DNA of 64,000 nucleotides from Sulfurimonas sp. hsl 1-7. GTDB taxonomy: Bacteria; Campylobacterota; Campylobacteria; Campylobacterales; Sulfurimonadaceae. Positions within the stretch are counted from its first letter, which is position 1; every line of letters starts with the position of its first letter. The notes under the pieces were generated by a model. That model did no database searches. It saw nothing but the letters and a program-made list of their open reading frames with translations, and was not told where the DNA came from. This document shows positions 1-64,000 of the stretch, one piece after another. The stretch spans positions 75,693 through 139,692 of the forward strand of contig NZ_JAUIRR010000004.1 in assembly GCF_030577135.1 (NCBI RefSeq), given 5' to 3'. The translations under genes and the position numbers were made by a program.

Positions 1-397
1 GATGGTAGAACACCATCACCATCTACTGCTAAAAACAAATCTTAAAACACTCTTCCCTCAACATCCCGAAGCGTTAAAGCTAGTGATAGATAGAAGTGTA
101 GACTTCTTTGTCGAAGCACTCGGAGGTGGAGCAGTCTTTACTTCTCAACATGGAGACCCTCATCTTAGACAGCGCCACTTTAAGATACCCATCAATGAAA
201 ACGACAGAGAGATTTGGTTGGCTATGTATAAAAAAACACTAAAAGAACTAAAGTTTCCAAAAGAGCATTTAGAGGAGTTTTGGAGCTGGATCGAACCCCT
301 TTCAATCCGTATGATAAACCGTCGTACAAATACAAATGCGATCAAACGCCACCACTGGCATGAAGTAAAAAGAGAATTGCTACAGGGCAATGTATGA
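1..397 (+). CDS. truncated haemoglobin-like globin (5' end outside window)
   Basis: C-terminal part of a small 2-on-2 globin that would bind haem and react with O2 or NO. The visible 131 residues carry the proximal-helix motif LRQRHF (His59 of the visible part, the probable haem ligand) and the later Trp-rich helix EFWSWIEPLS, both typical of truncated haemoglobins. The first ATG, at base 2, is probably internal: family members normally have about 25-40 more residues before the segment that reads like LFPQHPEAL here, so the gene is most likely cut by the window edge. Its stop overlaps the next start by 4 bases (ATGA), so the two genes are translationally coupled. Group assignment (I, II or III) is uncertain. 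Confidence 0.72.
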   Translation, partial: MVEHHHHLLLKTNLKTLFPQHPEALKLVIDRSVDFFVEALGGGAVFTSQHGDPHLRQRHFKIPINENDREIWLAMYKKTLKELKFPKEHLEEFWSWIEPLSIRMINRRTNTNAIKRHHWHEVKRELLQGNV

Positions 398-1365
398 AAC
401 TGGGAATTTTTTTACTTACTGAAAACTATCATAAAACTCCTCACATAGCAATCTTAAATGACGTGGAACTAGCCGTTTATGTAGAATCTTTAGGGTTTGA
501 TGAAGTTTGGTTTGCAGAACACCATTTCAACTCTTTTAGCGTTATCCCTAATCCCTCATTAATGATGGCATATGTAGCGGCTAAGACCTCAAAGATCAGC
601 ATAGGAAGTGCAGCTTTTTTAGCCCCGTTTTACCAACCGCTTCGACTTGCAGAAGAGATATCTACACTTGATAACTTAAGCATGGGAAGGATAAATGCCG
701 GTTTTGCCAAAGGGGGATTTGCACTTGATCTTAAAAACTTTCAGGCAAGTTCCGAGGAGCTTCGAGTGAGACTCTTTAACAACGTTAGAGAGATTGATGA
801 AACACTCTATGAAAAAGAGGAGTTTTACCCAAAACCGATCCAGTCAAAAATCCCTTTTTATATCGCTACTTTTTCCTCTAAAGAGAGTATAGAGTTTGCA
901 GCAAGAAACAACTATGGGCTTATGTTCTCCCAAGGCGCAACAATTGAAGAGTGTGAAGAAGCGGTTGCATACTATAAACAACTCTCAGGTCTAGAGCCGG
1001 AAGTGGTACTAATGCGTGTATTTTACACCTCACATAATGCAGTTGAAGCGTATGAGAATGCGGTTGTGGCAACTGATCACTTTGTAAAGTCGATGCGCTC
1101 TTTGAATGCTTTTAAAGAGCAGCCCAGCTTCAATCAAGCCAATTACACTGCCCTGCTCGATCAAAGATACCAGTTTTTCGATGCAAAAAAATTTATGAGT
1201 TGTGCCGTTGTCGGGAGTGTAGATGAGTGTAGAAAAGAGTTCTTGGATATCAAAAGGAGGATAAACAAATTGCATTTAGTTTTAAAACCTGCATCTGTTG
1301 ATGCAAGAAGAATACGAAAAACTTTAAAACTCTTTCATGAAGAGATTCAACCATATATTAAATAA
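394..1365 (+). CDS. LLM-class flavin-dependent oxidoreductase (luciferase-like monooxygenase)
   Basis: A 323-residue cytoplasmic TIM-barrel flavoprotein of the bacterial luciferase-like family. The motif AEHHF at residues 41-45, after an ELAVYVESLGFDEVWF strand-helix unit, is the usual signature of luciferase-like monooxygenases that use FMNH2 and O2. The length is normal for the family. The substrate cannot be told from sequence; relatives act on alkanals, sulfonates or other small molecules. The start ATG overlaps the globin stop codon, which suggests the two products are made together, perhaps because both handle O2 (inference). Confidence 0.82.
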   Translation: MKLGIFLLTENYHKTPHIAILNDVELAVYVESLGFDEVWFAEHHFNSFSVIPNPSLMMAYVAAKTSKISIGSAAFLAPFYQPLRLAEEISTLDNLSMGRINAGFAKGGFALDLKNFQASSEELRVRLFNNVREIDETLYEKEEFYPKPIQSKIPFYIATFSSKESIEFAARNNYGLMFSQGATIEECEEAVAYYKQLSGLEPEVVLMRVFYTSHNAVEAYENAVVATDHFVKSMRSLNAFKEQPSFNQANYTALLDQRYQFFDAKKFMSCAVVGSVDECRKEFLDIKRRINKLHLVLKPASVDARRIRKTLKLFHEEIQPYIK

Positions 1366-1453
1366 AAAATATTTTATTGTGACTAGCTTTCATCGGCATT
1401 TATATCCCTTCTAGAACTCTAAAAAGTGGTATAAAATTTGCTGAATTAAAAGT

Positions 1454-2551
1454 ATGAAAAAAATACTATTTATACTTTTATTTACAGCAAGCCTCTTTTC
1501 TTCAGAGATTGAAGAGAATTATAAAACACTCAACAAAAAAATTGATCTCATTTCACCTCAACTGACGACAGAGGAGAAAGTCTCTTTATACTATCTTATC
1601 CTCTCAACACACGATAAGATAACATCGGCACTCAGCATTGATGAGACAAAAGTTAATTCACTCGAAGATATTCGCATCAAAACACTCAGCAACCTTTCAA
1701 ATCTAAAAAACAAAATAGACAACACGCAACTGGGAGAGATCAAAGAACTTTACATACAGATCAATGAAGATGCGAAAAAACTGATTGAAACACAAAGCAC
1801 TAAAAATGAAAAAATAGTTTATAAAGAGAAGATTGTATATAAAGATAAAATAGTAAACAAACAAAACTCTTGGAGCTATACGATCGCAGGTTCTATAATA
1901 TCTTTAATTATAGGTTTTATCATCGCCTATATACTTAGTTCAAAAAACAGAACACCCCAAGAGGATAAAGAGAACCTTTTAGCTCAAGAGCTGGCAAAAG
2001 ACAACCAAAAACTAGAGACCCGCATTTCTGAGCTTCAAAATTCTAACGATTCATACCTAACTGAGCTAGAGAATCAAAAAAACCAACTCAAAGCTGCAGA
2101 GAGTTCTTGGAGTAAAAAACTAGAAGAGCTACAGCAACAATACGATCAAGAAAAAAGAACACTTGAAATACAGATAGATGAACTAAATACTCAATGCCTA
2201 ACACTTCAAGAAGATAAAAAAAGTATTGATAATGAGCTTTCGAGCTATAAAACACAAGTAGAATCTTTAGATCAAGATAACGCTGCATTTGATGAAAGGC
2301 TCATAAGTGTTCAGCATCAAAGTCAAGATATCAATTCCATCTTAGACACAATTGCCGATATTGCAGAACAAACTAACTTACTGGCACTCAATGCTGCCAT
2401 TGAAGCTGCCCGTGCAGGTGAACATGGTCGCGGTTTTGCCGTAGTAGCTGATGAAGTAAGAAAATTAGCAGAGCGTACACAAAAGACTTTAAGTGAAGCA
2501 AAAGTGGAGATTTCAGCTGTTGTTGACGGCATCGCAAATCTTAAAACTTGA
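1454..2551 (+). CDS. MCP-like signalling protein with short cytoplasmic domain
   Basis: 365 residues: signal peptide or first TM at 1-17, a helical periplasmic region to about 135 containing a [15 protein letters not shown] repeat, a TM helix at about 141-162, a long coiled coil (about 172-280), and then the conserved chemoreceptor hairpin tip with the [19 protein letters not shown] and [18 protein letters not shown] motifs. The protein stops only about 30 residues after the tip, so the descending arm of the methyl-accepting hairpin is missing. There is no remnant in other frames before rho. The tip contacts CheA and CheW in known receptors, so it might act as a minor receptor or an adaptor, but this is inferred. 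It stands alone, 88 bases after the monooxygenase gene. Confidence 0.75.
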
Positions 2552-2558
2552 CTTTAGG

Positions 2559-2584
2559 TAGTGTAATGTTGTAAAATTACACTA
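2559..2584 (+). terminator. hairpin between MCP-like gene and rho
   Basis: Perfect 9-bp inverted repeat TAGTGTAAT / ATTACACTA with an 8-base loop, 7 bases after the MCP-like stop codon and 73 bases before rho. No T-run follows, so it is not a classical intrinsic terminator. It may stabilise the upstream mRNA or attenuate rho, which is autoregulated by attenuation in E. coli. Confidence 0.4.
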
Positions 2585-2656
2585 TTAAAACAAGATACGC
2601 TTCTTATCTTAAATCTTTCTCACATAACAATCCCAAAAAATCAAGGTAGACTTTTC

Positions 2657-4003
2657 ATGAGCGAAAACACTCAATCACAACCCCGTAAAACAAAAACAAA
2701 TAACAAAACAACTAATTCAAAAAGAACACATACTCCTGTAAGCGGTTCTAGTGTTGAAGAGTTACGTACTAAAAGTATTGAAGACTTAGTAACACTCGCT
2801 ACAGAACTTGGTGTTGAACATCCAAATGAACTTAAACGTCAGGATGTAATTTTTGAGATCTTAAAAGCACAAACTGCTCAAGGCGGATACATCTTATTTA
2901 GCGGTATCTTAGAGATTATGCAAGATGGATACGGTTTCATCCGTTCAATCGACAAATCATTTAACGAATCAATCAATGATGCATATGTATCGAATACACA
3001 AATTCGTCGTTTTGCATTAAGAAACGGAGACGTTGTAACCGGACAGGTTCGCCCTCCTAAAGATCAAGAAAGATACTACGCACTTATTAAAATAGAAGCT
3101 GTAAACTCACTTCCACCGGAAGAATCTAAAAAACGTCCACTATTTGACAACTTAACTCCTCTTTATCCACAAGAACAACTTAAACTAGAGTACAAAGAAA
3201 AAGGTTTCACTGGCCGTATGATGGATCTTTTTGCTCCTATCGGTAAAGGGCAAAGAAGCCTTATCGTTGCACCTCCAAGAAGCGGTAAAACAGAACTTTT
3301 AAAAGAGATTGCACACGGTATCACTGCAAATCATGCAGAAGTTGATCTAATGGTACTTCTTGTAGATGAGAGACCAGAAGAGGTAACAGATATGGAGCGT
3401 AGCGTTAAAGGTGAAGTATACAGCTCAACTTTCGATATGCCTGCGAAAAACCACGTTAAAGTTGCAGAGATGGTAATCGAAAAAGCAAAACGTCGCGTTG
3501 AGCTTGGTCGTGATGTTGTAATCCTTCTTGACTCTATCACTCGTCTTGCTCGTGCATACAATACTGTTACACCTTCAAGTGGTAAAGTACTTTCTGGTGG
3601 TGTGGATGCGAATGCACTTCACAAACCAAAAAGATTCTTCGGAGCTGCAAGAAACATCGAAAACGGCGGAAGTTTAACGATCGTTGCAACAGCCCTGATC
3701 GACACAGGTAGTAGAATGGATGAAGTTATCTTTGAAGAGTTCAAAGGTACTGGTAATAGTGAAGTTGTTCTTGATAGAAAAATTGCAGACAGACGTATCT
3801 TCCCGGCAATCGACATCCTTAAATCTGGTACTCGTAAAGATGATCTTCTTATCGGTAAAGATACTTTACAAAAAGTATTTATCCTTCGCCAAATGCTTCA
3901 TAAACAAGATAATGAGGTTGAAGCTCTTAAATTTATCTATACTACAATGGGTAAAAAAGAGACAAATGCTGAGTTTTTAGAGAGTATGAATACAGATAAG
4001 TAA
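2657..4003 (+). CDS. rho: transcription termination factor Rho
   Basis: Hexameric RNA-dependent ATPase that ends transcription at Rho-dependent sites. 448 residues: a Lys/Thr/Asn-rich N-terminal extension (1-33), the Rho N-terminal helical domain (about 35-75), a cold-shock-type RNA-binding domain (about 80-150, with DGYGFIR), and the RecA-like ATPase with Walker [10 protein letters not shown] near 204-212, Walker [11 protein letters not shown], and the secondary RNA-binding loop [20 protein letters not shown]. All key elements are intact. It opens a + strand block leading into murI 11 bases downstream. The identity is secure. Confidence 0.98.
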
Positions 4004-4014
4004 GGACAAACAGT

Positions 4015-4758
4015 ATGAAAGTCGGTGTATTTGACAGTGGTATTGGTGGACTAACGGTTGTAAAATCGCTGCTTAAACACCAACTTTTTGAAGAGATCGT
4101 ATACTATGGCGATACGGCTCGCGTCCCTTACGGTTCAAAAGATAAAAACACAATCATCCGTTACGGAATCGAAGCGGTTGAGATGTTTAAAAACTTTGAG
4201 CTCGATATGATTGTAGTTGCTTGTAACACTGTCAGTGCTTATGCTCTAAATGAGATGAACGAAACTGCATCTTGTCCCGTTATCGGTGTAGTTGAAGCGG
4301 GTGTACTTGCGTGTGCAAATATACTGGAAAATAAAGACGCAAACGTTTTAGTTCTGGGAACAAAAGCGACTGTAAATTCAAAAGCGTATGAAAACGGTTT
4401 AACAAATCTCTCCTATACAAACATCAACTCTCTTGCAACACCACTTTTTGTACCTATCGTTGAAGAGGAACTAAACAACAGTACGATTTTAGCCGAGACG
4501 ATGAAACACTATTTTAAAGATGTTTCAACGCCTGATGCTTTGATCCTAGGCTGTACACACTTCCCTCTTATCGCAGATGAACTGCAAAACCATTTCGGTG
4601 AGAATACGAAACTTATCCATTCAGGTGATGCGATCGTAGAGTACCTAAGCAACAGATTTGATCTAAGCAAAAAATATCCTGAGCCGACACTCAAATTTTT
4701 TGCATCGGAAAACCCTGAAGCACTTAGAAAAATTGCAAATAAATGGCTGGAACTATGA
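4015..4758 (+). CDS. murI: glutamate racemase
   Basis: Converts L- to D-glutamate for peptidoglycan. 247 residues with the racemase signature: VFDSGIGGLTVV at the N terminus (Asp7, Ser8), YYGDTARVPYGSK, the first catalytic cysteine in VVACNTVSA (Cys70) and the second in LGCTHFPLI (Cys180). The length is normal. It follows rho by 11 bases and its stop overlaps the ATG proposed for murD by 4 bases (ATGA), placing two consecutive D-Glu-related steps of wall synthesis (D-Glu supply and D-Glu addition) in one unit. Confidence 0.97.
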   Translation: MKVGVFDSGIGGLTVVKSLLKHQLFEEIVYYGDTARVPYGSKDKNTIIRYGIEAVEMFKNFELDMIVVACNTVSAYALNEMNETASCPVIGVVEAGVLACANILENKDANVLVLGTKATVNSKAYENGLTNLSYTNINSLATPLFVPIVEEELNNSTILAETMKHYFKDVSTPDALILGCTHFPLIADELQNHFGENTKLIHSGDAIVEYLSNRFDLSKKYPEPTLKFFASENPEALRKIANKWLEL

Positions 4759-5954
4759 AAAGAGTCTCTCTCTTTGGTTACGGTGTAACCACAAAACCCT
4801 TAGGGCTGCAAATAAAAAATTCTATCTTTTACGACGATAATGTAAAAGAGCCTTACTTTGATGAGGAAAAACGCCTCATCCGCCCATCAAGCGAGTTTAA
4901 TCCCGACTTTTCAGATCTAGAGATCCCATCACCGGGAATGCCTCCACACCATCCGATGATACAGAGTGCAAAAAATCTTATCAGCGAGTATGATTACTTC
5001 AAAGATGTGATGAACCTAAAAATCTGGATCAGCGGTACAAACGGTAAAACGACTACAACACAGATGACACAGCATCTTTTAGAAGACAAAAAAAGTGTAG
5101 CTGGCGGAAACATCGGTACACCGCTTGGCTCGCTTGATCCAAAAGCTCCGATCTGGATTTTAGAGACTAGTTCATTTACAATCCACTATACAAATGAAGC
5201 TGCTCCAAATATCTACGTACTTTTACCTCTGAGCCCCGATCATCTCTCTTGGCACGGAAGCATGCAAGAATACATCGATGCAAAACTCAAGCCTCTAAAA
5301 ATGATGAAAAAAGGCTCTACGGCTATTATCCCGGAAGCTTATAAAGAGTACGCAAGTGCGGCAAATATCATCACATATAAAGACGAAGCCGATCTGGCTG
5401 AGAAATTCGGCATAGATAAAGAGAGAGTAAACTTCAAAGGGGCATTCTTAATGGATGCTCTTTTGGCAATGGCAGTTGATAAAGTTCTTTTTGACCGCAT
5501 AGAGTATGACAAGATCAACTCATTTGTACTCGATCCACACCGTCAAGAGGAGTTTTACGATGCCCATAAACGCCTTTGGGTGAACGATACAAAAGCAACA
5601 AATTTAGATGCTACGATCGCAGCCGTAAAACGTTATGAAGATAAGTTTATTCACCTCATTTTAGGCGGTGATGACAAAGGTGTAGATCTAAGTGAACTTT
5701 TTGAGTTTTTACAGGGAAAAAATCTTAAAGTTTATGCAATCGGTTCAAACAAAGATAAACTCATCACACTGGCAGATAAGTACCAAATTCAAGCCCATAA
5801 ATGCAAAGACTTGGTAGATGCAGTAAGTGCAATAGATCAAGCACTGCAAAAGGATCAAGTAGCCCTGCTTTCCCCCGCTGCAGCGAGTTTAGACGAGTTT
5901 CAATCATACGCTCATAGAGGGAATCTATTTAAAGAGAGTGTAGCAAAACTATAG
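4755..5954 (+). CDS. murD: UDP-N-acetylmuramoylalanine--D-glutamate ligase
   Basis: Adds D-glutamate to UDP-MurNAc-L-Ala in the cytoplasm. It carries the Mur ligase P-loop ISGTNGKTTTTQ, the central-domain region LSPDHLSWHGSM, the C-terminal motif WVNDTKATNLDA and LGGDDKGVD. About 399 residues with this start, a little short, as is usual for Campylobacterota MurD. I prefer the ATG at 4755 (MKRVSLFGYG), which overlaps the murI stop as ATGA, over an in-frame ATG 12 bases upstream that would add MAGT. It directly uses the murI product. Confidence 0.95.
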   Translation: MKRVSLFGYGVTTKPLGLQIKNSIFYDDNVKEPYFDEEKRLIRPSSEFNPDFSDLEIPSPGMPPHHPMIQSAKNLISEYDYFKDVMNLKIWISGTNGKTTTTQMTQHLLEDKKSVAGGNIGTPLGSLDPKAPIWILETSSFTIHYTNEAAPNIYVLLPLSPDHLSWHGSMQEYIDAKLKPLKMMKKGSTAIIPEAYKEYASAANIITYKDEADLAEKFGIDKERVNFKGAFLMDALLAMAVDKVLFDRIEYDKINSFVLDPHRQEEFYDAHKRLWVNDTKATNLDATIAAVKRYEDKFIHLILGGDDKGVDLSELFEFLQGKNLKVYAIGSNKDKLITLADKYQIQAHKCKDLVDAVSAIDQALQKDQVALLSPAAASLDEFQSYAHRGNLFKESVAKL

Positions 5955-5988
5955 CTCTTTAATAATCTTCTTTTAACACTTTAAATGC

Positions 5989-5994
5989 TAAAAT
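5989..5994 (+). promoter_or_regulatory. putative extended -10 element for dnaX
   Basis: TAAAAT preceded by TGC (extended -10 pattern TGnTAAAAT), 29 bases before the GTG start of dnaX, in the only gap between murD and dnaX. The -35 region is T-rich with no clear hexamer, as is usual for Campylobacterota sigma-70 promoters. Confidence 0.42.
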
Positions 5995-6022
5995 CTCTCT
6001 ATCTATAAAAGCGGAGAAAAGT

Positions 6023-7843
6023 GTGAAAGAAACATCTGAAGTATTAGCGAGAAAATATCGTCCAAAGAACTTTGACGAGCTTATCGGACAAGACACGATT
6101 GCCCAAACTCTTTCACTCGCACTCGATTCAAATCGTCTTTCACACGCTTACCTTTTCTCAGGTCTAAGAGGAAGCGGTAAAACTTCAACTGCGCGTATCT
6201 TTGCAAAAGCGCTTATTTGTGAGCAAGGTGTCTCACACCACCCTTGCGGCAACTGTGAAAACTGTACTATGGCTATTGAAAACCGTCATATGGACATCAT
6301 TGAGATGGATGGGGCTTCAAGCCGTAAGATTGACGATATCCGTGACCTGATTGAGCAGACAAAATACCGCCCTGCCGTAGCACGTTACAAGATCTTCATT
6401 ATCGATGAAGTGCATATGCTCACAAAAGAGGCGTTTAATGCCCTGCTAAAAACTCTTGAAGAGCCGCCTGAATATGTGAAGTTTATCTTGGCTACTACTG
6501 ATCCGCTGAAACTTCCGGCAACTATCTTAAGCCGTACACAGCATTTCCGTTTTAAAAGCATTGCGACAAACAAAATAGTAGAGCACCTCGTACATATCTT
6601 GAACTTAGAGGAAATTGCGTATGAGCATGATGCGTTAGAGATCCTAGCCCGCAGTGGTAGCGGTTCACTTCGTGATACGTTGACACTTCTTGATCAAGCT
6701 ATTATCTACTCTAAAAACCATGTAGATATCCCAACCGTAACAGATATGCTAGGGCTTGTTGATCCACAGTTTATAGCAGATCTTTTCAATGCTGTTTTTA
6801 CAAAGAACTATGCAAAACTAGTAGAGCTTACAAAAGTTCTTGAGGATTATGACAGTGAGATGGTTGTTGATGAGCTGATCGCATACCTCAAAGAGAAGAT
6901 GTACAACCACGATGCACTTTTCTCAACACTTGTACTTGACAGATTTTTTAGAATTTTAAGTGAATCAAAATACCTCTTTAGCATAAATGCAGACGGTTCA
7001 TTTGTTCTTTCTATGATCTTCTTTAAGATGATCGAAGCGTTAAAAATCCAAGAGATCGATCAGATGATCGAATCATTTGAAAAAGAGGTTCCAAAAGAGA
7101 ACCTTTCTGTTGCTAAGATCAAGGTACAAAGCACTACACCAGAGATGGCTGCACAAGTACAAGAGACACAACCCCACACACCAGAAACAGTTCAAGCTCC
7201 ACAACAGGAGATTCAAGAACCAGAAGCTGTACAAGAGGAAGTAGTAGAGGAGCCAACACCTGTAACTGCCGTAGTAAATCCGCATCAAGCACAGTTTGAT
7301 ATGCTTGTAGACTCAATTGCCGATCGTAATTATGAGTTGGGAGAGTGTTTCAAAAACAACATCACTTTTATCTCGTTTGAGAATAATTTACTTACTTGGG
7401 AGAGTTGTGCAAGTGAAGAGTGTAAAAAACTTCTCAAGCATGGATACTCTGTGATCAAACAGCTTGTACGTGAAACCTTTGGTTTTGAAACTCAAATCAA
7501 GGGGATAGCCTGCAGCAAACCGCTAGAGGAAATTAAAGAGGAAACTGTACCTCAGGTTCAAGAAACTCCTAAACCACAAGAGGAAGCTCCTCGCCAAGAG
7601 TTCCAAGCTCCTCCTGCACAGCAACAAGCTATGCAAACTCCGCCGCAAATGCAAGAAGCTCCCCAAAGCGGTTCAACGACTGCAGATATTGAGATGGGTG
7701 GGAGTGCAAGCTGTGTAACAAACTGTGATGAGCCTTCACGCCAAGATGAAGTAAACGGTACAGATATTACACAAGAGCCGATGGTACAAAAAGCGATAGA
7801 ACTTTTTGAAGCGAAGAAAGTGACTATTCAGTCGAAGATATAA
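6023..7843 (+). CDS. dnaX: DNA polymerase III subunits gamma/tau
   Basis: Clamp-loader ATPase of the replisome. 606 residues: Walker A GLRGSGKT at 47-54, zinc-binding cysteines at 66, 75, 78 and 81, the DEVH Walker B at 128-131, and the sensor region ATILSRTQHFRF. A long Pro/Gln/Glu-rich linker (about 380-420) leads to a tau-like C-terminal domain, then a second Gln/Pro-rich stretch and a short conserved-looking tail. The start is GTG, with GGAG 7 bases upstream. No poly-A slippage site stands out, so I cannot say whether a separate gamma form is made. Confidence 0.95.
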   Translation: MKETSEVLARKYRPKNFDELIGQDTIAQTLSLALDSNRLSHAYLFSGLRGSGKTSTARIFAKALICEQGVSHHPCGNCENCTMAIENRHMDIIEMDGASSRKIDDIRDLIEQTKYRPAVARYKIFIIDEVHMLTKEAFNALLKTLEEPPEYVKFILATTDPLKLPATILSRTQHFRFKSIATNKIVEHLVHILNLEEIAYEHDALEILARSGSGSLRDTLTLLDQAIIYSKNHVDIPTVTDMLGLVDPQFIADLFNAVFTKNYAKLVELTKVLEDYDSEMVVDELIAYLKEKMYNHDALFSTLVLDRFFRILSESKYLFSINADGSFVLSMIFFKMIEALKIQEIDQMIESFEKEVPKENLSVAKIKVQSTTPEMAAQVQETQPHTPETVQAPQQEIQEPEAVQEEVVEEPTPVTAVVNPHQAQFDMLVDSIADRNYELGECFKNNITFISFENNLLTWESCASEECKKLLKHGYSVIKQLVRETFGFETQIKGIACSKPLEEIKEETVPQVQETPKPQEEAPRQEFQAPPAQQQAMQTPPQMQEAPQSGSTTADIEMGGSASCVTNCDEPSRQDEVNGTDITQEPMVQKAIELFEAKKVTIQSKI

Positions 7844-7860
7844 TTTAATTTTAAATTTGT

Positions 7861-8436
7861 TTATTTACTAATATTTATCTTTAAATGTGTTAGTTTTTCT
7901 TCAAATTCTGTCGTTTTTTCAGCTAATAATTCAAGTTTTGGTTGAAAAAGTTCTAACCATTTTGTACCATCAATATCACCACTCTTATATTGTTCCTTAT
8001 AGGCATTCTTAATATCATTTAAACTATTTCTTATTTTTAAAATTTCATCATATTGCTTTTTTAGTTCAGGAAAGTACATATTAATTAACATAGTCAGTCT
8101 TTGAGGTTCATAATCTTTTTTTTCACCCCATTCAATTATTAGGTCAAGGGCTTGATTAAAAGTCAATTCCCCCTCCATTACCATTCTATATGGAAGTTGA
8201 TGAGATATAAGAGTATTAAAATATTTATTAGAAACTATGTAGAGTTCCTCTAGTTTTTCTCTTATTAATATTTCTTGTCTAATTTTATCATCATATTCAA
8301 ACTGGCTTTTAAAGCGTTTATCATGTGCTTTATTTGTATACCATGTTCCAAGTAATGTAAATGCAGAACCAATAAATACTCCCGCCAATGTCCATACTTG
8401 AACAGGAAGAGAATTTAATATTTCCAAGTTTTCCAT
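7861..8436 (-). CDS. uncharacterised protein with one N-terminal TM helix
   Basis: 191 residues that I do not recognise by function. A hydrophobic segment at about 14-32 (VWTLAGVFIGSAFTLLGTW) anchors a mostly helical, charged cytoplasmic part rich in Lys, Glu and Leu. From memory, single-TM proteins with a similar VWTLAGVFIGSAFTLLGTWYTN start occur as scattered accessory genes in many proteobacteria. The gene is noticeably more AT-rich than dnaX or the regulator around it, and sits 4 bases after the sensor stub, where a histidine kinase domain would be expected. I infer a recent arrival, possibly linked to loss of that kinase. Confidence 0.6.
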   Translation of the reverse strand: MENLEILNSLPVQVWTLAGVFIGSAFTLLGTWYTNKAHDKRFKSQFEYDDKIRQEILIREKLEELYIVSNKYFNTLISHQLPYRMVMEGELTFNQALDLIIEWGEKKDYEPQRLTMLINMYFPELKKQYDEILKIRNSLNDIKNAYKEQYKSGDIDGTKWLELFQPKLELLAEKTTEFEEKLTHLKINISK

Positions 8437-8440
8437 TTAC

Positions 8441-8788
8441 TTATTTCTTCTTATAAAGTCTTTTCACAAGATTTTTAAGTAGCAGAGAGATCTTTAAGAA
8501 CTCCAGATTATGCTGTATCTCTAAGTGAGCATCGTAGTTTTTGTCATTTAGCTCTTCAAGATATTTGATAAGAGCATTGATATCTTTGTCAAGTTTAAAA
8601 ACAAACTTTTTCAGTATATAGTAACTCACCACATACAAAATAAATACAAGTTCAAAGTATGAGAACCAAAAATCCGGTGGCAGTTTTGTATCTACAAGCG
8701 TGTATTTTAAAATAAGACCGATAATAATAAATATCGCACTTACAATGATAAAGAAGTGCATATAAATTCTGTTTTTGATAGTTAACAT
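8441..8788 (-). CDS. two-TM sensor-kinase-like stub lacking a kinase domain
   Basis: 115 residues: TM helices at about 9-30 and 41-62, a short periplasmic loop between them (LVDTKLPPDFW), then a charged helical segment that resembles a HAMP/linker region, and then the stop. Position and topology are those of the sensor half of a two-component system: the gene directly follows an OmpR-type regulator and overlaps its end by 7 bases. No H-box, N-box or G-box is present here or in any frame downstream. It may be a shortened histidine kinase or a small membrane partner of the regulator. Confidence 0.6.
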   Translation of the reverse strand: MLTIKNRIYMHFFIIVSAIFIIIGLILKYTLVDTKLPPDFWFSYFELVFILYVVSYYILKKFVFKLDKDINALIKYLEELNDKNYDAHLEIQHNLEFLKISLLLKNLVKRLYKKK

Positions 8789-9456
8789 AGTTTGTAACCC
8801 ACTCCGCGAACGGTTTGGATATAGTCTTTTGTTTTATCCGGGTCTATCTTCTCTTTGAGTCTGTTGATCGCAACGTTGACTGTTTTGTACTGATAGTTTT
8901 GAGAATCCTGCCATACGTTTTCAAGAAGATAATCTCGATCAAGTACGCTGTTTTTGTTTGTAATAAACTCACACAGAAGGTCAAACTCCAGTTTTGTAAC
9001 CTCAACGTTTTTCCCGTCAACTTTTAGCTCTCTCGTACTCTTATCAAGAACCATATCTCTGTACGATAGTTTCCCTTCAGAGACTTTTTTCGATGTACGT
9101 TTGAGGATTGATTTTACACGTAAAAGCAACTCTTTCATGTTAAAAGGTTTTGTCAGGTAGTCATCCCCACCGCGAACAAATCCCTCTTCCACATCTTCAT
9201 CTTTATCTTTTGCACTTAAAAAGATTACAGGCACGTCTATACCGTCATTTCGAAGCTCTGAAACAAATTCACTCCCCTCAACTCCGGGAAGATTTCTATC
9301 CATGATTAAAAGATCGATCTCCTCCTCTTCAAGGATCTGAACAACAGTTTTTGTATTTAAAAACCCTATAGTCTCATACCCCTCTTTTTGCAGAGTATAC
9401 TCTAAGAGTTCTAGTAAATCTTCTTCATCTTCTACGATAACGATATTTGCAGACAT
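8782..9456 (-). CDS. OmpR/PhoB-family response regulator
   Basis: DNA-binding two-component regulator of about 224 residues. The receiver domain has acidic residues at EDEED, the phosphoacceptor Asp53 in LLIMDRNLP and Lys103 in YLTKPF. The C-terminal winged helix ends in the classical NVAINRLKEKID and IQTVRGVGYKLC recognition and wing motifs. I choose the ATG at 9456 (MSANIVIVEDE), which has GAGGAG just upstream inside the end of the YmdB-like gene; an in-frame ATG at 9474 would add six residues. The usual partner kinase is missing: only a two-TM stub follows. Confidence 0.9.
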   Translation of the reverse strand: MSANIVIVEDEEDLLELLEYTLQKEGYETIGFLNTKTVVQILEEEEIDLLIMDRNLPGVEGSEFVSELRNDGIDVPVIFLSAKDKDEDVEEGFVRGGDDYLTKPFNMKELLLRVKSILKRTSKKVSEGKLSYRDMVLDKSTRELKVDGKNVEVTKLEFDLLCEFITNKNSVLDRDYLLENVWQDSQNYQYKTVNVAINRLKEKIDPDKTKDYIQTVRGVGYKLC

Positions 9457-9458
9457 CC

Positions 9459-10268
9459 CTACTCCTCTATCCATGCATCTGTTTTGATCACATTGCCGTT
9501 GTCAAAAACTTTCAGTTTGAAAGCCTCTGTACATCTCCCCTCATTTAGATCCATGATCGCAATTTGTAAAATCTTTTTACACTTTTTCGGTATATCGAAA
9601 TGCCCTTTTAAACCTGTTAAGAACTGCTTTAGAGGTTGTTTTGCATCCATTCCGATCACATTGTCACGACACCCTGTTAATCCCATATCTGTCATATACG
9701 CAGTATTGCTTACAATTTGAAAGTCATCACTGCTCACATGAGTATGTGTGCCAATTATACCACTAACTTTCCCTGCAAGCAACATAAGCATCGCTCTTTT
9801 TTCACTTGTAGCTTCTGCATGAAAGTCTAGAAAAATATTTTTCACACCTTCATTATGGAGCTCTTCAACTCTCTTTTGTGCACAACGGAAAGCATTATCA
9901 ACATACGGCATACCATAGTGCCCCATAATATTGAGTACTGCAAGTTTCTCTCCACTTACATCATACACTCCGCATCCTGTCCCTACAACACCTTCTGGGT
10001 AGTTATCTGGACGAAGCAGATTATCTTCTTCAAGCAGAGGGAGAATATCTTTTTTATCCCAGGTATGGTTTCCGCCCGTCATAACATCTACACCGTAAGA
10101 GAATAACTCTCCGCAATTTTTAGTCGTAAGTCCAAACCCGTGTGAAGCGTTCTCATAGTTTGCAATTACAAAATCAACACCGTATTCCTCTTTAATTTTG
10201 GGCAGGTGTTTTTGAATCATCTCTCGCCCCGGACGTCCGATGATATCTCCGATAAATGCTATTTTCAT
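9459..10268 (-). CDS. YmdB/TIGR00282-family metallophosphoesterase
   Basis: 269 residues of the YmdB family, di-iron or di-metal phosphodiesterases that hydrolyse cyclic nucleotides in Bacillus. Metal-binding motifs are in order: FIGDIIGRPGR at the N terminus, NYENASHG, GGNHTWD, DFHAEATSEK and GTHTHVSSDD. The length is typical. It lies 2 bases from the mfd end and 2 bases before the chosen start of the response regulator, so it is probably co-transcribed with both. The physiological substrate here is not known. Confidence 0.9.
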   Translation of the reverse strand: MKIAFIGDIIGRPGREMIQKHLPKIKEEYGVDFVIANYENASHGFGLTTKNCGELFSYGVDVMTGGNHTWDKKDILPLLEEDNLLRPDNYPEGVVGTGCGVYDVSGEKLAVLNIMGHYGMPYVDNAFRCAQKRVEELHNEGVKNIFLDFHAEATSEKRAMLMLLAGKVSGIIGTHTHVSSDDFQIVSNTAYMTDMGLTGCRDNVIGMDAKQPLKQFLTGLKGHFDIPKKCKKILQIAIMDLNEGRCTEAFKLKVFDNGNVIKTDAWIEE

Positions 10269-10270
10269 TT

Positions 10271-13252
10271 CTATAATACCTTTGGTTTATTGTTTCTTAG
10301 ATAAAAGAGTGTCGCTTTAATTATGTCATCATCATCTTTAGAATCAGACTTGATCGTCTCTTTAGAATCGTTCAAATACGTAAATGTAATGTTTTGCCCA
10401 TAGTTTGAGATAGTTTTGATCTTTTTCTCTAAGGCTAAAAGTTTAATAACCATCAACTCTATAAACTGTTTTGTAGGGATATCCAACTCTCCAAATCTAT
10501 CTATGAGCTCCTCTTCGATCTCATAAATCTCAACAGCCTCTTCACACTGCGACAAACGTCTGTAGATATCAAGACGAAGTCTATCTTCTTGAACGATATC
10601 TTCTGATAGATATGCAGAGATTGCAAGTTTGATATCCACTTTCATTTTCTTATCGTCAACTGTATTACTCAGCTCCTTGATCGCATCTTCCAACATTCTA
10701 AGATACAGAGAGTATCCGATATTTTTAATGTGTCCGCTTTGTGCATCACCCACTAAGTTTCCGCCACCGCGTATCTCTAAATCGTGGTGAGCCAGAACTG
10801 AACCGCTTCCCAAGAACGAGTTAGACTCCAGTGCTAAAAGACGTTTTTTTGCTTCATCTGTCAGGTTCTCTTTGTTCTCTACGATAAAGTAAGCAAACCC
10901 TTCGATATGTCCACGTCCTACACGTCCGCGAAGCTGATGCAGATCTGCTATACCGAAACGATCGGCACCGTCAACAATGATAGTGTTTACTCTAGGCATA
11001 TGGATACCACTTTCAATGATCGAAGTGGCGATCATCATATCGTACTCACCCGCTTCAAATTTAAGCAGCTCTTTTTCAGTCTGGGCTGCCGAGATTTTTG
11101 AGTGCAACATTAAGACTCTAAGATCAGGTAATATCGCTTTGATCTCACCCATCTTAATAGGCATATGATCAATCGAGTTGTGTACATAAAATACTTGCCC
11201 GCCGCGGCGAAGCTCACGCAGGATCACCTCTTTGATCAGCTTCTCATCATACTCTTTTACAAAGGTACGTACCCCTTGACGCTCACTAGGCGGTGTTAAA
11301 AGCTGACTCATAGTCTTGATCGAGCTTAGTGCTTGGTTAAGTGACCTCGGAATCGGAGTTGCCGACATAGAGAGCATATGAACATTATGGTACAACTCTT
11401 TTATCTTCTCTTTTTGTTTTACACCGAACTTGTGTTCCTCATCTACGATCACCACACCCAGGTTTTTAAACTCTAAACCAAAGAGTGCATGTGTTCCTAC
11501 AACACAGTCAAGGTCACCGTTAGCAAGCGCTTTGATAATGTTGTTCTTATCTTTTGTAGATACAAAACGGTCAAGCTTTGCGTAACGGATTCCAAGATCA
11601 TGGAAACGCTCATCCAAACTTCTAAAGTGTTGCGAAGAGAGCAGCGTTGTCGGAACGATAAAAGCAGACTGAAATCCAGACTTGTATGCAGCAAAGATAG
11701 TATTGAGCGCTACTTCCGTTTTTCCAAAACCGACATCCCCGCTTAAAAGTCTGTCCATAATTTTGCCGCTCGACATCTGTGAGATGATCTCGTTGATCGA
11801 TTGTGTTTGATCATCCGTATAGTCAAACCCGCTGAGTGCTTGAAACTCTTTTAACGTTTTTTGCTCAACTGAGATTTTCGGTGCTTTGATAAGCGCACGA
11901 GCTGCAGCAATATTTACAATCTGCCCTGCAATCTCTAGTAGGCGTTTACGAACTTTCTCTTTGAGTTTTCCGAAACTTCCTTTACCGAGACGATCAAGAA
12001 CCGGTACACCCCCGCCGCTTGCAATGTAGCGGTCAATGTAATCCAAGTTCTCAACAGGTAAAAGGATCTTGTCATCACCCACATATTTGATGACGACAAA
12101 ATCTTTTACACCGCCGAGGATTTCGGCTTGTTCGATCTTTTCAAAGATACCCACACCGTACTCTTCATGAACGACATAGTCACCCGCTTTAAGATCGTCA
12201 AGCAGGATTGAGCTTTTACGGCGTCGGCGTTTTTTATCCGGTTTATTAAGAGATATTACCACCTCATCGGGTGTAATAACATTTAAGATATACGGTGCTT
12301 CAACGATGTTTATATTTGTAGTGTCGTAAATACCCGCTTGCTTTATCGTCGCAGTATTTGCGGCAATAATTGTGATCTTTTTATCTTTATGTACTTTTAG
12401 AAGTTGTGCTACATCGGCAACTACCAACTCTTTAATATCATCATTCTCTTCTAAGAGCTCTAACTCAAAACATGCTCTGGAGATAGTCGGATTGTTGATC
12501 CCGTAGGCATCTTTAAGCAGATCATCTAAATTACGGGAGAGTTTTACTTTTTTATTCTCCAAAAAGTTCTCGGCCATATCATCCAAATGCCAAAAACCAA
12601 GAGAAGCAATATCACGGGAGAGTGCATCGTATTCGCTGTTTTCAATCTTCTCGTTTAACTCATTATATCTCTGTTCATCAAGTGCAAAGAAAGCACTGCT
12701 TACCTCTATAGAGTCTAACTCTTCCCCCATAGTTCTTTGGGTATCTAGGTCAAACTCTTTTATCTGCTCTATTTCAACATCAAAAAGGGAAATCCTGATT
12801 GGATTACTTGTAGATGGTATGAATATATCGAGGATATCTCCACGATGAGAGATCTCCCCTTCAACCTGAACCATATCTACATAGGTATACCCCCAATGCA
12901 GCATAGTCTCTTTAAATGAACTTAGATCTATCTCAGCGCCAAACTCAAGTGTTAAAGAGTCGAGGTATTGCGCTTTAGGAAGCTCAAAAAGTAAAGTTTT
13001 AAGTGGAGAGATAACAAGAGGCTTTTTTTTCGCACTGTGATAGAGTCGCAGCTTGTTTAAAAGCTCTTGTAACTCCTCTTTGTAAGAGCGCAGATCATCA
13101 CCACGCGAGGCACGAAAGTCCGGTAATACCAAAACATCTTGATTAAAGAACTTTGCTACGCTTTCTAGCTCATGTGATTCTTTAAGATCTTCACAGAGTA
13201 AAACTTCTAAATCACCTTTAGAAGTTTTAAAGTAGTTATATAGTTGCGTCAT
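10271..13252 (-). CDS. mfd: transcription-repair coupling factor (Mfd/TRCF)
   Basis: ATP-dependent translocase that removes stalled RNA polymerase and recruits UvrA. 993 residues, shorter than the roughly 1150 of E. coli but usual for Campylobacterota. A UvrB-like N-terminal module is followed by the RNA polymerase interaction domain (DDLKAGDYVVHEEYGVG), the RecG-like translocase with Walker A GDVGFGKTE, DEEH box, SMSATPIPRSL and the LHQLRGRVGRG motif VI, and a C-terminal TRCF domain. The 5' end overlaps the bactofilin gene by 17 bases. Next to the bactofilin gene it reproduces the H. pylori HP1541-HP1542 order. Confidence 0.97.
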   Translation of the reverse strand: MTQLYNYFKTSKGDLEVLLCEDLKESHELESVAKFFNQDVLVLPDFRASRGDDLRSYKEELQELLNKLRLYHSAKKKPLVISPLKTLLFELPKAQYLDSLTLEFGAEIDLSSFKETMLHWGYTYVDMVQVEGEISHRGDILDIFIPSTSNPIRISLFDVEIEQIKEFDLDTQRTMGEELDSIEVSSAFFALDEQRYNELNEKIENSEYDALSRDIASLGFWHLDDMAENFLENKKVKLSRNLDDLLKDAYGINNPTISRACFELELLEENDDIKELVVADVAQLLKVHKDKKITIIAANTATIKQAGIYDTTNINIVEAPYILNVITPDEVVISLNKPDKKRRRRKSSILLDDLKAGDYVVHEEYGVGIFEKIEQAEILGGVKDFVVIKYVGDDKILLPVENLDYIDRYIASGGGVPVLDRLGKGSFGKLKEKVRKRLLEIAGQIVNIAAARALIKAPKISVEQKTLKEFQALSGFDYTDDQTQSINEIISQMSSGKIMDRLLSGDVGFGKTEVALNTIFAAYKSGFQSAFIVPTTLLSSQHFRSLDERFHDLGIRYAKLDRFVSTKDKNNIIKALANGDLDCVVGTHALFGLEFKNLGVVIVDEEHKFGVKQKEKIKELYHNVHMLSMSATPIPRSLNQALSSIKTMSQLLTPPSERQGVRTFVKEYDEKLIKEVILRELRRGGQVFYVHNSIDHMPIKMGEIKAILPDLRVLMLHSKISAAQTEKELLKFEAGEYDMMIATSIIESGIHMPRVNTIIVDGADRFGIADLHQLRGRVGRGHIEGFAYFIVENKENLTDEAKKRLLALESNSFLGSGSVLAHHDLEIRGGGNLVGDAQSGHIKNIGYSLYLRMLEDAIKELSNTVDDKKMKVDIKLAISAYLSEDIVQEDRLRLDIYRRLSQCEEAVEIYEIEEELIDRFGELDIPTKQFIELMVIKLLALEKKIKTISNYGQNITFTYLNDSKETIKSDSKDDDDIIKATLFYLRNNKPKVL

Positions 13253-13607
13253 TTTTTATGATCGAGTTACCTTCAAAAATTCCCTTAGCTTCAATCACTA
13301 ATTCACTTGATTTGATCTCACCGCTTACATGTCCTGCAGCTTTAATCTCAACTCTTTGTGCATCGATTGTGCCTTCAACAAACCCTTGAACAACTAGTCT
13401 CTCTGTAACTATTTCACCTTTTATGTGACCGTTTTTCCCAACATTTACTTCTTTTGTTGAGTTTATGTTACCTTCTAATATACCATCTATGTAGAGGTTG
13501 CAAGAGAGTTCTAACTCCCCTTTTATTTTTGCACCAGTTGTGATGATGGTTGTGTTAGAATCGGTTGATATGTTATCCGGGACGTCGCTGTTATTAAAGA
13601 TTGCCAT
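13236..13607 (-). CDS. ccmA: bactofilin (CcmA-like)
   Basis: Polymer-forming cytoskeletal protein of 123 residues with the repetitive beta-helix pattern of bactofilins (alternating hydrophobic positions and Gly, such as IKGELELSCNLYIDGILEGNI and GHIKGEIVTERLVVQGFVEG). In H. pylori CcmA works with the Csd1/Csd2 peptidases to set cell curvature. Here the gene overlaps the upstream M23 peptidase gene by 85 bases in a different frame, and overlaps mfd by 17 bases. The start MAIFNNSDVPDN fits the family, so the long overlap appears real. Confidence 0.9.
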   Translation of the reverse strand: MAIFNNSDVPDNISTDSNTTIITTGAKIKGELELSCNLYIDGILEGNINSTKEVNVGKNGHIKGEIVTERLVVQGFVEGTIDAQRVEIKAAGHVSGEIKSSELVIEAKGIFEGNSIIKNDATI

Positions 13608-14464
13608 GGAACTTTTTTCTCCTTATCAAAAATTTCGTTATAGTTTTTTTGTGTCCATTTTATAAAATAATATGGATTTAAAACTCTGTGTATAAAACGT
13701 ATCTCGTAATGTAGATGGGGACCGTTACTCATACCTGAGTTACCAGTATAGCCGATTAACTGCCCTTTTTTTACAAATTGACCGGATTTTATCACAATTT
13801 TATTTAAATGTCCGAAGTAAGACTTAAATCCGTACACATGTTCAAGTATGATAAGATTTCCGTATCCGCTGCTTTTGTGCATTCCGGCCCACTCTACAAC
13901 TCCGTCTGCAGTTGCATATATAGCAGTATTCATAGGTGCTTTTAGATCAGTCCCCCTGTGGAACTCTTGTCTGTTTAGAGTCGGGTGGATTCTATAACCA
14001 TACTTACTCGTAATCCCTTTGTACTCAATCGGTGAGCCGCTAGGGAGAAGATTTAAAAGTGTCAAACGTTGTGATGAGCTGAGTTTTGCCAAACTTACAC
14101 GCTCTTCCAAACTCTCTTCATTGATTGGTTTAAGACCTATCATCTGCTCAATCTCAGTAAGGGAATCAGACAGCTCTTCCAGCTCCTGCTTTTTCACCAA
14201 TAACGACTTTTGCGTCTCTTGCATACTAGATAAAAGTTTCGAATTTTGCCCTTCTAACTCTTGATATGCCTTTTCTATTCCATCTTTTTTCATCTGCATC
14301 GAATCAACAGCATCATTTAAATATAAGATTGTAGCTACTGCAATCATTGCCAATGTCAGTAAAAAAATCGCTGCATAATACAACGCTTTTTTTACAAACT
14401 TATGTAGATTGAATTGTCGTACACCGTTATCGTCATGGATCGTTATGGTAAAATGTTTATTCAC
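13523..14464 (-). CDS. M23 (LytM) family peptidase, Csd1-like
   Basis: Membrane-anchored zinc endopeptidase that trims peptidoglycan cross-links. 313 residues: one N-terminal TM helix (about 29-49), a periplasmic coiled coil (about 55-110), and a LytM domain with the zinc-binding HRGTDLKAP and GPHLHYE motifs plus YGNLIILEH. Its last 28 codons overlap the bactofilin gene. Next to a bactofilin and mfd, this matches the H. pylori csd1-ccmA shape locus, but only one M23 gene is present instead of the csd1/csd2 pair. The Csd1 equivalence is inferred from position. Confidence 0.88.
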   Translation of the reverse strand: MNKHFTITIHDDNGVRQFNLHKFVKKALYYAAIFLLTLAMIAVATILYLNDAVDSMQMKKDGIEKAYQELEGQNSKLLSSMQETQKSLLVKKQELEELSDSLTEIEQMIGLKPINEESLEERVSLAKLSSSQRLTLLNLLPSGSPIEYKGITSKYGYRIHPTLNRQEFHRGTDLKAPMNTAIYATADGVVEWAGMHKSSGYGNLIILEHVYGFKSYFGHLNKIVIKSGQFVKKGQLIGYTGNSGMSNGPHLHYEIRFIHRVLNPYYFIKWTQKNYNEIFDKEKKVPWQSLITATSRITYQPILTQPSSQLVQK

Positions 14465-15602
14465 GATACACCTTTAAAAATGCCTCCACTACACTAAATG
14501 AACCAAATACAAGATATGAACGTTCACTCTCAAGTGTTTCAAATTTTTTATATGGGATTGTAAAAGTTTTTAAGACAGCTTCTATTTTCTCTTTTTCTTC
14601 GATTCTTTGGTCATCTACATCGATGATCAAAACCTCATTTATTATAGGCTTTAAAATCTCTAAAATTTTCTTGTAATCTTTATCTTTGTAGCTATTATAC
14701 ACTAAAGTATATTTTGAACCTTTTAAACTTTTTGCAATAGATTCCGCAGCTAACGCATTATGTCCTACATCAACCAAGATATTATCCGCTAAGCGTGTCA
14801 GCCTTCCAAAAAGTTTTGCGTTTTTAAAGTGCTTTACATCATACTCGACACCCAACTCTTTTAACGCAGCGATACTTAGTGACAGATTGTCAACAAGATA
14901 TGGAGCCAGAGTGTTTTCATCAGCTATTAGAGCAATTTTTTCTTTATCTTCCTGCCCAATATACTCTTCAACTTTTTTCACCTCAAAGCAGTTCTCATAT
15001 GCGAGTTCATCTGCAACATCGTACACCTCAGGATGTTTCTGTTTTGCCAAAATAGCTTTTGTCTGTACAGCTTGTAGTTTCGTTGTAGCGATAGAGTTTA
15101 TAGTATCTCCCAAAAAGGCTTCATGGTCTTTGTCTATAGGTGTCACAAGTGTTAAGATATTTGGAAATACAGCCGTAGCATCATGCTCACCCCCAAGACC
15201 CGCTTCAAGAACCAGATACTCACAATCTGATGCAGCTAAAAGTGCAAGAAACGTCGTATATTCAAAATAACTCAGGTTATCTATAAACTCTTTGTCCAGA
15301 AGTTTTTGGAGCTTTATGTGAAGTGAATCTAAATACTCGTCACTGATATCTTGCCCGTTAATCCAGATACGTTCATTAAACTTTAAAATATGGGGAGAGG
15401 TGTAATGAAGTACATTTTTACCGCTCTTATATAAAGCAGTAGCTAAAAAACGTCCTGTTGTCCCTTTGCCGTTTGTACCTATTAGATGTATTATCTTGGG
15501 AATTTTTATCTGCTCTTTTATGGACTCATAAGCACGCGGCATACGCGTGTAGTCTATCTCTGTATAATAAAGCGGCTTTGATTCTAAAAACTGTTGTAAC
15601 AC
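14457..15602 (-). CDS. folC: bifunctional dihydrofolate/folylpolyglutamate synthase
   Basis: Adds glutamate to dihydropteroate and folates. 381 residues with the Mur-ligase-like P-loop IGTNGKGTTGRF, the ISDEYLDSL region, VLEAGLGGEHDATAV and the C-terminal LVDVGHNALAAES motif. The start is GTG at 15602, overlapping the TAG of the diguanylate cyclase gene by one base, so translation is probably coupled. The 3' end overlaps the M23 peptidase start by 8 bases. A folC here matches H. pylori HP1545. Confidence 0.93.
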   Translation of the reverse strand: MLQQFLESKPLYYTEIDYTRMPRAYESIKEQIKIPKIIHLIGTNGKGTTGRFLATALYKSGKNVLHYTSPHILKFNERIWINGQDISDEYLDSLHIKLQKLLDKEFIDNLSYFEYTTFLALLAASDCEYLVLEAGLGGEHDATAVFPNILTLVTPIDKDHEAFLGDTINSIATTKLQAVQTKAILAKQKHPEVYDVADELAYENCFEVKKVEEYIGQEDKEKIALIADENTLAPYLVDNLSLSIAALKELGVEYDVKHFKNAKLFGRLTRLADNILVDVGHNALAAESIAKSLKGSKYTLVYNSYKDKDYKKILEILKPIINEVLIIDVDDQRIEEKEKIEAVLKTFTIPYKKFETLESERSYLVFGSFSVVEAFLKVYRE

Positions 15603-17146
15603 TATTTTTTTGACTCCACTCTATCTCGTCCGTTTTTCTTAGCAAGATAGAGAAACTTATCTGCATCATTGATCGTATCTTTTAAAGAGACATAATCTTT
15701 TCTCTCCGCTGCACCGGCACTCACCGTTACATCTATACGCTCACCCTTGTACATAAACTTTGAACGCTCAACATGTTCACGTACTTTATTGGCAAAGATT
15801 ACACTCCCCTCTAGATCAGTATCACCTAAGATAGCCATAAACTCTTCACCGCCGTAACGCCCTATGATATCTACGTTTCTACACTCTTTTTTGAGTATTT
15901 TTCCAAATGCGCCAAGTACTGCATCACCAGCTTCATGCCCAAAGTTATCGTTTACCTGTTTAAAGTGGTCAAGGTCAAACATTACAATACTGAAATTTCT
16001 CTCATACCTTTTAAACTCACCCTCTTTAAGCTCCAAGAACTCATCTAAAGCCCGTTTATTATAGAGTTTTGTTAAATAATCCTCTTTCGATTCTTTTTTT
16101 ACATCTTCAAGTTCTTGTTCAAGCTCTTTTATCTTTACACTCATCAAGTTCACATCTTTATTGTGTGATTTGAGATCATTACTCAGTGCAGCCGTATTTT
16201 TCTCTAAAGCAACAGCAATGGTAAAAAGTTTTTTATGTGCGAGTGTAAAGTTGGTAATCGACTTTTCATTGTAAGACTCTAACTCTTTTTTAATCGATTG
16301 AATCTCTACGTTGGAGTTGTCCGATTTCTCTATCATGTCGATTAAACGGATAGAGAGTTTATCCAGTACTCCGTCAATTGACTCGATCATCTCTTTCACA
16401 CTTTTTTTATCAAGCGAAATTCTTAGAGCGATTGCAGATTTGATCTCCGCTGCGATATCATTATTTTCTAAAAGTGCAGGATTATTTCTGATCCTGTTAC
16501 TAAGTCCAGCTATCGTTTCATTAACACTTGAAGCGATAGAGGGGACGAATGATGCAACGAGAAATTTAGAAATTTTTTCCAAATCAACTTCATTATCTTT
16601 TATGCTGACATCTAGCTCTTTTAAACTCTCAATAGATTTTTTCAGATCTGTAGTATCAAGTTCTCCGAGATATTTTAGTTTTTGTAAAAAAGTATCGTCA
16701 TAAGTTGTGATAAAGTTCACCCAACGTTGTCTGTAGTTATCAAGCTGTTCAGGTTTTGGAGCGTTTTCCATCATATCGATTGTTTTACGTGCCAGTTCGG
16801 CAGCTTCTTTATTGTGTAAAACCTCAATAACTTGTAAAATTCTTTTTGTCAGGTGTATTTGTGCTTCTAAAGTGTCTGAACATAAACTCTGGTTCGTTCG
16901 ATTTAGCTTAGAGACTAGAAATCTTACAAACTCATGCATCGTATTGATACGATAATTTTGAAGATCTTTTTGCAGTTCCTTATTAAGCATCTCTTTATAT
17001 CTTGTAAGGTGATGACAATCTTCAATACTCATATTTGCTATTTTTGCTTCTTTACAAAAAGCCTCAGCATAAAAATCCGGAGTAAGTAACTTACCTTCAG
17101 ATTTTAAACGCTTAATCGTGTTGTTTATGATTGTTTGTATCGTCAT
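15602..17146 (-). CDS. diguanylate cyclase with long helical N-terminal region
   Basis: 514 residues. The first 340 or so are predicted helical with no TM and no recognised sensor fold. The C-terminal GGDEF domain starts with DYLTKLYNKRALDEF and has the active-site motif RYGGEEF, so it should make c-di-GMP. The inhibitory site RxxD is not obvious just before the active site. It lies between lptE and folC, which are adjacent in H. pylori as I recall, so it looks like a lineage-specific addition. It ends on the first base of folC. Confidence 0.88.
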   Translation of the reverse strand: MTIQTIINNTIKRLKSEGKLLTPDFYAEAFCKEAKIANMSIEDCHHLTRYKEMLNKELQKDLQNYRINTMHEFVRFLVSKLNRTNQSLCSDTLEAQIHLTKRILQVIEVLHNKEAAELARKTIDMMENAPKPEQLDNYRQRWVNFITTYDDTFLQKLKYLGELDTTDLKKSIESLKELDVSIKDNEVDLEKISKFLVASFVPSIASSVNETIAGLSNRIRNNPALLENNDIAAEIKSAIALRISLDKKSVKEMIESIDGVLDKLSIRLIDMIEKSDNSNVEIQSIKKELESYNEKSITNFTLAHKKLFTIAVALEKNTAALSNDLKSHNKDVNLMSVKIKELEQELEDVKKESKEDYLTKLYNKRALDEFLELKEGEFKRYERNFSIVMFDLDHFKQVNDNFGHEAGDAVLGAFGKILKKECRNVDIIGRYGGEEFMAILGDTDLEGSVIFANKVREHVERSKFMYKGERIDVTVSAGAAERKDYVSLKDTINDADKFLYLAKKNGRDRVESKK

Positions 17147-17148
17147 GA

Positions 17149-17670
17149 CTACTCCCTACTTTTACGAGATCCCTCTGCGGAAACTTTTGCAATAAAGCCG
17201 TTAATAGCTTTTGATGCACTCAATTTAATGGCGTTAAATCTCTCTTGGTCCGTAATGATTGCATTTGGTTCAACGCTAAAGTCATATGTACCGTGTGAAG
17301 AGTATGTTTTTCTTTGATTTTGAGTCTCTCTTGTTATAAAGAGTTTGACAGTTGCGCGATAAGCAATAACATAACCGTCACTGTTGTACTGAATCGGAGT
17401 GTATGTAGGTGCAGACATTCTGATATCTAAATGGGAATCGGCATACTTTCTATCGACTAAAGATGCATGAAACACTGAAACTATAGCAGCATCTACGGCA
17501 TCTTTAATAACCACGGTATTTTCCGGATCTACCATTGAGATCTGTACACTCGTAGAGATTTTCTCTCCCGTAACACTGCGGGAGAATTTTGAGCTAGGTT
17601 TGTATCCACAACTATTAAAGCCCAGAACCAACAGCGCTAATACACTCAAATAGAGCAGATACTTTCTCAA
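17149..17670 (-). CDS. lptE: LPS-assembly lipoprotein LptE family
   Basis: 173 residues: a lipoprotein-type signal peptide with Cys21 (LGFNSCGYKP), the conserved CGYKPSSKF start of mature LptE-like proteins, and a mixed alpha/beta domain (SVQISMVDPENTV, YRATVKLFI). LptE plugs the LptD barrel that inserts LPS in the outer membrane. The lipobox (FNSC) is imperfect. It sits 3 bases after leuS, as in H. pylori and in many other proteobacteria where leuS and lptE are adjacent, which supports the call. Confidence 0.83.
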   Translation of the reverse strand: MRKYLLYLSVLALLVLGFNSCGYKPSSKFSRSVTGEKISTSVQISMVDPENTVVIKDAVDAAIVSVFHASLVDRKYADSHLDIRMSAPTYTPIQYNSDGYVIAYRATVKLFITRETQNQRKTYSSHGTYDFSVEPNAIITDQERFNAIKLSASKAINGFIAKVSAEGSRKSRE

Positions 17671-17673
17671 ACC

Positions 17674-20127
17674 CTAACCTTTTATTACAATATTAACAAG
17701 CTTGTTAGGAACAACGATCTCTTTTACGATCTCTTTATCCTCAAGCCATTTAGCAACTACCTCTTTCGCAGCTACCAGTATATCTTCTTTAGTTGCATCT
17801 TTTGCAACTTCAATCTCTCCACGGTTTTTACCGTTTACAGATACACCTAAAGTGATAGAGTCTTCAACAAATACCTCTTCAAGTATTGTTTGTTTGTTCA
17901 GGTTTTTAAGTCCGAAATATTTCTCACTTAACTCCCAACAAGTGTGAGGGATTACAGGCTCTAAAATAGATGTAAAGATCCAGTAAGCTTCAGTCCAAAC
18001 ATCAGAGTTTTCTTGTGCGTTAAGTGCATTCATAGCTTCCATAACACCTGCAATCATAGTGTTGAAAGTATATCTTTCGTTATATACGTCTTCTGAACGT
18101 TGAAGTGCTTCATACACTTTTTTACGAGCAAATTTTTCCTCTTTAGAAAGAGTTGCGTGATCGATTGACGGAATAGTATCAGTCGCTACTACATTTACAG
18201 ATCTTTCAAAGAAACGTTTGATAAATCTAAATGCACCCTCAACACCGCTGTCATTCCACTCCAACTCTTGTGTCGGCGGAGCTGCGAACAGGATGAAAAG
18301 TCTTGCAGTATCTGCACCGTATTTTGCGATCAGCTCATCAGGATCTACAGTGTTACCTTTAGATTTTGACATCTTCGCACCGTCTTTAAGAACCATCCCT
18401 TGAGTAAGAAGTCTGTCAAAAGGTTCATCAAAATCGACATATCCAAGGTCACGGAATACTTTTGTAAAAAATCTTGCATATAAAAGGTGTAAAATAGCGT
18501 GCTCGATACCACCGATGTAGTGATCTACTCCCATCCAGTACTTGATCTGCTCTGCCGAGAATGCTTCATCCTCCCAATTTAACTCTGATGCACAGAAACG
18601 TAAGAAGTACCAGCTAGACTCAACGAAAGTATCCATCGTATCTGTTTCGCGAACTGCGTCTTTTCCACATTTTGGACATTTACAGTGTTTCCAGGTTGGA
18701 TGCTTTTCAAGTGGGTTACCCTCACCCGTGATCTCAACATCTTCAGGAAGTGCTACAGGAAGGTTAGCTTTGTCTTCCATAACAAGGCCGCAATCATCAC
18801 AGTGGATGAATGGAATCGGAGCACCCCAGTAGCGCTGACGTGAAACACCCCAGTCTTTTAACTTGTAGTTTGTTGTCTTTTTACCGATATTTTTTGCTTC
18901 AAAATGCTCAATGATTTTTGTCTGAGACTCTTTTGAATTCATACCGTCAAACTCTGCAGAGTTAAACAGCTCACCCACTTCAGTGAATGCTTTTTTATCA
19001 AGCTCTAATTCACCCTCAAAAGGCTTAATTACAGGATTGATTTCAAGATCGTATTTTGTAGCAAACTCGTAGTCGCGATCATCGTGAGCAGGTACTGCCA
19101 TTACCGCACCTGAACCGTAATCCATTAAAACAAAGTTTGCAATCCATACAGGAATTTTCTTTCCTGTTAACGGATGGATTACGTTTAGGTCTAATGAAAG
19201 ACCCGCTTTCTCTTTTTGTCTGTCGATGTTTGAAGCATTGATCATCTCTTCGATCGCAGCAATTTTCTCATCGCTTAAAAGTTTGTTCTCGATCATATAT
19301 GAAACGATTTTATGCTCAGGAGCAAGAGCTGTGTAGCTTACACCGTAGATAGTATCTGGACGAGTTGTAAAAACATCAAAGCTCTCAAAGTTACCGTCTA
19401 GTTTTGCTTTTGAATCCTCGTCGAAGAAAAGGTCAAATGCTAAACCGTTAGATTTTCCGATCCAGTTTTCCTGCATAGTAAGCACTTGTTTCGGCCAACC
19501 GCCTTCAAGTTTTTTGAGATCTTTTAAAAGCTCATCTGCATAAGCCGTGATCTTAAAGTAGTACTGGTTCATATCTTTTTTAACGATCGGAGTATCACAT
19601 CTCCAACAACAACCATCAACTACCTGCTCGTTTGCAAGAACAGTTTGGTCATGCGGACACCAATTAAGCATCCCTTTTTCACGGTATAGTAAACCTTTTT
19701 CGTACATATCGATAATGAACGCTTGTTCAAACTTCGTATAAAGCTCATCTGAAGTTGCAAGTTCACGTTTTTTAGAAAATGAAAAACCGAGTGAATAAAA
19801 CTCGTTTTTCATATAATCAATATTATCATACGTCCAAGTTTTCGGATTTGCATTGTTTTTAATTGCAGCATTTTCAGCCGGCATACCGAAACTGTCAAAT
19901 CCGATTGGGTGAAGAACATTTTTACCTTGCTGTCTATGATATCTAGCAAAAGCATCACTAATTGAGTAGTTTCTTACGTGCCCCATATGAAGTCTTCCAC
20001 TAGGGAACGGGAACATCGAAAGAATATATTTTTTCTCTTTCGTAAAATCTTCACTCGGCTCGAAACTATTGTTCTCTCTCCAATAGTTTTGCCATTTTTG
20101 CTCAATACTTTTAGCGTTGTATTCCAA
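17674..20127 (-). CDS. leuS: leucyl-tRNA synthetase
   Basis: Class Ia synthetase of 817 residues. HIGH-type motif in [16 protein letters not shown], zinc-like cysteines in CCWRCDTP and CKCPKCGKD, the CP1 editing domain with TTRPDTIYG and the conserved DDRDYEFA, and the KMSKS motif in [11 protein letters not shown]. All parts are intact and the length is normal. It is followed 3 bases later by lptE. Confidence 0.98.
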
Positions 20128-20138
20128 TTAAAATTCTC

Positions 20139-20477
20139 CTAATATTCTTCGTGTGTTTTGGAACTCTCAATATACACAAGTCCCATAGAAAATACATTTG
20201 CTATTAATGCACCGATTGCAAGTGCTATAGCCCATGTGTCATCACCAACAATTACTAAAAATATAAATGCCGGTATAAGGTGTAAGTCAGCTACTAATGA
20301 AGATGCAAGAAGCTCTGCAGAAAGTAGATTTCTAACTCCGATTTTTAAAATTGTTGAAACAAGATTTAAACTTGCTGCAATAAACAGTGAAACTGCAGTA
20401 TTCTCATATAAGAACCCTGCAATTGACGTTAAACTCATTAACGAAAAAAATACGTATACTACTTTACCCCAATCCAT
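20139..20477 (-). CDS. small conserved membrane protein (DUF6394-like)
   Basis: 112 residues with about four hydrophobic helices (near 5-24, 28-48, 62-82 and 86-106) and short charged loops. Its position between leuS and secF corresponds to H. pylori HP1548, a small uncharacterised membrane protein. No function is known to me. It is probably co-transcribed with secD-secF, given 11- and 16-base gaps on each side. The DUF number is from memory and is the weaker part of this call. Confidence 0.75.
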   Translation of the reverse strand: MDWGKVVYVFFSLMSLTSIAGFLYENTAVSLFIAASLNLVSTILKIGVRNLLSAELLASSLVADLHLIPAFIFLVIVGDDTWAIALAIGALIANVFSMGLVYIESSKTHEEY

Positions 20478-20493
20478 CTCTCAAATCTCCTTT

Positions 20494-21465
20494 TTACATT
20501 ACACCAGATTCAAACTGCTCACGCATTCTGTTTTTCTCAGCTTCTCTTTTTGCTTTTTGCGCCAACTTCTCATGATAGTTTTGAACGCTAAATCCAAACC
20601 ACATCAATACCGGAGAAGCAACAAAGATAGATGAGTATGTACCTACAATTATACCTACTAATAACGTAAATGCAAATGGGTGAATAATCTCACCGCCAAA
20701 TAAGAAAAGAGTAAGTACAACAAAGAAAGTCGTAAGTGATGTTAATGTTGTACGTGCCAATGTTCTTGTAACAGATTCATTAATGATCTCTGCAAGAACA
20801 GTTTTCTTACTTGTTTCTATCCCTTCACGAATACGGTCAAATACAATGATAGTATCGTTGAGCGAGTATCCAAGAAGTGTCAGAAGTGCTGCTAAAACGT
20901 CAAGGTTTACATCGATTCCCGACAAACTCACAGCTCCCAGAGCGATAGAGACATCATGAATAAGTGCAAAGATAGAAGCAACCGCAAAACGCCACTCAAA
21001 TCTAAATGCTACATAAACAAGGATCCCGGCAATAGCAAGAAGCATCGCCATGACCCCTTTTTCTCTTAGTTCATTTCCAACTTTAGGTCCAACAATGTCA
21101 ACACGACGAACTTCAAAGTTTCCAGTCCCTTTTAGAGCTTCGCGAGTAAGGTCACCGATATCAGTTGTCACACTTCCCGTTGTAGTTTTCAGGCGGATTA
21201 CAACCTCATCTGGTGAACCAAACTCCGTAATAGAAGCATTAGCAAACACCTCATTGCCTTCAAGCTTTTGACGCATATCATCAATAGGTGCTGTTGTGTC
21301 GTATTTTACCTGTACAATTGTACCGCCGGCAAAATCAACACCGTAATTTAACCCTTTTGTAGCAAGAAGTGCATACGAAGCTAAAATTAATACTATTGAG
21401 ATAATTGCGGCAATTTTTGATTTGCCCATAAAGTTAAATGGTCTTGTATATTTAAAAAATTCCAT
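20494..21465 (-). CDS. secF: protein translocase subunit SecF
   Basis: 323-residue inner-membrane partner of SecD that uses the proton motive force to pull exported proteins. N-terminal TM with KGLNYGVDFAGGT, a periplasmic domain, and the conserved membrane block with GYSLNDTIIVFDRIREG and an NESVTRTLARTTLTSLTT helix. Six TM helices are expected. It starts one base after the secD stop. Confidence 0.96.
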   Translation of the reverse strand: MEFFKYTRPFNFMGKSKIAAIISIVLILASYALLATKGLNYGVDFAGGTIVQVKYDTTAPIDDMRQKLEGNEVFANASITEFGSPDEVVIRLKTTTGSVTTDIGDLTREALKGTGNFEVRRVDIVGPKVGNELREKGVMAMLLAIAGILVYVAFRFEWRFAVASIFALIHDVSIALGAVSLSGIDVNLDVLAALLTLLGYSLNDTIIVFDRIREGIETSKKTVLAEIINESVTRTLARTTLTSLTTFFVVLTLFLFGGEIIHPFAFTLLVGIIVGTYSSIFVASPVLMWFGFSVQNYHEKLAQKAKREAEKNRMREQFESGVM

Positions 21466-21466
21466 A

Positions 21467-23038
21467 TTATGCCTTTATCCCAAACCAAAACTTATAGTTT
21501 TTGCTTTTCATCATTTTACTCTCTAACATCTGATAGATTCCGTGCGTACCTAAAATAGCAGTAAGCATAGAAGCTAAAATACCGATACTCATAGTAATTG
21601 CAAAACCTTTTATAGCACCCGTTCCGTATGCATATAAAACAACCGAAGCGATAAGCGTCGTGATGTTTGCATCTAAGATAGCACTCATAGCGTTTGCATA
21701 ACCCTCTTCTATCGCTTTGTGCATAGATTTACCCTCACGGATAAGTTCACGGATACGCTCAGAGATAATAACGTTGGCATCAACCGCCATACCGACAGTT
21801 AAAACGATACCAGCCATACCAGGAAGTGTCAATGTCGCACCAAAGAGACTCATTACCGCTAAAAGCAAAAAGAGGTTTGCAATAAGTGCAATATTTGCAA
21901 TAACACCTGCCCCACGGTAGTAAACAACCATAAATACAATTACTAAAACGAAACCGCCGATAAGAGCTACCATAGAAGCTTTAATAGAATCAGCTCCCAG
22001 GCTTGGTCCAACTGAACGTTTCTCCATTAGGTAGATCGGAGCAAGCAATGCACCACTTCTTAAAGCGATCGCCAAATCTTTTGCTTCAACTACAGTGTAG
22101 TTTCCTGAAATTTGTCCTGAACCGCCGCCGATTCTCTCATTAATGTTTGGAGCCGAGTACACTTTACCGTCAAGTACGATAGCTAAACGTTTTCCTACAC
22201 TTTTACCTGTAAAGTCACCGAAAATCTCTGCACCCTCAGCATTGAGCTTGAAGTTAATTACAGGACGGTTGTTTTGATCAAATCCTACATTTGCATTTGT
22301 AAGCATTCCGCCGTCTAAGATAGGAATCTCGCGAACAAGATACTTCACGCCCGGATTTTTTGCATCTTCTAAGATAACATCACCGTAAGCTGCCGCATCT
22401 GCTGCACTCATATTGTAAACACGAGCTGCTCTGTCTTCATCAACAGCCATTAACTCTAGTTTTGCAGCACGGCTAATAAGTTCACGAGCACGTTGCTCTT
22501 CCTCTTGCGTTTTAATACCTGCTAGTTCAACTAAGATCTTCTCTTCACCCTGTTTTGCAACAACAGGCTCAGATAAACCAAACTGGTCAAGTCTGTTTCT
22601 GATAGTCTCAATAGCTTGATCGATTGCAAGTTGTTTTGTTTTTGCAATCTCTTCAGGAGAAAGAGTTACTGAGACAATTTGATTGTTTAAAGATACTACT
22701 GCACCATCTATCTCTTTTAGGTACTCTTGTATTTTTGCGATCTCATCACTATCTAAAACTTCAAATTTAATACCACTTTCATCAAAAGTAAGTCCATCTA
22801 TTAAGATGTCATTACGTTCACTGAAATGTTTAATGCTTGCTGTTATAGATTTTATACGAGATTTTGTAGCTTCTTCTGTTTTTACGCCAAGAAGCATATG
22901 AAGACCACCTTGAAGATCAAGACCTAGTGTGATTTTTTTCCCACCTTCAGTTTGAAGCAGTGACGGGACAGAAAAAACTATCCCGAAAATTATTGCTAAA
23001 GCGAAGATTACGATACGATAATTAAGCTTCATCCTCAT
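21467..23038 (-). CDS. secD: protein translocase subunit SecD
   Basis: About 523 residues: first TM, the LGLDLQGGLHMLLGV motif, a large periplasmic region (P1 domain) with LRSGALLAPI at its end, then five TM helices with GMAVDANVIISERIREL. An upstream in-frame TTG at 23050 is possible, but the ATG at 23038 (MRMKLNYRIV) is preferred. The gene overlaps yajC by 17 bases. The yajC-secD-secF order is the usual accessory translocon operon. Confidence 0.95.
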   Translation of the reverse strand: MRMKLNYRIVIFALAIIFGIVFSVPSLLQTEGGKKITLGLDLQGGLHMLLGVKTEEATKSRIKSITASIKHFSERNDILIDGLTFDESGIKFEVLDSDEIAKIQEYLKEIDGAVVSLNNQIVSVTLSPEEIAKTKQLAIDQAIETIRNRLDQFGLSEPVVAKQGEEKILVELAGIKTQEEEQRARELISRAAKLELMAVDEDRAARVYNMSAADAAAYGDVILEDAKNPGVKYLVREIPILDGGMLTNANVGFDQNNRPVINFKLNAEGAEIFGDFTGKSVGKRLAIVLDGKVYSAPNINERIGGGSGQISGNYTVVEAKDLAIALRSGALLAPIYLMEKRSVGPSLGADSIKASMVALIGGFVLVIVFMVVYYRGAGVIANIALIANLFLLLAVMSLFGATLTLPGMAGIVLTVGMAVDANVIISERIRELIREGKSMHKAIEEGYANAMSAILDANITTLIASVVLYAYGTGAIKGFAITMSIGILASMLTAILGTHGIYQMLESKMMKSKNYKFWFGIKA

Positions 23039-23288
23039 ACTTCTTTGCAATAGAGTCTTTTGTGATTTTTACAACTGTGTCTTTATTCATCTCAACACTG
23101 AAAAAGTTTTCTTCAACTTTTTGAACAACTACGATAAAACCGCCGTTAGTGATAACTTTGTCACCTTTTTTTAATGACTCGATCATATCTTTTTTAGCTT
23201 TCGCTTCTTTTTGTTGTGGACGAATAATCACAAAGTACATAATTGCGATTAGAAATACAAACGGTAATAATTGAGAGATTAATTCCAT
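23022..23288 (-). CDS. yajC: preprotein translocase subunit YajC
   Basis: 88 residues: one N-terminal TM helix (about 6-24, LLPFVFLIAIMYFVIIRPQ) with the family hallmark FVIIRPQQKEAK, followed by a small beta-rich cytoplasmic domain with LKKGDKVITNGGFI. YajC associates with SecDF. It is the first gene of the long minus-strand run that reaches down to the response regulator. Confidence 0.95.
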   Translation of the reverse strand: MELISQLLPFVFLIAIMYFVIIRPQQKEAKAKKDMIESLKKGDKVITNGGFIVVVQKVEENFFSVEMNKDTVVKITKDSIAKKYEDEA

Positions 23289-23373
23289 ACCTTCAAGTTC
23301 CTTATTTAAATAAAATTGGGAGATTATACAAAAACAATACTAATATCTGAGTAAAATTGTGTAAAATTTCAGT

Positions 23374-24588
23374 ATGAACAAACGAACAAAAGATATTTTA
23401 TTTGGTTTAACGAGTGCTCTTTTTTTTAGTACATTTATTTACTTAAGTGATTTTGGCCTAGAAAATAAACTTTTAAACACCTTTCTCGGTTTAATTGCAA
23501 TAGGGAGTATTTTATATATTCCAAAACGCTCCGTCTTGGTTGCCGGTTTTACCATAGGGATACTTTGGTTTTACTGGATAGGGTACAGTTTTGAGTATCA
23601 GGGTGTAGGGTTTATGACTCCTTTAATCACTTTTGGATTTGGCCTGCTCTATCTTCTGCTCTTTTTACCTATGTACTTTACAAACAACCCTTTTATTCGC
23701 GGGGCAATTCTGTTTGGTCTTAGTTTTCTTGAACCGTTTGACTGGAACTGGTTTAAACCGGAACTCCTTTTTATCGACAGTTTTATCGGTGTTTATAAAT
23801 ACCAGTTTGCTATTGTATTAGTTTCTCTGGCCTCTGCACTTTATGCCTATAAACACTATCCAAAATACAAGTACTACCCTCTTTTAGCATTAGTATTCGC
23901 CGTTAATTTCGGATATCCTCCGCAAAAAGATATTCCGCTCAATGTAAAACTTGTTCAAACAGATGTGAAGCAGGAAGATAAATGGCAGCAGGAGAATCTC
24001 TATCCAACCGTTGATATGATCTTTAATGAGATCATCCAAGCCAAACGCGAGGGGTATGAAATTGTAGTACTTCCGGAATCTGTATTTCCCCTTTTTATGA
24101 ATAAAAGCCCAAGACTCCTAAAACAACTACAAAAGTTCTCAAATGAGATTACGATTATAGCCGGTGCTCTTTTAGTTGAAGACGGCAAACACTACAATGT
24201 AACATATATGTTTGATCAAGGGAAGTATGTCGTTGCCAAAAAAATTGTACTGGTACCTTTTGGGGAGTATATACCCCTTCCATCTTTTATGAAAAAGTTT
24301 GTAAACGATACATTTTTTCAAGGGGCAAGTGATTTTGTAACAGCTGATAAACCAACCGACTTTACGATCAATAAAACGAAGATAAGAAATGCGATCTGCT
24401 ATGAAGCGACTTGCGATGTACTTTATCAAGGGGATATCGATTTCATGGTAGCGATAAGTAACAATGCCTGGTTCACACCTTCGATAGAACCGACACTCCA
24501 GCGCCTGCTTATGAAGTATTATGCACGTAAATACGGCGTTACTATTTACCACGCTGCCAACTATAAAGGAAGCGGTGTAATAAAATAA
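23374..24588 (+). CDS. lnt: apolipoprotein N-acyltransferase
   Basis: Inner-membrane enzyme that adds the third acyl chain to lipoproteins. 404 residues, about 100 shorter than E. coli Lnt, as is usual in Campylobacterota. Roughly six TM helices in the first 180 residues, then a nitrilase-like domain with the catalytic Glu in VVLPESVFP, a Lys in the VPFGEYIPLP region and the catalytic Cys in NAICYEATCD. It is divergent from yajC across an 85-base gap. Confidence 0.9.
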   Translation: MNKRTKDILFGLTSALFFSTFIYLSDFGLENKLLNTFLGLIAIGSILYIPKRSVLVAGFTIGILWFYWIGYSFEYQGVGFMTPLITFGFGLLYLLLFLPMYFTNNPFIRGAILFGLSFLEPFDWNWFKPELLFIDSFIGVYKYQFAIVLVSLASALYAYKHYPKYKYYPLLALVFAVNFGYPPQKDIPLNVKLVQTDVKQEDKWQQENLYPTVDMIFNEIIQAKREGYEIVVLPESVFPLFMNKSPRLLKQLQKFSNEITIIAGALLVEDGKHYNVTYMFDQGKYVVAKKIVLVPFGEYIPLPSFMKKFVNDTFFQGASDFVTADKPTDFTINKTKIRNAICYEATCDVLYQGDIDFMVAISNNAWFTPSIEPTLQRLLMKYYARKYGVTIYHAANYKGSGVIK

Positions 24589-24603
24589 AAATGTAACTTA
24601 AGA

Positions 24604-24609
24604 TATAAT
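24604..24609 (+). promoter_or_regulatory. putative -10 element for ppk
   Basis: TATAAT in the 54-base gap after lnt, 34 bases before the ppk ATG. No convincing -35 hexamer is seen; Campylobacterota promoters often lack one. Confidence 0.42.
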
Positions 24610-24642
24610 ACATAAAAACTATACTTAATAGGGCTAGGTTGT

Positions 24643-26736
24643 ATGTTAAACTTAAAAAATCCAAATTTTTATAATAACCGCGAACTTTCGTGGTTACAAT
24701 TCAATACAAGAGTTCTCAAACAAGCACAAGATGAAAGCTTACCGCTTCTAGAGCGTTTAAAGTTTCTTGCTATCTACGGAACAAATTTAGATGAATTTTA
24801 TATGATCCGTGTAGCGGGGCTAAAAAAGCTTTTCTCTGCCGGTATTATCGTTTCAGGCGCTGACAGACTTACACCGCTACAGCAGCTAAGAGAGATCAGA
24901 GCCTATCTTCACCAAGAGCAGCAGGTTGTAGAGCACTGTAGAACTGAGATCTTTAAAAAACTCGAACATGAAGGTGTTAGTGTTAAAAACTACAACGAGC
25001 TTAACAATCAGGACAAGCATAAGGTAAATCAGTACTTTAAAGAAAATATCTATCCTGTTATTATCCCTATTGCCGTTGATGCGACACACCCATTCCCGCA
25101 CCTAAACAACCTGAGTTTCGGTTTGATCGTAAAACTTCAAGATACGGAAAACTTAAGTATTGAACGTTTCGGAATTGTAAGGGTTCCTCGTGTTTTAAAC
25201 AGATATGTAGAACTTGGCAACGGTATATATGTACCGATAGAGAGTGCAGTTGAACAACATATCGATGAGCTTTTCCCGGGATATAAGCTAATGAAATATG
25301 CATCATTCCGTGTTACAAGAAATGCCGATATCGAGATCGAAGAGGAGGAAGCTGACGACTTTATGGAGATCCTTGAAGAGGGTCTAAAACTTCGTAGAAA
25401 AGGGGAGATGGTACGTTTAGAGGTTGGAAGTAATGCAGACAGCGAGATCATTAACTTCTTTAACCGTCATGCAAATATCTACAAAGATGATATCTATACG
25501 TTTCATACAGACCTAAACCTTTCAAGTCTTTGGCAGATTGTTGGCAATAAAGATTATGCACACCTGTTATCACCATCATTTAAACCGAAAAACTTACCGC
25601 CGTTAGACGGAAATGAAAATATCTTCGGAGTTCTCGATAAACAAGATATCTTTATGTACCATCCGTACGAAAGTTTTGAGCCGATTGTAAGACTGATCCA
25701 AACTGCTGCAAAAGATCCTGATGTTGTATCGATCAAGATGACACTTTACCGTTCAGGACAAAATTCACCGATCGTAAAAGCTTTGATGGACGCAAGTGAA
25801 AGCGGAAAACAGGTAACGGTTATGGTTGAGCTAAAAGCACGTTTCGATGAAGAAAACAACCTTATCTGGGCAAAAGCATTAGAGAAATCGGGTGCACACG
25901 TTATCTACGGTATTAAAGGGTTAAAAGTTCATGCAAAAGCTGCTCTTGTAACACGTAGAATCAACGGCAGACTAAAACAATATGCTCACTTGGGAACAGG
26001 AAATTACAACCCTTCAACTGCAAAGATATACACAGATTTTAGCTATATGACATGTAAGGATGTAGTGACTAATGATCTTACACGCTTTTTCCACTTCCTG
26101 ACAGGATTCAGTAAAAAAGGAAAACTTAACGAGCTCTATATGGCTCCAGCACAGATTAAGCCTAAGATCCTTTCACTTATCCACAATGAAACACGTCAGG
26201 GTGAAAACGGACGTATCATTGCAAAAATCAACTCGCTTGTTGATGATGATGTGATCCGTGCACTCTATAAAGCAAGTCAAGCGGGTGTAAAAATCGACTT
26301 AATAGTTCGTGGAATCTGTTGTCTAAAACCTGGAATCGAAGGTGTAAGTGAGAACATTCGCGTAATCTCGATACTTGGAAAATACCTCGAACATGCACGT
26401 ACATTTTACTTTAAAAACGATGCTTCGCAAGTGTATATCTCAAGTGCCGACTGGATGCCTAGAAACCTGGTAAGACGTATAGAACTTTTAACAGCGGTTA
26501 AAGATGAGCATGCAAAGAAAAAAATCATTCAGATCTTAAACCTTCAATGCTCAGACAACGTTCTGGCTCATGAGCTTCAAAGCGATGGTACATATACAAA
26601 AGTTAAAGGGGATGAACGCTCGATCAATAGCCATAAACTCTTAGAAGAGTATGTAAACAAGATCACTAAAGCGACAAGAAAAGAATCATCAACAAACATT
26701 CAACATTTGGTTGAAAGATTATTTATAGAGAGTTAA
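24643..26736 (+). CDS. ppk: polyphosphate kinase 1
   Basis: Reversibly moves the terminal phosphate of ATP to polyphosphate. 697 residues: N-terminal NRELSWLQFNTRVL and NLDEFYMIRVAGL, then the two phospholipase-D-like catalytic domains with KMTLYRSGQNSPIVKAL, the phosphohistidine region LKVHAKAALVTRR and GTGNYNPSTAK, and ISSADWMPRNLVRRIEL near the end. The length is normal. The gene ends 3 bases before the gamma carbonic anhydrase-like gene. Confidence 0.97.
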   Translation: MLNLKNPNFYNNRELSWLQFNTRVLKQAQDESLPLLERLKFLAIYGTNLDEFYMIRVAGLKKLFSAGIIVSGADRLTPLQQLREIRAYLHQEQQVVEHCRTEIFKKLEHEGVSVKNYNELNNQDKHKVNQYFKENIYPVIIPIAVDATHPFPHLNNLSFGLIVKLQDTENLSIERFGIVRVPRVLNRYVELGNGIYVPIESAVEQHIDELFPGYKLMKYASFRVTRNADIEIEEEEADDFMEILEEGLKLRRKGEMVRLEVGSNADSEIINFFNRHANIYKDDIYTFHTDLNLSSLWQIVGNKDYAHLLSPSFKPKNLPPLDGNENIFGVLDKQDIFMYHPYESFEPIVRLIQTAAKDPDVVSIKMTLYRSGQNSPIVKALMDASESGKQVTVMVELKARFDEENNLIWAKALEKSGAHVIYGIKGLKVHAKAALVTRRINGRLKQYAHLGTGNYNPSTAKIYTDFSYMTCKDVVTNDLTRFFHFLTGFSKKGKLNELYMAPAQIKPKILSLIHNETRQGENGRIIAKINSLVDDDVIRALYKASQAGVKIDLIVRGICCLKPGIEGVSENIRVISILGKYLEHARTFYFKNDASQVYISSADWMPRNLVRRIELLTAVKDEHAKKKIIQILNLQCSDNVLAHELQSDGTYTKVKGDERSINSHKLLEEYVNKITKATRKESSTNIQHLVERLFIES

Positions 26737-26739
26737 AAA

Positions 26740-27273
26740 ATGCTACATAAATTTAAAGACTATGAACCAAAGATAGGTGAAAAAACATGGATCGCACCTT
26801 CAGCTGACGTGATCGGAGATGTTGAAATAGGTGAAGATTGTTCTGTATGGTTTGGAACGGTAATAAGAGGTGATGTTCATTACATCAAAATCGGTGACAG
26901 AACAAGTGTTCAGGACTGTTCTATGATCCACGTTACACACCACAAAGGTAACGATAGACATAAGGAAGGTGACGGAAGTCCTACAATTATAGGAAACGAT
27001 GTGACTATCGGGCACCGTGTAATGCTTCACGGCTGTACGATCGAAGATGCATGTCTGATCGGAATGAGTGCGACAATACTCGATAATGCCATGATCGCTA
27101 AAGAGAGCATCGTAGGTGCAGGAAGTCTTGTGACTAAAGGGAAAAAATTCCCGCCGAGAAGTCTCATTATGGGAAGTCCTGCAAAAGTTGTACGTGAACT
27201 TACAGATGAAGAGGTAGCCGAGCTTTACGCATCGGCTAAACGCTACGTTTCTTTTAAAAACGATTACAACTAG
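26740..27273 (+). CDS. gamma-type carbonic anhydrase family protein
   Basis: 177 residues of left-handed beta-helix hexapeptide repeats with the three metal-ligand histidine regions of the gamma carbonic anhydrase/YrdA family: IRGDVHYIKIG, SMIHVTHHKG and TIGHRVMLHGCTI. The length is normal for the YrdA branch, many members of which have no proven CO2 hydration activity. It is probably co-transcribed with ppk. It meets the SulP gene tail to tail with a 4-base overlap. Confidence 0.88.
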   Translation: MLHKFKDYEPKIGEKTWIAPSADVIGDVEIGEDCSVWFGTVIRGDVHYIKIGDRTSVQDCSMIHVTHHKGNDRHKEGDGSPTIIGNDVTIGHRVMLHGCTIEDACLIGMSATILDNAMIAKESIVGAGSLVTKGKKFPPRSLIMGSPAKVVRELTDEEVAELYASAKRYVSFKNDYN

Positions 27274-28862
27274 ATTTTTACAGCCTTACTAAATGCTGTA
27301 AAATCGTCATAAAGATGTTCTTTTGACACAAGGTTAGGGATAAGTTTAACTTTTTCAAACATATCTTTAGGTTGCGTTTGCATCCCTAAGAAATAAACCT
27401 CTATCCCTTTTTGTCTAAGAGAAATTATAGTCTCCTCCATCACATAGAGTCCGCTTTGGTCAATGTATGGCACATCAAACATATTAAATACAACTGCTTC
27501 CACTTCCGGCATCTCACGTACGATCTCTTTAAAACCGAATGTAAAACCGAAAAATATAGGTCCTTCAAAGTGTTGCATATATACTTTTTTGCCCACTTCA
27601 TCACCGCTTGGAGCATGTAGTTTACCTTTTGCATTTACATGTGCATTTTCACTCATCTGCTTCATAAACCAGAGTGAGGCCATTACCATCCCCGCAGCAA
27701 CTGCTTGAAGCAAGTCTACCAATACAGTTAAAAGTAATACGACAACCATAATAAAAGCATCTGAACGAGGGATATAGCGAATATCTTTTAACCCTTTATA
27801 GTCAATGATCCCTATCCCTACCGTTATTAAAATCCCGGCTAAAACACTTAATGGGATAACTTTTGCATATACTCCCGCACCCACTAAAACAACAAGGAGT
27901 AATATACCGTGAATCATTCCTGAAAGCTTTGATTTCCCTCCGGAGTTAATGTTTACAACCGTTCGCATTGTAGCACCAGCCCCTGGTAAACCACCAATTA
28001 GTCCTGCAACGGAGTTTCCTATCCCCTGCCCTATCAACTCTTTGTTTGACTGATGCTGTGTTTTTGTCATATTATCAGCTACAACCGATGTCAGTAAAGA
28101 ATCAATCGCTCCAAGAGCCGCTAAAGTGATTGCAGAAACAACTATGAGCATTGGATCATGCCAGTTTGTCGGTACCAGTGCATCGAGATGTAAACTTGGT
28201 AAACCTGTTGGGATATCTCCAATTACAGGTACATCTAGTTTTAAGAAGTATGCCACTAAAGTAAAAACTATCAGTGCTACCAAAGTTGAAGGCACTGCCT
28301 TTGTGACTTTTGGAAAAAGATAAATCGTAGCAATCGTTCCAAGTGCTAAAAACACTGCTGATGGGTTAAAATCAAATAGAGCAACATCCAAAGAACCAAG
28401 CGTATCTATAATCCCTTTTGGTGAAGTCAAACCTACAAACGGAAAAATCTGTAAGATGATAATAATCACCCCGATACCACTCATAAATCCTGAAATCACA
28501 GGATACGGCATATACTTTATATATGTTCCGATTCTTATCAGCCCCATCCCGATTTGTAGTAAACCTGAGAGTATAAATGTCGCTAAGATTGATGGTAGTG
28601 CTGCTTCAAGTGTTCCAAAGTATGCAATCTGCGCACTAATAACCGTTGCAGCTACAACAGTCATAGGACCAGTTGGTCCGCTGATCTGTGTTTTTGTTCC
28701 GCCAAAAAGTGCTGCAAAAATTCCTAGTGCGATTGCTCCGTAAAGTCCCGCAATTGCTCCCATCCCTGAACCCACACCAAAGGCAAGAGCTAAGGGAAGT
28801 GCAACAACTGCAGCCGTCATACCGCCAAAGAAGTCCCCTTTTATATTTCTAATACTTAACAT
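27270..28862 (-). CDS. SulP-family anion (probably bicarbonate) transporter
   Basis: 530 residues: about 12-14 TM helices in the first 400 residues, with the SulP signature around FAALFGGTKTQISGPTGPMT and a conserved GLIGGLPGAGATMRTVVNINSGG segment, then a C-terminal STAS domain (about 430-525, EAVVFNMFDVPYIDQSGL). The family carries sulfate, chloride, bicarbonate or other anions. It starts 3 bases after the beta carbonic anhydrase stop, and that pairing makes inorganic carbon uptake the best guess, as for BicA in cyanobacteria (inference). Confidence 0.88.
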   Translation of the reverse strand: MLSIRNIKGDFFGGMTAAVVALPLALAFGVGSGMGAIAGLYGAIALGIFAALFGGTKTQISGPTGPMTVVAATVISAQIAYFGTLEAALPSILATFILSGLLQIGMGLIRIGTYIKYMPYPVISGFMSGIGVIIIILQIFPFVGLTSPKGIIDTLGSLDVALFDFNPSAVFLALGTIATIYLFPKVTKAVPSTLVALIVFTLVAYFLKLDVPVIGDIPTGLPSLHLDALVPTNWHDPMLIVVSAITLAALGAIDSLLTSVVADNMTKTQHQSNKELIGQGIGNSVAGLIGGLPGAGATMRTVVNINSGGKSKLSGMIHGILLLVVLVGAGVYAKVIPLSVLAGILITVGIGIIDYKGLKDIRYIPRSDAFIMVVVLLLTVLVDLLQAVAAGMVMASLWFMKQMSENAHVNAKGKLHAPSGDEVGKKVYMQHFEGPIFFGFTFGFKEIVREMPEVEAVVFNMFDVPYIDQSGLYVMEETIISLRQKGIEVYFLGMQTQPKDMFEKVKLIPNLVSKEHLYDDFTAFSKAVKI

Positions 28863-28865
28863 GGT

Positions 28866-29510
28866 TTACTTCTCTTTTAATAATGATATAAATTCGTGAG
28901 CATCAGGATCGTAGTATTCTATCTCTCCTGTTGCAATATCATACATCCAGCCATGGATATGGATCTGATCATTTGCAACCGCTTCTTTTACATACGGGTA
29001 CGTTAAAAGATTCTCTATCTGCGATATCACTGAAATTTTCTCAGTTAAGCGTAATAACTCCTGTTGGGAAGCATCTTTTCCAAGAGCAAGTTTTGCAAGT
29101 GCTTTTGGCTTCTGGCCAAGTGTCAACCATTTTTTTGTGTGGATAAACTTTTTATCTTCAAGGTCCGTATACAAAGATGCTATCGCTCCACAATGTGTAT
29201 GGCCGCAAATAATGATCTCAGATACCTCCAGTGCTGTTACTGCGTACTCAATACCTGCTGCCGTTGAGTGAAAATCTTCATCAGGCTTATATGGGGCTAC
29301 AAAATTACCCACGTTTCTAAGGACAAAAAGCTCCCCAGGATCTGTTTGAGTAATAAGGTTTGGGATCACGCGTGAATCTGCACACCCGATAAATAGTGCT
29401 TTAGGGTGCTGTCCATTTTGTGCTAAATCTAAAAGTTCTTCTGAGTGTTTTTTAAAATAACTATTGACAAATATTTCATTGCCCTCTAATAGTCCACTTT
29501 TTTCTATCAT
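28866..29510 (-). CDS. beta-class carbonic anhydrase
   Basis: 214-residue cytoplasmic zinc enzyme that interconverts CO2 and bicarbonate. Zinc and catalytic residues are intact: the GCADSRVIPN motif (Cys and Asp-Arg dyad) and CGHTHCGAIAS (His and Cys), with GNFVAPY between them. Upstream of and nearly touching the SulP gene, it probably holds or converts imported bicarbonate for carbon fixation. The symbol is left blank because can and cynT cannot be told apart here. Confidence 0.94.
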   Translation of the reverse strand: MIEKSGLLEGNEIFVNSYFKKHSEELLDLAQNGQHPKALFIGCADSRVIPNLITQTDPGELFVLRNVGNFVAPYKPDEDFHSTAAGIEYAVTALEVSEIIICGHTHCGAIASLYTDLEDKKFIHTKKWLTLGQKPKALAKLALGKDASQQELLRLTEKISVISQIENLLTYPYVKEAVANDQIHIHGWMYDIATGEIEYYDPDAHEFISLLKEK

Positions 29511-29566
29511 TGTATATTCCTTGATTTGTGTTGTTGTAAAAATTAAAAATTTGAAAAGTAAGAATA

Positions 29567-29839
29567 TTAAACGATAGGTGGTCTTAGGTGAGGTGTATCA
29601 AGAAAATCTTGATAGAGGTCAAGCTGTGGATGATTTAGGCATTGCTGATTTTCAAAAGAGATTTTATAGTTTTCTTTTGTACATTTAATGTCATCTCTAT
29701 CATCACTTGTTTCAAACTCTTGCGATTTTTCGCACTCTTGTACAGATACTACAGTGTGTTCAGTTGTCACTTCCGAGAAGTCTACAGAACTGAAAGTAAC
29801 AGTAGTAATAAAAACAAAAATTAAAAGCAAAAATTTCAT
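29567..29839 (-). CDS. small secreted protein of unknown function
   Basis: 90 residues: a clear signal peptide (MKFLLLIFVFITTVTFSS) followed by about 70 polar, acidic residues with three Cys and a Pro-rich tail (HPQLDLYQDFLDTPHLRPP). I do not recognise it. It is the gene upstream of carbonic anhydrase on the same strand, with a 56-base gap, and so could share its transcript. Its first residues and the hydrophobic core make a periplasmic or exported product likely. Confidence 0.5.
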   Translation of the reverse strand: MKFLLLIFVFITTVTFSSVDFSEVTTEHTVVSVQECEKSQEFETSDDRDDIKCTKENYKISFENQQCLNHPQLDLYQDFLDTPHLRPPIV

Positions 29840-29946
29840 GGAGTAATTCTATCTCTAAATGGTAAATGGATGCTTATAATTTAAATAAGCTATGTATATA
29901 AAGAAAACTATAAAAACAGCACACTCTTTTTCCTATAAGCAACTTT

Positions 29947-29952
29947 TATAAT
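29947..29952 (+). promoter_or_regulatory. putative -10 element for the Lys-rich small gene
   Basis: TATAAT preceded by a T-run (CTTTTATAAT), 54 bases before the small ATG at 30006. It supports independent transcription of that short gene. Confidence 0.38.
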
Positions 29953-30005
29953 TACCTAAGTTATCTTGAACTATCATATATGTAACATTACTCAAAGGGG
30001 ATAGT

Positions 30006-30146
30006 ATGATAGATAAGAAAAAAGTGAAAAAATTCCTTAGAAAAGAATTGAAAAACCTGCTCAAAAAAGAGCTTAAACAAGATGTTAAAAAGAACATTAA
30101 AGACTACAAGAAAAAAGAGAAAGTAGAGAAGAAGTCTAAAAAATAA
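30006..30146 (+). CDS. 46-residue lysine-rich small protein
   Basis: A 46-codon reading frame starting MIDKKKVKKFLRKELKN, with 21 Lys and one Arg against few acidic residues and no Cys. A strong ribosome site (AAAGGGG, 6 bases upstream) and a plausible promoter support it. Leu and other hydrophobic residues fall at roughly 3-4 spacing, so an amphipathic helix is likely. It could bind nucleic acid, polyphosphate or membranes, but no function can be assigned. It stands alone between a divergent secreted-protein gene and argJ. Confidence 0.55.
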   Translation: MIDKKKVKKFLRKELKNLLKKELKQDVKKNIKDYKKKEKVEKKSKK

Positions 30147-30209
30147 TAATGCGACATAAGTGCATTAGTGAGAGAGGAATAACTTGACTCCTCTACTCAT
30201 AAATTAGAA

Positions 30210-31388
30210 TTACGTTCTGTAATCCGCGTTAATTTTAACGTACTCATATCCGAGATCACATCCAAATGCCGTAAACTCGCCTGAGCCTAATCCAAGATCA
30301 CAAGAGATTGTAAACTCAGCTTTTTTCATCACTTCGGCTGCAACTTTTTCAAGTTCTGCATTAAAGTAAAGTTTTCCTTTTTCATAAACACATACATCAT
30401 CAAAAGAGATAGTTAGCGTTTCCTCTTTTGCTTCTGCTCCACTTGCACCGACAGTTGAAGCGATACGTCCCCAGTTTGGATCTTCACCGTAGAGTGCTGT
30501 TTTTACAAGTAAAGAGTTAGAAAGTGCTTTTGCTACAATTTCAGCTTCACGGTCATCTTTTGCACCAGTTACTTTGTAAGTTACCAGTTTTGTAGCACCC
30601 TCACCGTCTTTTACCATCTGTTTTGCCATAAACTCCATGATCTGATGAAGAGCATCTTCAAAAGCTTCCTCATCGTAAGCACCGCTTTTAGAGTTAGAAA
30701 GCAGCATTACAGTATCGTTTGTCGAAGTATCACCGTCAACAGAAGCCGCATTAAAAGTAGTTACAACTACACGGTCAAGTATCTTTTGCATCGTAGCATT
30801 TGAAACATCTGCATCTGTTGTTATAAAACATAACATTGTAGCCATAGCAGGGTTAATCATCCCTGCCCCTTTTGCCATAGCACCGATATTAAACGAACTG
30901 CCGTCACGTAATGTCACTTGAAATGCAATCTCTTTTTTAAAGCTGTCCGTTGTCATAATAGCTTGTGCAGCACTTGTCGGATTTTTTTGTGAAAGGTCAA
31001 ACTGTGCTAAACCGTTGATAAGCTTCTCTTTTGGTAATCTTACACCGATAACACCTGTTGAACTCATTACAGGGTTTACAGCTTCAGCAGGTAGATGTGA
31101 AAGTACTTCTTCAATATCCTCAATACCTGCATCACCAGTCATAGCATTGGCATTTTTCGAGTTAATAAGTACAAAGTTTGTTTTAAAATCACCCTTTGCC
31201 TTAAAATGCTTGATCGGTGCGGCTGCCATCTTGTTTGTTGTAAAAGTCGATGCAATTTCACACATCGTATCTGCATAAATAAATGCCATATCTTTTGCAT
31301 TGTTTGCTTTTAGACCGGCACTAATACCATCTGCATAAAAACCGTTAGCGGCACAAACACCGCCATCTATCTTCTCTAATTTATACAA
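30210..31388 (-). CDS. argJ: bifunctional glutamate N-acetyltransferase/amino-acid acetyltransferase
   Basis: Ornithine acetyltransferase of the cyclic arginine pathway. 392 residues with the autocleavage site ATML in NPAMATMLCFITTD (the Thr becomes the nucleophile of the beta chain), the MSSTGVIGV oxyanion region, and the C-terminal GEDPNWGRIASTVG and FTAFGCDLGYEYVKINADYRT motifs. The length is normal. Its start overlaps the upstream potassium channel gene by 8 bases. Confidence 0.96.
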   Translation of the reverse strand: MYKLEKIDGGVCAANGFYADGISAGLKANNAKDMAFIYADTMCEIASTFTTNKMAAAPIKHFKAKGDFKTNFVLINSKNANAMTGDAGIEDIEEVLSHLPAEAVNPVMSSTGVIGVRLPKEKLINGLAQFDLSQKNPTSAAQAIMTTDSFKKEIAFQVTLRDGSSFNIGAMAKGAGMINPAMATMLCFITTDADVSNATMQKILDRVVVTTFNAASVDGDTSTNDTVMLLSNSKSGAYDEEAFEDALHQIMEFMAKQMVKDGEGATKLVTYKVTGAKDDREAEIVAKALSNSLLVKTALYGEDPNWGRIASTVGASGAEAKEETLTISFDDVCVYEKGKLYFNAELEKVAAEVMKKAEFTISCDLGLGSGEFTAFGCDLGYEYVKINADYRT

Positions 31389-32511
31389 ACTTCAGCTCCT
31401 TAGGCTTCAATCTCTTTTTTAATATATCTCTGGTAATTTTAATACCAGTTTGTGTTCCAATTACTAAAAGTTTACATTCGCTTGTAACAAGAACGTCACC
31501 TTTTGGCATTGCAACAAATTTCCCGTCTTTTTTCGTAATCCCTACAACAGAAGTGTTAGCAATCTCTCTAATGTGTGTCTCTTTGAGTTTTTTTAGGACT
31601 GCCCAAGAGTATTTTGGAACCTCAATCTCTTGCATATCGATCGGGTTGTCTGTTTTATATAAAAACTCTTCTAAAAGATTTTCCATATCAGGACGAGCAG
31701 CCATTGCAGAAACCCTTTGTGCAGTAAGTTTTGTAGGACTTACAACCGTGTCTGAACCCAGTTTTTTAAGCTTTTCTACATCACTCATAGATTCAGCCGC
31801 AGAGATCACATAATACGGACGAGGTAAAAAGTGCTCTTTTTCAAACAACCTTACAGATGCAATTAGAGCAATATTGTCCGCGATAGAATCTGATAGTGTG
31901 ATCATACCTTTAGCAGAAGCTAAATGCGCTTTTAACATCGATAATTCTGCATGCGGTTCAGCCTGCAAGAAATGGGGATATTTATACTCTACTGCCCATT
32001 CATGAATTTCCGGTCTTGGGTCTATTACTACAAACGGTATATGATTCTTACGTAACTGTTTTGTTACTTCGATCGTATAATCGTTATGATAACACACAAC
32101 AAAATGTTTCTTCAATCTTGCGATTTTATACAACATTCTTCGCTCCTTGAGTATAGCTACTATATGCCCCTTATTTAGTTCTGAGACTAAAATACCAATT
32201 GCACTTGAAAATACCGCAAATCCTGCAATGATCAGATTGATTGTAAAAATTCTACCTGCATCAGATATAGGACGGATCTCTCCAAAACCTACTGTGGTAA
32301 ATGTAACAGCTGTTTGATATATCGCATCAATGATTGGAAAATCATCTATAAGTACGTAACCTATAGTTCCGATCAACATCACTACTACGGTTAAAATTAG
32401 GGGTAAACGAAATGCTTTTAAGTGGGGGTAAACTTCAGGAAGAAGTTTTGAGTCGGGTTTGGGAGCGATCTCCCAATTTAGGAATTTACGAATCCTTTCT
32501 AAAAGATTCAA
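31381..32511 (-). CDS. two-TM potassium channel with RCK-type domain
   Basis: 376 residues. TM helices at about 34-56 and 88-110 flank a pore loop with the selectivity filter TVGFG (TFTTVGFGEIRP). A cytoplasmic TrkA-N-like domain follows (about 130-250) and a TrkA-C-like tail (about 290-370). The Rossmann loop is unusual: the expected glycine-rich motif reads VVCYHNDYT, so NAD(P) binding in the standard way is doubtful. It lies between rpmB and argJ on one strand. Confidence 0.88.
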   Translation of the reverse strand: MNLLERIRKFLNWEIAPKPDSKLLPEVYPHLKAFRLPLILTVVVMLIGTIGYVLIDDFPIIDAIYQTAVTFTTVGFGEIRPISDAGRIFTINLIIAGFAVFSSAIGILVSELNKGHIVAILKERRMLYKIARLKKHFVVCYHNDYTIEVTKQLRKNHIPFVVIDPRPEIHEWAVEYKYPHFLQAEPHAELSMLKAHLASAKGMITLSDSIADNIALIASVRLFEKEHFLPRPYYVISAAESMSDVEKLKKLGSDTVVSPTKLTAQRVSAMAARPDMENLLEEFLYKTDNPIDMQEIEVPKYSWAVLKKLKETHIREIANTSVVGITKKDGKFVAMPKGDVLVTSECKLLVIGTQTGIKITRDILKKRLKPKELKFV

Positions 32512-32526
32512 GCTAGATTCCTAAAA

Positions 32527-32715
32527 CTACGAATTTTTCTTAAGTGTGCGTAGCTCTCTTGCAGAGATCTTAATCTTTTTCGTTGTACCATCTTCTAATG
32601 TGATACGCACTGTTCTTAGGTTTAATAAAAAACGACGCTTAGTTCTGTTTTTTGCGTGAGAAACATTGTTTCCACTCATCGGCCCTTTGCCGCTGATAGC
32701 ACATCTTCTTGCCAT
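32527..32715 (-). CDS. rpmB: 50S ribosomal protein L28
   Basis: 62 residues with the typical L28 start [20 protein letters not shown], the [15 protein letters not shown] core and a basic C terminus. The length is normal. A good TATAAT promoter lies just upstream. It is followed 15 bases later by the potassium channel gene. Confidence 0.97.
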
Positions 32716-32748
32716 TTCAGTATCCTTGAATGATATTTAAAGTTGCGA

Positions 32749-32754
32749 ATTATA
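32749..32754 (-). promoter_or_regulatory. putative -10 element for rpmB
   Basis: TATAAT on the minus strand (GGTATAATTCGC), 33 bases before the rpmB ATG. It is the clearest promoter-like hexamer in the rpmB/HDOD divergent gap. Confidence 0.5.
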
Positions 32755-32874
32755 CCAAATTAAAGCAAAACTTCAACTTAAGCGAAATAATTCTAACGCT
32801 CTAATAGCGATTTATAATTCTTTTATGTAATTATAGCTAGAATTAAACCAATTACAAAATAAAAAGTAGACAAG

Positions 32875-33672
32875 TTGATTACTAAAGCACAAATTGATGA
32901 TTTTATAGGAAAGATTCCCCCTTCTCCTCAGGTTTTAAAACAAACGGTAGCTATCCTTAATGCAGGGGAGTTAAGCAAGGCTGCTAAAGTAGCATCTCAA
33001 GATGCAGCAATGAGTAGTTATCTCAAAAATATTGTCAATAAACCTATCTACGGCTTTAGACAAGAGGTAAGCGATATATCTCAAATCTTTGGAATTTTAG
33101 GTCTCTCAGGTTCACAACAAGCCGTATATAACTATATGATCAGTTTACTAAGTCCTGCACAATGGTCACTTTTTAAACTTAACTCACATACTTTTTACGA
33201 GCTCCAGGCAATTTTAACGACAAATTGGCAGAAGATTTTAAAACATCTCAAAATTGAAGACAAAAACATTGAATCTGCGATCACATTACTTCCATCTAGT
33301 ATTATCGTTGCGGATGCTCTTTTTGGTCAAAAACTAGAGGATGTAAACCTTTTAAGAAGTGCAAGTGCAATAGACTACAATACAATATTAAAGAGATTGT
33401 GCGACATGGACCTTTTTGATATCTGTGAAAAGATTGCGGAAAAATGGGAAATGGATCCTATTACATCTGAAATACTTCAATGTGCATCGGGTGTTAAACC
33501 TTCAGAAGATAAAAAGATCAACTTGCTTGGGAAATGGATGCATCTCCTTCTGTTTTATACTTTATCCAAACCGGAATTCATTGAGGCGACACTCAATGAC
33601 TTTATCGACTTTCAGATAGACTTTGTTGAAGATATCTATCCCGACTTTATCACTTTAATGGATGTACAGTAA
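32875..33672 (+). CDS. HDOD-domain signalling protein
   Basis: 265 residues with an HDOD domain over about 12-215: the N-terminal PPSPQVLKQTVAILN, the ASQDAAMSSYLKNIVNKPIYG helix pair and FGILGLSGSQQAVYNYM are typical. HDOD proteins are regulatory relatives of HD phosphohydrolases without catalytic His-Asp pairs. The start is TTG (32875); no in-frame ATG fits better. The stop overlaps the next start by one base (TAATG), so it is coupled to the STAS/CheX-like protein and both probably serve one signalling pathway. Confidence 0.82.
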   Translation: MITKAQIDDFIGKIPPSPQVLKQTVAILNAGELSKAAKVASQDAAMSSYLKNIVNKPIYGFRQEVSDISQIFGILGLSGSQQAVYNYMISLLSPAQWSLFKLNSHTFYELQAILTTNWQKILKHLKIEDKNIESAITLLPSSIIVADALFGQKLEDVNLLRSASAIDYNTILKRLCDMDLFDICEKIAEKWEMDPITSEILQCASGVKPSEDKKINLLGKWMHLLLFYTLSKPEFIEATLNDFIDFQIDFVEDIYPDFITLMDVQ

Positions 33673-35066
33673 TGAGAGCAGTTGTAAAAAATGGGATTGG
33701 AGTATTCCATCCCCAAGGTTTCTTAGACGGTAATGCCGTAAACTCTTTACTCAGTGTAGAAGATATTGAAGCGACCCTCAAATTAAATGTAGAGATGGTT
33801 TTAGTATCATTAAAAAAGGTGATCTTTTTTAATAGAAACGGTTTAGATGCTTTTGTAAAAATGTTTCAGAAAGTAAGAAGCGAGAACCAAAGCATGGTCG
33901 GTTTTTGTGATTATGATGCCAAGAAATATAAGGCAATGATGAAGTTTTATTCTGAAGGGTTAAATTTCTCACTGTTCCAGACACTTGAGATTGCAGAACT
34001 TTTGACATCCAGCTTTAGAAATCAACAAAAAAATGTTCTTCTTTTTAGTGACGACAAATCACAACGTGCTGCAATGGCAATAGAGCTTCACGATAACGGG
34101 CACAACCCCATCATCGCACAAACTCAAGAGGAGTTTAATGAAAAATCTGCAGCAAAAGACTCTTACGATCTTATAATCGAAAATACTTATCTTGGACAGA
34201 TGGGACAAAAAGTTGCAACTCGTGTTACCGGTAATGCAATTATCTATACGGTTAATTCTTTTTTAGATGCAGAGATTGGTAGTACTTTTAATATAGCATA
34301 CCATAACAACTCCTTGCAAATAGGTTTTAGACTCTTTATTTTTGATGCCTATAAAGTTGTAAGTATGAATATTCATGCACTTAATTTTTTCTCAAAACTC
34401 GCATCTTCTGCGGCTGAATTTAACGCAACAATCTGTTTTGTCGGAATGACTTTCGATAAGACACCAAAATCTTTTAAAGAGACACTAGAAGATGCCGGTA
34501 TCATGTTTTTTAATCAAATGGATGATATCTTACAAAATAAAGAGTTGTTAGAAGAACTTGGTGCAAGCAGTGCAGCAGCTACAAAAAACAAACGTGCCCT
34601 TACAAAACAGGTGGTAAGCGAACTGCCAAACTTCATTGATGCATCAGTTGCGACTATTGAGATGATGACCAATGCACAAGCAGTGAAAAAAAATGCCAAA
34701 GTGGATAAGATAGTTATCACTGAGAAACAGGGGAAAGTAGCAAGTTCTATCGGCTTTTACGGAGATATAGACGGAATGGTAATCTTGGTTTTCCCGCTTA
34801 GTATCGCTAAAAAAGCTTGTGAACTGCTTATCGGTGAAGAGACAGATGATAAAGATATGATCTTAGATACACTAGCAGAACTTGTAAACATAGTGGGTGG
34901 TAAGATTAAAACTCTATTGGCGGATGAAAATATCAGCGTTGATATTACCCTGCCGAGAACCTATCCGGACATCGATTCACTGCTTGAAATTACACAAGGA
35001 AGAAATGCCGTAGAAGTTGACCTCGCCTTTAGTAATGACAGGTTTTTATTTTTCTTAACAAGATAA
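33672..35066 (+). CDS. STAS / pseudo-receiver / CheX-like multidomain protein
   Basis: 464 residues. About 1-100 resemble a STAS domain (VVKNGIGVFHPQGFLDG, VLVSLKKVIFFNRNGLDA). About 118-225 look like a receiver fold (NVLLFSDDKSQRAAMAIEL) in which the phosphoacceptor position reads IIENT rather than Asp. A second STAS-like part follows (to about 300), then a C-terminal CheX-like domain (about 330-460) with the CheC/CheX phosphatase motif ExxN in AELVNIVGGKI. It may dephosphorylate CheY-type proteins. Domain limits are estimates. Confidence 0.68.
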   Translation: MRAVVKNGIGVFHPQGFLDGNAVNSLLSVEDIEATLKLNVEMVLVSLKKVIFFNRNGLDAFVKMFQKVRSENQSMVGFCDYDAKKYKAMMKFYSEGLNFSLFQTLEIAELLTSSFRNQQKNVLLFSDDKSQRAAMAIELHDNGHNPIIAQTQEEFNEKSAAKDSYDLIIENTYLGQMGQKVATRVTGNAIIYTVNSFLDAEIGSTFNIAYHNNSLQIGFRLFIFDAYKVVSMNIHALNFFSKLASSAAEFNATICFVGMTFDKTPKSFKETLEDAGIMFFNQMDDILQNKELLEELGASSAAATKNKRALTKQVVSELPNFIDASVATIEMMTNAQAVKKNAKVDKIVITEKQGKVASSIGFYGDIDGMVILVFPLSIAKKACELLIGEETDDKDMILDTLAELVNIVGGKIKTLLADENISVDITLPRTYPDIDSLLEITQGRNAVEVDLAFSNDRFLFFLTR

Positions 35067-35080
35067 AAGCTATTTTCATC

Positions 35081-35086
35081 TATAAT
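35081..35086 (+). promoter_or_regulatory. putative -10 element for rpe
   Basis: TATAAT in the short gap after the CheX-like gene, 29 bases before the chosen rpe ATG. Confidence 0.4.
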
Positions 35087-35114
35087 TTCGTAACTTATTA
35101 ATATGGATTTTATA

Positions 35115-35759
35115 ATGATGCAAGTAGCTCCAAGTATTTTATCTGCCGATTTCGGTAATCTCGCTCGTGATGTGCAAGAGATTTGTGAAGGCGGCTGTGA
35201 TCTAGTTCACGTTGATGTAATGGATGGACATTTTGTTCCAAACCTGACAATCGGCCCCGTTGTTGTTGAAGCGGTTGCAAAAGCTGCAACTAAACCGCTT
35301 GATATTCACTTAATGGTGGAGAACAATACATTTTTTGTTGAACTATTTGCTCCTTTAAAACCTGAATATATCTCTTTTCATATTGAAGAGGAGAAACACC
35401 CACACAGACTTATTCAAAAGATCAGAAGTTACGGAATTAAGCCTGCTATTGTTTTAAACCCACATACACCGCCTGAATCTATCGAATTTTTATTACAAGA
35501 TTTAGATATGGTTTTACTAATGAGTGTAAATCCAGGATTTGGCGGACAAAGTTTTATTGAGACGGTAATCCCTAAAGCAAAAAGACTTCAAGCACTTCGT
35601 GACAAGATCAATCCGAATTGTCTAATCGAAGTTGACGGCGGTGTTAGCGATAAAAACGTACAAGTACTCAAAGATGCAGGTGTAGATGTTGTTGTTGCGG
35701 GAAGCTATGTATTCAAACATGAAAACAGAGCTGAAGCTATTAAGAGCTTACAAGTTTAA
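35115..35759 (+). CDS. rpe: ribulose-phosphate 3-epimerase
   Basis: TIM-barrel enzyme interconverting ribulose-5-P and xylulose-5-P, used in the pentose phosphate pathway and in CO2-fixing cycles. 214 residues with APSILSADFGNL, HVDVMDGHFVPNLTIGP (metal ligands), DIHLMVEN, MSVNPGFGGQSF and EVDGGVSDKN. I chose the ATG ATG at 35115 because homologues start close to MQVAPSILSADFG; an in-frame ATG at 35103 would add MDFI. It is followed 11 bases later by trpF. Confidence 0.96.
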   Translation: MMQVAPSILSADFGNLARDVQEICEGGCDLVHVDVMDGHFVPNLTIGPVVVEAVAKAATKPLDIHLMVENNTFFVELFAPLKPEYISFHIEEEKHPHRLIQKIRSYGIKPAIVLNPHTPPESIEFLLQDLDMVLLMSVNPGFGGQSFIETVIPKAKRLQALRDKINPNCLIEVDGGVSDKNVQVLKDAGVDVVVAGSYVFKHENRAEAIKSLQV

Positions 35760-35770
35760 AGTTTCCAATA

Positions 35771-36364
35771 ATGGCTATGCGTACAAAAATCTGTGGAATA
35801 ACTTCAATTGAAGATGCTATGAGCGCAATTGAAGCCGGAGCAAATGCCCTTGGTTTTGTTTTTTATGAAAAATCGCCGAGATATCTTACGATAAAACAAG
35901 CACAAGAGCTGATCAAACAGCTTCCCCCTTTTGTTGAAAAAGTAGCACTCTTTGTCAATGAAACACCACAAACGGTAAATTCAATTTGTAAAGAGGTTGG
36001 TGCTACACTTGCACAACTTCACTATGAAGTGGATGAAGATTTCTGCGCACAGCTAGAGGTACCGCACATCAAGGTTATACGTGCTAAAACTAAAGAGGAT
36101 ATCTCACAGTATGCAAACGAATACAGACTTGTAGATGCATATTGTGAAGCGTATGGCGGGGCAGGAAAAAGGATCAACATCGAATGGTTTGAAGGTGTTG
36201 ACTGTTCTAAAATCATCCTCGCAGGAGGACTTGATCCGCAAAATGTTGCATCAGTTAAAGAGTATGGTTTTTACGGTGTAGATGTAAGCAGTGGGGTTGA
36301 GATCAGCCACGGGAAAAAAGATCCAAAAAAAGTGAAAGAGTTTATCAAAAATGCTACGACATAA
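35771..36364 (+). CDS. trpF: phosphoribosylanthranilate isomerase
   Basis: Third step of tryptophan synthesis from anthranilate. 197 residues, a small TIM barrel with the N-terminal RTKICGITSIEDA (catalytic Cys), the GFVFYEKSPRYL phosphate-binding region, the YGGAGKRI loop, and the C-terminal ILAGGLDPQNV and VDVSSGVEISHGKKD motifs. It is separate from other trp genes here. Its end overlaps the exonuclease start by 14 bases. Confidence 0.95.
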   Translation: MAMRTKICGITSIEDAMSAIEAGANALGFVFYEKSPRYLTIKQAQELIKQLPPFVEKVALFVNETPQTVNSICKEVGATLAQLHYEVDEDFCAQLEVPHIKVIRAKTKEDISQYANEYRLVDAYCEAYGGAGKRINIEWFEGVDCSKIILAGGLDPQNVASVKEYGFYGVDVSSGVEISHGKKDPKKVKEFIKNATT

Positions 36365-37148
36365 TATTTCCCTTGATGATAAAAGTATCTCAAGACTCTC
36401 TACAAGAGGTTTATCGCTTAAAACATTAAAAGATCAACTAAATGATGAGCTAGATACATCTCTGGAGCTTTTTAAACTACAAGGTTTAAATATCGTCAAA
36501 CATGAAGGCTACTTTTACTTTGATACACGTTTTATACCTGTAGAAGAAGCAGAGTTTTGTATCGTAGATATAGAAACAAACGGCTCAAAAATTGAAAAAC
36601 ATCAGATTATCGAAATAGCTGCCGTTAAAGTACAAAATAATAAGATTATCGATAAGTTTGAATCTTTAGTATATGTAGAGCAGATCAATCCTGCAATTAC
36701 AGAGATTACTGGGATTAAAGCAGAAGACACAAAAGATGCTCCACAGCTTCCCAAAGTACTAAATGAGTTTCGTAAATTTTTAGGTGATGCGATATTTGTA
36801 GCGCATGATGTGAAATTTGACTATATGTTTATCTCTAAGAGTATGGAGAAGATAGGACTGCCACCACTACTGAACCGTTCACTTTGTTCGCTTGCACTTG
36901 CTGAGAGAACAATAGTCTCATACAGATACGCACTCTCCTATCTAAACGATTCACTTAACCTCAATCCAAATGCACAGCACCATAGAGCTATGAGTGATGT
37001 ACTGACAACGTACGGATTATTTTTATTATCGTTAGAAAAGTTAGATGAAGATATAAAAAATGTAGAAGATTTGATAAATTTTTCGAAAGAGGCAAAAAGG
37101 CTCAAACGTCCGAAGTTTGATCCTTTAGCTAAAAAAGAGGAAGAGTAA
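36351..37148 (+). CDS. DEDDh 3'-5' exonuclease (DnaQ-like)
   Basis: 265 residues. An N-terminal region of about 65 residues of unknown role is followed by an RNase T/DnaQ-type exonuclease domain: Exo I FCIVDIETNG (Asp, Glu), Exo II in VAHDVKFDYMF (Asp), and Exo III HRAMSDVLTT (His, Asp), so all catalytic residues are present. It could be the polymerase III epsilon proofreading subunit or a related exonuclease; I did not assign dnaQ because Campylobacterota often have more than one. It overlaps trpF and ends 7 bases from accA, tail to tail. Confidence 0.88.
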   Translation: MLRHNISLDDKSISRLSTRGLSLKTLKDQLNDELDTSLELFKLQGLNIVKHEGYFYFDTRFIPVEEAEFCIVDIETNGSKIEKHQIIEIAAVKVQNNKIIDKFESLVYVEQINPAITEITGIKAEDTKDAPQLPKVLNEFRKFLGDAIFVAHDVKFDYMFISKSMEKIGLPPLLNRSLCSLALAERTIVSYRYALSYLNDSLNLNPNAQHHRAMSDVLTTYGLFLLSLEKLDEDIKNVEDLINFSKEAKRLKRPKFDPLAKKEEE

Positions 37149-37163
37149 TTTTAAATTACTCTG
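37143..37163. terminator. 21-bp palindrome over two convergent stop codons
   Basis: Perfect 10-bp inverted repeat AGAGTAATTT / AAATTACTCT with a one-base centre. It contains the TAA of the exonuclease gene on + and the TAA of accA on -. It may act as a compact bidirectional transcript end, but it has little GC and no U-tract beyond its own. Confidence 0.35.
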
Positions 37164-38091
37164 CGAAAGCTCCCGGTTTTACAAGTTTGTTGTAACGCGC
37201 TTCCATACGCTCTTCTTCATTCATTGATTTTAACTCTTTAAGAGACTCTAAAACATAATCAGAGATAGCTGTTGCAGCTGCTTCTTTCTCACGATGAGCA
37301 CCAATTAACGGCTCATTGATAATATCATCAATAAGGTCTAGTTCTTTAAGGTCAGCTGCAACAATTTTCATCGCATTTGTAGCAGCCTCTACTTTTGAAG
37401 GATCGTTCCATAAAATTGCAGAACAACCTTCAGGAGAGATAACACTAAACACAGAGTAACGCATCATAGCGAACTTATCAGCTACACCGATTGCAAGTGC
37501 TCCACCTGAACCACCTTCACCGATAACGATAGAGATAGTTGGTACTTTTAATTCAGCAAATTCTAAAAGGTTTCTAGCGATCGCTTCAGACTGGTTACGC
37601 TCTTCAGCTCCAATTCCAGGATATGCACCCGGAGTGTCTACTAGCATCACTATCGGCATACCGAATTTTTCAGCTAATTTTGCAGCACGTAAAGCTTTAC
37701 GGTAACCTTCAGGGTGTGGCATACCAAAGTTACGTTTTAACTTATTCTTTGTACCACGCCCTTTTTGCTCACCGATAACCATAACTTTTTCGTCACCGAT
37801 GTATCCCATATAACAGATAATCGCAGCATCGTCACGGAAATGTCTATCTCCGTGAATCTCATACTTATCTCTTACAATTAGATTGATATAATCAAGTGCG
37901 TATGGGCGATCTAGGTGACGAGCCAGTTGTAATTTTTGAAAATCAGTAAGATTTCCATAAATCTTTTCAACTTCACTCTCTAGATTCGCCTGTAACTTTT
38001 CAACTGCTGCATAGTCATGACGAACTTGTGCAGAGATGATATCCTCTTGAATGAACTTGATTTTATGTTCAAAGTCTAAGTATGTAGCCAC
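37156..38091 (-). CDS. accA: acetyl-CoA carboxylase carboxyltransferase subunit alpha
   Basis: With AccD transfers carboxyl from biotin to acetyl-CoA, the committed step of fatty acid synthesis. 311 residues, normal. Motifs include [67 protein letters not shown] and [16 protein letters not shown]. It is the last gene of a fatty-acid cluster gpmI-fabG-acpP-fabF-accA on the minus strand. Confidence 0.97.
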
Positions 38092-38107
38092 ATTATTTCC
38101 TTATCGT

Positions 38108-39325
38108 TTATATCTTTTTGAAGATAAGAACGCCGTTAGTTCCACCAAAACCGAATGAGTTTGACATAACTACATTCAGTTCAGCTTTTCTAGCACCTTC
38201 AGTAACGTAATCTAAATCACAGTTTTCATCCGGCGTTTCATAGTTGATTGTTGGAGGGATGATACCATCTCTCATAGCCATTAGACAAGTAACAGCTTCA
38301 ATACCACCGGCAGCACCTAAACAGTGACCGATTTGCCCTTTAATTGAACTCATCGGAGGACAGTTTTCTTTTCCACCAAGAAGCTCTTTTACAGCAGCTG
38401 TTTCATTTTTATCATTGATCGGTGTTGAAGTACCGTGAGCATTTACATAATCAACTTTTGGACGACCAGCCATCTCGTATGCAGCTTTCATAGCACGTGC
38501 CGGACCGTCAAGACTCGGAGTTGTAATGTGGTTTGCATCACCACTTTCACCGAAACCAATAACTTCACCGTAAATTTTAGCACCACGAGCAACTGCCATC
38601 TCATACTCTTCAAGTACTAATGCAGCAGCACCTTCACCCATAACGAAACCATCACGACCAGCATCGAACGGACGAGAAGCGTGTTTTGGATCATCGTTTC
38701 TAGTTGAAAGAGCTTTCATTGCAGCGAAACCACCAACACCAACACCAGTGATTGCAGACTCAGCTGAAACAACTAACATTCTGTCAGCTCCGTTACACAT
38801 AATTGTTTTACATGCTTCACTTACTGCGTGTGTACCAGCTGCACAAGCTGTTACAGAAGATAAGTTTGGACCTTGAACACCGTGTTCAATAGATACAAAC
38901 CCACCAAGCATATTTACAAGTGCTCCAGGGATGAAGAATGGAGATATTCTTCTTGGACCACGAGTCTCTAAAATTACAGAGTTTTTCTCGATTGAAGGTA
39001 ATCCACCGATACCACTACCTGCTGAGATACCAAATCTTGTTTTATCGATATCTTCAGGGAAACCTGCATCTTCCATAGCTTCAGCAGCAGCTTTTAAACC
39101 GAAATGGATAAATCTATCAGCTTTTTTTACCTCTTTTGGAGGCATTACAGTTTCTGGATCAAAATTTTTCACTTCACCTGCAATTTTTACAGAAAAGTTT
39201 TCCGGGTCAAAAATAGTAATAGTGTCTATACCACATTCACCATCACAAATTGCTTTAAATGAACTCTCTTTGTCATTACCAACAGAGTTAATCATTCCTA
39301 ACCCAGTTACTACCACTCTTCTCAT
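38108..39325 (-). CDS. fabF: beta-ketoacyl-ACP synthase II
   Basis: Condensing enzyme of fatty acid elongation. 405 residues with the Cys-His-His triad in SSVTACAAGTHA, NAHGTSTPINDKNE and IKGQIGHCLGAAG, plus the C-terminal NSFGFGGTNG. The length is normal. accA follows 16 bases later. A strong hairpin lies between it and acpP. Confidence 0.97.
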   Translation of the reverse strand: MRRVVVTGLGMINSVGNDKESSFKAICDGECGIDTITIFDPENFSVKIAGEVKNFDPETVMPPKEVKKADRFIHFGLKAAAEAMEDAGFPEDIDKTRFGISAGSGIGGLPSIEKNSVILETRGPRRISPFFIPGALVNMLGGFVSIEHGVQGPNLSSVTACAAGTHAVSEACKTIMCNGADRMLVVSAESAITGVGVGGFAAMKALSTRNDDPKHASRPFDAGRDGFVMGEGAAALVLEEYEMAVARGAKIYGEVIGFGESGDANHITTPSLDGPARAMKAAYEMAGRPKVDYVNAHGTSTPINDKNETAAVKELLGGKENCPPMSSIKGQIGHCLGAAGGIEAVTCLMAMRDGIIPPTINYETPDENCDLDYVTEGARKAELNVVMSNSFGFGGTNGVLIFKKI

Positions 39326-39403
39326 TAAATATCTCCGTAATATTAAGTTAAATATTTTTATAAACCAACTATAAAAGTTAATTGGTAAAAATACTTCAAA
39401 TTT

Positions 39404-39430
39404 TTATAAAAGGGGAAAACCCTTTTATAA
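39404..39430 (-). terminator. perfect 11-bp hairpin between acpP and fabF
   Basis: TTATAAAAGGG / CCCTTTTATAA with a 5-base loop, 16 bases past the acpP stop and about 80 bases before fabF on the minus strand. No long T-run follows. It could act as a partial terminator or mRNA-stabilising end, letting acpP be expressed far above fabF. Confidence 0.55.
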
Positions 39431-39446
39431 TGAAAACTAATCTTTC

Positions 39447-39677
39447 TTAGTTTTTGCTTTCAATGTAAGCAACTACATCAGCAACAGTTTGAATTTTTTC
39501 AGCTTCATCATCAGGAATTTCGATATCGAATTTCTCTTCTAGAGCCATTACTAGTTCAACAACGTCAAGGCTATCAGCACCTAAGTCTTCAACGAATTTC
39601 GCATCCTCTTTAACTTCATCAGCGCTTACGCTTAGTTGTTCAACTACTACTTCTTTAATATCATCTAAAAGTGCCAT
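39447..39677 (-). CDS. acpP: acyl carrier protein
   Basis: 76-residue acidic carrier with the phosphopantetheine Ser in [16 protein letters not shown]. The length and charge are typical. It is flanked by fabG and fabF, with its own strong promoter and SD (ATAGGAG) upstream and a perfect hairpin downstream, consistent with a separate, abundant transcript. Confidence 0.98.
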
Positions 39678-39710
39678 TATAGCTCCTATATTTAAGTTTA
39701 AAATCTCGTA

Positions 39711-39716
39711 ATTATA
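39711..39716 (-). promoter_or_regulatory. putative extended -10 element for acpP
   Basis: TGCTATAAT on the minus strand (TATAAT with an upstream TG), about 34 bases before the acpP ATG in the 62-base gap from fabG. It is the best promoter match in the fatty-acid cluster. Confidence 0.55.
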
Positions 39717-39739
39717 GCATAAATATCTTAGATAAAGAT

Positions 39740-40486
39740 TTATGCCATATTCATTCCGCCGTTGACTTTCAGCGTTTCACCCGTAATATACGATGCATGG
39801 TCAGATAGTAAAAATGCTACAGATTCGGCAATTTCTCTAGCCTCACCCATTCTCTGCATTGGAATTTTTGAGTTCAATTCTGCTTTTACATCATCACTTA
39901 AAACTTCTGTCATTTCAGTTGAGATGAAACCAGGAGTAACAGTGTTAAATCTGATTCCGCTTGTTGCAGCTTCTAGTGCAAACGATTTAGTCATAGCGAT
40001 AACTCCACCTTTACTTGCAGAGTAGTTTGTTTGTCCCGCATTTCCAGTTTCACCTACGATCGAAGCGATATTTACAACTGAACCGAATTTTTTCTTTCTA
40101 GCCCCTTTGAAAAATTCACGACATCCAATGAAACAAGATGTTAGGTTTGCATTGATTACAGACATAAAATCTTCTGTTTTCATACGAAGAGCAAGTTTAT
40201 CGTTTGTGATACCTGCATTGTTTACTAGGTATGAAAGTTCTCCGTCGCTGTCGATAATAGTTTTTATAGCATCAGTAAACGCAGCTTCATCACTTACGTC
40301 AAAACCGATTACTGCCGCAGAACCGCCTGCTGCTTCGATCTCTTCTTTTACTTTATCAGCTGCCTCGGCACCGCTTCTATAGTTAACCCATACTTTTAAA
40401 CCGAAACCTGCTAAAGTTTTTGCAACTTCAGCACCGATACCACGACTTGAACCTGTAACTAATACATTTTTTCCACTAAATTTCAT
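39740..40486 (-). CDS. fabG: 3-oxoacyl-ACP reductase
   Basis: NADPH-dependent short-chain reductase of fatty acid synthesis. 248 residues with the Rossmann motif [23 protein letters not shown], the catalytic Ser-Tyr-Lys in [22 protein letters not shown] and the C-terminal [10 protein letters not shown]. The length is normal. Placement next to acpP supports FabG rather than another reductase. Confidence 0.96.
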
Positions 40487-40513
40487 TAAAATTTTTCTCC
40501 CTTTTTAAATTGA

Positions 40514-41989
40514 TTATATTAAACTGTGATCCATCTCTGCCGGAACTTCAAGATCCATAAGTTTTAAAACAGTCGGTGCGATGTTGTTTAAACCGCCAGA
40601 TTCAACTTTACTTACACCTTCAGCTTCTACGAAACACCAAACTTTTCCAACCGTATGGTTTGTCAGGATATTCCCCTCGTCATCTTTCATCTCTTCACAG
40701 TTTCCATGATCAGATGTCAGTACAAATGCATACTCTTTCTCTTTTGCTTTTGTAAAGATTTTGCCAAGTTCAGCATCTACAGCTTCAACAGCTTTTACAG
40801 CAGCGTCGAAATCTCCCGTATGACCAACCATGTCACCGTTTGCAAAGTTTACTACGATAAAGTCGTACTCTTCATCCATTGCATTAAGTACCGCTTCACC
40901 CACTTCTGCTGCACTCATTTCAGGTTTCATATCGTAAGTTTTAACATTTGGTGACGGAATTAAAACACGTGTTTCGTTTGCGTAAGGCTCATCGATTCCA
41001 CCGTTTAAGAAAAATGTAACATGTGCATATTTTTCCGTCTCTGCCGTATGTAATTGGCGAAGGTTATTATTGCTAATCACCTCTGCCAAAGTATTTTTCG
41101 GCGCTTCTTTTCTGAAAAGTACAGGATAAGTAAAACTTTTATCATATTCTGTAATTGTAGCTAGATTTATATTGATTGCTTTTCTTTCAAATTCGCTAAA
41201 TTCATTTGAAGCAAGAGCAGTTACCATTTCACGCATTCTGTCACTTCTAAAGTTAACAGTTAAAACTGCATCACCCTCTTGCATCCCTTCATAACCATCA
41301 AAAGCAGTAGGTTCCATAAACTCATCTGTTTCACCTAATGAATACGAATGTCCAACATACGCTTCAGGGTTCATTGAAGTTTTTGGTTGGGCATGTACGA
41401 TCGCATCGTATCCACGCTTGATTCTTTCCCATCTGTTATCTCTATCCATAGAGTAAAAACGTCCAGATATAGTTGCTATAGAGATATTATCGTTTAGATG
41501 TTCGTGTACGATTTTAAGATATTTGTTCGCCGATGTCGGAGATACGTCTCTACCGTCTGTAATAAGGTGTAAAAATACTTTTTTTCCTTGACGAGCCGCA
41601 ATGTCAGCTATCCCCATAAAGTGGTCGATGTGAGAGTGTACACCACCGTCACTCATAAGACCAACAAGATGTAATCTGTCAGAAGTGCCAAGAAGATTTA
41701 CCAACTCTTCATTATGCTCTAGAGTTTGCTCCTCTAATGCCAAAGAGATCTTTACTAAATCTTGATATAAAACTCTTCCGCTTCCTATAGTCATATGCCC
41801 AACTTCTGAGTTACCCATCTGACCTTCAGGTAAACCGACACTAAGTCCAAATGTATCGATCAAAGAGTGGGGAGTGTTCTCAAAAAGTTTGTCATATGTA
41901 GGTTTATTTGCATGATAGAATGCATTGTTTTCTGTTTTTGCACAGTAACCAATTCCATCCGTAATCACTAAAACTGCTTTTTTACTCAA
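40514..41989 (-). CDS. gpmI: 2,3-bisphosphoglycerate-independent phosphoglycerate mutase
   Basis: Mn-dependent mutase of central glycolysis/gluconeogenesis. 491 residues with ITDGIGY at the N terminus, the catalytic Ser in GQMGNSEVGHMTIGSGR, the LHLVGLMSDGGVHSHIDH region, VNFANGDMVGHTG and LTSDHGNCEEM metal-binding motifs. Slightly shorter than the roughly 510 usual, but complete. It is divergent from mraY across an 83-base gap with overlapping promoters. Confidence 0.96.
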   Translation of the reverse strand: MSKKAVLVITDGIGYCAKTENNAFYHANKPTYDKLFENTPHSLIDTFGLSVGLPEGQMGNSEVGHMTIGSGRVLYQDLVKISLALEEQTLEHNEELVNLLGTSDRLHLVGLMSDGGVHSHIDHFMGIADIAARQGKKVFLHLITDGRDVSPTSANKYLKIVHEHLNDNISIATISGRFYSMDRDNRWERIKRGYDAIVHAQPKTSMNPEAYVGHSYSLGETDEFMEPTAFDGYEGMQEGDAVLTVNFRSDRMREMVTALASNEFSEFERKAININLATITEYDKSFTYPVLFRKEAPKNTLAEVISNNNLRQLHTAETEKYAHVTFFLNGGIDEPYANETRVLIPSPNVKTYDMKPEMSAAEVGEAVLNAMDEEYDFIVVNFANGDMVGHTGDFDAAVKAVEAVDAELGKIFTKAKEKEYAFVLTSDHGNCEEMKDDEGNILTNHTVGKVWCFVEAEGVSKVESGGLNNIAPTVLKLMDLEVPAEMDHSLI

Positions 41990-42018
41990 TTTTATTCCTA
42001 GCTATAAAAATTTAACGT

Positions 42019-42031
42019 ATTATACTATAAT
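42019..42031. promoter_or_regulatory. overlapping divergent -10 elements for gpmI and mraY
   Basis: TATAAT on + at 42026-42031 (for mraY, 41 bases before its TTG) and TATAAT on - read from 42024 to 42019 (for gpmI). The two hexamers are adjacent in the only gap between the genes, so the transcripts may interfere. Confidence 0.4.
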
Positions 42032-42072
42032 ACACTTTCATTTTTACAAACAAAGCTAAAATAGGACATATA

Positions 42073-43134
42073 TTGATTTATTACTTACACCAGTTTTTAG
42101 ATATTAACATTTTAGGATATATTACTATCCGTGCAGGTATAGCGTTCTTTATCGCTCTTTTATTTACTCTTTTTTTGATGCCTAAGTTTATAAAATGGGC
42201 ACAAAGAACATCTAGTGTACAACCGATCAATGAGTGGGCTCCCGATCGACATCAGGAGAAAGCAAAAACACCTACAATGGGCGGTATTGTTTTCATCGGT
42301 GCAACGGTTTTTGCATCACTTTTAACTATTAACTTTGAGAACCTTTTTGCTCTGGGTGCAATCCTTACTTTACTACTTTTCTCACTCATAGGTTTTCAAG
42401 ATGATTTCGCAAAGATCAAAAAAAGTGAAAACTTAGCAGGATTAAAAGCACGAACAAAGCTTGTTTTACAGATAACTTCTGCTTTAATCATTGCGGCATA
42501 TCTCTGTTTTTTCGCAGGTTTCAATACAGAACTTTATGTACCGTTTCTTAAGACTCCTCTTTTTGATATGGGAGCCTTTGCAATAGCTTTATGGATCTTA
42601 GTAATCGTTGCAACTTCAAATGCAGTTAATTTAACTGACGGTCTTGACGGTCTTGCTACTGTTCCATCGATCGCAGCACTAAGTTCTTTTGCCATTATCC
42701 TCTATGCAACGGGTCATGCAAAGATCAGTGAATATCTTTTAATTCCAAACATTCCTGTAGGTGAAGTAAGCATCGTTGCAAGTGCACTTGTTGGGGCACT
42801 TGCAGGCTTTTTATGGTACAACTGCCACCCTGCGGAAGTATTTATGGGAGACAGCGGTTCACTGACAATCGGTGCATTTTTAGGCTACCTTGCCGTTATC
42901 TCAAAAAGTGAGATACTTTTACTACTTATCGGTTCTATTTTCGTGATCGAGACACTCTCTGTTATCTTACAGGTGGGAAGCTACAAACTTAGAAATAAAA
43001 GAGTCTTTTTAATGGCTCCTATCCACCACCATTTCGAGATGAAAAACTGGGCTGAAAACAAAATAATTGTACGTTTTTGGATCATAGCTATCCTTTCTAA
43101 CATTCTTGCCCTTATTACACTAAAAATCAGATGA
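42073..43134 (+). CDS. mraY: phospho-N-acetylmuramoyl-pentapeptide transferase
   Basis: Makes lipid I at the inner membrane. 353 residues, about ten TM helices, with [28 protein letters not shown], the catalytic [13 protein letters not shown] and [15 protein letters not shown], and the MAPIHHHFE loop. The start is TTG with AGGA 7 bases upstream. It is not next to murD here, unlike the classic dcw cluster; purN overlaps its end by 4 bases. Confidence 0.96.
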
Positions 43135-43694
43135 TAAAAATTGCCATTTTAGCCTCACATAACGGGAGTAATTTAGAACCCATTTATGAGGCGATCCAAG
43201 CCAACAGACTAGATGCTTCGATCTCGCTGGTTATCTCGAACAATACAGATGCAAATGTATTAAAAAAAGCACAAAAACTTGCACTGCAAAGTCACCTTAT
43301 AAATGCGAAAACGGTAAGCGATCCCGATCAGAGTATTTATGATCTATGCCTTGAAAATGAGATCGATATGATCGTCTTATCCGGGTACATGAAAAAACTC
43401 TCATCTTCACTGACAAGAGGTTTTAAAATAATCAACTCCCACCCTTCTCTTTTACCGAAATACGGTGGTTCTGGAATGTACGGACGCTTTGTTCACGAAG
43501 CAGTAATCGCGAACAATGAGACAAAAAGCGGTGTGAGTATCCATTTTGTAAACGAAGCGTATGATGAGGGGGAGATCATCTTACAAAAAGAGATTCTTTT
43601 AACAGAAAATGAAACTCCAAGCTCATTGGAAACTCGCATAAAAGAACTAGAAAAACAAGCTATAGTGGAAGCTTTAGAGACATGTTTGAGATAA
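43131..43694 (+). CDS. purN: phosphoribosylglycinamide formyltransferase
   Basis: Third step of purine synthesis using 10-formyl-THF. 187 residues, normal. [17 protein letters not shown] at the N terminus, the catalytic [17 protein letters not shown] and [17 protein letters not shown]. It overlaps mraY by 4 bases and the next gene by 13 bases. Confidence 0.93.
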
Positions 43695-44281
43695 GTGAAT
43701 ATATCGGTATTATCGCTTTTGCAATGAGTGGTTTTTTTGTCGGTGTCAAAAACAGACTCGATCTTCTCGGTGTACTTATTTCAACATTTTTAACGGCTCT
43801 TGGCGGCGGCGTTATTCGTGATGTGATCGTCGATCGTCCCCCTTTTACATTTACACACACCTACCCTGCACTTACTATCTTGCTTGTAATGTTGGGACTC
43901 ATCATATTTCAATACCATAAACGTAACTCTATCGAGAACAAACCCCTTTTTATACTAAGTGATTCAATCGGGCTAGTATCGTTTAGTATATCGGGAGCTA
44001 TCATAGGTTTAGAAGCAGGATTTAATCTTACAGGTGTAATTGCAACTTCTTTTATCACCGCCGTTGGTGGAGGGATAGCAAGAGACGTGATCATCAACGA
44101 GATCCCATTTGTACTTAAAACGGGATTTTACGGTACGATTGCCATACTTATTGCGCTGAGTGTATATCTTTTAGAGACATTTGGGGTTCTAAACCTTGTA
44201 ACAAGTACCGCTCTTTTCTTTCTTTTTTTAACCCTTCGACTGTTTGCCTATTATAAAAAATGGTCGATCCCTCTGACATAA
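43682..44281 (+). CDS. UPF0126/TRIC-type membrane protein (YicG-like)
   Basis: 199 residues with six or seven TM helices arranged as two repeats, each with a Gly-rich motif and Arg-Asp: TALGGGVIRDVIVDRPP and TAVGGGIARDVIINEIP. This is the bacterial TRIC-like family, some members of which behave as cation channels. The substrate here is unknown. It overlaps purN by 13 bases and closes the operon. Confidence 0.85.
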   Translation: MFEISEYIGIIAFAMSGFFVGVKNRLDLLGVLISTFLTALGGGVIRDVIVDRPPFTFTHTYPALTILLVMLGLIIFQYHKRNSIENKPLFILSDSIGLVSFSISGAIIGLEAGFNLTGVIATSFITAVGGGIARDVIINEIPFVLKTGFYGTIAILIALSVYLLETFGVLNLVTSTALFFLFLTLRLFAYYKKWSIPLT

Positions 44282-44326
44282 GCTAACTTTCAGTCCACAG
44301 TAGATATACTTTCAGCCTTAAAAGAC

Positions 44327-44402
44327 GGCCTGTTAGCTCAGTCGGTAGAGCAAGTGACTGAAAATCACTGTGTCCTTGGTTCGATTCCGAGACAGGCCAC
44401 CA
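44327..44402 (+). tRNA. tRNA-Phe (GAA), copy 1
   Basis: 76 bases with encoded CCA. Acceptor stem GGCCTGT/ACAGGCC, anticodon stem AGTGA/TCACT, loop CTGAAAA with anticodon GAA, and T-loop GGTTCGATTCC. All stems pair. It is 45 bases after the membrane protein gene and exactly 100 bases before the second copy. Confidence 0.97.
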
Positions 44403-44426
44403 CTTCTTTTAAACTTTTACAATAAT

Positions 44427-44502
44427 GGCCAATTAGCTCAGTCGGTAGAGCAAGTGACTGAAAATCACTGTGTCCTTGGTTCGATTCCGAGATTGGCCAC
44501 CA
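44427..44502 (+). tRNA. tRNA-Phe (GAA), copy 2
   Basis: 76 bases with encoded CCA. Identical to copy 1 except for acceptor pairs 5 and 6: here GGCCAAT/ATTGGCC, so both partners of each pair changed together and the stem is intact. Anticodon GAA. It should be functional. Confidence 0.97.
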
Positions 44503-44549
44503 CTTCAAAAAAACTCAAAAAATCATATCTTAAATAACAATCTTTTTGA

Positions 44550-44555
44550 TATAAT
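44550..44555 (+). promoter_or_regulatory. putative -10 element for ssrA
   Basis: TATAAT after a T-run (CTTTTTGATATAAT), 34 bases before the mature tmRNA 5' end. A second weaker candidate (TATACA) lies at 44566. Confidence 0.42.
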
Positions 44556-44588
44556 TCCATTACGCTATACACTTTAGCATTTTAGTTT

Positions 44589-44963
44589 GGGGCTGACCTG
44601 GTTTCGACGGGATTTGGTAGCTTTTAACTGCATGTCGGACTGAGCACTTCCGTTACACGGCTCAACGCGAATAAACGCAAACAATACAAATTATCGCCCA
44701 GCTTTAGCAGTAGCTTAAGTTTTTAACCCCTCGCAAGAGGCGGGCTGCTTCACCTGTTGACTCTAGATAGGCAGGACTCGAAGTATAACCCTTATGTAGA
44801 TATATCTTGTGTCTGTCTCAGCTCAAGAAGAACCTCCGAGACTCGTCTTGTGTAGCTTTGCAAGTTGTGTGAAGCAGGATTAAACTAAACAACTTCTCTA
44901 AGCATGTAGACGTTAGGAGTAGCTGAGTTTCGGACTGCGGTTCAATTCCGCACAGCTCCACCA
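44589..44963 (+). ncRNA. ssrA: transfer-messenger RNA (tmRNA)
   Basis: 375 bases with the tRNA-Ala-like ends GGGGCTGA and the 3' TTCAATTCCGCACAGCTCCACCA (T-arm and acceptor). The tag frame runs 44677-44718 and encodes ANNTNYRPALAVA followed by TAA, with the resume codon GCA (Ala). It rescues stalled ribosomes with SmpB. The last 18 bases form one copy of the 19-bp att repeat of the adjacent island, so the integration regenerated an intact 3' end. Confidence 0.97.
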
Positions 44964-44964
44964 T
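44946..44964 (+). repeat. attL core (19-bp direct repeat, left copy)
   Basis: TTCCGCACAGCTCCACCAT, overlapping the T-arm and acceptor end of tmRNA. A perfect second copy is at 50500-50518. Confidence 0.88.
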
Positions 44965-45056
44965 CAATCAATATTTAACAATCTAACAAAATCCATATAA
45001 TAACCTAAAATAAGTACTTTAAGTCGGTTTTATTGTCTACAACTGTCTATTGATAT

Positions 45057-45138
45057 TTAGGGGTGTCTAAATTTTATAGGGGTTTTTCACGGGGTTTATG
45101 ATATCATTATCCCAACAAAGCTTTAAATAAACCCCTAA
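45057..45138 (+). repeat. left cluster of GGGGTTT arm-type repeats
   Basis: Four copies of a (T)(A)GGGGTTT-like motif: 45057-45064 (TTAGGGGT), 45077-45085 (TAGGGGTTT), 45091-45098 (GGGGTTTA), and 45129-45138 inverted (AAACCCCTAA). The inverted copy abuts the integrase ribosome site. The same motif occurs twice at the right end of the element. This is the arrangement of integrase arm-type sites. Confidence 0.55.
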
Positions 45139-45148
45139 AGGAATTTTG

Positions 45149-46411
45149 ATGGCTAGATATACAAAACCCCTAACAGTGAATGAAATTAAAAATGCACAAC
45201 CAAAAGAAAAGGACTATAAACTTTTTGATGGAGAAGGACTTTTTTTACTTATTAAAAAGAACGGTGTAAAAACTTGGAAGCTCAAATATACTTTTGAGGG
45301 AAAAGAAAAATTACTGGTTATAGGAAACTTCACAGATATTCCACTAGCAAAAGCAAGAGAGCTTAAATCAAAATATAGACAACAAATAGCAGAGGGGATC
45401 AATCCATCGGAACAGAGGCAAAACAAAAAGAAAGCCATAAAAGAAAAGCATATAGCAGAAGAAGAAAACACACGCTTTACTTTTAAAAACTTAGCCGAGC
45501 AATTACTACTAGAAAGACTTACAAATAACGATATAAGCGATGTACACTACAAAAGGATGTTAAACGCTTTTAAAAATGACGCTTACCCATTTATAGAAAA
45601 TAAACCGATAAAAAACGTTACAACAAACGATATCAAAACAATCATTACTAAAGTTGCAGAACGGGGAGCGAACGAGTCAGCAAGAAAACTCTATTATGCC
45701 CTTTCAAAAACATTTAAAACACTCATTACAAGAGATAACCCACAAAACCCCGATTATAACTATCAAATAACTAATCCTCCAGCTCCTTTAGACCTAGAAA
45801 GTTTAGTGGGTAAACGAACAAAACAGAACTACCCTACTTTTATAAAAGATAATGACATCAAAGCACTATTATTAAACATAGATGAATACACAGGCGACTA
45901 TACAACAAAACAAGCTTTAAGAATGCTCCCATATGTTTTTGTACGCCCTTATAATATTCGTTATGCAGAGTGGAACGAAATTGACTTAAAAAATAAACAA
46001 TGGACTATACCAGGGACAAAGATGAAAACTAAACACGAGTTAATCGTACCCTTAACAAATAGTGTCATTAAAATTTTAGAAGAGATGAAACCCTTTAGCG
46101 GAGATGGACAATATATATTCCCAAGTTTAAAAAATAAAAATGCCCCAATGAGTGACAACACCCTTTTAGGAGCTATAAGAAGATTAGGCTATTCAAAAGA
46201 TGAATTTGTTCCTCACGGATTTAGAGCTATGTTTTCCACTATCGCACATGAGAAAAGTCCTTTTTTACATGATGTAATTGAAACTCAATTAGCACATAGT
46301 GTAGGGAATAGTGTTTCTAAAGCATATAACAGAGCTAAATACCTCGAAGAACGTGTAAAGCTTATGCAATGGTGGAGTGACTATTTAGATGCTTTAAAGG
46401 CTAAAAAATGA
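45149..46411 (+). CDS. P4-type tyrosine integrase (DUF4102 arm-binding N terminus)
   Basis: 420 residues. The N terminus (YTKPLTVNEIKNAQ, KLFDGEGLFLLI, LGVIGNF-like KLLVIGNF, LAKARELKSKY) is the arm-type DNA-binding domain of P4/CP4 integrases, followed by a core-binding domain and a catalytic domain with Arg in FVRPYNIRYAEW, HGFRAMFSTIAHE, AHSVG and the nucleophile Tyr in SKAYNRAKY. All catalytic residues are present. The start is ATG 45149 with AAAGGA 6 bases upstream; an adjacent TTG (45146) is less likely. P4 integrases often use tRNA or tmRNA 3' ends, matching its place next to ssrA. Confidence 0.95.
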   Translation: MARYTKPLTVNEIKNAQPKEKDYKLFDGEGLFLLIKKNGVKTWKLKYTFEGKEKLLVIGNFTDIPLAKARELKSKYRQQIAEGINPSEQRQNKKKAIKEKHIAEEENTRFTFKNLAEQLLLERLTNNDISDVHYKRMLNAFKNDAYPFIENKPIKNVTTNDIKTIITKVAERGANESARKLYYALSKTFKTLITRDNPQNPDYNYQITNPPAPLDLESLVGKRTKQNYPTFIKDNDIKALLLNIDEYTGDYTTKQALRMLPYVFVRPYNIRYAEWNEIDLKNKQWTIPGTKMKTKHELIVPLTNSVIKILEEMKPFSGDGQYIFPSLKNKNAPMSDNTLLGAIRRLGYSKDEFVPHGFRAMFSTIAHEKSPFLHDVIETQLAHSVGNSVSKAYNRAKYLEERVKLMQWWSDYLDALKAKK

Positions 46412-47304
46412 ATATATTTTCTTTACCTCTGCCTAATTGTGACTTAGCAGCACGACTTATCAATGACTTTTTTAATTATTCATTGATACAAAAAAAGTCA
46501 AAGACTACTCACGATGGAAGAACAAAACTAGCACTTTCTTTTTTATCTGTTTATTGTCCTAAAGATATAAGTAGAAATTTAGTTATTCAATTTTTAGAAA
46601 GTGTGACATCCGGTTCTAGTTCTTCAAGTAAAAATAAACAGAGTTCTTTTATGCGTACGATTTTAAAATATTTATACTCTTTGGGTTACGAAAACTGTAA
46701 ATTTGAGTTACCTTATATTACAACTAATCCAAAGATACCACCTTACATTTCAGAAGATGAAATGACAAATATTTTAAATAAATACCAAAGAGCTATAAGA
46801 ACAGCTCCAAATATTTGGAAAGCTAGAAGAGATTATGCACTTTTAATTTTTGCATACGCTACGGGAATGAGAGCAACTGAAATATGTAGATTTAAAATGA
46901 GTGATTTAGATAAACAAAGCGGATTTATTAGAATTGAAAATGGCAAAGGTTCAAAAGATAGATATGTTCCAATTGCTCCAAGAGCTATACGAGCATTAGA
47001 AGAACTTTATAAATATATGCCAAGTTATTTAAAATCACTTTCTACACCCCTTTTTATTTCCGATACTTTACGAGTATTTGATAAAACAACTTTATGGATG
47101 CATTTTAAAGGAGTATTTGGATTAAATCCTCACCTGTTGCGTCACACTTTTGCAACGCATCTTATACAAAACGGTTGTGACGTATATATTGTTTCAGAGT
47201 TCTTAGGACATTCAGACCTCGCAACAACTCAAATTTATACACATATCCAGCCACAGCATCTACAAGAAACGGTTAATAAAAACTTTCCGTCAATAAATAC
47301 ATAA
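46408..47304 (+). CDS. second tyrosine recombinase (XerC/D-like)
   Basis: 298 residues with a short N-terminal SAM-like core-binding domain and an intact catalytic domain: Arg in ATGMRATEICRF, a Lys-containing beta hairpin (NGKGSKDRYVPI), HLLRHTFATHL, EFLGHSDLATTQIYTH with the Tyr nucleophile. It lacks the arm-binding domain of the first integrase. It overlaps the first integrase by 4 bases (ATGA), so both are made from one mRNA. Its role may be resolution, excision or replication-linked dimer handling, or it may act with the first enzyme. Confidence 0.93.
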   Translation: MNIFSLPLPNCDLAARLINDFFNYSLIQKKSKTTHDGRTKLALSFLSVYCPKDISRNLVIQFLESVTSGSSSSSKNKQSSFMRTILKYLYSLGYENCKFELPYITTNPKIPPYISEDEMTNILNKYQRAIRTAPNIWKARRDYALLIFAYATGMRATEICRFKMSDLDKQSGFIRIENGKGSKDRYVPIAPRAIRALEELYKYMPSYLKSLSTPLFISDTLRVFDKTTLWMHFKGVFGLNPHLLRHTFATHLIQNGCDVYIVSEFLGHSDLATTQIYTHIQPQHLQETVNKNFPSINT

Positions 47305-47745
47305 TCATCTTCTAGTTTGCCAAGATGGTTTTCTGGCTAATTGATTTTGTAAAGACATACTTACAATCTCACTAAATGTTTTTCCACTATTTATCTGCAT
47401 TTCTTCCAAACACTTAAAAGCACTAGGAGAAATATAAACTTGTAACATTTTCATCTTACGTTCTTTTTGTCTTTGAACATAAGCTCTTTGTCGTTCTGCA
47501 ACTTTCTCTAAATCTTCTTTTGATTTTTCTTTTATTTCTTTATCTTTATATTTGATATTGTATTTCTCAAAATATGAAATAAGTAATGCAGAATAAACCA
47601 ATGGAGAACTACCTTTAGCTTTCTTTCTAATAGATGCATGTTGATTTCTTGTTAAATGCGGAATTAATAACTCATACGACTTTTTTAAATGATTTAATCT
47701 TTTTTCTTTTAAAGCTTCTAAAATCTTTTGTTCATTTATATCCAT
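47305..47745 (-). CDS. small basic protein with C-terminal ribbon-helix-helix-like segment
   Basis: 146 residues. The first 100 are helical and very rich in Lys and Glu. The last 45 (MLQVYISPSAFKCLEEMQINSGKTFSEIVSMSLQNQL) look like a strand-helix-helix of the CopG/Arc type. I choose ATG 47745, with AAAGGGG 6 bases upstream, over an in-frame ATG at 47763. It meets the second recombinase tail to tail with no gap. A small CCCTA-TATT-TAGGG dyad lies upstream at 47820-47833 and may be its operator. It may be a regulator or DNA-binding accessory factor. Confidence 0.62.
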   Translation of the reverse strand: MDINEQKILEALKEKRLNHLKKSYELLIPHLTRNQHASIRKKAKGSSPLVYSALLISYFEKYNIKYKDKEIKEKSKEDLEKVAERQRAYVQRQKERKMKMLQVYISPSAFKCLEEMQINSGKTFSEIVSMSLQNQLARKPSWQTRR

Positions 47746-47905
47746 AGTAAACCCCTTTATCATTGAATTTATACTTTTATTCTAAAAAACACCGTTATAA
47801 TATGATGATTTTTTTATAGCCCTATATTTAGGGATTTATTTAACCTTTTTCCTTTTATCGGTAAACTTTTGTTAATTTGACTAGACGCTCGGCTCAGCCT
47901 CGCTA

Positions 47906-47964
47906 AATTTCCTCGCTTACTCGTTCCTCGCTAATGCGCTCGTCTCTCGATCGCTGAGGAAATT
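47906..47964. repeat. GC-rich segment with 9-bp inverted repeat
   Basis: AATTTCCTC (47906-47914) and GAGGAAATT (47956-47964) enclose 41 bases rich in CTCG/CGCT units. The segment is far more GC-rich than the surrounding island DNA and contains the last codons of the 105-residue gene. Confidence 0.5.
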
Positions 47965-48234
47965 CTGTCCGTTAAAGATAAAATATGTATATGAATCAGG
48001 ACAAGACAAAACAATATTTTCAATCGCTAGCGTATATTGATTTTTATTTACATCTAATTTATATAAATTTGCAAATACTTTTGGATAACCATAATATGGA
48101 GGACGGCCAATTAATTCGCCAAATGTTTTCCCTTGAACTTTTGTAATATGAGCTATAACTTTACTCCAAATATCACTTGAAATAAAAAAGCCCGTTTTAT
48201 TTCCATTATCCACATACGCTTGATAAATATTCAT
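47917..48234 (-). CDS. unknown 105-residue island protein
   Basis: I do not recognise it. It has mixed polar and aromatic residues with no TM and no obvious motif (MNIYQAYVDNGNKTGFFISS). Its start overlaps the HTH protein end by 4 bases, so the two are translationally coupled. The last 11 residues (DRETSALARNE) are encoded by a GC-rich, CTCG-repetitive patch unlike the rest of the gene, suggesting that the original C terminus was replaced by insertion of a small repeat. Confidence 0.55.
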   Translation of the reverse strand: MNIYQAYVDNGNKTGFFISSDIWSKVIAHITKVQGKTFGELIGRPPYYGYPKVFANLYKLDVNKNQYTLAIENIVLSCPDSYTYFIFNGQNFLSDRETSALARNE

Positions 48235-48893
48235 AATTCTATATCCTTTAATTGTGCTATTTCATCATTTTGGAATTTAGTATAAAGATAGTTCCATATC
48301 TCATAACTATCTTCTTTAGTTAAAAGACGATTAGAAACAGTATTAAAAATCTTTCCATCTTGTATAGTAAAAACAGTATCACTACGCCAACTTAAATCAC
48401 TTATAGTAAACCCCTCACTAAATTCATTAATAAAAATATCCCTAAAATGATCAAAAGAAATCTTCTTCTTAGAAGTAGTTTTAGTATTACTTCTTTTAGT
48501 ATTGTTTCCTATAGTATTACTAGTAGTTGCGTTTTCCGAGTTGGAAAAACCGAGTTGGTTTTCCCGAGTTGAGTTTCTAAACTTGGACGGGTTTTTCGAA
48601 GTTTTAGGCTCTAAATGCAATATGTATTTATTAGTTTGAAATCGTCCATTAACTCGTGACTGAACTTTTGTAAGATATCCACAACTTGAAAGTTCATCAA
48701 TTATATTTAAAATTGCATTCCGACCCTCTTTTAATTGACTTTGTAAACCACTAAGTTTAAAATCCCACTTATCAGGTTTAGAGACCATAAACGTATAAAG
48801 ACCTTTTGCTTTACAAGAAACGTTTAAATCATTTAAAATATTATTTGGAACTTGTGTAAAGTTAGTATTAAAATCTTTCTCAAGAATGCCCAT
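48231..48893 (-). CDS. HTH replication-initiation-like protein
   Basis: 220 residues. The N-terminal 85 residues form a winged-helix-like region (FTQVPNNILNDLNVSCKAKGLY, LQSQLKEGRNAILNIIDELSSCGYLTKVQ) of the type found at the front of plasmid and phage replication initiators and DnaD-like proteins. A Thr/Asn/Ser/Lys-rich linker (about 120-145) leads to a C-terminal domain of unknown fold. In this island, with an AlpA gene upstream, a role in element replication or gene control is likely but not shown. Confidence 0.62.
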   Translation of the reverse strand: MGILEKDFNTNFTQVPNNILNDLNVSCKAKGLYTFMVSKPDKWDFKLSGLQSQLKEGRNAILNIIDELSSCGYLTKVQSRVNGRFQTNKYILHLEPKTSKNPSKFRNSTRENQLGFSNSENATTSNTIGNNTKRSNTKTTSKKKISFDHFRDIFINEFSEGFTISDLSWRSDTVFTIQDGKIFNTVSNRLLTKEDSYEIWNYLYTKFQNDEIAQLKDIEL

Positions 48894-48906
48894 TACTTAC
48901 CTTTCA

Positions 48907-49077
48907 CTATATAGCTTGTTGTATATATTCCAAGATATCAGACTCTTTCCAAACTGTTACACGTGGAGAAAGTTTTTTAGGTTGTGGGAGCTTTCCTTGT
49001 TTGACCCAAAGCCACACAGTACTTTTTTTAATGCCTACTAAATCCATTACTTGATTTATTCTGATTAACTTGTCCAT
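48907..49077 (-). CDS. AlpA-family excisionase/regulator
   Basis: 56 residues, a single MerR-like helix-turn-helix: KLIRINQVMDLVGIKKSTVW, WVKQGKLPQPKKLSP and a C-terminal WKESDILEYIQQAI helix, the full pattern of AlpA/prophage excisionase proteins. The start may be ATG 49077 or 49080; GG/AAGG spacing favours 49077. AlpA proteins control integrase or excise P4-like elements. It is the first gene of the island's minus-strand operon (AlpA, HTH protein, unknown). Confidence 0.85.
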   Translation of the reverse strand: MDKLIRINQVMDLVGIKKSTVWLWVKQGKLPQPKKLSPRVTVWKESDILEYIQQAI

Positions 49078-49251
49078 CATTAAACCTTTTTGTGTTGTGT
49101 TAGACGAATGTTAAAATTATCGCATTGAAGTTGAACTGAACTTGTCCAATAAATTTAATAGTAAGGCTTTGAAAACATCGAGTTTATGGGGAATAATTTT
49201 ATAAAAAGTTGTCCAAAACAAAAACAACGAAAAAAAGCGATGAATATTTTT

Positions 49252-49275
49252 AGCAGCATATTAAAATATGATGCT
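49252..49275. repeat. inverted repeat in the island control region
   Basis: 11-base arms AGCAGCATATT and AATATGATGCT with one mismatch and an AA centre. This is a likely regulator-binding dyad, with AlpA or the HTH protein as candidate ligand. Confidence 0.45.
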
Positions 49276-49474
49276 AAACCACAACGATCGAATGTTGTTA
49301 AAATTCACACTTTTTGTCTATTAAACACGCTAAACTGACAGATAAGTTATTTTGATTTATTAGGAGAATAGAATTTGAATATATAATATATAGTGTATTA
49401 TTTACACACTTTTAAATTAATAATATTTTTTATAAGCTAATTTATATGAAATATGATATTATCCTTTATTCAGT

Positions 49475-49493
49475 GTGAAACATCGTGAAACAT
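49475..49493 (+). repeat. tandem GTGAAACAT direct repeat
   Basis: Two GTGAAACAT copies with one base between them, 137 bases upstream of the antitoxin-like start. The 10-base spacing puts both on the same DNA face, as in operators or iterons. Confidence 0.4.
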
Positions 49494-49629
49494 TTAAAGA
49501 GTGTTTTTTGTATTCATATCTTTAAATTTTTTATAAAATGTCGATATTTGTAACACGTATTCTGTAAAATTCAATATATATGAAGCTTTAAAGAATATAA
49601 TTCGACAATTTTTTCAGGAGGTGGTAATT

Positions 49630-50109
49630 ATGGTTGCATCAACTTATGCTAATAACAGTAGTATTACACTACCATCCTTTAATGTTCAAGAAACTTTAAA
49701 AAGCATTGTAGATTCTATTTTTGAGTATACAGAGAAACAAGCTCTTAAAAGAGAATTACAAAACATTGAAAAAAATGTAATTGCTTTAACTTCGAAAGTT
49801 CACGATTCAAATGCAAAATGTGAAGCAATTCGTGACTTTATCGAAATATATCATATAAATGATATTGAAGCAGACCAAATAATTCTTAATGAAGTAAATG
49901 AAACTGTCTTAGAGCTAAAAGATGAAATTGAAGATGTTCTAGAACGTGAAGATATACATCAAATAGATAAAACTTTTCAATCAACTCTTCTAAATGCATT
50001 TGAAGAATTGTATTCAACACTTGTAAATATAGATTTTGCAATATCTCAAAAAATAGCACAGGCTTATCTTGACGGTAAAAGCGACCCAGAACTTCTTCAA
50101 GAAGCGTGA
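49630..50109 (+). CDS. all-helical protein, putative antitoxin of a toxin-antitoxin pair
   Basis: 159 residues, strongly acidic in the middle (LKDEIEDVLEREDIHQ) and helical throughout, with no recognised DNA-binding fold. I chose ATG 49630 (MVASTYANNSS), which has an excellent SD (AGGAGGTGG) about 8 bases upstream; an in-frame GTG at 49621 lies inside that SD. Its last 41 bases overlap the start of a RelE/ParE-like gene. Order and overlap are typical of antitoxin-toxin operons, but the sequence does not match antitoxin families I know. Its size is larger than usual. Confidence 0.6.
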   Translation: MVASTYANNSSITLPSFNVQETLKSIVDSIFEYTEKQALKRELQNIEKNVIALTSKVHDSNAKCEAIRDFIEIYHINDIEADQIILNEVNETVLELKDEIEDVLEREDIHQIDKTFQSTLLNAFEELYSTLVNIDFAISQKIAQAYLDGKSDPELLQEA

Positions 50110-50425
50110 TCGACTAATAACTAAAGGAATTATAACTTTAGAGGAATATGAAAAGACTCTAAAGTTATATAAAAAGAATCCTAACGATCCAAAAATAAGA
50201 CCTCATAAAATAAACTGTAAAAAAAATCATCATATAGTATCTATCACAATACCTGACACTCAAATCAGAATTTTGATTAATATAAAAGCTTGTGATTCTA
50301 CTTCTATTTCTATTTGTTCCTGGATTGGAAAACATAGAGAATATGAGCGAATTATAAAAGATCAAAGAAATTGTAAATCTATATTTATAAATTGTGATGA
50401 GATAAATAATTTAATAGATGAATAA
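50069..50425 (+). CDS. RelE/ParE-superfamily toxin-like protein
   Basis: 118 residues. The start (VKATQNFFKKRDRLI), the ITLEEYEKTLKLYKKNPNDPKIRPHKIN helix-turn-strand and the later ISITIPDTQIRILINI and ICSWIGKHREYERII beta strands and end motif fit the YafQ/RelE toxin fold. The best start is TTG 50069; there is no in-frame ATG. It overlaps the preceding gene by 41 bases. Charged residues Arg, His and Lys near the C terminus (GKHREYE) are candidate mRNA-cleavage residues. It may inhibit translation; the fold call is by pattern only. Confidence 0.62.
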   Translation: MTVKATQNFFKKRDRLITKGIITLEEYEKTLKLYKKNPNDPKIRPHKINCKKNHHIVSITIPDTQIRILINIKACDSTSISICSWIGKHREYERIIKDQRNCKSIFINCDEINNLIDE

Positions 50426-50432
50426 TAATCAA

Positions 50433-50453
50433 TAGGGGTTTATTTAGGGGTTT
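50433..50453 (+). repeat. right cluster of GGGGTTT arm-type repeats
   Basis: Two TAGGGGTTT copies (50433-50441 and 50445-50453), 47 bases inside the right att core. They match the left-end repeats. Confidence 0.55.
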
Positions 50454-50499
50454 TATTTTAAAAATTTTATTCTAAACACTTTATTTTAGTTAAGTAAAG

Positions 50500-50518
50500 T
50501 TCCGCACAGCTCCACCAT
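50500..50518 (+). repeat. attR core (19-bp direct repeat, right copy)
   Basis: TTCCGCACAGCTCCACCAT, identical to the left copy in ssrA. The flanking bases differ on both sides, so this is a discrete 19-bp repeat. Confidence 0.88.
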
Positions 50519-50597
50519 TTCTATTTAATTTTACACCTTCAAATTTCAAAAGTACAATATTTTAAATTAATTTTTTCTAAGCTTTAGCTCTTAATAC
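50508..50597 (+). repeat. 90-bp repeat A (att end plus flank)
   Basis: Begins with the AGCTCCACCAT end of the att core and continues TTTCTATTTAATTTTACACC... to TTAATAC. It is nearly identical to 51427-51517, with a handful of mismatches and one-base indels, 919 bases downstream in the same direction. Confidence 0.82.
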
Positions 50598-50638
50598 ATT
50601 TTGTTATAATATGAAAAATTATTATAATGAGTGAGTAG

Positions 50639-51373
50639 ATGGAACAAATAATTGCCAGTTTTAAAGAATTTTTAGATTCAAGAGTTAAAAATATGTTTTT
50701 TATGAATTTTGTTTTTGCATGGATAATTATTAATTACAATATTACATTACGACTAGCTTTTAGTTCTGAAACAATCCAAGAAAAAATATCCTTTTTAAAT
50801 AAGTTAGAATTCTCATGGTGGAGTTATATATTTTTTCCTCTTTCAATAGCACTTCTTTATATTTATCTTATCCCACTAATTAACCTTGGTATAGTTAAAT
50901 TATATGATTCTTATATTCATTATTGGATTAAGGAACATGAGCATCAAAAACGTATTCAAAGTTTTCTACATAAAAAGAAAGAAGAAGAAGCACGACACAA
51001 TGCTGTTACTTTCGTAAAAAGAGATATGGAACAGCAAAAAAAAGTAGAAGAAAATAATGAAAAGCAACGTGCTATAGATTTAGAAAAAGAAATAATTAAA
51101 GTTTTAGAATACAAAAAGAATCTTGAGCAACAAAAAATTAATGACAAAACAAAAGAACTACAAAATGAGATTAAAAATTTAAAAAGTAGAAATGAAAATT
51201 TAATAGACCATTTCAAAGCTTTACAATCCACTTTAGAAAGAATAGACCTAGTATTATCCATGACTGAAGGAGCCGATAATGAATTAACTAATAGCTTATC
51301 TAAACGTATTTCAGAGCTAAAAAATGCTATTGATGTAGCTTTGGAAACAACTACTAATCTACAAGAAAAATAA
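50639..51373 (+). CDS. two-TM membrane protein with long cytoplasmic coiled coil
   Basis: 244 residues. TM helices at about 19-41 and 60-90, with the sequence SRVKNMFFMNFVFAWIIIN at the front; then about 150 residues of Lys/Glu/Gln-rich coiled coil (100-205) and a last helix (215-240). From memory the N-terminal layout resembles a widespread, uncharacterised membrane family whose members start with SRxKN followed by two TM helices. It has no enzymatic motif. Being a lone cargo gene between att-like repeats, it may be a fitness or phage-defence gene (inference only). Confidence 0.62.
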   Translation: MEQIIASFKEFLDSRVKNMFFMNFVFAWIIINYNITLRLAFSSETIQEKISFLNKLEFSWWSYIFFPLSIALLYIYLIPLINLGIVKLYDSYIHYWIKEHEHQKRIQSFLHKKKEEEARHNAVTFVKRDMEQQKKVEENNEKQRAIDLEKEIIKVLEYKKNLEQQKINDKTKELQNEIKNLKSRNENLIDHFKALQSTLERIDLVLSMTEGADNELTNSLSKRISELKNAIDVALETTTNLQEK

Positions 51374-51426
51374 CTTAGGAGGTATTAATAGACTTCCTAT
51401 ATATTAGGCATAAGGTAATTTCACGT

Positions 51427-51517
51427 AGCTCCACCATTTCTATTAAATTTCACACCTTCAAAATCCAAAAGTACAATATTTTAAAATTAATTTTTTCTAA
51501 GCTTTGGCTCTTAGTAT
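51427..51517 (+). repeat. 91-bp repeat B (degenerate att end plus flank)
   Basis: Second copy of repeat A. The core is present only as AGCTCCACCAT; the TTCCGCAC half is degenerate (TTTCACGT). The chromosome-like flank (TTTCTATTAAATTTCACACC and onwards) is preserved and runs into core genes. Confidence 0.8.
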
Positions 51518-51597
51518 CTTCTTATAAATAAATCTTATAAATTAAAAGCATACTATATTTAGTTACATGTGAGGTAGATAGAAAAAAAGGATACTTC

Positions 51598-52554
51598 ATG
51601 AACTATATAAAAAGAAAAAGCTGGGAATTAGAAGAGAATTTTGTCACAGATGAGAGTATCTTTAACAGTAGGAGAAAGTTCCTAAAACTAGGAGCTGCTC
51701 TTGCTGTGAGTACCTCTGCAGTTATGGAACTTGCTGCCAAAGAGTTTACACCGTTGCCAAACCTGCAATACACAAAAGATTTAAACAGAAATAATCTCAC
51801 TCCAAACTCTTATGAGCAAATCACCTCCTACAATAACTTTTATGAATTTACCACAAGTAAAAAAGCCGTTAAAGAAAAAGCCAAAAATTTCAGATCTGAA
51901 CCTTGGAAGATATCTGTTGACGGACTTGTAGAAAAACCGTTTGATATAGACATGGAGCAACTTATAAAGAAATTTACTCTAGAAGAGCGTATATATAGAT
52001 TTAGATGTGTCGAAGGTTGGTCAATGGTGGTTCCATGGATCGGGTTTGAACTCTCAGAACTGATTAAATATGCAAAGCCACTTTTAAATGCGAAATATAT
52101 ACGTTTTGAGACCCTTTATGACCCCGAGCAATTCCCTAACCAACAGCATAGCTTTGGATCTATTAAGTACCCTTATGTTGAAGGGCTGAGGATGGATGAG
52201 GCGATGAATCCTTTGGCTATTATAGCTGTAGGGCTTTATGGGCATACACTACCACCCCAAAACGGAGCACCCATTAGACTTATAACACCCTGGAAATACG
52301 GTTTTAAAAGTATAAAATCAATCGTAAAGATCACTTTTACAGATACTATGCCCTTAAACACATGGCACAAAGCTGCACCTTATGAATACGGCTTTTATGC
52401 CAATGTAAATCCGAATGTGGATCATCCTCGCTGGTCACAAAAACGTGAACGCCTTTTAGGTAAATTTTTCAAACAAGATACACTTATGTTTAACGGCTAT
52501 GAAAAAGAGGTTGCTTATCTCTATAAAAATATGGATCTTAGGAAAAACTTTTGA
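51598..52554 (+). CDS. msrP: protein-methionine-sulfoxide reductase catalytic subunit
   Basis: Periplasmic molybdoenzyme that reduces oxidised methionine in proteins. 318 residues: a Tat signal peptide with RRKFLKLGAALA (twin Arg at about 26-27), then the sulfite-oxidase-type molybdopterin fold with the Mo-ligand Cys in YRFRCVEGWSM, LPPQNGAPIRLITPWKYGFKS and the TMPLNTWHKAAPYEYGFYANVNP region typical of YedY/MsrP. The length is normal. It overlaps the msrQ-like gene by 4 bases, the usual arrangement. Confidence 0.95.
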   Translation: MNYIKRKSWELEENFVTDESIFNSRRKFLKLGAALAVSTSAVMELAAKEFTPLPNLQYTKDLNRNNLTPNSYEQITSYNNFYEFTTSKKAVKEKAKNFRSEPWKISVDGLVEKPFDIDMEQLIKKFTLEERIYRFRCVEGWSMVVPWIGFELSELIKYAKPLLNAKYIRFETLYDPEQFPNQQHSFGSIKYPYVEGLRMDEAMNPLAIIAVGLYGHTLPPQNGAPIRLITPWKYGFKSIKSIVKITFTDTMPLNTWHKAAPYEYGFYANVNPNVDHPRWSQKRERLLGKFFKQDTLMFNGYEKEVAYLYKNMDLRKNF

Positions 52555-53102
52555 ATAAACATCTCTTTTTAGTTATAGCTTTGTTATTTCCTTTAGTGTT
52601 TTTATTATATATGCTGTTTGTAGCTGGGGTAGACGATCCGATTAAATATATCTATACTGTAACAGGGGCAACAGCTATCACCCTTTTATATGCTACAACT
52701 ACTATCTCTTTAGTTAAAAAGATTGTCAACTTTATCAAATATCGTCGAACTGTCGGACTTTTTAGTTTTTTTTACGCTTTACTGCATATGCTGAATTTTA
52801 TAATATTGGATATGGAGCTTGATTTAGAGTTTGCCATTCAAGAGACTTTAGACAAGCCTTTTATATATCTGGGGATGAGTGCATTTTTCATATTGCTTTT
52901 TATGGCCATTACATCACTTAAAAAACTATTTTCCAAGTTTTACAAATATCATAAAGTGATATATGTAGCCATCATACTAGTAACTATACACTTTATTATG
53001 GCGCAAAAGGCACTTAGTCTTGAACAATTCGGTTACCTTTTGATAATGGGGATTATAGTAGTATTGAAGATACTTCAGAGAACAAATCTGATAAAGTTAT
53101 AA
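52551..53102 (+). CDS. msrQ: MsrQ-like haem membrane subunit
   Basis: 183 residues, five or six TM helices, with RRTVGLFSFFYALLHMLNF (a His candidate haem ligand) and a later YKYHKVIYVAIILVTIHFIM helix holding two more histidines, as in the ferric-reductase-like MsrQ/YedZ family. It passes electrons from quinol to MsrP in the membrane. It overlaps msrP by 4 bases and ends 6 bases into the convergent DUF3147-like gene. Confidence 0.88.
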   Translation: MNKHLFLVIALLFPLVFLLYMLFVAGVDDPIKYIYTVTGATAITLLYATTTISLVKKIVNFIKYRRTVGLFSFFYALLHMLNFIILDMELDLEFAIQETLDKPFIYLGMSAFFILLFMAITSLKKLFSKFYKYHKVIYVAIILVTIHFIMAQKALSLEQFGYLLIMGIIVVLKILQRTNLIKL

Positions 53103-53447
53103 TTCAATCCCAAACTTCCCAACTACATAAATCACACTGTAATATGCCACTATCGTTAATGCAGTTGCAATAAACATACTCAACGGAAATCCAATACCTT
53201 TTTTAATGAGGATTGGAAATACTATAAACAAAGTCATAGAAGGTGCTATGAGCCAAACTATTCTTTGGGAAAACTCTACTGCACTGTTTGAACTTCCAGT
53301 ATCGACATACATCCAAGTCATAGCGAGGATCGATACCAAAGGTATTGCCGCAAGTAATGCACCCGCTAAAGAGTACCTTTTCCCTATTTCAGATATAAGT
53401 ACGATCAGCACTGTCGTGATTAGTAATTTAACTACATAATAAGCCAT
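53097..53447 (-). CDS. DUF3147-family small membrane protein
   Basis: 116 residues, four TM helices (about 2-19, 27-48, 63-80 and 88-108). The GKRYSLAGALLAAIPLVSILAMTWMYVDTG segment is typical of this uncharacterised family. The function is unknown. It is convergent with msrQ with a 6-base overlap. Confidence 0.75.
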   Translation of the reverse strand: MAYYVVKLLITTVLIVLISEIGKRYSLAGALLAAIPLVSILAMTWMYVDTGSSNSAVEFSQRIVWLIAPSMTLFIVFPILIKKGIGFPLSMFIATALTIVAYYSVIYVVGKFGIEL

Positions 53448-53545
53448 TATTTTTCTCTCTGTTTTCTATCTTCTAAGAATTATACACAACCTTATTGTGA
53501 TCAAAGCATTTTATGTGCATAATGCGAAATAAAAAAGGAAATATT

Positions 53546-53833
53546 TTGAAATATGTTGCATTTGTTTTTCAAGATGAAGATGAGTTTACGGCTGTTGTTC
53601 CCGACATTTCTGGCTGTATAGCTTCAGACGATACAGAAGAAGAGGCATGTGAGGCAATTCTAGATGCTGTCGAGTTATGCCTTGAAGATGAAAAGCTTCC
53701 CACAGCAAATACACTTGAGTATTTTACAGATGAAGTTCTAAACAAGCTGGGTCTTCCTTTAAACGCTTCGAGATACGTTGTAGATGTAGAAGATGAGGGT
53801 GAGAACTCATACAGTGCAAAGATTAGCAGTTAA
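53546..53833 (+). CDS. HicB-like antitoxin-family protein (no HicA seen)
   Basis: 95 residues with the partial RNase H fold of HicB: LKYVAFVFQDEDEFTAVVPDISGCIASDDTEEEACEAI, then an acidic middle and a short C terminus. I chose TTG 53546 (AAAAAAGGA 7 bases upstream), which gives the usual start; an in-frame ATG at 53513 would add 11 residues. No HicA toxin gene is present on either side, so it is an orphan. It overlaps the convergent lipoprotein gene by 11 bases. Confidence 0.72.
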   Translation: MKYVAFVFQDEDEFTAVVPDISGCIASDDTEEEACEAILDAVELCLEDEKLPTANTLEYFTDEVLNKLGLPLNASRYVVDVEDEGENSYSAKISS

Positions 53834-54950
53834 AGGGGTCTATTCCCACATCGAATGTTCTTAACTCTAAGCGTATAGGTTTAAACTTATACACTTTTTT
53901 GTTAATAAATAACTCTGGCAGTAGAATCTCCACCTCTTTATTTGGAGTGCTGCCAATACCTCCCTCAATCACCAATGTTACAGTAGAATTCGTCTCTTTA
54001 TTGTTTATCGGCGTACTTAAAGGAAGGGAGTTGTTTTGACAATAAACATTTCCAAAAATAAAATCAGTTGTAATTGTTGAATTATCCGATAAATTTTTCA
54101 ACCTAATATTTTTAGCACCAATCCTCCAAGGTTCAGTCACATTAGTTTTTATTTTCAACAAAATGTTTAGTTCGTTGTTTGTACTCCATTGTCGCCAGTT
54201 AACTCGTCCAAATATGTCAAAATCACCTACCTGTTTTTCAAACCCTTTATTTTCCATAGTTTCGAGTATATTTTTACAAGACAAATGGGGTGTAAGTCTT
54301 CTACATTCGTTATATCTATGAAGTTTTTTACTCTCTATAGCTTCTGTCAGATAGTCAGCATTTTTACCCAGTGAATGAGCTTTCATTACGATCGAAGAGC
54401 TAGGATATACACTATCTTTGTACTCAATTGGAGGAAGTACCATCTCAACAGATGCAGGCTTTTCTGTTAAGTTATGCTCCTCTTTAAACCAGAACTCTAC
54501 ACTCATAAAAGTAGATTCACTTAAAGTAGTCATACTGTTTTTTACAACTGGACAAAACTGTTCAAACTGCAAAGGAGTATCGATTTTTACTTTGCCACTT
54601 GCGTGCATTCGCATCGTAGTATTCTCCTGGAGTGTTTGTCGATCTGGGTAATTGAGTGTAATAGTATCTGAAAGAAAACGAAGATCAACCCCGGAAGGTG
54701 CCTTTAATATGATCTCATACCTATAATCATCCTCCGCGCTTTTATAGGTTTTTCTCGTTTTAACATTAACTGTAACATTACTGGGTAATTCAAACGTAAC
54801 GCCTGAAGGTGGTCCTGCCTGACCGCCGCAATATGCCAACACCTCTTTTGCTGTTTTATCGGCATAACTTGGTTTATAATATCCTCCATAAAAATTTGGA
54901 ACACAAGATGAGAGTAAAAAAGCTATTAAGAGAAGAAAAATCAACCTCAT
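53823..54950 (-). CDS. uncharacterised lipoprotein
   Basis: 375 residues. Lipoprotein signal peptide with the lipobox LLSSC (Cys16), then a Tyr/Gly/Pro-rich start (VPNFYGGYYKPSYADK) and a beta-rich, Asn/Thr-rich region with several Cys. I do not recognise a fold. It is probably an outer-membrane lipoprotein or surface protein. It is divergent from the efflux operon across 101 bases. Confidence 0.7.
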   Translation of the reverse strand: MRLIFLLLIAFLLSSCVPNFYGGYYKPSYADKTAKEVLAYCGGQAGPPSGVTFELPSNVTVNVKTRKTYKSAEDDYRYEIILKAPSGVDLRFLSDTITLNYPDRQTLQENTTMRMHASGKVKIDTPLQFEQFCPVVKNSMTTLSESTFMSVEFWFKEEHNLTEKPASVEMVLPPIEYKDSVYPSSSIVMKAHSLGKNADYLTEAIESKKLHRYNECRRLTPHLSCKNILETMENKGFEKQVGDFDIFGRVNWRQWSTNNELNILLKIKTNVTEPWRIGAKNIRLKNLSDNSTITTDFIFGNVYCQNNSLPLSTPINNKETNSTVTLVIEGGIGSTPNKEVEILLPELFINKKVYKFKPIRLELRTFDVGIDPFNC

Positions 54951-55051
54951 TCGTCACTCCTTGCAAACATAAAACCGTATTGATTATATCATAGATCTTT
55001 ACCAATATAAAAAGTGCTATAATAAAAAACAGACAAATTTTAAGGCTAAAA

Positions 55052-56020
55052 ATGAAGAAAATTGTTCTCCTTACGGTGATTGTTTTAAGTGCATTTGGAG
55101 TGTATATTTTTCAAAACAATTCACAATCTTCCGATCAACAATCTACGTTTTACGGAAACATCGAAAACCGTACGCAAAAGCTCTCATTTCGCTTCCTTGG
55201 GACTATAAAAACAGTTCCAAAAGATGAGGGGGAACAATTCTTAAAAGGGGATCTCTTAGCGACACTTGATACTACACCCCTGCTCTATGAGATCGAACAA
55301 CTCCAAACACAGATCGATGGTGAGACAAGCATCTTAAATAAACTTCGAGCCGGGTACAGAAAAGAGGATATTGCCCAGGCAAAAGCGGCTATGCAAGAGG
55401 CTAAGGCTCTTCTTGATGGGGCAAAAGATACATATACACGTCAAAAACAACTCTATGAGAGTAAAACGACAGCCGAGCAAACCTACATTCTCACAAAAAC
55501 AGCCTATGAAAAGGCACAAGCTTCATATGACAAAGCTGCAAGCTCATACAAGCTGCTACAAAACGGTTATCAAAAAGAGGATATTCTAGCGCAAGAGAAA
55601 AAAGTAGCAGCACTCAAGCTCCAAAAAAAGAGCTTAGAGTACAATCTCAAAGAGTCAACTATCTACGCACCGACAAACGGTACGGTTCTTACTCGCTACG
55701 TAGAGCCTAACTCCGTCATTGTAGCTGCACAGAGTATCTTAGAAATAGCACTTCAAAATGAATACTGGGTACGCGCATACATCAGTGAAGCAGAGCTAGG
55801 AGAGATCAAACAAGGGCAAAAGATGCTTATTTACAGCGACGCAAGAGGTGAGCCTTATCAAGGGTATGTAGGGTTTATCTCACCTATTGCAGAGTTTACC
55901 CCTAAAAACATCGAAACACCACAGTTACGTCCCGATCTCGTTTATAGGTTTCGCGTTATCATTACAAACCCTACGCCTGAGCTAAAACAAGGGCTTCCTG
56001 TAACGATCAAAACTTTATAA
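55052..56020 (+). CDS. HlyD/YbhG-like membrane fusion protein
   Basis: 322 residues: an N-terminal TM anchor (about 3-21), a biotinyl-lipoyl-like domain, a long helical hairpin (about 85-205 with LRAGYRKEDI and LLQNGYQKEDI at its ends) and a beta-barrel end with GTVLTRYVEPNSVIVAAQSILEI. It forms the periplasmic bridge of an ABC efflux pump. The next three genes, 8 bases or less away, encode the matching ATPase and permeases, as in E. coli ybhGFSR. Confidence 0.92.
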   Translation: MKKIVLLTVIVLSAFGVYIFQNNSQSSDQQSTFYGNIENRTQKLSFRFLGTIKTVPKDEGEQFLKGDLLATLDTTPLLYEIEQLQTQIDGETSILNKLRAGYRKEDIAQAKAAMQEAKALLDGAKDTYTRQKQLYESKTTAEQTYILTKTAYEKAQASYDKAASSYKLLQNGYQKEDILAQEKKVAALKLQKKSLEYNLKESTIYAPTNGTVLTRYVEPNSVIVAAQSILEIALQNEYWVRAYISEAELGEIKQGQKMLIYSDARGEPYQGYVGFISPIAEFTPKNIETPQLRPDLVYRFRVIITNPTPELKQGLPVTIKTL

Positions 56021-56028
56021 GAGACTCC

Positions 56029-57735
56029 ATGAAGCTGGTCACTGCGCAAAATCTTTCTAAAACTTTTCAAGAGCAGGACTCCCCTGCGTTAAATGATATA
56101 AGTTTTTCTATTGAGTGTGGAAAGATTACCGGAGTTGTAGGACCAGACGGTGCTGGAAAATCAACACTCATACGTCTCATTGCAGGGCTGCTTGAGCTCT
56201 CGCAAGGCTCTTTAGAAGTTCTTGGAACTGCCCTCCCATCTAAAAAAGATGATTTTTTACAAGATATCGGTTATATGCCGCAGCGCTTTGGTTTGTACGA
56301 GGAGCTCAGCATTGATGAAAATCTCAACCTCTATGCAAATCTGCAAGATATCCCCTCACCAAAAGAGAGGATCGAAGAGCTTTTAGAGTTTACGGAACTC
56401 AAACCTTTTCGAACAAGAAAAGCGGGAGACCTCTCAGGAGGGATGAAACAAAAACTCGGACTTGCATGTGCACTCATTAAAAAACCGAAACTGCTTCTTT
56501 TGGATGAGCCGAGCGTAGGAGTCGATCCGATCTCAAGACGCGCATTATGGAATCTTGTACAGACACTTTTAGATGATGAAGTCGCCATACTTTGGAGTAC
56601 ATCTTATCTTGATGAAGCGGATCAGTGTGATGAGATTATCTTGCTCAACGAAGGTTCTATGCTCTACCACGGGACTCCCGAGCTTATGAAAAAACCGATC
56701 AAAAACGAGGTCTATCTCATCGAAAACATCAGGGTAGAAAAACGCTCTTTGCTCTCTAAACTTTTAGAATCAAGCTCAATTATGGATGCCGTTTTAGTGG
56801 GAGAATCGATCCGTGTAAACCTTATGCCTGACACCCCTTTTCCCCTTAGCTATCTGCAAGAAGCCGATCCTAAAGCAACTACTAAAATTACAGAGCCTAC
56901 CTTTGAAGATGCCTTTATAAAGATGCTGGGGGTAAAAACCATTGCCACCTCTTTACTCGCCCAGCAGATGCAGCAAAAACCTGTGACGGATGCAAAGCTC
57001 ATCGAAGCAAAAAGTCTGACGAAAAAGTTCGGTGATTTTACCGCAACCGAAGATATCGACTTCTCGATCGGCGAAGGGGAGATATTTGGTTTCTTGGGAC
57101 CAAACGGTGCTGGAAAATCGACCACATTTAAGATGCTGTGCGGCTTGCTTACACCTACAAAAGGTACTGCAACGGTAATGGGGGAAAATCTCTATCTGAC
57201 AAACACAAATGCAAGGGAGCAGATCGGGTATATGGCGCAAAAGTTCTCTTTGTATCAAACACTCAGCGTCAAAGATAACTTAGAGTTTTTTGCAGGTGTT
57301 TATGGACTCTCACGATCAGAGCGAAAAAAGAAGATCGATGCAATCGTAGAGACTTTTGATTTTACACCCCATTTAAATACAAGGACAGAACTGCTTCCTC
57401 TTGGGCTAAAACAACGTCTGGCACTCTCGTGTGCCTTAATGCACGAACCCTCCGTTTTGTTTTTAGATGAACCCACAAGCGGTGTCGATCCGATCACCCG
57501 AAAAGAGTTCTGGACCCACATCAACGGAATTATTAAAAAAGGGATCTCAGTTATGGTTACGACCCATTTTATGGACGAGGCACAATACTGCGATCGTATA
57601 ATGCTCATCTACCAGGGTAAAGCTATCGCCGTGGGAACTCCCGATGAACTCAAACATAAAGTTTCCAAAAACGCTACAATGGAAGATGCTTTTATACAAC
57701 TGATCGAGAGATATGAACAAAGGAAAACACTATGA
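56029..57735 (+). CDS. tandem ABC ATPase (YbhF-like)
   Basis: 568 residues with two nucleotide-binding domains. Domain 1: Walker A GPDGAGKST, signature LSGGMKQKLGLA, Walker B LLLLDEPSVGVDP. Domain 2: Walker A GPNGAGKST, signature-like LPLGLKQRLALS, Walker B VLFLDEPTSGVDP, and the H-loop VTTHFMDE. The fused arrangement is that of YbhF, an efflux ATPase for drugs or ions. It overlaps the first permease by 4 bases. Confidence 0.94.
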   Translation: MKLVTAQNLSKTFQEQDSPALNDISFSIECGKITGVVGPDGAGKSTLIRLIAGLLELSQGSLEVLGTALPSKKDDFLQDIGYMPQRFGLYEELSIDENLNLYANLQDIPSPKERIEELLEFTELKPFRTRKAGDLSGGMKQKLGLACALIKKPKLLLLDEPSVGVDPISRRALWNLVQTLLDDEVAILWSTSYLDEADQCDEIILLNEGSMLYHGTPELMKKPIKNEVYLIENIRVEKRSLLSKLLESSSIMDAVLVGESIRVNLMPDTPFPLSYLQEADPKATTKITEPTFEDAFIKMLGVKTIATSLLAQQMQQKPVTDAKLIEAKSLTKKFGDFTATEDIDFSIGEGEIFGFLGPNGAGKSTTFKMLCGLLTPTKGTATVMGENLYLTNTNAREQIGYMAQKFSLYQTLSVKDNLEFFAGVYGLSRSERKKKIDAIVETFDFTPHLNTRTELLPLGLKQRLALSCALMHEPSVLFLDEPTSGVDPITRKEFWTHINGIIKKGISVMVTTHFMDEAQYCDRIMLIYQGKAIAVGTPDELKHKVSKNATMEDAFIQLIERYEQRKTL

Positions 57736-58823
57736 AATTCCGCAGACTGAGTGCCCTTTTAGTAAAAGAGACTTTCCAGATCGTCCGAGATCCCAGTGCT
57801 ATACTTATCGCATTCATACTCCCTTTGATCCTCCTTTTTTTAATGGGATATGCCGTTTCTCTCGATGCAAAAAAACTCCCTTTTGGAATCATCAATAAAA
57901 GTGCAACACTCAGCTCCCATACTTTGATCCAAAAGTTTGCCGCATCACCCTTTTTTAAAACCACTTTTGCTTATAACGAAAAGAAACTTCTCAAAGATAT
58001 AGAGACAAACCATCTTAAAGGCCTTCTTATAATAGATGAGGATTTCGGACTTAACAATGAGTACAAATTTCAACTCCTGGTCGATGCAAGCGATCCAAAT
58101 ACGGCAGGGCTACTGCAAAAATACACCTCTGGAATTATTCAAAACTGGTCGGTTGAAGAGGGAATAGTTGCCAAACTCCCTATTGCTATCAAACCTAGGT
58201 ACTGGTTTAATCCCGAAACATCAAGCCGCTATTTTTTACTCCCCGGCTCGATCGCAGTTATTATGACGTTAATCGGCACTTTGCTTACCGCTTTGGTAAT
58301 TGCCAGAGAGTGGGAGCGCGGCACTATGGAAGCATTAATGGCTACACCTGTTTCTATGACGGAGATCATTGTCGGTAAACTCCTTCCCTACTTCCTTTTG
58401 GGTCTGGGTTCAATGTTACTGTGTTTTGTGGTGGCCTACTTTTGGTATGAGATCCCGTTTGAGGGAAATATCTTTCTCCTCTTTATACTAGGGGCATTTT
58501 ATCTCTTCCCTTCACTGAGCATCGGACTGCTGATCTCAACTTTGGCAAAAAACCAGTTTGTAGCTGCACAGGTTTCACTCATAATCGGTTTTCTTCCCGC
58601 ATTTTTACTCTCAGGGTTTTTATTTGAGATCGAAAATATGCCCTACTGGCTACAACTCGTTACCTATATCTTCCCTGCACGCTATTTTGTAGAGTCGTTA
58701 CAGACCATCTTTTTAGTGGGAAATATCCCCTCCCTTTTTCTCAAAGATATTTTTGCAATGACCCTGGTAGGAACATTTGTCTTTATACTTGTTATGAGAA
58801 AAAGTAAAAAAGGTTTGGAATGA
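57732..58823 (+). CDS. ABC-2 type permease (YbhS-like)
   Basis: 363 residues: one N-terminal TM (about 22-41), a periplasmic domain of about 130 residues, then five TM helices from about 170 with the ABC-2 motif EWERGTMEALMATPVSMTEIIVGK. It forms the membrane pore with the following permease. It overlaps both neighbours by 4 bases. Confidence 0.92.
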   Translation: MKFRRLSALLVKETFQIVRDPSAILIAFILPLILLFLMGYAVSLDAKKLPFGIINKSATLSSHTLIQKFAASPFFKTTFAYNEKKLLKDIETNHLKGLLIIDEDFGLNNEYKFQLLVDASDPNTAGLLQKYTSGIIQNWSVEEGIVAKLPIAIKPRYWFNPETSSRYFLLPGSIAVIMTLIGTLLTALVIAREWERGTMEALMATPVSMTEIIVGKLLPYFLLGLGSMLLCFVVAYFWYEIPFEGNIFLLFILGAFYLFPSLSIGLLISTLAKNQFVAAQVSLIIGFLPAFLLSGFLFEIENMPYWLQLVTYIFPARYFVESLQTIFLVGNIPSLFLKDIFAMTLVGTFVFILVMRKSKKGLE

Positions 58824-59914
58824 TTCGACGGCTGCTTGCACTTATAATAAAAGAGTTCTTAGCGATCAAAAACGACAAAAAAAGTCTTTTTGTGGTGATT
58901 GTACCACCCCTTATACAGGTATTCATATTTGCTTTTGCAGCAACTTTAGAGGTTAAACATATTGATTTGGCGGTGATGGATAAAGACGGTTCTCGTGCAA
59001 GTTTGCAACTCATTCAACACTTAAAATCCTCATCCTATATACAAACACTAAAGCGTGTAGAGACTAAAGAGGAGTATGAAGATCTTATTGATCGTGAAAA
59101 GATTTTGGCTACGCTCATTATCCCTCAAGCTTTTGGGAAAGATCTACGCTCAGCCGATGCAAAAATCGGAATCATTTTTGACGGACGCCACTCAAATACG
59201 GCACAAATAGCCGAGGGGTATCTTACAAGTATCATCAACAGTTACTCTGCAAGCTTGCAACAAAAAGAGCTTCCAATCAAGCTGCAGAGCCACTTTTTAT
59301 ATAACCAGAACCTCAATAACTTTTGGTGGATAGTTCCCAACCTTTTCGGCTCTGTTACAATGGTGGTTGCAATGCTTCTAACCTCCCTCTCCATTGCAAG
59401 AGAAAGGGAGCTTGGAACATTTGATCAGGTGCTTGTCTCCCCGCTTCGCCCATATGAAATTCTTCTTGGAAAACTGCTACCTGCACTTTTTATCAGTACC
59501 TTAGAGTCTACCCTTATCCTCTTTGCGGCTATATTTATTTTTGATGTACCTTTTGTTGGTTCTATATTTATACTCTATACGGGTGTAATTGTATTTTTAT
59601 TCTCTATGTCTGGAGTGGGACTGCTTATCTCTTCGATCTCAAATACACAGCAACAAGCGATTCTCGGTTCTTTTGTAGTTTTACTCCCATCGTTTTTAAT
59701 CTCCGGATTTGCGACACCCGTTGAGAATATGCCCTCGTGGTTACAATCTTTTTCGTCACTTTTCCCGCTTAAATACTATCTGGTTTTAATTAAAGGGGTA
59801 TTTTTAAAAGATATCTCGTGGGATGAAGCTTTTACACTTTTAATGCCGATGGTTGGACTTGGAATAGTTTTTATGTTAATTGCGATGATGTTTTTTCGCA
59901 AACGCTCGAGATAA
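58820..59914 (+). CDS. ABC-2 type permease (YbhR-like)
   Basis: 364 residues with the same layout as the preceding permease: N-terminal TM (about 23-42), periplasmic domain, five TM helices and the motif ERELGTFDQVLVSPLRPYEILLGK. The pair would form a heterodimeric efflux pore. It ends 4 bases from mutY, tail to tail. Confidence 0.92.
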   Translation: MIRRLLALIIKEFLAIKNDKKSLFVVIVPPLIQVFIFAFAATLEVKHIDLAVMDKDGSRASLQLIQHLKSSSYIQTLKRVETKEEYEDLIDREKILATLIIPQAFGKDLRSADAKIGIIFDGRHSNTAQIAEGYLTSIINSYSASLQQKELPIKLQSHFLYNQNLNNFWWIVPNLFGSVTMVVAMLLTSLSIARERELGTFDQVLVSPLRPYEILLGKLLPALFISTLESTLILFAAIFIFDVPFVGSIFILYTGVIVFLFSMSGVGLLISSISNTQQQAILGSFVVLLPSFLISGFATPVENMPSWLQSFSSLFPLKYYLVLIKGVFLKDISWDEAFTLLMPMVGLGIVFMLIAMMFFRKRSR

Positions 59915-59918
59915 GCGC

Positions 59919-60848
59919 TTACTTTATAAACCTTAATGCTTTTTTTGTAAGTGACGAGATCGGTGCACTCTCTATCTTATCGAGTTCAAACCATTCAATC
60001 TCATCTGATATATCTTCCATTTTATAAAGATGAACACTCAAACGGTACTTTGTATAGGAGTGTTTAAATACTCCGATCAAGTTCTCTTCAACCGGTTCAA
60101 CTGTTGGAAGTTCAAGCATATTTTTATACATAGGACCGTGGGAAAGTTTAAGAGCTATCTTACCATCTTTGACCGACAAGGCGTAAAATAGTTCTAATGA
60201 TTCATACTCTTTTTTCTTAGTCTCTGTATATAGTTCCGGCTCGTTTTTCCCTTCACATTCGTCAAAAAGCGGGCACTCCTCACATTTTGGATTTTTCGGC
60301 AAACAGATCATCGAGCCGAGGTCCATTAATGCAAGGTTATGTTCACGCGGAGCTTGTTCATTTAACAGCTCCTCTGCTTTTTCCCAGATCACGCCCTCTT
60401 TTACATCCAAAAGTGCAAAAAATCGTTTAAGCACCCTTGCGATGTTTGTATCTACAACAGGGACACTCTGTTTATATCCGAAACTGCAGATCGCACTTGC
60501 AGTATATTTTCCGATTCCCGGAAGTTTGAGTAACTCTTTTAGATCACACGGCAGAGAGTTTTGAACAGATTGTGCCGTAGCATGAAGATTTCGTGCCCGA
60601 GAATAGTAGCCCAATCCGCTCCAACAAGCAAATACCTCATCAAGCGGTGAATCTGCCAGTTTTTCAAGAGTTGGAAATTTTTCTAAAAATCGCGGGTAGT
60701 ATTCCTGTTCAACACGATTTACCTGGGTTTGTTGCAGCATGATCTCGCTGAGATAGATATGGTAGATATCTGTGGTATTTCTCCAGAGTAAAGAGTGTCT
60801 ACCCTCTTTTTCATACCACTTTAAGAGTTTTTCTTGCACATTATGCAA
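59919..60848 (-). CDS. mutY: A/G-specific adenine glycosylase
   Basis: Removes A paired with 8-oxoG. 309 residues with MLQQTQVNRVEQEYY (catalytic Glu region), the helix-hairpin-helix LLKLPGIGKYTASAICSF, the catalytic Asp in PVVDTNIARVLKRFF and the iron-sulfur Cys set C-x6-C-x2-C-x5-C in CLPKNPKCEECPLFDEC. A C-terminal Nudix-like region is shorter than in E. coli. It follows the DsrE-like gene. Confidence 0.95.
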   Translation of the reverse strand: MHNVQEKLLKWYEKEGRHSLLWRNTTDIYHIYLSEIMLQQTQVNRVEQEYYPRFLEKFPTLEKLADSPLDEVFACWSGLGYYSRARNLHATAQSVQNSLPCDLKELLKLPGIGKYTASAICSFGYKQSVPVVDTNIARVLKRFFALLDVKEGVIWEKAEELLNEQAPREHNLALMDLGSMICLPKNPKCEECPLFDECEGKNEPELYTETKKKEYESLELFYALSVKDGKIALKLSHGPMYKNMLELPTVEPVEENLIGVFKHSYTKYRLSVHLYKMEDISDEIEWFELDKIESAPISSLTKKALRFIK

Positions 60849-60867
60849 TCTTTTTATCCTTTAGACA

Positions 60868-61212
60868 CTAGATATTTAAAACTGCCCACTCGCTATTTTT
60901 CAACGCTTCAGTTAAAAACTCACCTGTATGACGAACCTTGATCCCTATCTCTTCTAAAAGCTCAATACCTTCATACTCTTCCGTACACAAGATGCATGAA
61001 CTAAATTCTACATTCTCTTTTTGCATCTCTACGACTTTTTCTCTAACAAAGCTATTATTTTTAGCAGGGATAATAGATGCACCCCAGAACATAACATGAA
61101 CGTGTTTCCAATATTCTCTAGGCATCGAGACACTTCCGTATAGTAATGGAAACTTAACAATAGTATCAACATTATCAGTACTGATAACTATAAGTAATTT
61201 ATCTTTCATCAT
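60868..61212 (-). CDS. DsrE-family-like protein
   Basis: 114 residues with a Rossmann-like alpha/beta pattern of DsrE/DsrF-type proteins: KLLIVISTDNVDTI, HVHVMFWGAS and a Cys pair in FSSCILCTEEYEGIELLEEIGI. The two Cys could carry sulfur, and the organism probably oxidises sulfur, but a specific role is not shown. Starts at ATG 61212 or 61209 are both possible. It is 19 bases before mutY. Confidence 0.68.
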   Translation of the reverse strand: MMKDKLLIVISTDNVDTIVKFPLLYGSVSMPREYWKHVHVMFWGASIIPAKNNSFVREKVVEMQKENVEFSSCILCTEEYEGIELLEEIGIKVRHTGEFLTEALKNSEWAVLNI

Positions 61213-61261
61213 ATCCTCACAATTCCCGGAATTATATCACAGAATTATGATACTTTAGAAG

Positions 61262-62530
61262 CTATTTTTTGTGAACTTTCACCTGATTTCTACCACTCTC
61301 TTTTGCCAGATACAAGGCTTTATCTGCTGAATTAAATAAAGTTTGAGCATCCATATCGTGAGTAATTTCAGCGACACCGAAACTTGCCGTTATCTTAATA
61401 AATGCAAGCGGTGTTTCACTGATTGCCACTCTTAATTTTTCGGCAAGTAAATAAGCAGATGAGCTTGGTTTATTAACAATCAACACAAACTCTTCACCAC
61501 CCCATCTAAAAACAAGGTCATCACTTCGAATATTGTTTTTTAATAACTTCGCCAAATCTTTTAAGATACCATCTCCAACATCATGTCCGTGCGTATCGTT
61601 AATCTTTTTAAAATGATCTATATCGATCAAAATTAAAGAGAAAATATCCCCGTTGTTATGATAAGCAGAAAGTTTTTCTTCGATCACGTCATTGTACTTT
61701 CTTCTATTGTAGAGTTTTGTAAGTGTATCTTTAAAGGCTTGGGTTTGGAGCTGTTTCTCCTTCTCCATCTGCTGAGTAACATCTTGGCTGATACTCACAT
61801 AATAAAGAGGATTTCCCATATCGTCGACAATGGTACTAATATCTTTTTTATCGTAAAAGAGTGAACCGTCTTTTTTTCTACTTACAAATACATCACTAAA
61901 TGTACCCCTTGTCAAAATAGAGTGCCACATCTTTGAATAGAACTCTTTATCTTGTTCATTAGACTTTAAAACTCTCGAATGTCTTCCGATCAATTCCTCT
62001 TTTTTATATCCTAATTTTTCACTAAAAGAGTTGTTTATGTAAACTATAAAACCTTCTAGATCAGTTACTAAAATCAGGTTATTAGAGATATCTACGATCG
62101 AGCTTAAAAGTTTTTCGTGTTTTAGTTCTAGTCCCTTTTTATCTATAATTCTTTGAAAAGAGACATAGCCTATTAGCTCTTGTTCTTTATTTTTTAAAGG
62201 GGTAATGGACCATTTTACATAATAAGGGGCTCTGTTTTTCTTATAGTTTACAGTTTGTCCTACAAACTTCTCCCCTCTTTTCAATCTCTCTTTGAGTTCT
62301 TGTAAAACTTCATAGTTCGATTCCGTACCTTGAAACATTTTTGGATTTTTTCCAAGGACTTCCTCTTTTGTATAACCTGTTGCTTCACAAAATGTTTTAT
62401 TTACATAGAGAATTTGAATGCCTTTATCCCAATTCGCATCTGTAACTACAACAGAGTCAAAAGAGGCTTCAAAAACTTCATATAAAGATTTTTCATCCAC
62501 TACATTCAATAATGATGTAAGCTGTTCCAT
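61262..62530 (-). CDS. PAS-PAS-GGDEF diguanylate cyclase
   Basis: 422 residues: two PAS domains (about 14-125, with TGYTKEEVLGKNPKMFQG; about 135-250, with GYKKEELIGRHSRVLKS) and a C-terminal GGDEF domain (about 258-422) with the active-site RWGGEEFVL. The protein has no TM helix, so it is a cytoplasmic sensor, perhaps for redox or a ligand. It should make c-di-GMP. The first PAS and linker (YVSFQRIIDKKG) resemble energy-sensing PAS domains. Confidence 0.92.
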   Translation of the reverse strand: MEQLTSLLNVVDEKSLYEVFEASFDSVVVTDANWDKGIQILYVNKTFCEATGYTKEEVLGKNPKMFQGTESNYEVLQELKERLKRGEKFVGQTVNYKKNRAPYYVKWSITPLKNKEQELIGYVSFQRIIDKKGLELKHEKLLSSIVDISNNLILVTDLEGFIVYINNSFSEKLGYKKEELIGRHSRVLKSNEQDKEFYSKMWHSILTRGTFSDVFVSRKKDGSLFYDKKDISTIVDDMGNPLYYVSISQDVTQQMEKEKQLQTQAFKDTLTKLYNRRKYNDVIEEKLSAYHNNGDIFSLILIDIDHFKKINDTHGHDVGDGILKDLAKLLKNNIRSDDLVFRWGGEEFVLIVNKPSSSAYLLAEKLRVAISETPLAFIKITASFGVAEITHDMDAQTLFNSADKALYLAKESGRNQVKVHKK

Positions 62531-62789
62531 CTATTCTTCACTTTACTTTTACGTGTATCAGAGTACAAATACAGATATTTTAATACCTTATTATATTCAC
62601 CTATCCATTAAAACCTAATAATATATCTATTATAACACCTATTGCACAGAATAAGTTCATATAACTGTTTAATTTTATAGCTATTTTATTTTAATTATCA
62701 TATTTAGAAATAATATATTTGATAAAAACAACTAATTATGTTGAAAAAAATCGGTAATAATTAGGTAAAATAAATTAATAGGAGTTCTT

Positions 62790-63359
62790 ATGAAATACAC
62801 TTTACAATTTAGAATCTGGCACTGGTTAAACGCTATCATAGTTCTTGGTTTATTAGGAACAGTCTTTTTAAGAAAAACTTTTTTAAGTTGGAGAACAAAC
62901 TCTGAGATCTTGATGACAAAACTAGCTGAGATCAACATAGAGATAACTTCCGAACAGGCAAAAGTACTTGCAAAAGCTATACGTGCAGGTATGTGGGAGT
63001 GGCACATCATACTCGGATATGCTCTGGCATTTTTAATTATCTATAGAATCTATCTGTTTTTTATGGATAAAAGTGAACAAGAGAGTTTCAGCTCTTTAAC
63101 TCTACATAAAAAAGGTGTTAAAATCTCTTACTACATAGTGTATGTAACACTGTTTTTTATGGCTGTAAGCGGTCTTGCTATCCACTTTTATAAAGAGTTG
63201 GAATTAACTAAAGATTTTGTAGGTTCACTCAAAGAGATACATGAACTTGTGTATAACGTAATCCTTTACTTTGTTCCTTTACACATAATCGGTGTAATAG
63301 TTGCAGAGACGCGGGATGAAAAAGGATTAGTCTCTACTATGATTAACGGGGAGAAATAA
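62790..63359 (+). CDS. cytochrome b561-type membrane protein
   Basis: 189 residues, four TM helices, with histidines at expected haem-ligand positions: FRIWHWLNA (about 11), WEWHIILGY (about 72), KEIHELVYN (about 151) and VPLHIIGV (about 164). It fits the b561/Ni-Fe hydrogenase cytochrome b family and would move electrons between the quinone pool and a partner that is not in this window. Its start has AATAGGAG 6 bases upstream. Confidence 0.88.
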   Translation: MKYTLQFRIWHWLNAIIVLGLLGTVFLRKTFLSWRTNSEILMTKLAEINIEITSEQAKVLAKAIRAGMWEWHIILGYALAFLIIYRIYLFFMDKSEQESFSSLTLHKKGVKISYYIVYVTLFFMAVSGLAIHFYKELELTKDFVGSLKEIHELVYNVILYFVPLHIIGVIVAETRDEKGLVSTMINGEK

Positions 63360-63377
63360 TAAGCCGAATTTATAAGC

Positions 63378-64000
63378 CTATAAAACGATTTTCTTCAACT
63401 CAGATGGAGGAAATCCGAACTGGCTTTTAAATTCACGGCTAAACTGAGCAGGGCTTTCATACCCTACTTTATATGCTGCATCGACAACTTTCATCTTTTC
63501 AAATAAAATGTACTGTCTTGCTTTATTTAATTTTACTTTTTTTATGTATTGAATAGGAGAGTCGTTAAAGATCTCTTTGAACTTTCTATGAAAATTAGCT
63601 TTACTCATCCCTGTTTTTCTTGCAAGTTCATCAATGCTGATAGTATCTTCAAGATGGTCTTGTATATCGTCTACAATGTTGGATATTCTAGAGAACTGAG
63701 TGTTTTTACTACATAGTTCCACTAAATGTTTTCCGGCTTCACTTTGAATAATTCTATAGTAAATTTCATCTAATATATGTTCACCTAATACTCTGCTGTC
63801 TTGAGGGTCAAGCAAGCTTTTCATTAAACTGTTAAAAGCTGAATCAAGCTCATTATTCATATCACCGGTAACTACATTTTGTGGCATTTTCTTAGTTTTA
63901 CTCTGAGGTATTTCATCAAGTAAAGCAGTAATTCTTTGTAACCTTTGCATATCAAGGTCAATATAAAGTCCTTTAGTTACTTTGTCAAATACAAAAGATG
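63378..64000 (-). CDS. AraC-family regulator (5' end outside window)
   Basis: The reading frame runs out of the right edge without a start: upstream of the first ATG at 63950 at least 16 more in-frame codons are open. The visible part has an AraC N-terminal effector-like domain followed by two helix-turn-helix units at the C terminus (SIDELARKTGMSKANFHRKFK and DAAYKVGYESPAQFSREFK). It is convergent with the cytochrome b561 gene, whose expression it could control (inference). Confidence 0.85.
   Translation of the reverse strand, partial: SFVFDKVTKGLYIDLDMQRLQRITALLDEIPQSKTKKMPQNVVTGDMNNELDSAFNSLMKSLLDPQDSRVLGEHILDEIYYRIIQSEAGKHLVELCSKNTQFSRISNIVDDIQDHLEDTISIDELARKTGMSKANFHRKFKEIFNDSPIQYIKKVKLNKARQYILFEKMKVVDAAYKVGYESPAQFSREFKSQFGFPPSELKKIVL

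Follow-up and report, generated by a model that had tools for sequence, protein, structure and literature searches.

What occupies the 3' end of the tmRNA gene ssrA in Sulfurimonas sp. hsl 1-7, could it move, and what is the role of a second recombinase gene that is joined to its integrase gene? We addressed these questions in a stretch of 64 kb, here called the window. A preliminary description of this DNA had reported an AT-rich block of about 5.5 kb, flanked by a perfect 19-bp direct repeat and starting with a P4-type integrase, and had read it as an integrative element in the 3' end of ssrA. Our analyses agree with this. The tmRNA, which encodes the tag ANNTNYRPALAVA (ARAGORN), was called by two methods, and both copies of the repeat, TTCCGCACAGCTCCACCAT, are identical. 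The target and the site elements are as follows.

44589-44963, plus strand: ssrA (tmRNA), whose 3' end is the integration target (ARAGORN; Rfam RF00023, 2.8e-60).
44946-44964, plus strand: attL core, 19 bp, the 3' end of ssrA (exact repeat).
50500-50518, plus strand: attR core, 19 bp (exact repeat).
45057-45172, no strand: candidate integrase arm-type sites near attL, AGGGG/CCCCT boxes at 45059, 45078, 45132 and 45167.
50433-50453, plus strand: candidate arm-type sites near attR, two TAGGGGTTT boxes.

Exact repeats of at least 19 bp were absent from 300 simulated sequences (first-order Markov, region composition), in which the longest was 17 bp. The element has a GC content of 29.6%, compared with 37.7% for the window outside 44589-51597. 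An integrase beside the 3' end of the tDNA, together with a displaced 3' fragment present as a direct repeat, places it among the ssrA/tDNA-specific elements with a P4-type integrase. The sequence TAGGGGTTT or its complement occurs five times in the 64 kb, always within the element (45077+, 45129-, 45164-, 50433+ and 50445+). Seven other integrase-bearing ssrA loci share, to within 2 nt, the box positions of about +114 and +168 from ssrA, which we count in favour of a satellite-like integrative element; this spacing was not found in ten other such loci, including that of the nearest relative (G031), which counts against it.

Between the cores lie the following genes.

45149-46411, plus strand: Int1, P4-type tyrosine integrase, 420 aa, ATG at 45149 (Pfam; catalytic motifs intact by eye).
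46408-47304, plus strand: Int2, Xer-like tyrosine recombinase, 298 aa (PF00589, 2.5e-34; catalytic motifs intact by eye).
47305-47763, minus strand: orphan protein of 147-152 aa, perhaps a ribbon-helix-helix regulator (RepA-regulator-like C-terminus, E 0.0031, below cutoff).
47917-48234, minus strand: 105-aa protein, its C-terminus encoded by an unusually GC-rich stretch (chance-level family matches only, best E 0.037).
48231-48893, minus strand: 220-aa DnaD/phage replication-initiator-like protein (PHROG replication and DNA-binding families, best 1.1e-14).
48907-49080, minus strand: AlpA, 57 aa, putative excisionase/regulator (PF05930, 4e-11).
49081-49620, no strand: non-coding AT-rich 540 bp between the divergent alpA and toxin-antitoxin-like pair, candidate replication origin.
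49630-50109, plus strand: p159, putative antitoxin (ORF directly upstream of p118 relatives).
50069-50425, plus strand: p118, putative RelE/ParE/YafQ-like toxin, TTG start, overlapping p159 by 41 nt.

The integrase at the start of the block, the AlpA gene and the toxin-antitoxin-like pair had been recognized in the preliminary description, which overlooked Int2, the initiator-like gene and a tandem unit to the right of attR. Int1 contains the Pfam domains Arm-DNA-bind_3 (3.9e-22), Phage_int_M (1.2e-10) and Phage_integrase (3.7e-18). In Pfam, the initiator-like protein matched only HTH_36 (0.015). Its relatives were found in one inovirus-like provirus and one satellite-like island, and its matches in 130 plasmid records never reached 80% query coverage; none was found in viral contigs with short exact peptide patterns, which see close relatives only. 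The other 134 of 135 genus genomes held no relative of the 147-152 aa protein, and the GC-rich inverted-repeat stretch at 47884-47965 had no match outside its own genome among 960,214 bases of compared loci. The reported lack of relaxase and structural genes was corroborated by Pfam, PHROG and other profile searches, which gave no such match on the eight main ORFs or on p244, the ORF of the tandem unit.

Int1, AlpA, exact att cores, recurring boxes near both ends, an initiator-like gene and an addiction-like pair are thus present in the element. From these features, we conclude with considerable confidence that it is a small, probably helper-dependent, satellite-like integrative element residing in the ssrA 3' end. 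Its set of int, AlpA and replication initiator without structural genes is that of phage-inducible chromosomal islands (PICIs) and other phage satellites, the initiator being assigned by PHROG similarity only. For excision, Int1, with AlpA as excisionase, would recombine the two 18-19-bp cores to give a circle and an ssrA with a single core. The circle would replicate through the 220-aa initiator and, after carriage by a phage or conjugative helper, would re-enter ssrA of a new cell. Recognizable transfer or virion genes were absent among the element ORFs. A search of the host genome for a helper phage with phrog_2, which we take to be the terminase large subunit, gave no match; phrog_2 is a poor probe, with matches in 11 of 14 controls.

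Islands in ssrA are ordinary, and this element is of a known kind, distinguished by the second recombinase gene joined to the integrase gene. In the Islander survey, the tmRNA gene is described as more enriched as an island target than any tRNA type; as in the tmRNA/tRNA islands covered there, an integrase and a tDNA 3' fragment mark the ends here, and in what is described nothing essential differs (PMC4383910). The element resembles the Gram-negative PICIs as described in having int, AlpA, a replication gene, a specific att site and no structural genes, and differs in its two recombinases and in the lack of a terS match; terS is missing from some PICIs too (PMC6092414). A closer likeness in layout is found in the phage-inducible chromosomal minimalist islands (PICMI) of Vibrionaceae, for which PICMI115, of 6,110 bp, is described (PMC10803314). 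Shared with these are the size of about 6 kb, a gene overlapping int by ATGA, AlpA, a replication gene and the lack of capsid genes, whereas the target here is ssrA rather than fis and the overlapping gene encodes a tyrosine recombinase (PMC10803314). The element has int and alpA, and the PICMI primase (DUF3987/DUF5906) had no match among its eight main ORFs; with integration at ssrA instead of next to fis in Vibrionaceae, we do not assign it to the PICMI.

The comparison with relatives shows that the genus uses the ssrA site repeatedly. A P4-family integrase or its remains lies just after ssrA in at least 24 of 99 genus genomes with an ssrA match (among 110 drawn; both counts include the own genome). 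This is a lower bound, as contigs ending just after ssrA cannot reveal an integrase; it derives from 48 integrase matches and 26 ssrA matches chosen as possibly sharing a contig, and leaves out G012, whose integrase lies 1.8 kb beyond a tandem unit. Among 22 loci with at least 500 bp downstream (8 of 30 were dropped as too short), seven, including the own genome, had an integrase match after ssrA, one of them at E 0.00083 on the opposite strand (G024) and one at 2e-8. All ten ssrA loci without a nearby same-strand Int1-family match had a single core; not all need be virgin sites, since they include G024, with its marginal opposite-strand match, and G032, with island-like left-end sequence. A second core (at most 3 mismatches of 18) was found in five of ten integrase-bearing loci, and in one of the five without it the downstream sequence is only 3.6 kb long. 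A filled and an empty site could be joined exactly at the core: G152 has two 18-bp cores 10,773 bp apart, and across 2302 bp its right flank shares 95.8% identity with the sequence following the single core of G011. The empty sites looked for following the preliminary description are thus found for the family, in this pair and in the ten single-core loci; an empty site with the window's own right flank was not present among the 50 ssrA loci compared. Two observations that would have spoken against a mobile element, an identical block in all relatives and a core missing from them, were not made: across 110 genomes, full-length relatives of Int1 reach at most 60% identity and partial ones 69%, and relatives do have the core. 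At the same core, the nearest relative found, G031, has another element, one with a terminase small subunit (phrog_51, 4.7e-12), which indicates that the site turns over. Among the matches listed from 135 genomes, DNA of the right flank matched G031 (1.2e-15) and G017 (6.1e-7 over 50 bases) outside the own genome, followed by short AT-rich pieces.

The site also retains what appears to be an earlier event, directly to the right of attR.

50519-51437, plus strand: tandem unit of 0.9 kb without integrase, consisting of a copy of the ssrA-distal flank, ORF p244 and a degenerate third core.

ORF p244 (50639-51373) matches phrog_4780 (2.4e-10), a family of unknown function, and short exact peptide patterns, which see close relatives only, found no relatives in viral contigs. 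The third core (51419-51437) has 4 mismatches of 18, and the copies of core plus flank agree at 90 of 104 aligned positions. The unit may stem from an earlier tandem insertion into the same core; by now it would have lost its mobility, or would need an ssrA-specific integrase acting in trans in order to move. With one gene between repeats and the integron-integrase-like Int2 nearby, an integron-like reading was considered and set aside, as the repeat consists of ssrA flank and a decayed core. Tandem islands, there bounded by 20-bp ssrA repeats, are likewise described for Dehalococcoides, where some ssrA islands lack an integration module (PMC3146451). Together with relatives that have two ssrA copies, the tandem unit forms a natural record of capture and decay.

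The main interest of the element lies in the integrase-overlapping gene, Int2. The start of int2 overlaps the end of int1 by ATGA, so that its translation would proceed from the end of int1. Int2 matched the PRK00283 and XerD models at 4.6e-48 and 2.2e-46, both below the model cutoffs. Its relatives in plasmids (at least 5000 records) and phages (1128) are distant, all below 60% identity and, where annotated, mostly XerD/XerC or integrases; none was found in the viral contig or genome contig collections with short exact peptide patterns, which see close relatives only. Nearest are the recombinases of two other islands, G005 and G160. A branch separates Int2 and these two from the 22 other recombinases in the tree (99/100), a grouping that weakens when Int1 is added (93/69); the Int2 branch extends over 5.5 and 6.1 changes per column in two trees, which is very long. 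In both islands, the Int2-like gene is preceded by a small HTH-like gene and has a DnaB/DUF3987 gene one gene downstream (assigned by Pfam in G005 and by eye in G160), which fits a replication-tied role. In our view, Int2 most likely serves to resolve multimers or concatemers of the replicating circle, at slightly less than an even chance. No resolution site was found: the lone palindrome of the intergenic region, the imperfect one at 49249-49278, was tried as a dif-like site and is no better than shuffles. Palindromes with 11-bp arms gave five matches, three of them this one, compared with a mean of 1.8 and a maximum of 8 in 60 Markov sequences.

Second in rank is a role of Int2 as partner in the Int1 excision complex, as proposed here by analogy with iolg, the integrase-overlapping gene of PICMI115; this is possible, if rather unlikely. 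The corresponding explanation of the whole locus, that Int1 and Int2 act jointly at the ssrA att sites as a two-recombinase integration and excision system with Int2 in the iolg slot, is tentative to the same degree. It draws on the overlap by ATGA, also seen between int and iolg of PICMI, in which excision is described as requiring iolg and the role of iolg as an open question (PMC10803314), and on the coupling of Int2 to int1 rather than to replication genes in this element, which favours an excision partner over resolution. Joint recombinases have precedents: GInts (PMC5385486) and SEs (PMC9345347) are described with more than one tyrosine recombinase at one element end, and for Dehalococcoides two recombinases on a putative operon are reported, with the DsiA/DsiB proposal, serine recombinases there and tyrosine recombinases here (PMC3146451). 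The element belongs to neither of the first two groups, having two recombinases rather than the three plus GinD of ginABCD (PMC5385486), and direct cores and adjacent recombinase genes without CDS2 rather than the intA-CDS2-intB-CDS4 order and imperfect inverted C/C' ends of SEs (PMC9345347). In 8 of 20 examined loci with Int1 relatives, int shares 1-11 nt with a gene of at least 60 aa, and none of the seven of these eight proteins that were scanned had a recombinase domain. More widely, such a gene (at most 25 nt overlap, at least 60 aa) occurs in 17 of 143 loci, so an integrase-overlapping gene is not the rule in the Int1 family. The 143 are those of 160 loci (the best 80 of at least 228 and the best 80 of at least 94) in which the integrase is followed by at least 1.5 kb, and none has a second recombinase within 2.5 kb; the sole match, L248, was rejected as the C-terminal half of a broken Int1. 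As ssrA islands are among these loci, Int1-type integration at ssrA generally needs no second recombinase. Joint action is further opposed by G005 and G160, which have, besides the Int2-like gene, another gene that overlaps int by 8 nt, and by the PICMI report, whose consulted passages do not mention a recombinase activity of iolg and in which the word 'recombinase' occurs 0 times (PMC10803314). That Int1 and Int2 form a co-translated pair with a Xer-like recombinase in the iolg slot, using two tyrosine recombinases for excision at ssrA and perhaps for concatemer resolution, we hold to be unlikely. If true, it would give a concrete biochemical role to the unexplained iolg position. As this position is held here by an enzyme of known chemistry, the role of the overlapping gene becomes reducible to a deletion and complementation test.

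Two explanations concern mobility rather than Int2. A decayed island, with genes persisting in an element that is fixed in the strain, is suggested by the third core and the 0.9-kb unit, which point to in-place decay of old insertions, and by broken integrases after ssrA in relatives (e.g. G027 and G166). Int1, Int2, AlpA and the initiator-like gene are nevertheless intact open frames and the two main cores agree at all 19 bp, and we consider decay quite improbable. An integrative mobilizable element with a conjugative instead of a phage helper would agree with the lack of capsid and terminase matches on the element ORFs. These ORFs have no relaxase match either, and the terminase small subunit encoded in the G031 island suggests that phage helpers serve at least one of the islands at this hotspot; we regard a conjugative helper in place of a phage as very doubtful.

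The toxin-antitoxin-like pair stands as a recurring gene pair, its toxin family being weakly assigned. An ORF of 127-158 aa lies immediately 5' of the p118 relative in all six loci opened, forming a conserved two-gene unit with an upstream partner as in type II toxin-antitoxin systems. Its similarity to p159 is recognizable in two of the six (43% and 33%), marginal in one (E 0.009) and absent in three. Neither p118 nor its closest relative (L198) matched a Pfam toxin domain; below-cutoff scores to ParE_like (5.6e-5) and YafQ_toxin (0.0012) came from some other relatives only. Against the PDB, p118 matched toxin chains at E 0.75-0.99 only, with unrelated chains ranked above, and its single-sequence AlphaFold model (pLDDT 51) was too poor for use. 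No match to p118 was found in plasmids; in the order, it has a match in 48 of 298 genomes, including its own.

The preliminary description had noted an AT-rich block bounded by a perfect repeat in the 3' end of ssrA, and this was confirmed: the tmRNA gene's last 18 bases and the T that follows them form a 19-bp core (attL) with an exact copy at 50500-50518 (attR). A repeat of this length appeared in none of 300 Markov sequences generated for the region, and the GC content is 29.6%, compared with 37.7% for the window with the locus excluded. Eight main genes lie between the two core copies. The element is of a known kind, to which its second, Xer-like tyrosine recombinase, Int2, adds a new twist. 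The features of the locus are:

44589-44963, tmRNA gene ssrA, downstream of two tRNA-Phe genes
45149-46411, Int1, P4-type tyrosine integrase
46408-47304, Int2
47305-47763, minus strand, orphan protein of 147-152 aa
47917-48234, minus strand, orphan protein of 105 aa
48231-48893, minus strand, replication-initiator-like protein
48907-49080, minus strand, AlpA
49630-50425, plus strand, ORFs p159 then p118
50639-51373, ORF p244
51419 (start), degenerate third core (mismatched at 4 of 18 positions)

The int1 stop and the int2 start have ATGA in common. Int2 contains a Phage_integrase domain (2.5e-34), is similar to XerD/PRK00283 models with scores under their cutoffs, and keeps its catalytic motifs as judged by eye. 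According to one study, the integrase-overlapping gene (iolg) of the Vibrio phage-inducible chromosomal minimalist island PICMI115 overlaps int by ATGA and is needed for excision, and overlapping or contiguous genes of the PICMI type form 13 families, all of unknown function (PMC10803314). Whereas the ATGA-overlap position is held by iolg in PICMI, it is held by a tyrosine recombinase in the window element. Neither a recombinase in the iolg position nor Sulfurimonas ssrA islands were reported among the open-access literature matches listed, with subscription journals mostly outside this scope.

At eight of the 20 Int1-relative loci examined, int overlaps by 1-11 nt with a gene encoding 60 aa or more (by 4 nt in four of the eight). 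No recombinase was matched in Pfam by any of the seven overlapping-gene proteins scanned (L091, L092, L100, L101, L102, L107 and L110; the eighth, of L106, was outside the scan), and the L110 protein matched an HTH family. A wider set comprised 143 loci in which 1.5 kb or more of sequence follows the integrase, taken from the best 80 of at least 228 and the best 80 of at least 94 Int1 relatives; 17 of these had an overlapping gene, and at none was there a genuine second recombinase up to 2.5 kb from the integrase. A profile built without Int1 and without the three element-borne proteins still recovered Int2 and both of its relatives described below, so that a scan of this kind could have detected such genes. 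The single match at the 143 loci came from a broken Int1, whose C-terminal half it represents.

The best Int2 relatives among 398 genomes of the order were found in G160 (41%) and G005 (38%), each within what appears to be an island at tRNA-Ser. In both, the integrase gene is followed by a gene that overlaps it by 8 nt, a small HTH-like gene, the Int2-like gene, a gene of 174-183 aa and a DnaB-like gene (Pfam DnaB and DUF3987 in the G005 copy). These two recombinases and Int2 fell on one side of a branch in a 25-row tree (support 99/100) and again in a 53-row tree with Int1 added (93/69), a grouping that is suggestive only, because the Int2 branch is very long. Int2 might serve in excision, as noted for iolg, or in multimer resolution of a replicating circle; we lean towards resolution, because the G160 and G005 islands keep an overlapping gene of their own and set the Int2-like gene near a replication gene.

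Sulfurimonas MAGs account for 9 of the first 13 named integrase records, in agreement with the assignment of the window to that genus. ssrA is an integration hotspot. An ssrA match was obtained in 99 of the 110 genomes drawn, and at least 24 of the 99, including the window's, have a P4-family integrase, or what remains of one, no more than 600 bp from the ssrA 3' end, at a distance of 159-238 bp in 23 of the 24. A further core was found at five of ten integrase-bearing loci, compared with none of ten ssrA loci that lack an integrase close by on the same strand (within 7-19 kb of sequence). The preliminary interpretation of an integrative element in the ssrA 3' end, presumably mobile, is supported in part. 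G152 has an island flanked by two 18-bp cores 10,773 bp apart, and G011 has a single core followed by sequence 95.8% identical over 2302 bp to the G152 right flank; no empty site with the window genome's own flanks was found among the 50 ssrA loci compared. In G031, the nearest relative found (ssrA 98% identical), a different 10.9-kb island occupies the same core and encodes a terminase small subunit (phrog_51, 4.7e-12).

Five occurrences of TAGGGGTTT or its complement exist in the 64 kb, all within the element; three are close to attL, including one a short way into int1, and two are close to attR. Counted from the ssrA end, AGGGG/CCCCT boxes lie at +95, +114, +168 and +203; boxes at about +114, +125 and +168 recur in seven other integrase-bearing ssrA loci and are missing in ten, including that of G031, in a comparison of 45 rows with some genomes represented twice. 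We infer that both motifs are candidate Int1 arm-type sites.

Downstream of attR comes a stretch of about 80 bp that is similar to the ssrA-distal flank, then p244, the third core and a further copy of the flank. Aligned over 104 positions, the core-plus-flank copies match at 90. In 135 genomes, p244 had a single weak relative outside the window's own genome. We read this unit as most probably an older insertion in tandem; in Dehalococcoides, ssrA islands are reported to occur in tandem, and some of them lack an integration module (PMC3146451).

Of 298 genomes of the order, 48 (the window's included) contain a match to p118. At all six loci inspected, an ORF of 127-158 aa directly precedes the p118 relative, with clear resemblance to p159 in two and marginal resemblance in one. 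The toxin-antitoxin-like pair proposed earlier recurs as a two-gene arrangement, but the toxin-family scores of p118 relatives (ParE_like 5.6e-5, YafQ_toxin 0.0012) are under curated cutoffs. The closest relative scored with neither family, and p118 itself matched PDB toxin chains at E 0.75-0.99 only, behind unrelated chains. The pair is putative, being toxin-antitoxin-like and not proven.

Two ssrA copies are present in G012 (C1:1470613-1470972 and C1:1495909-1496283; L125, L110, L196), and first partial copies also in G074 (C321, L195) and G027 (C244, L194, running into the contig end). The first copies match only to position ~359-360, with the 3' end altered or missing; a second ssrA with intact 3' end lies downstream in G012 and G074, and G027 has a 3' piece only, on a different contig. 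These copies may reflect islands carrying their own ssrA.

The two tandem tRNA-Phe genes (44327-44502) consist of 100-bp units 87% identical, and many relatives have one or two tRNA-Phe genes ahead of ssrA. A GC-rich stretch (47884-47965) with a AATTTCCTC/GAGGAAATT inverted repeat spans the end of the 105-aa protein's gene, the rest of the element having 30% GC; outside the window's genome, it had no match among the loci compared. G031 has two satellite-like islands, at ssrA (L091) and tRNA-Met (L161), which share, by eye, a terminase-small-subunit-like gene (scanned in L091 only) and neighbouring genes. In G031, a 282-aa gene (L091 11495-12343), presumably TraB/GumN-like, lies between the ssrA island and msrP and is absent from the equivalent place in the window, 51438-51597. 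The literature matches listed include a Sulfurimonas prophage, SNW-1 (PMC11290706). For the initiator-like protein of the element, the best relative is encoded in an inovirus-like provirus (L160; G163 C29), which also holds a Zot-like family protein and a nicking-protein-like gene.
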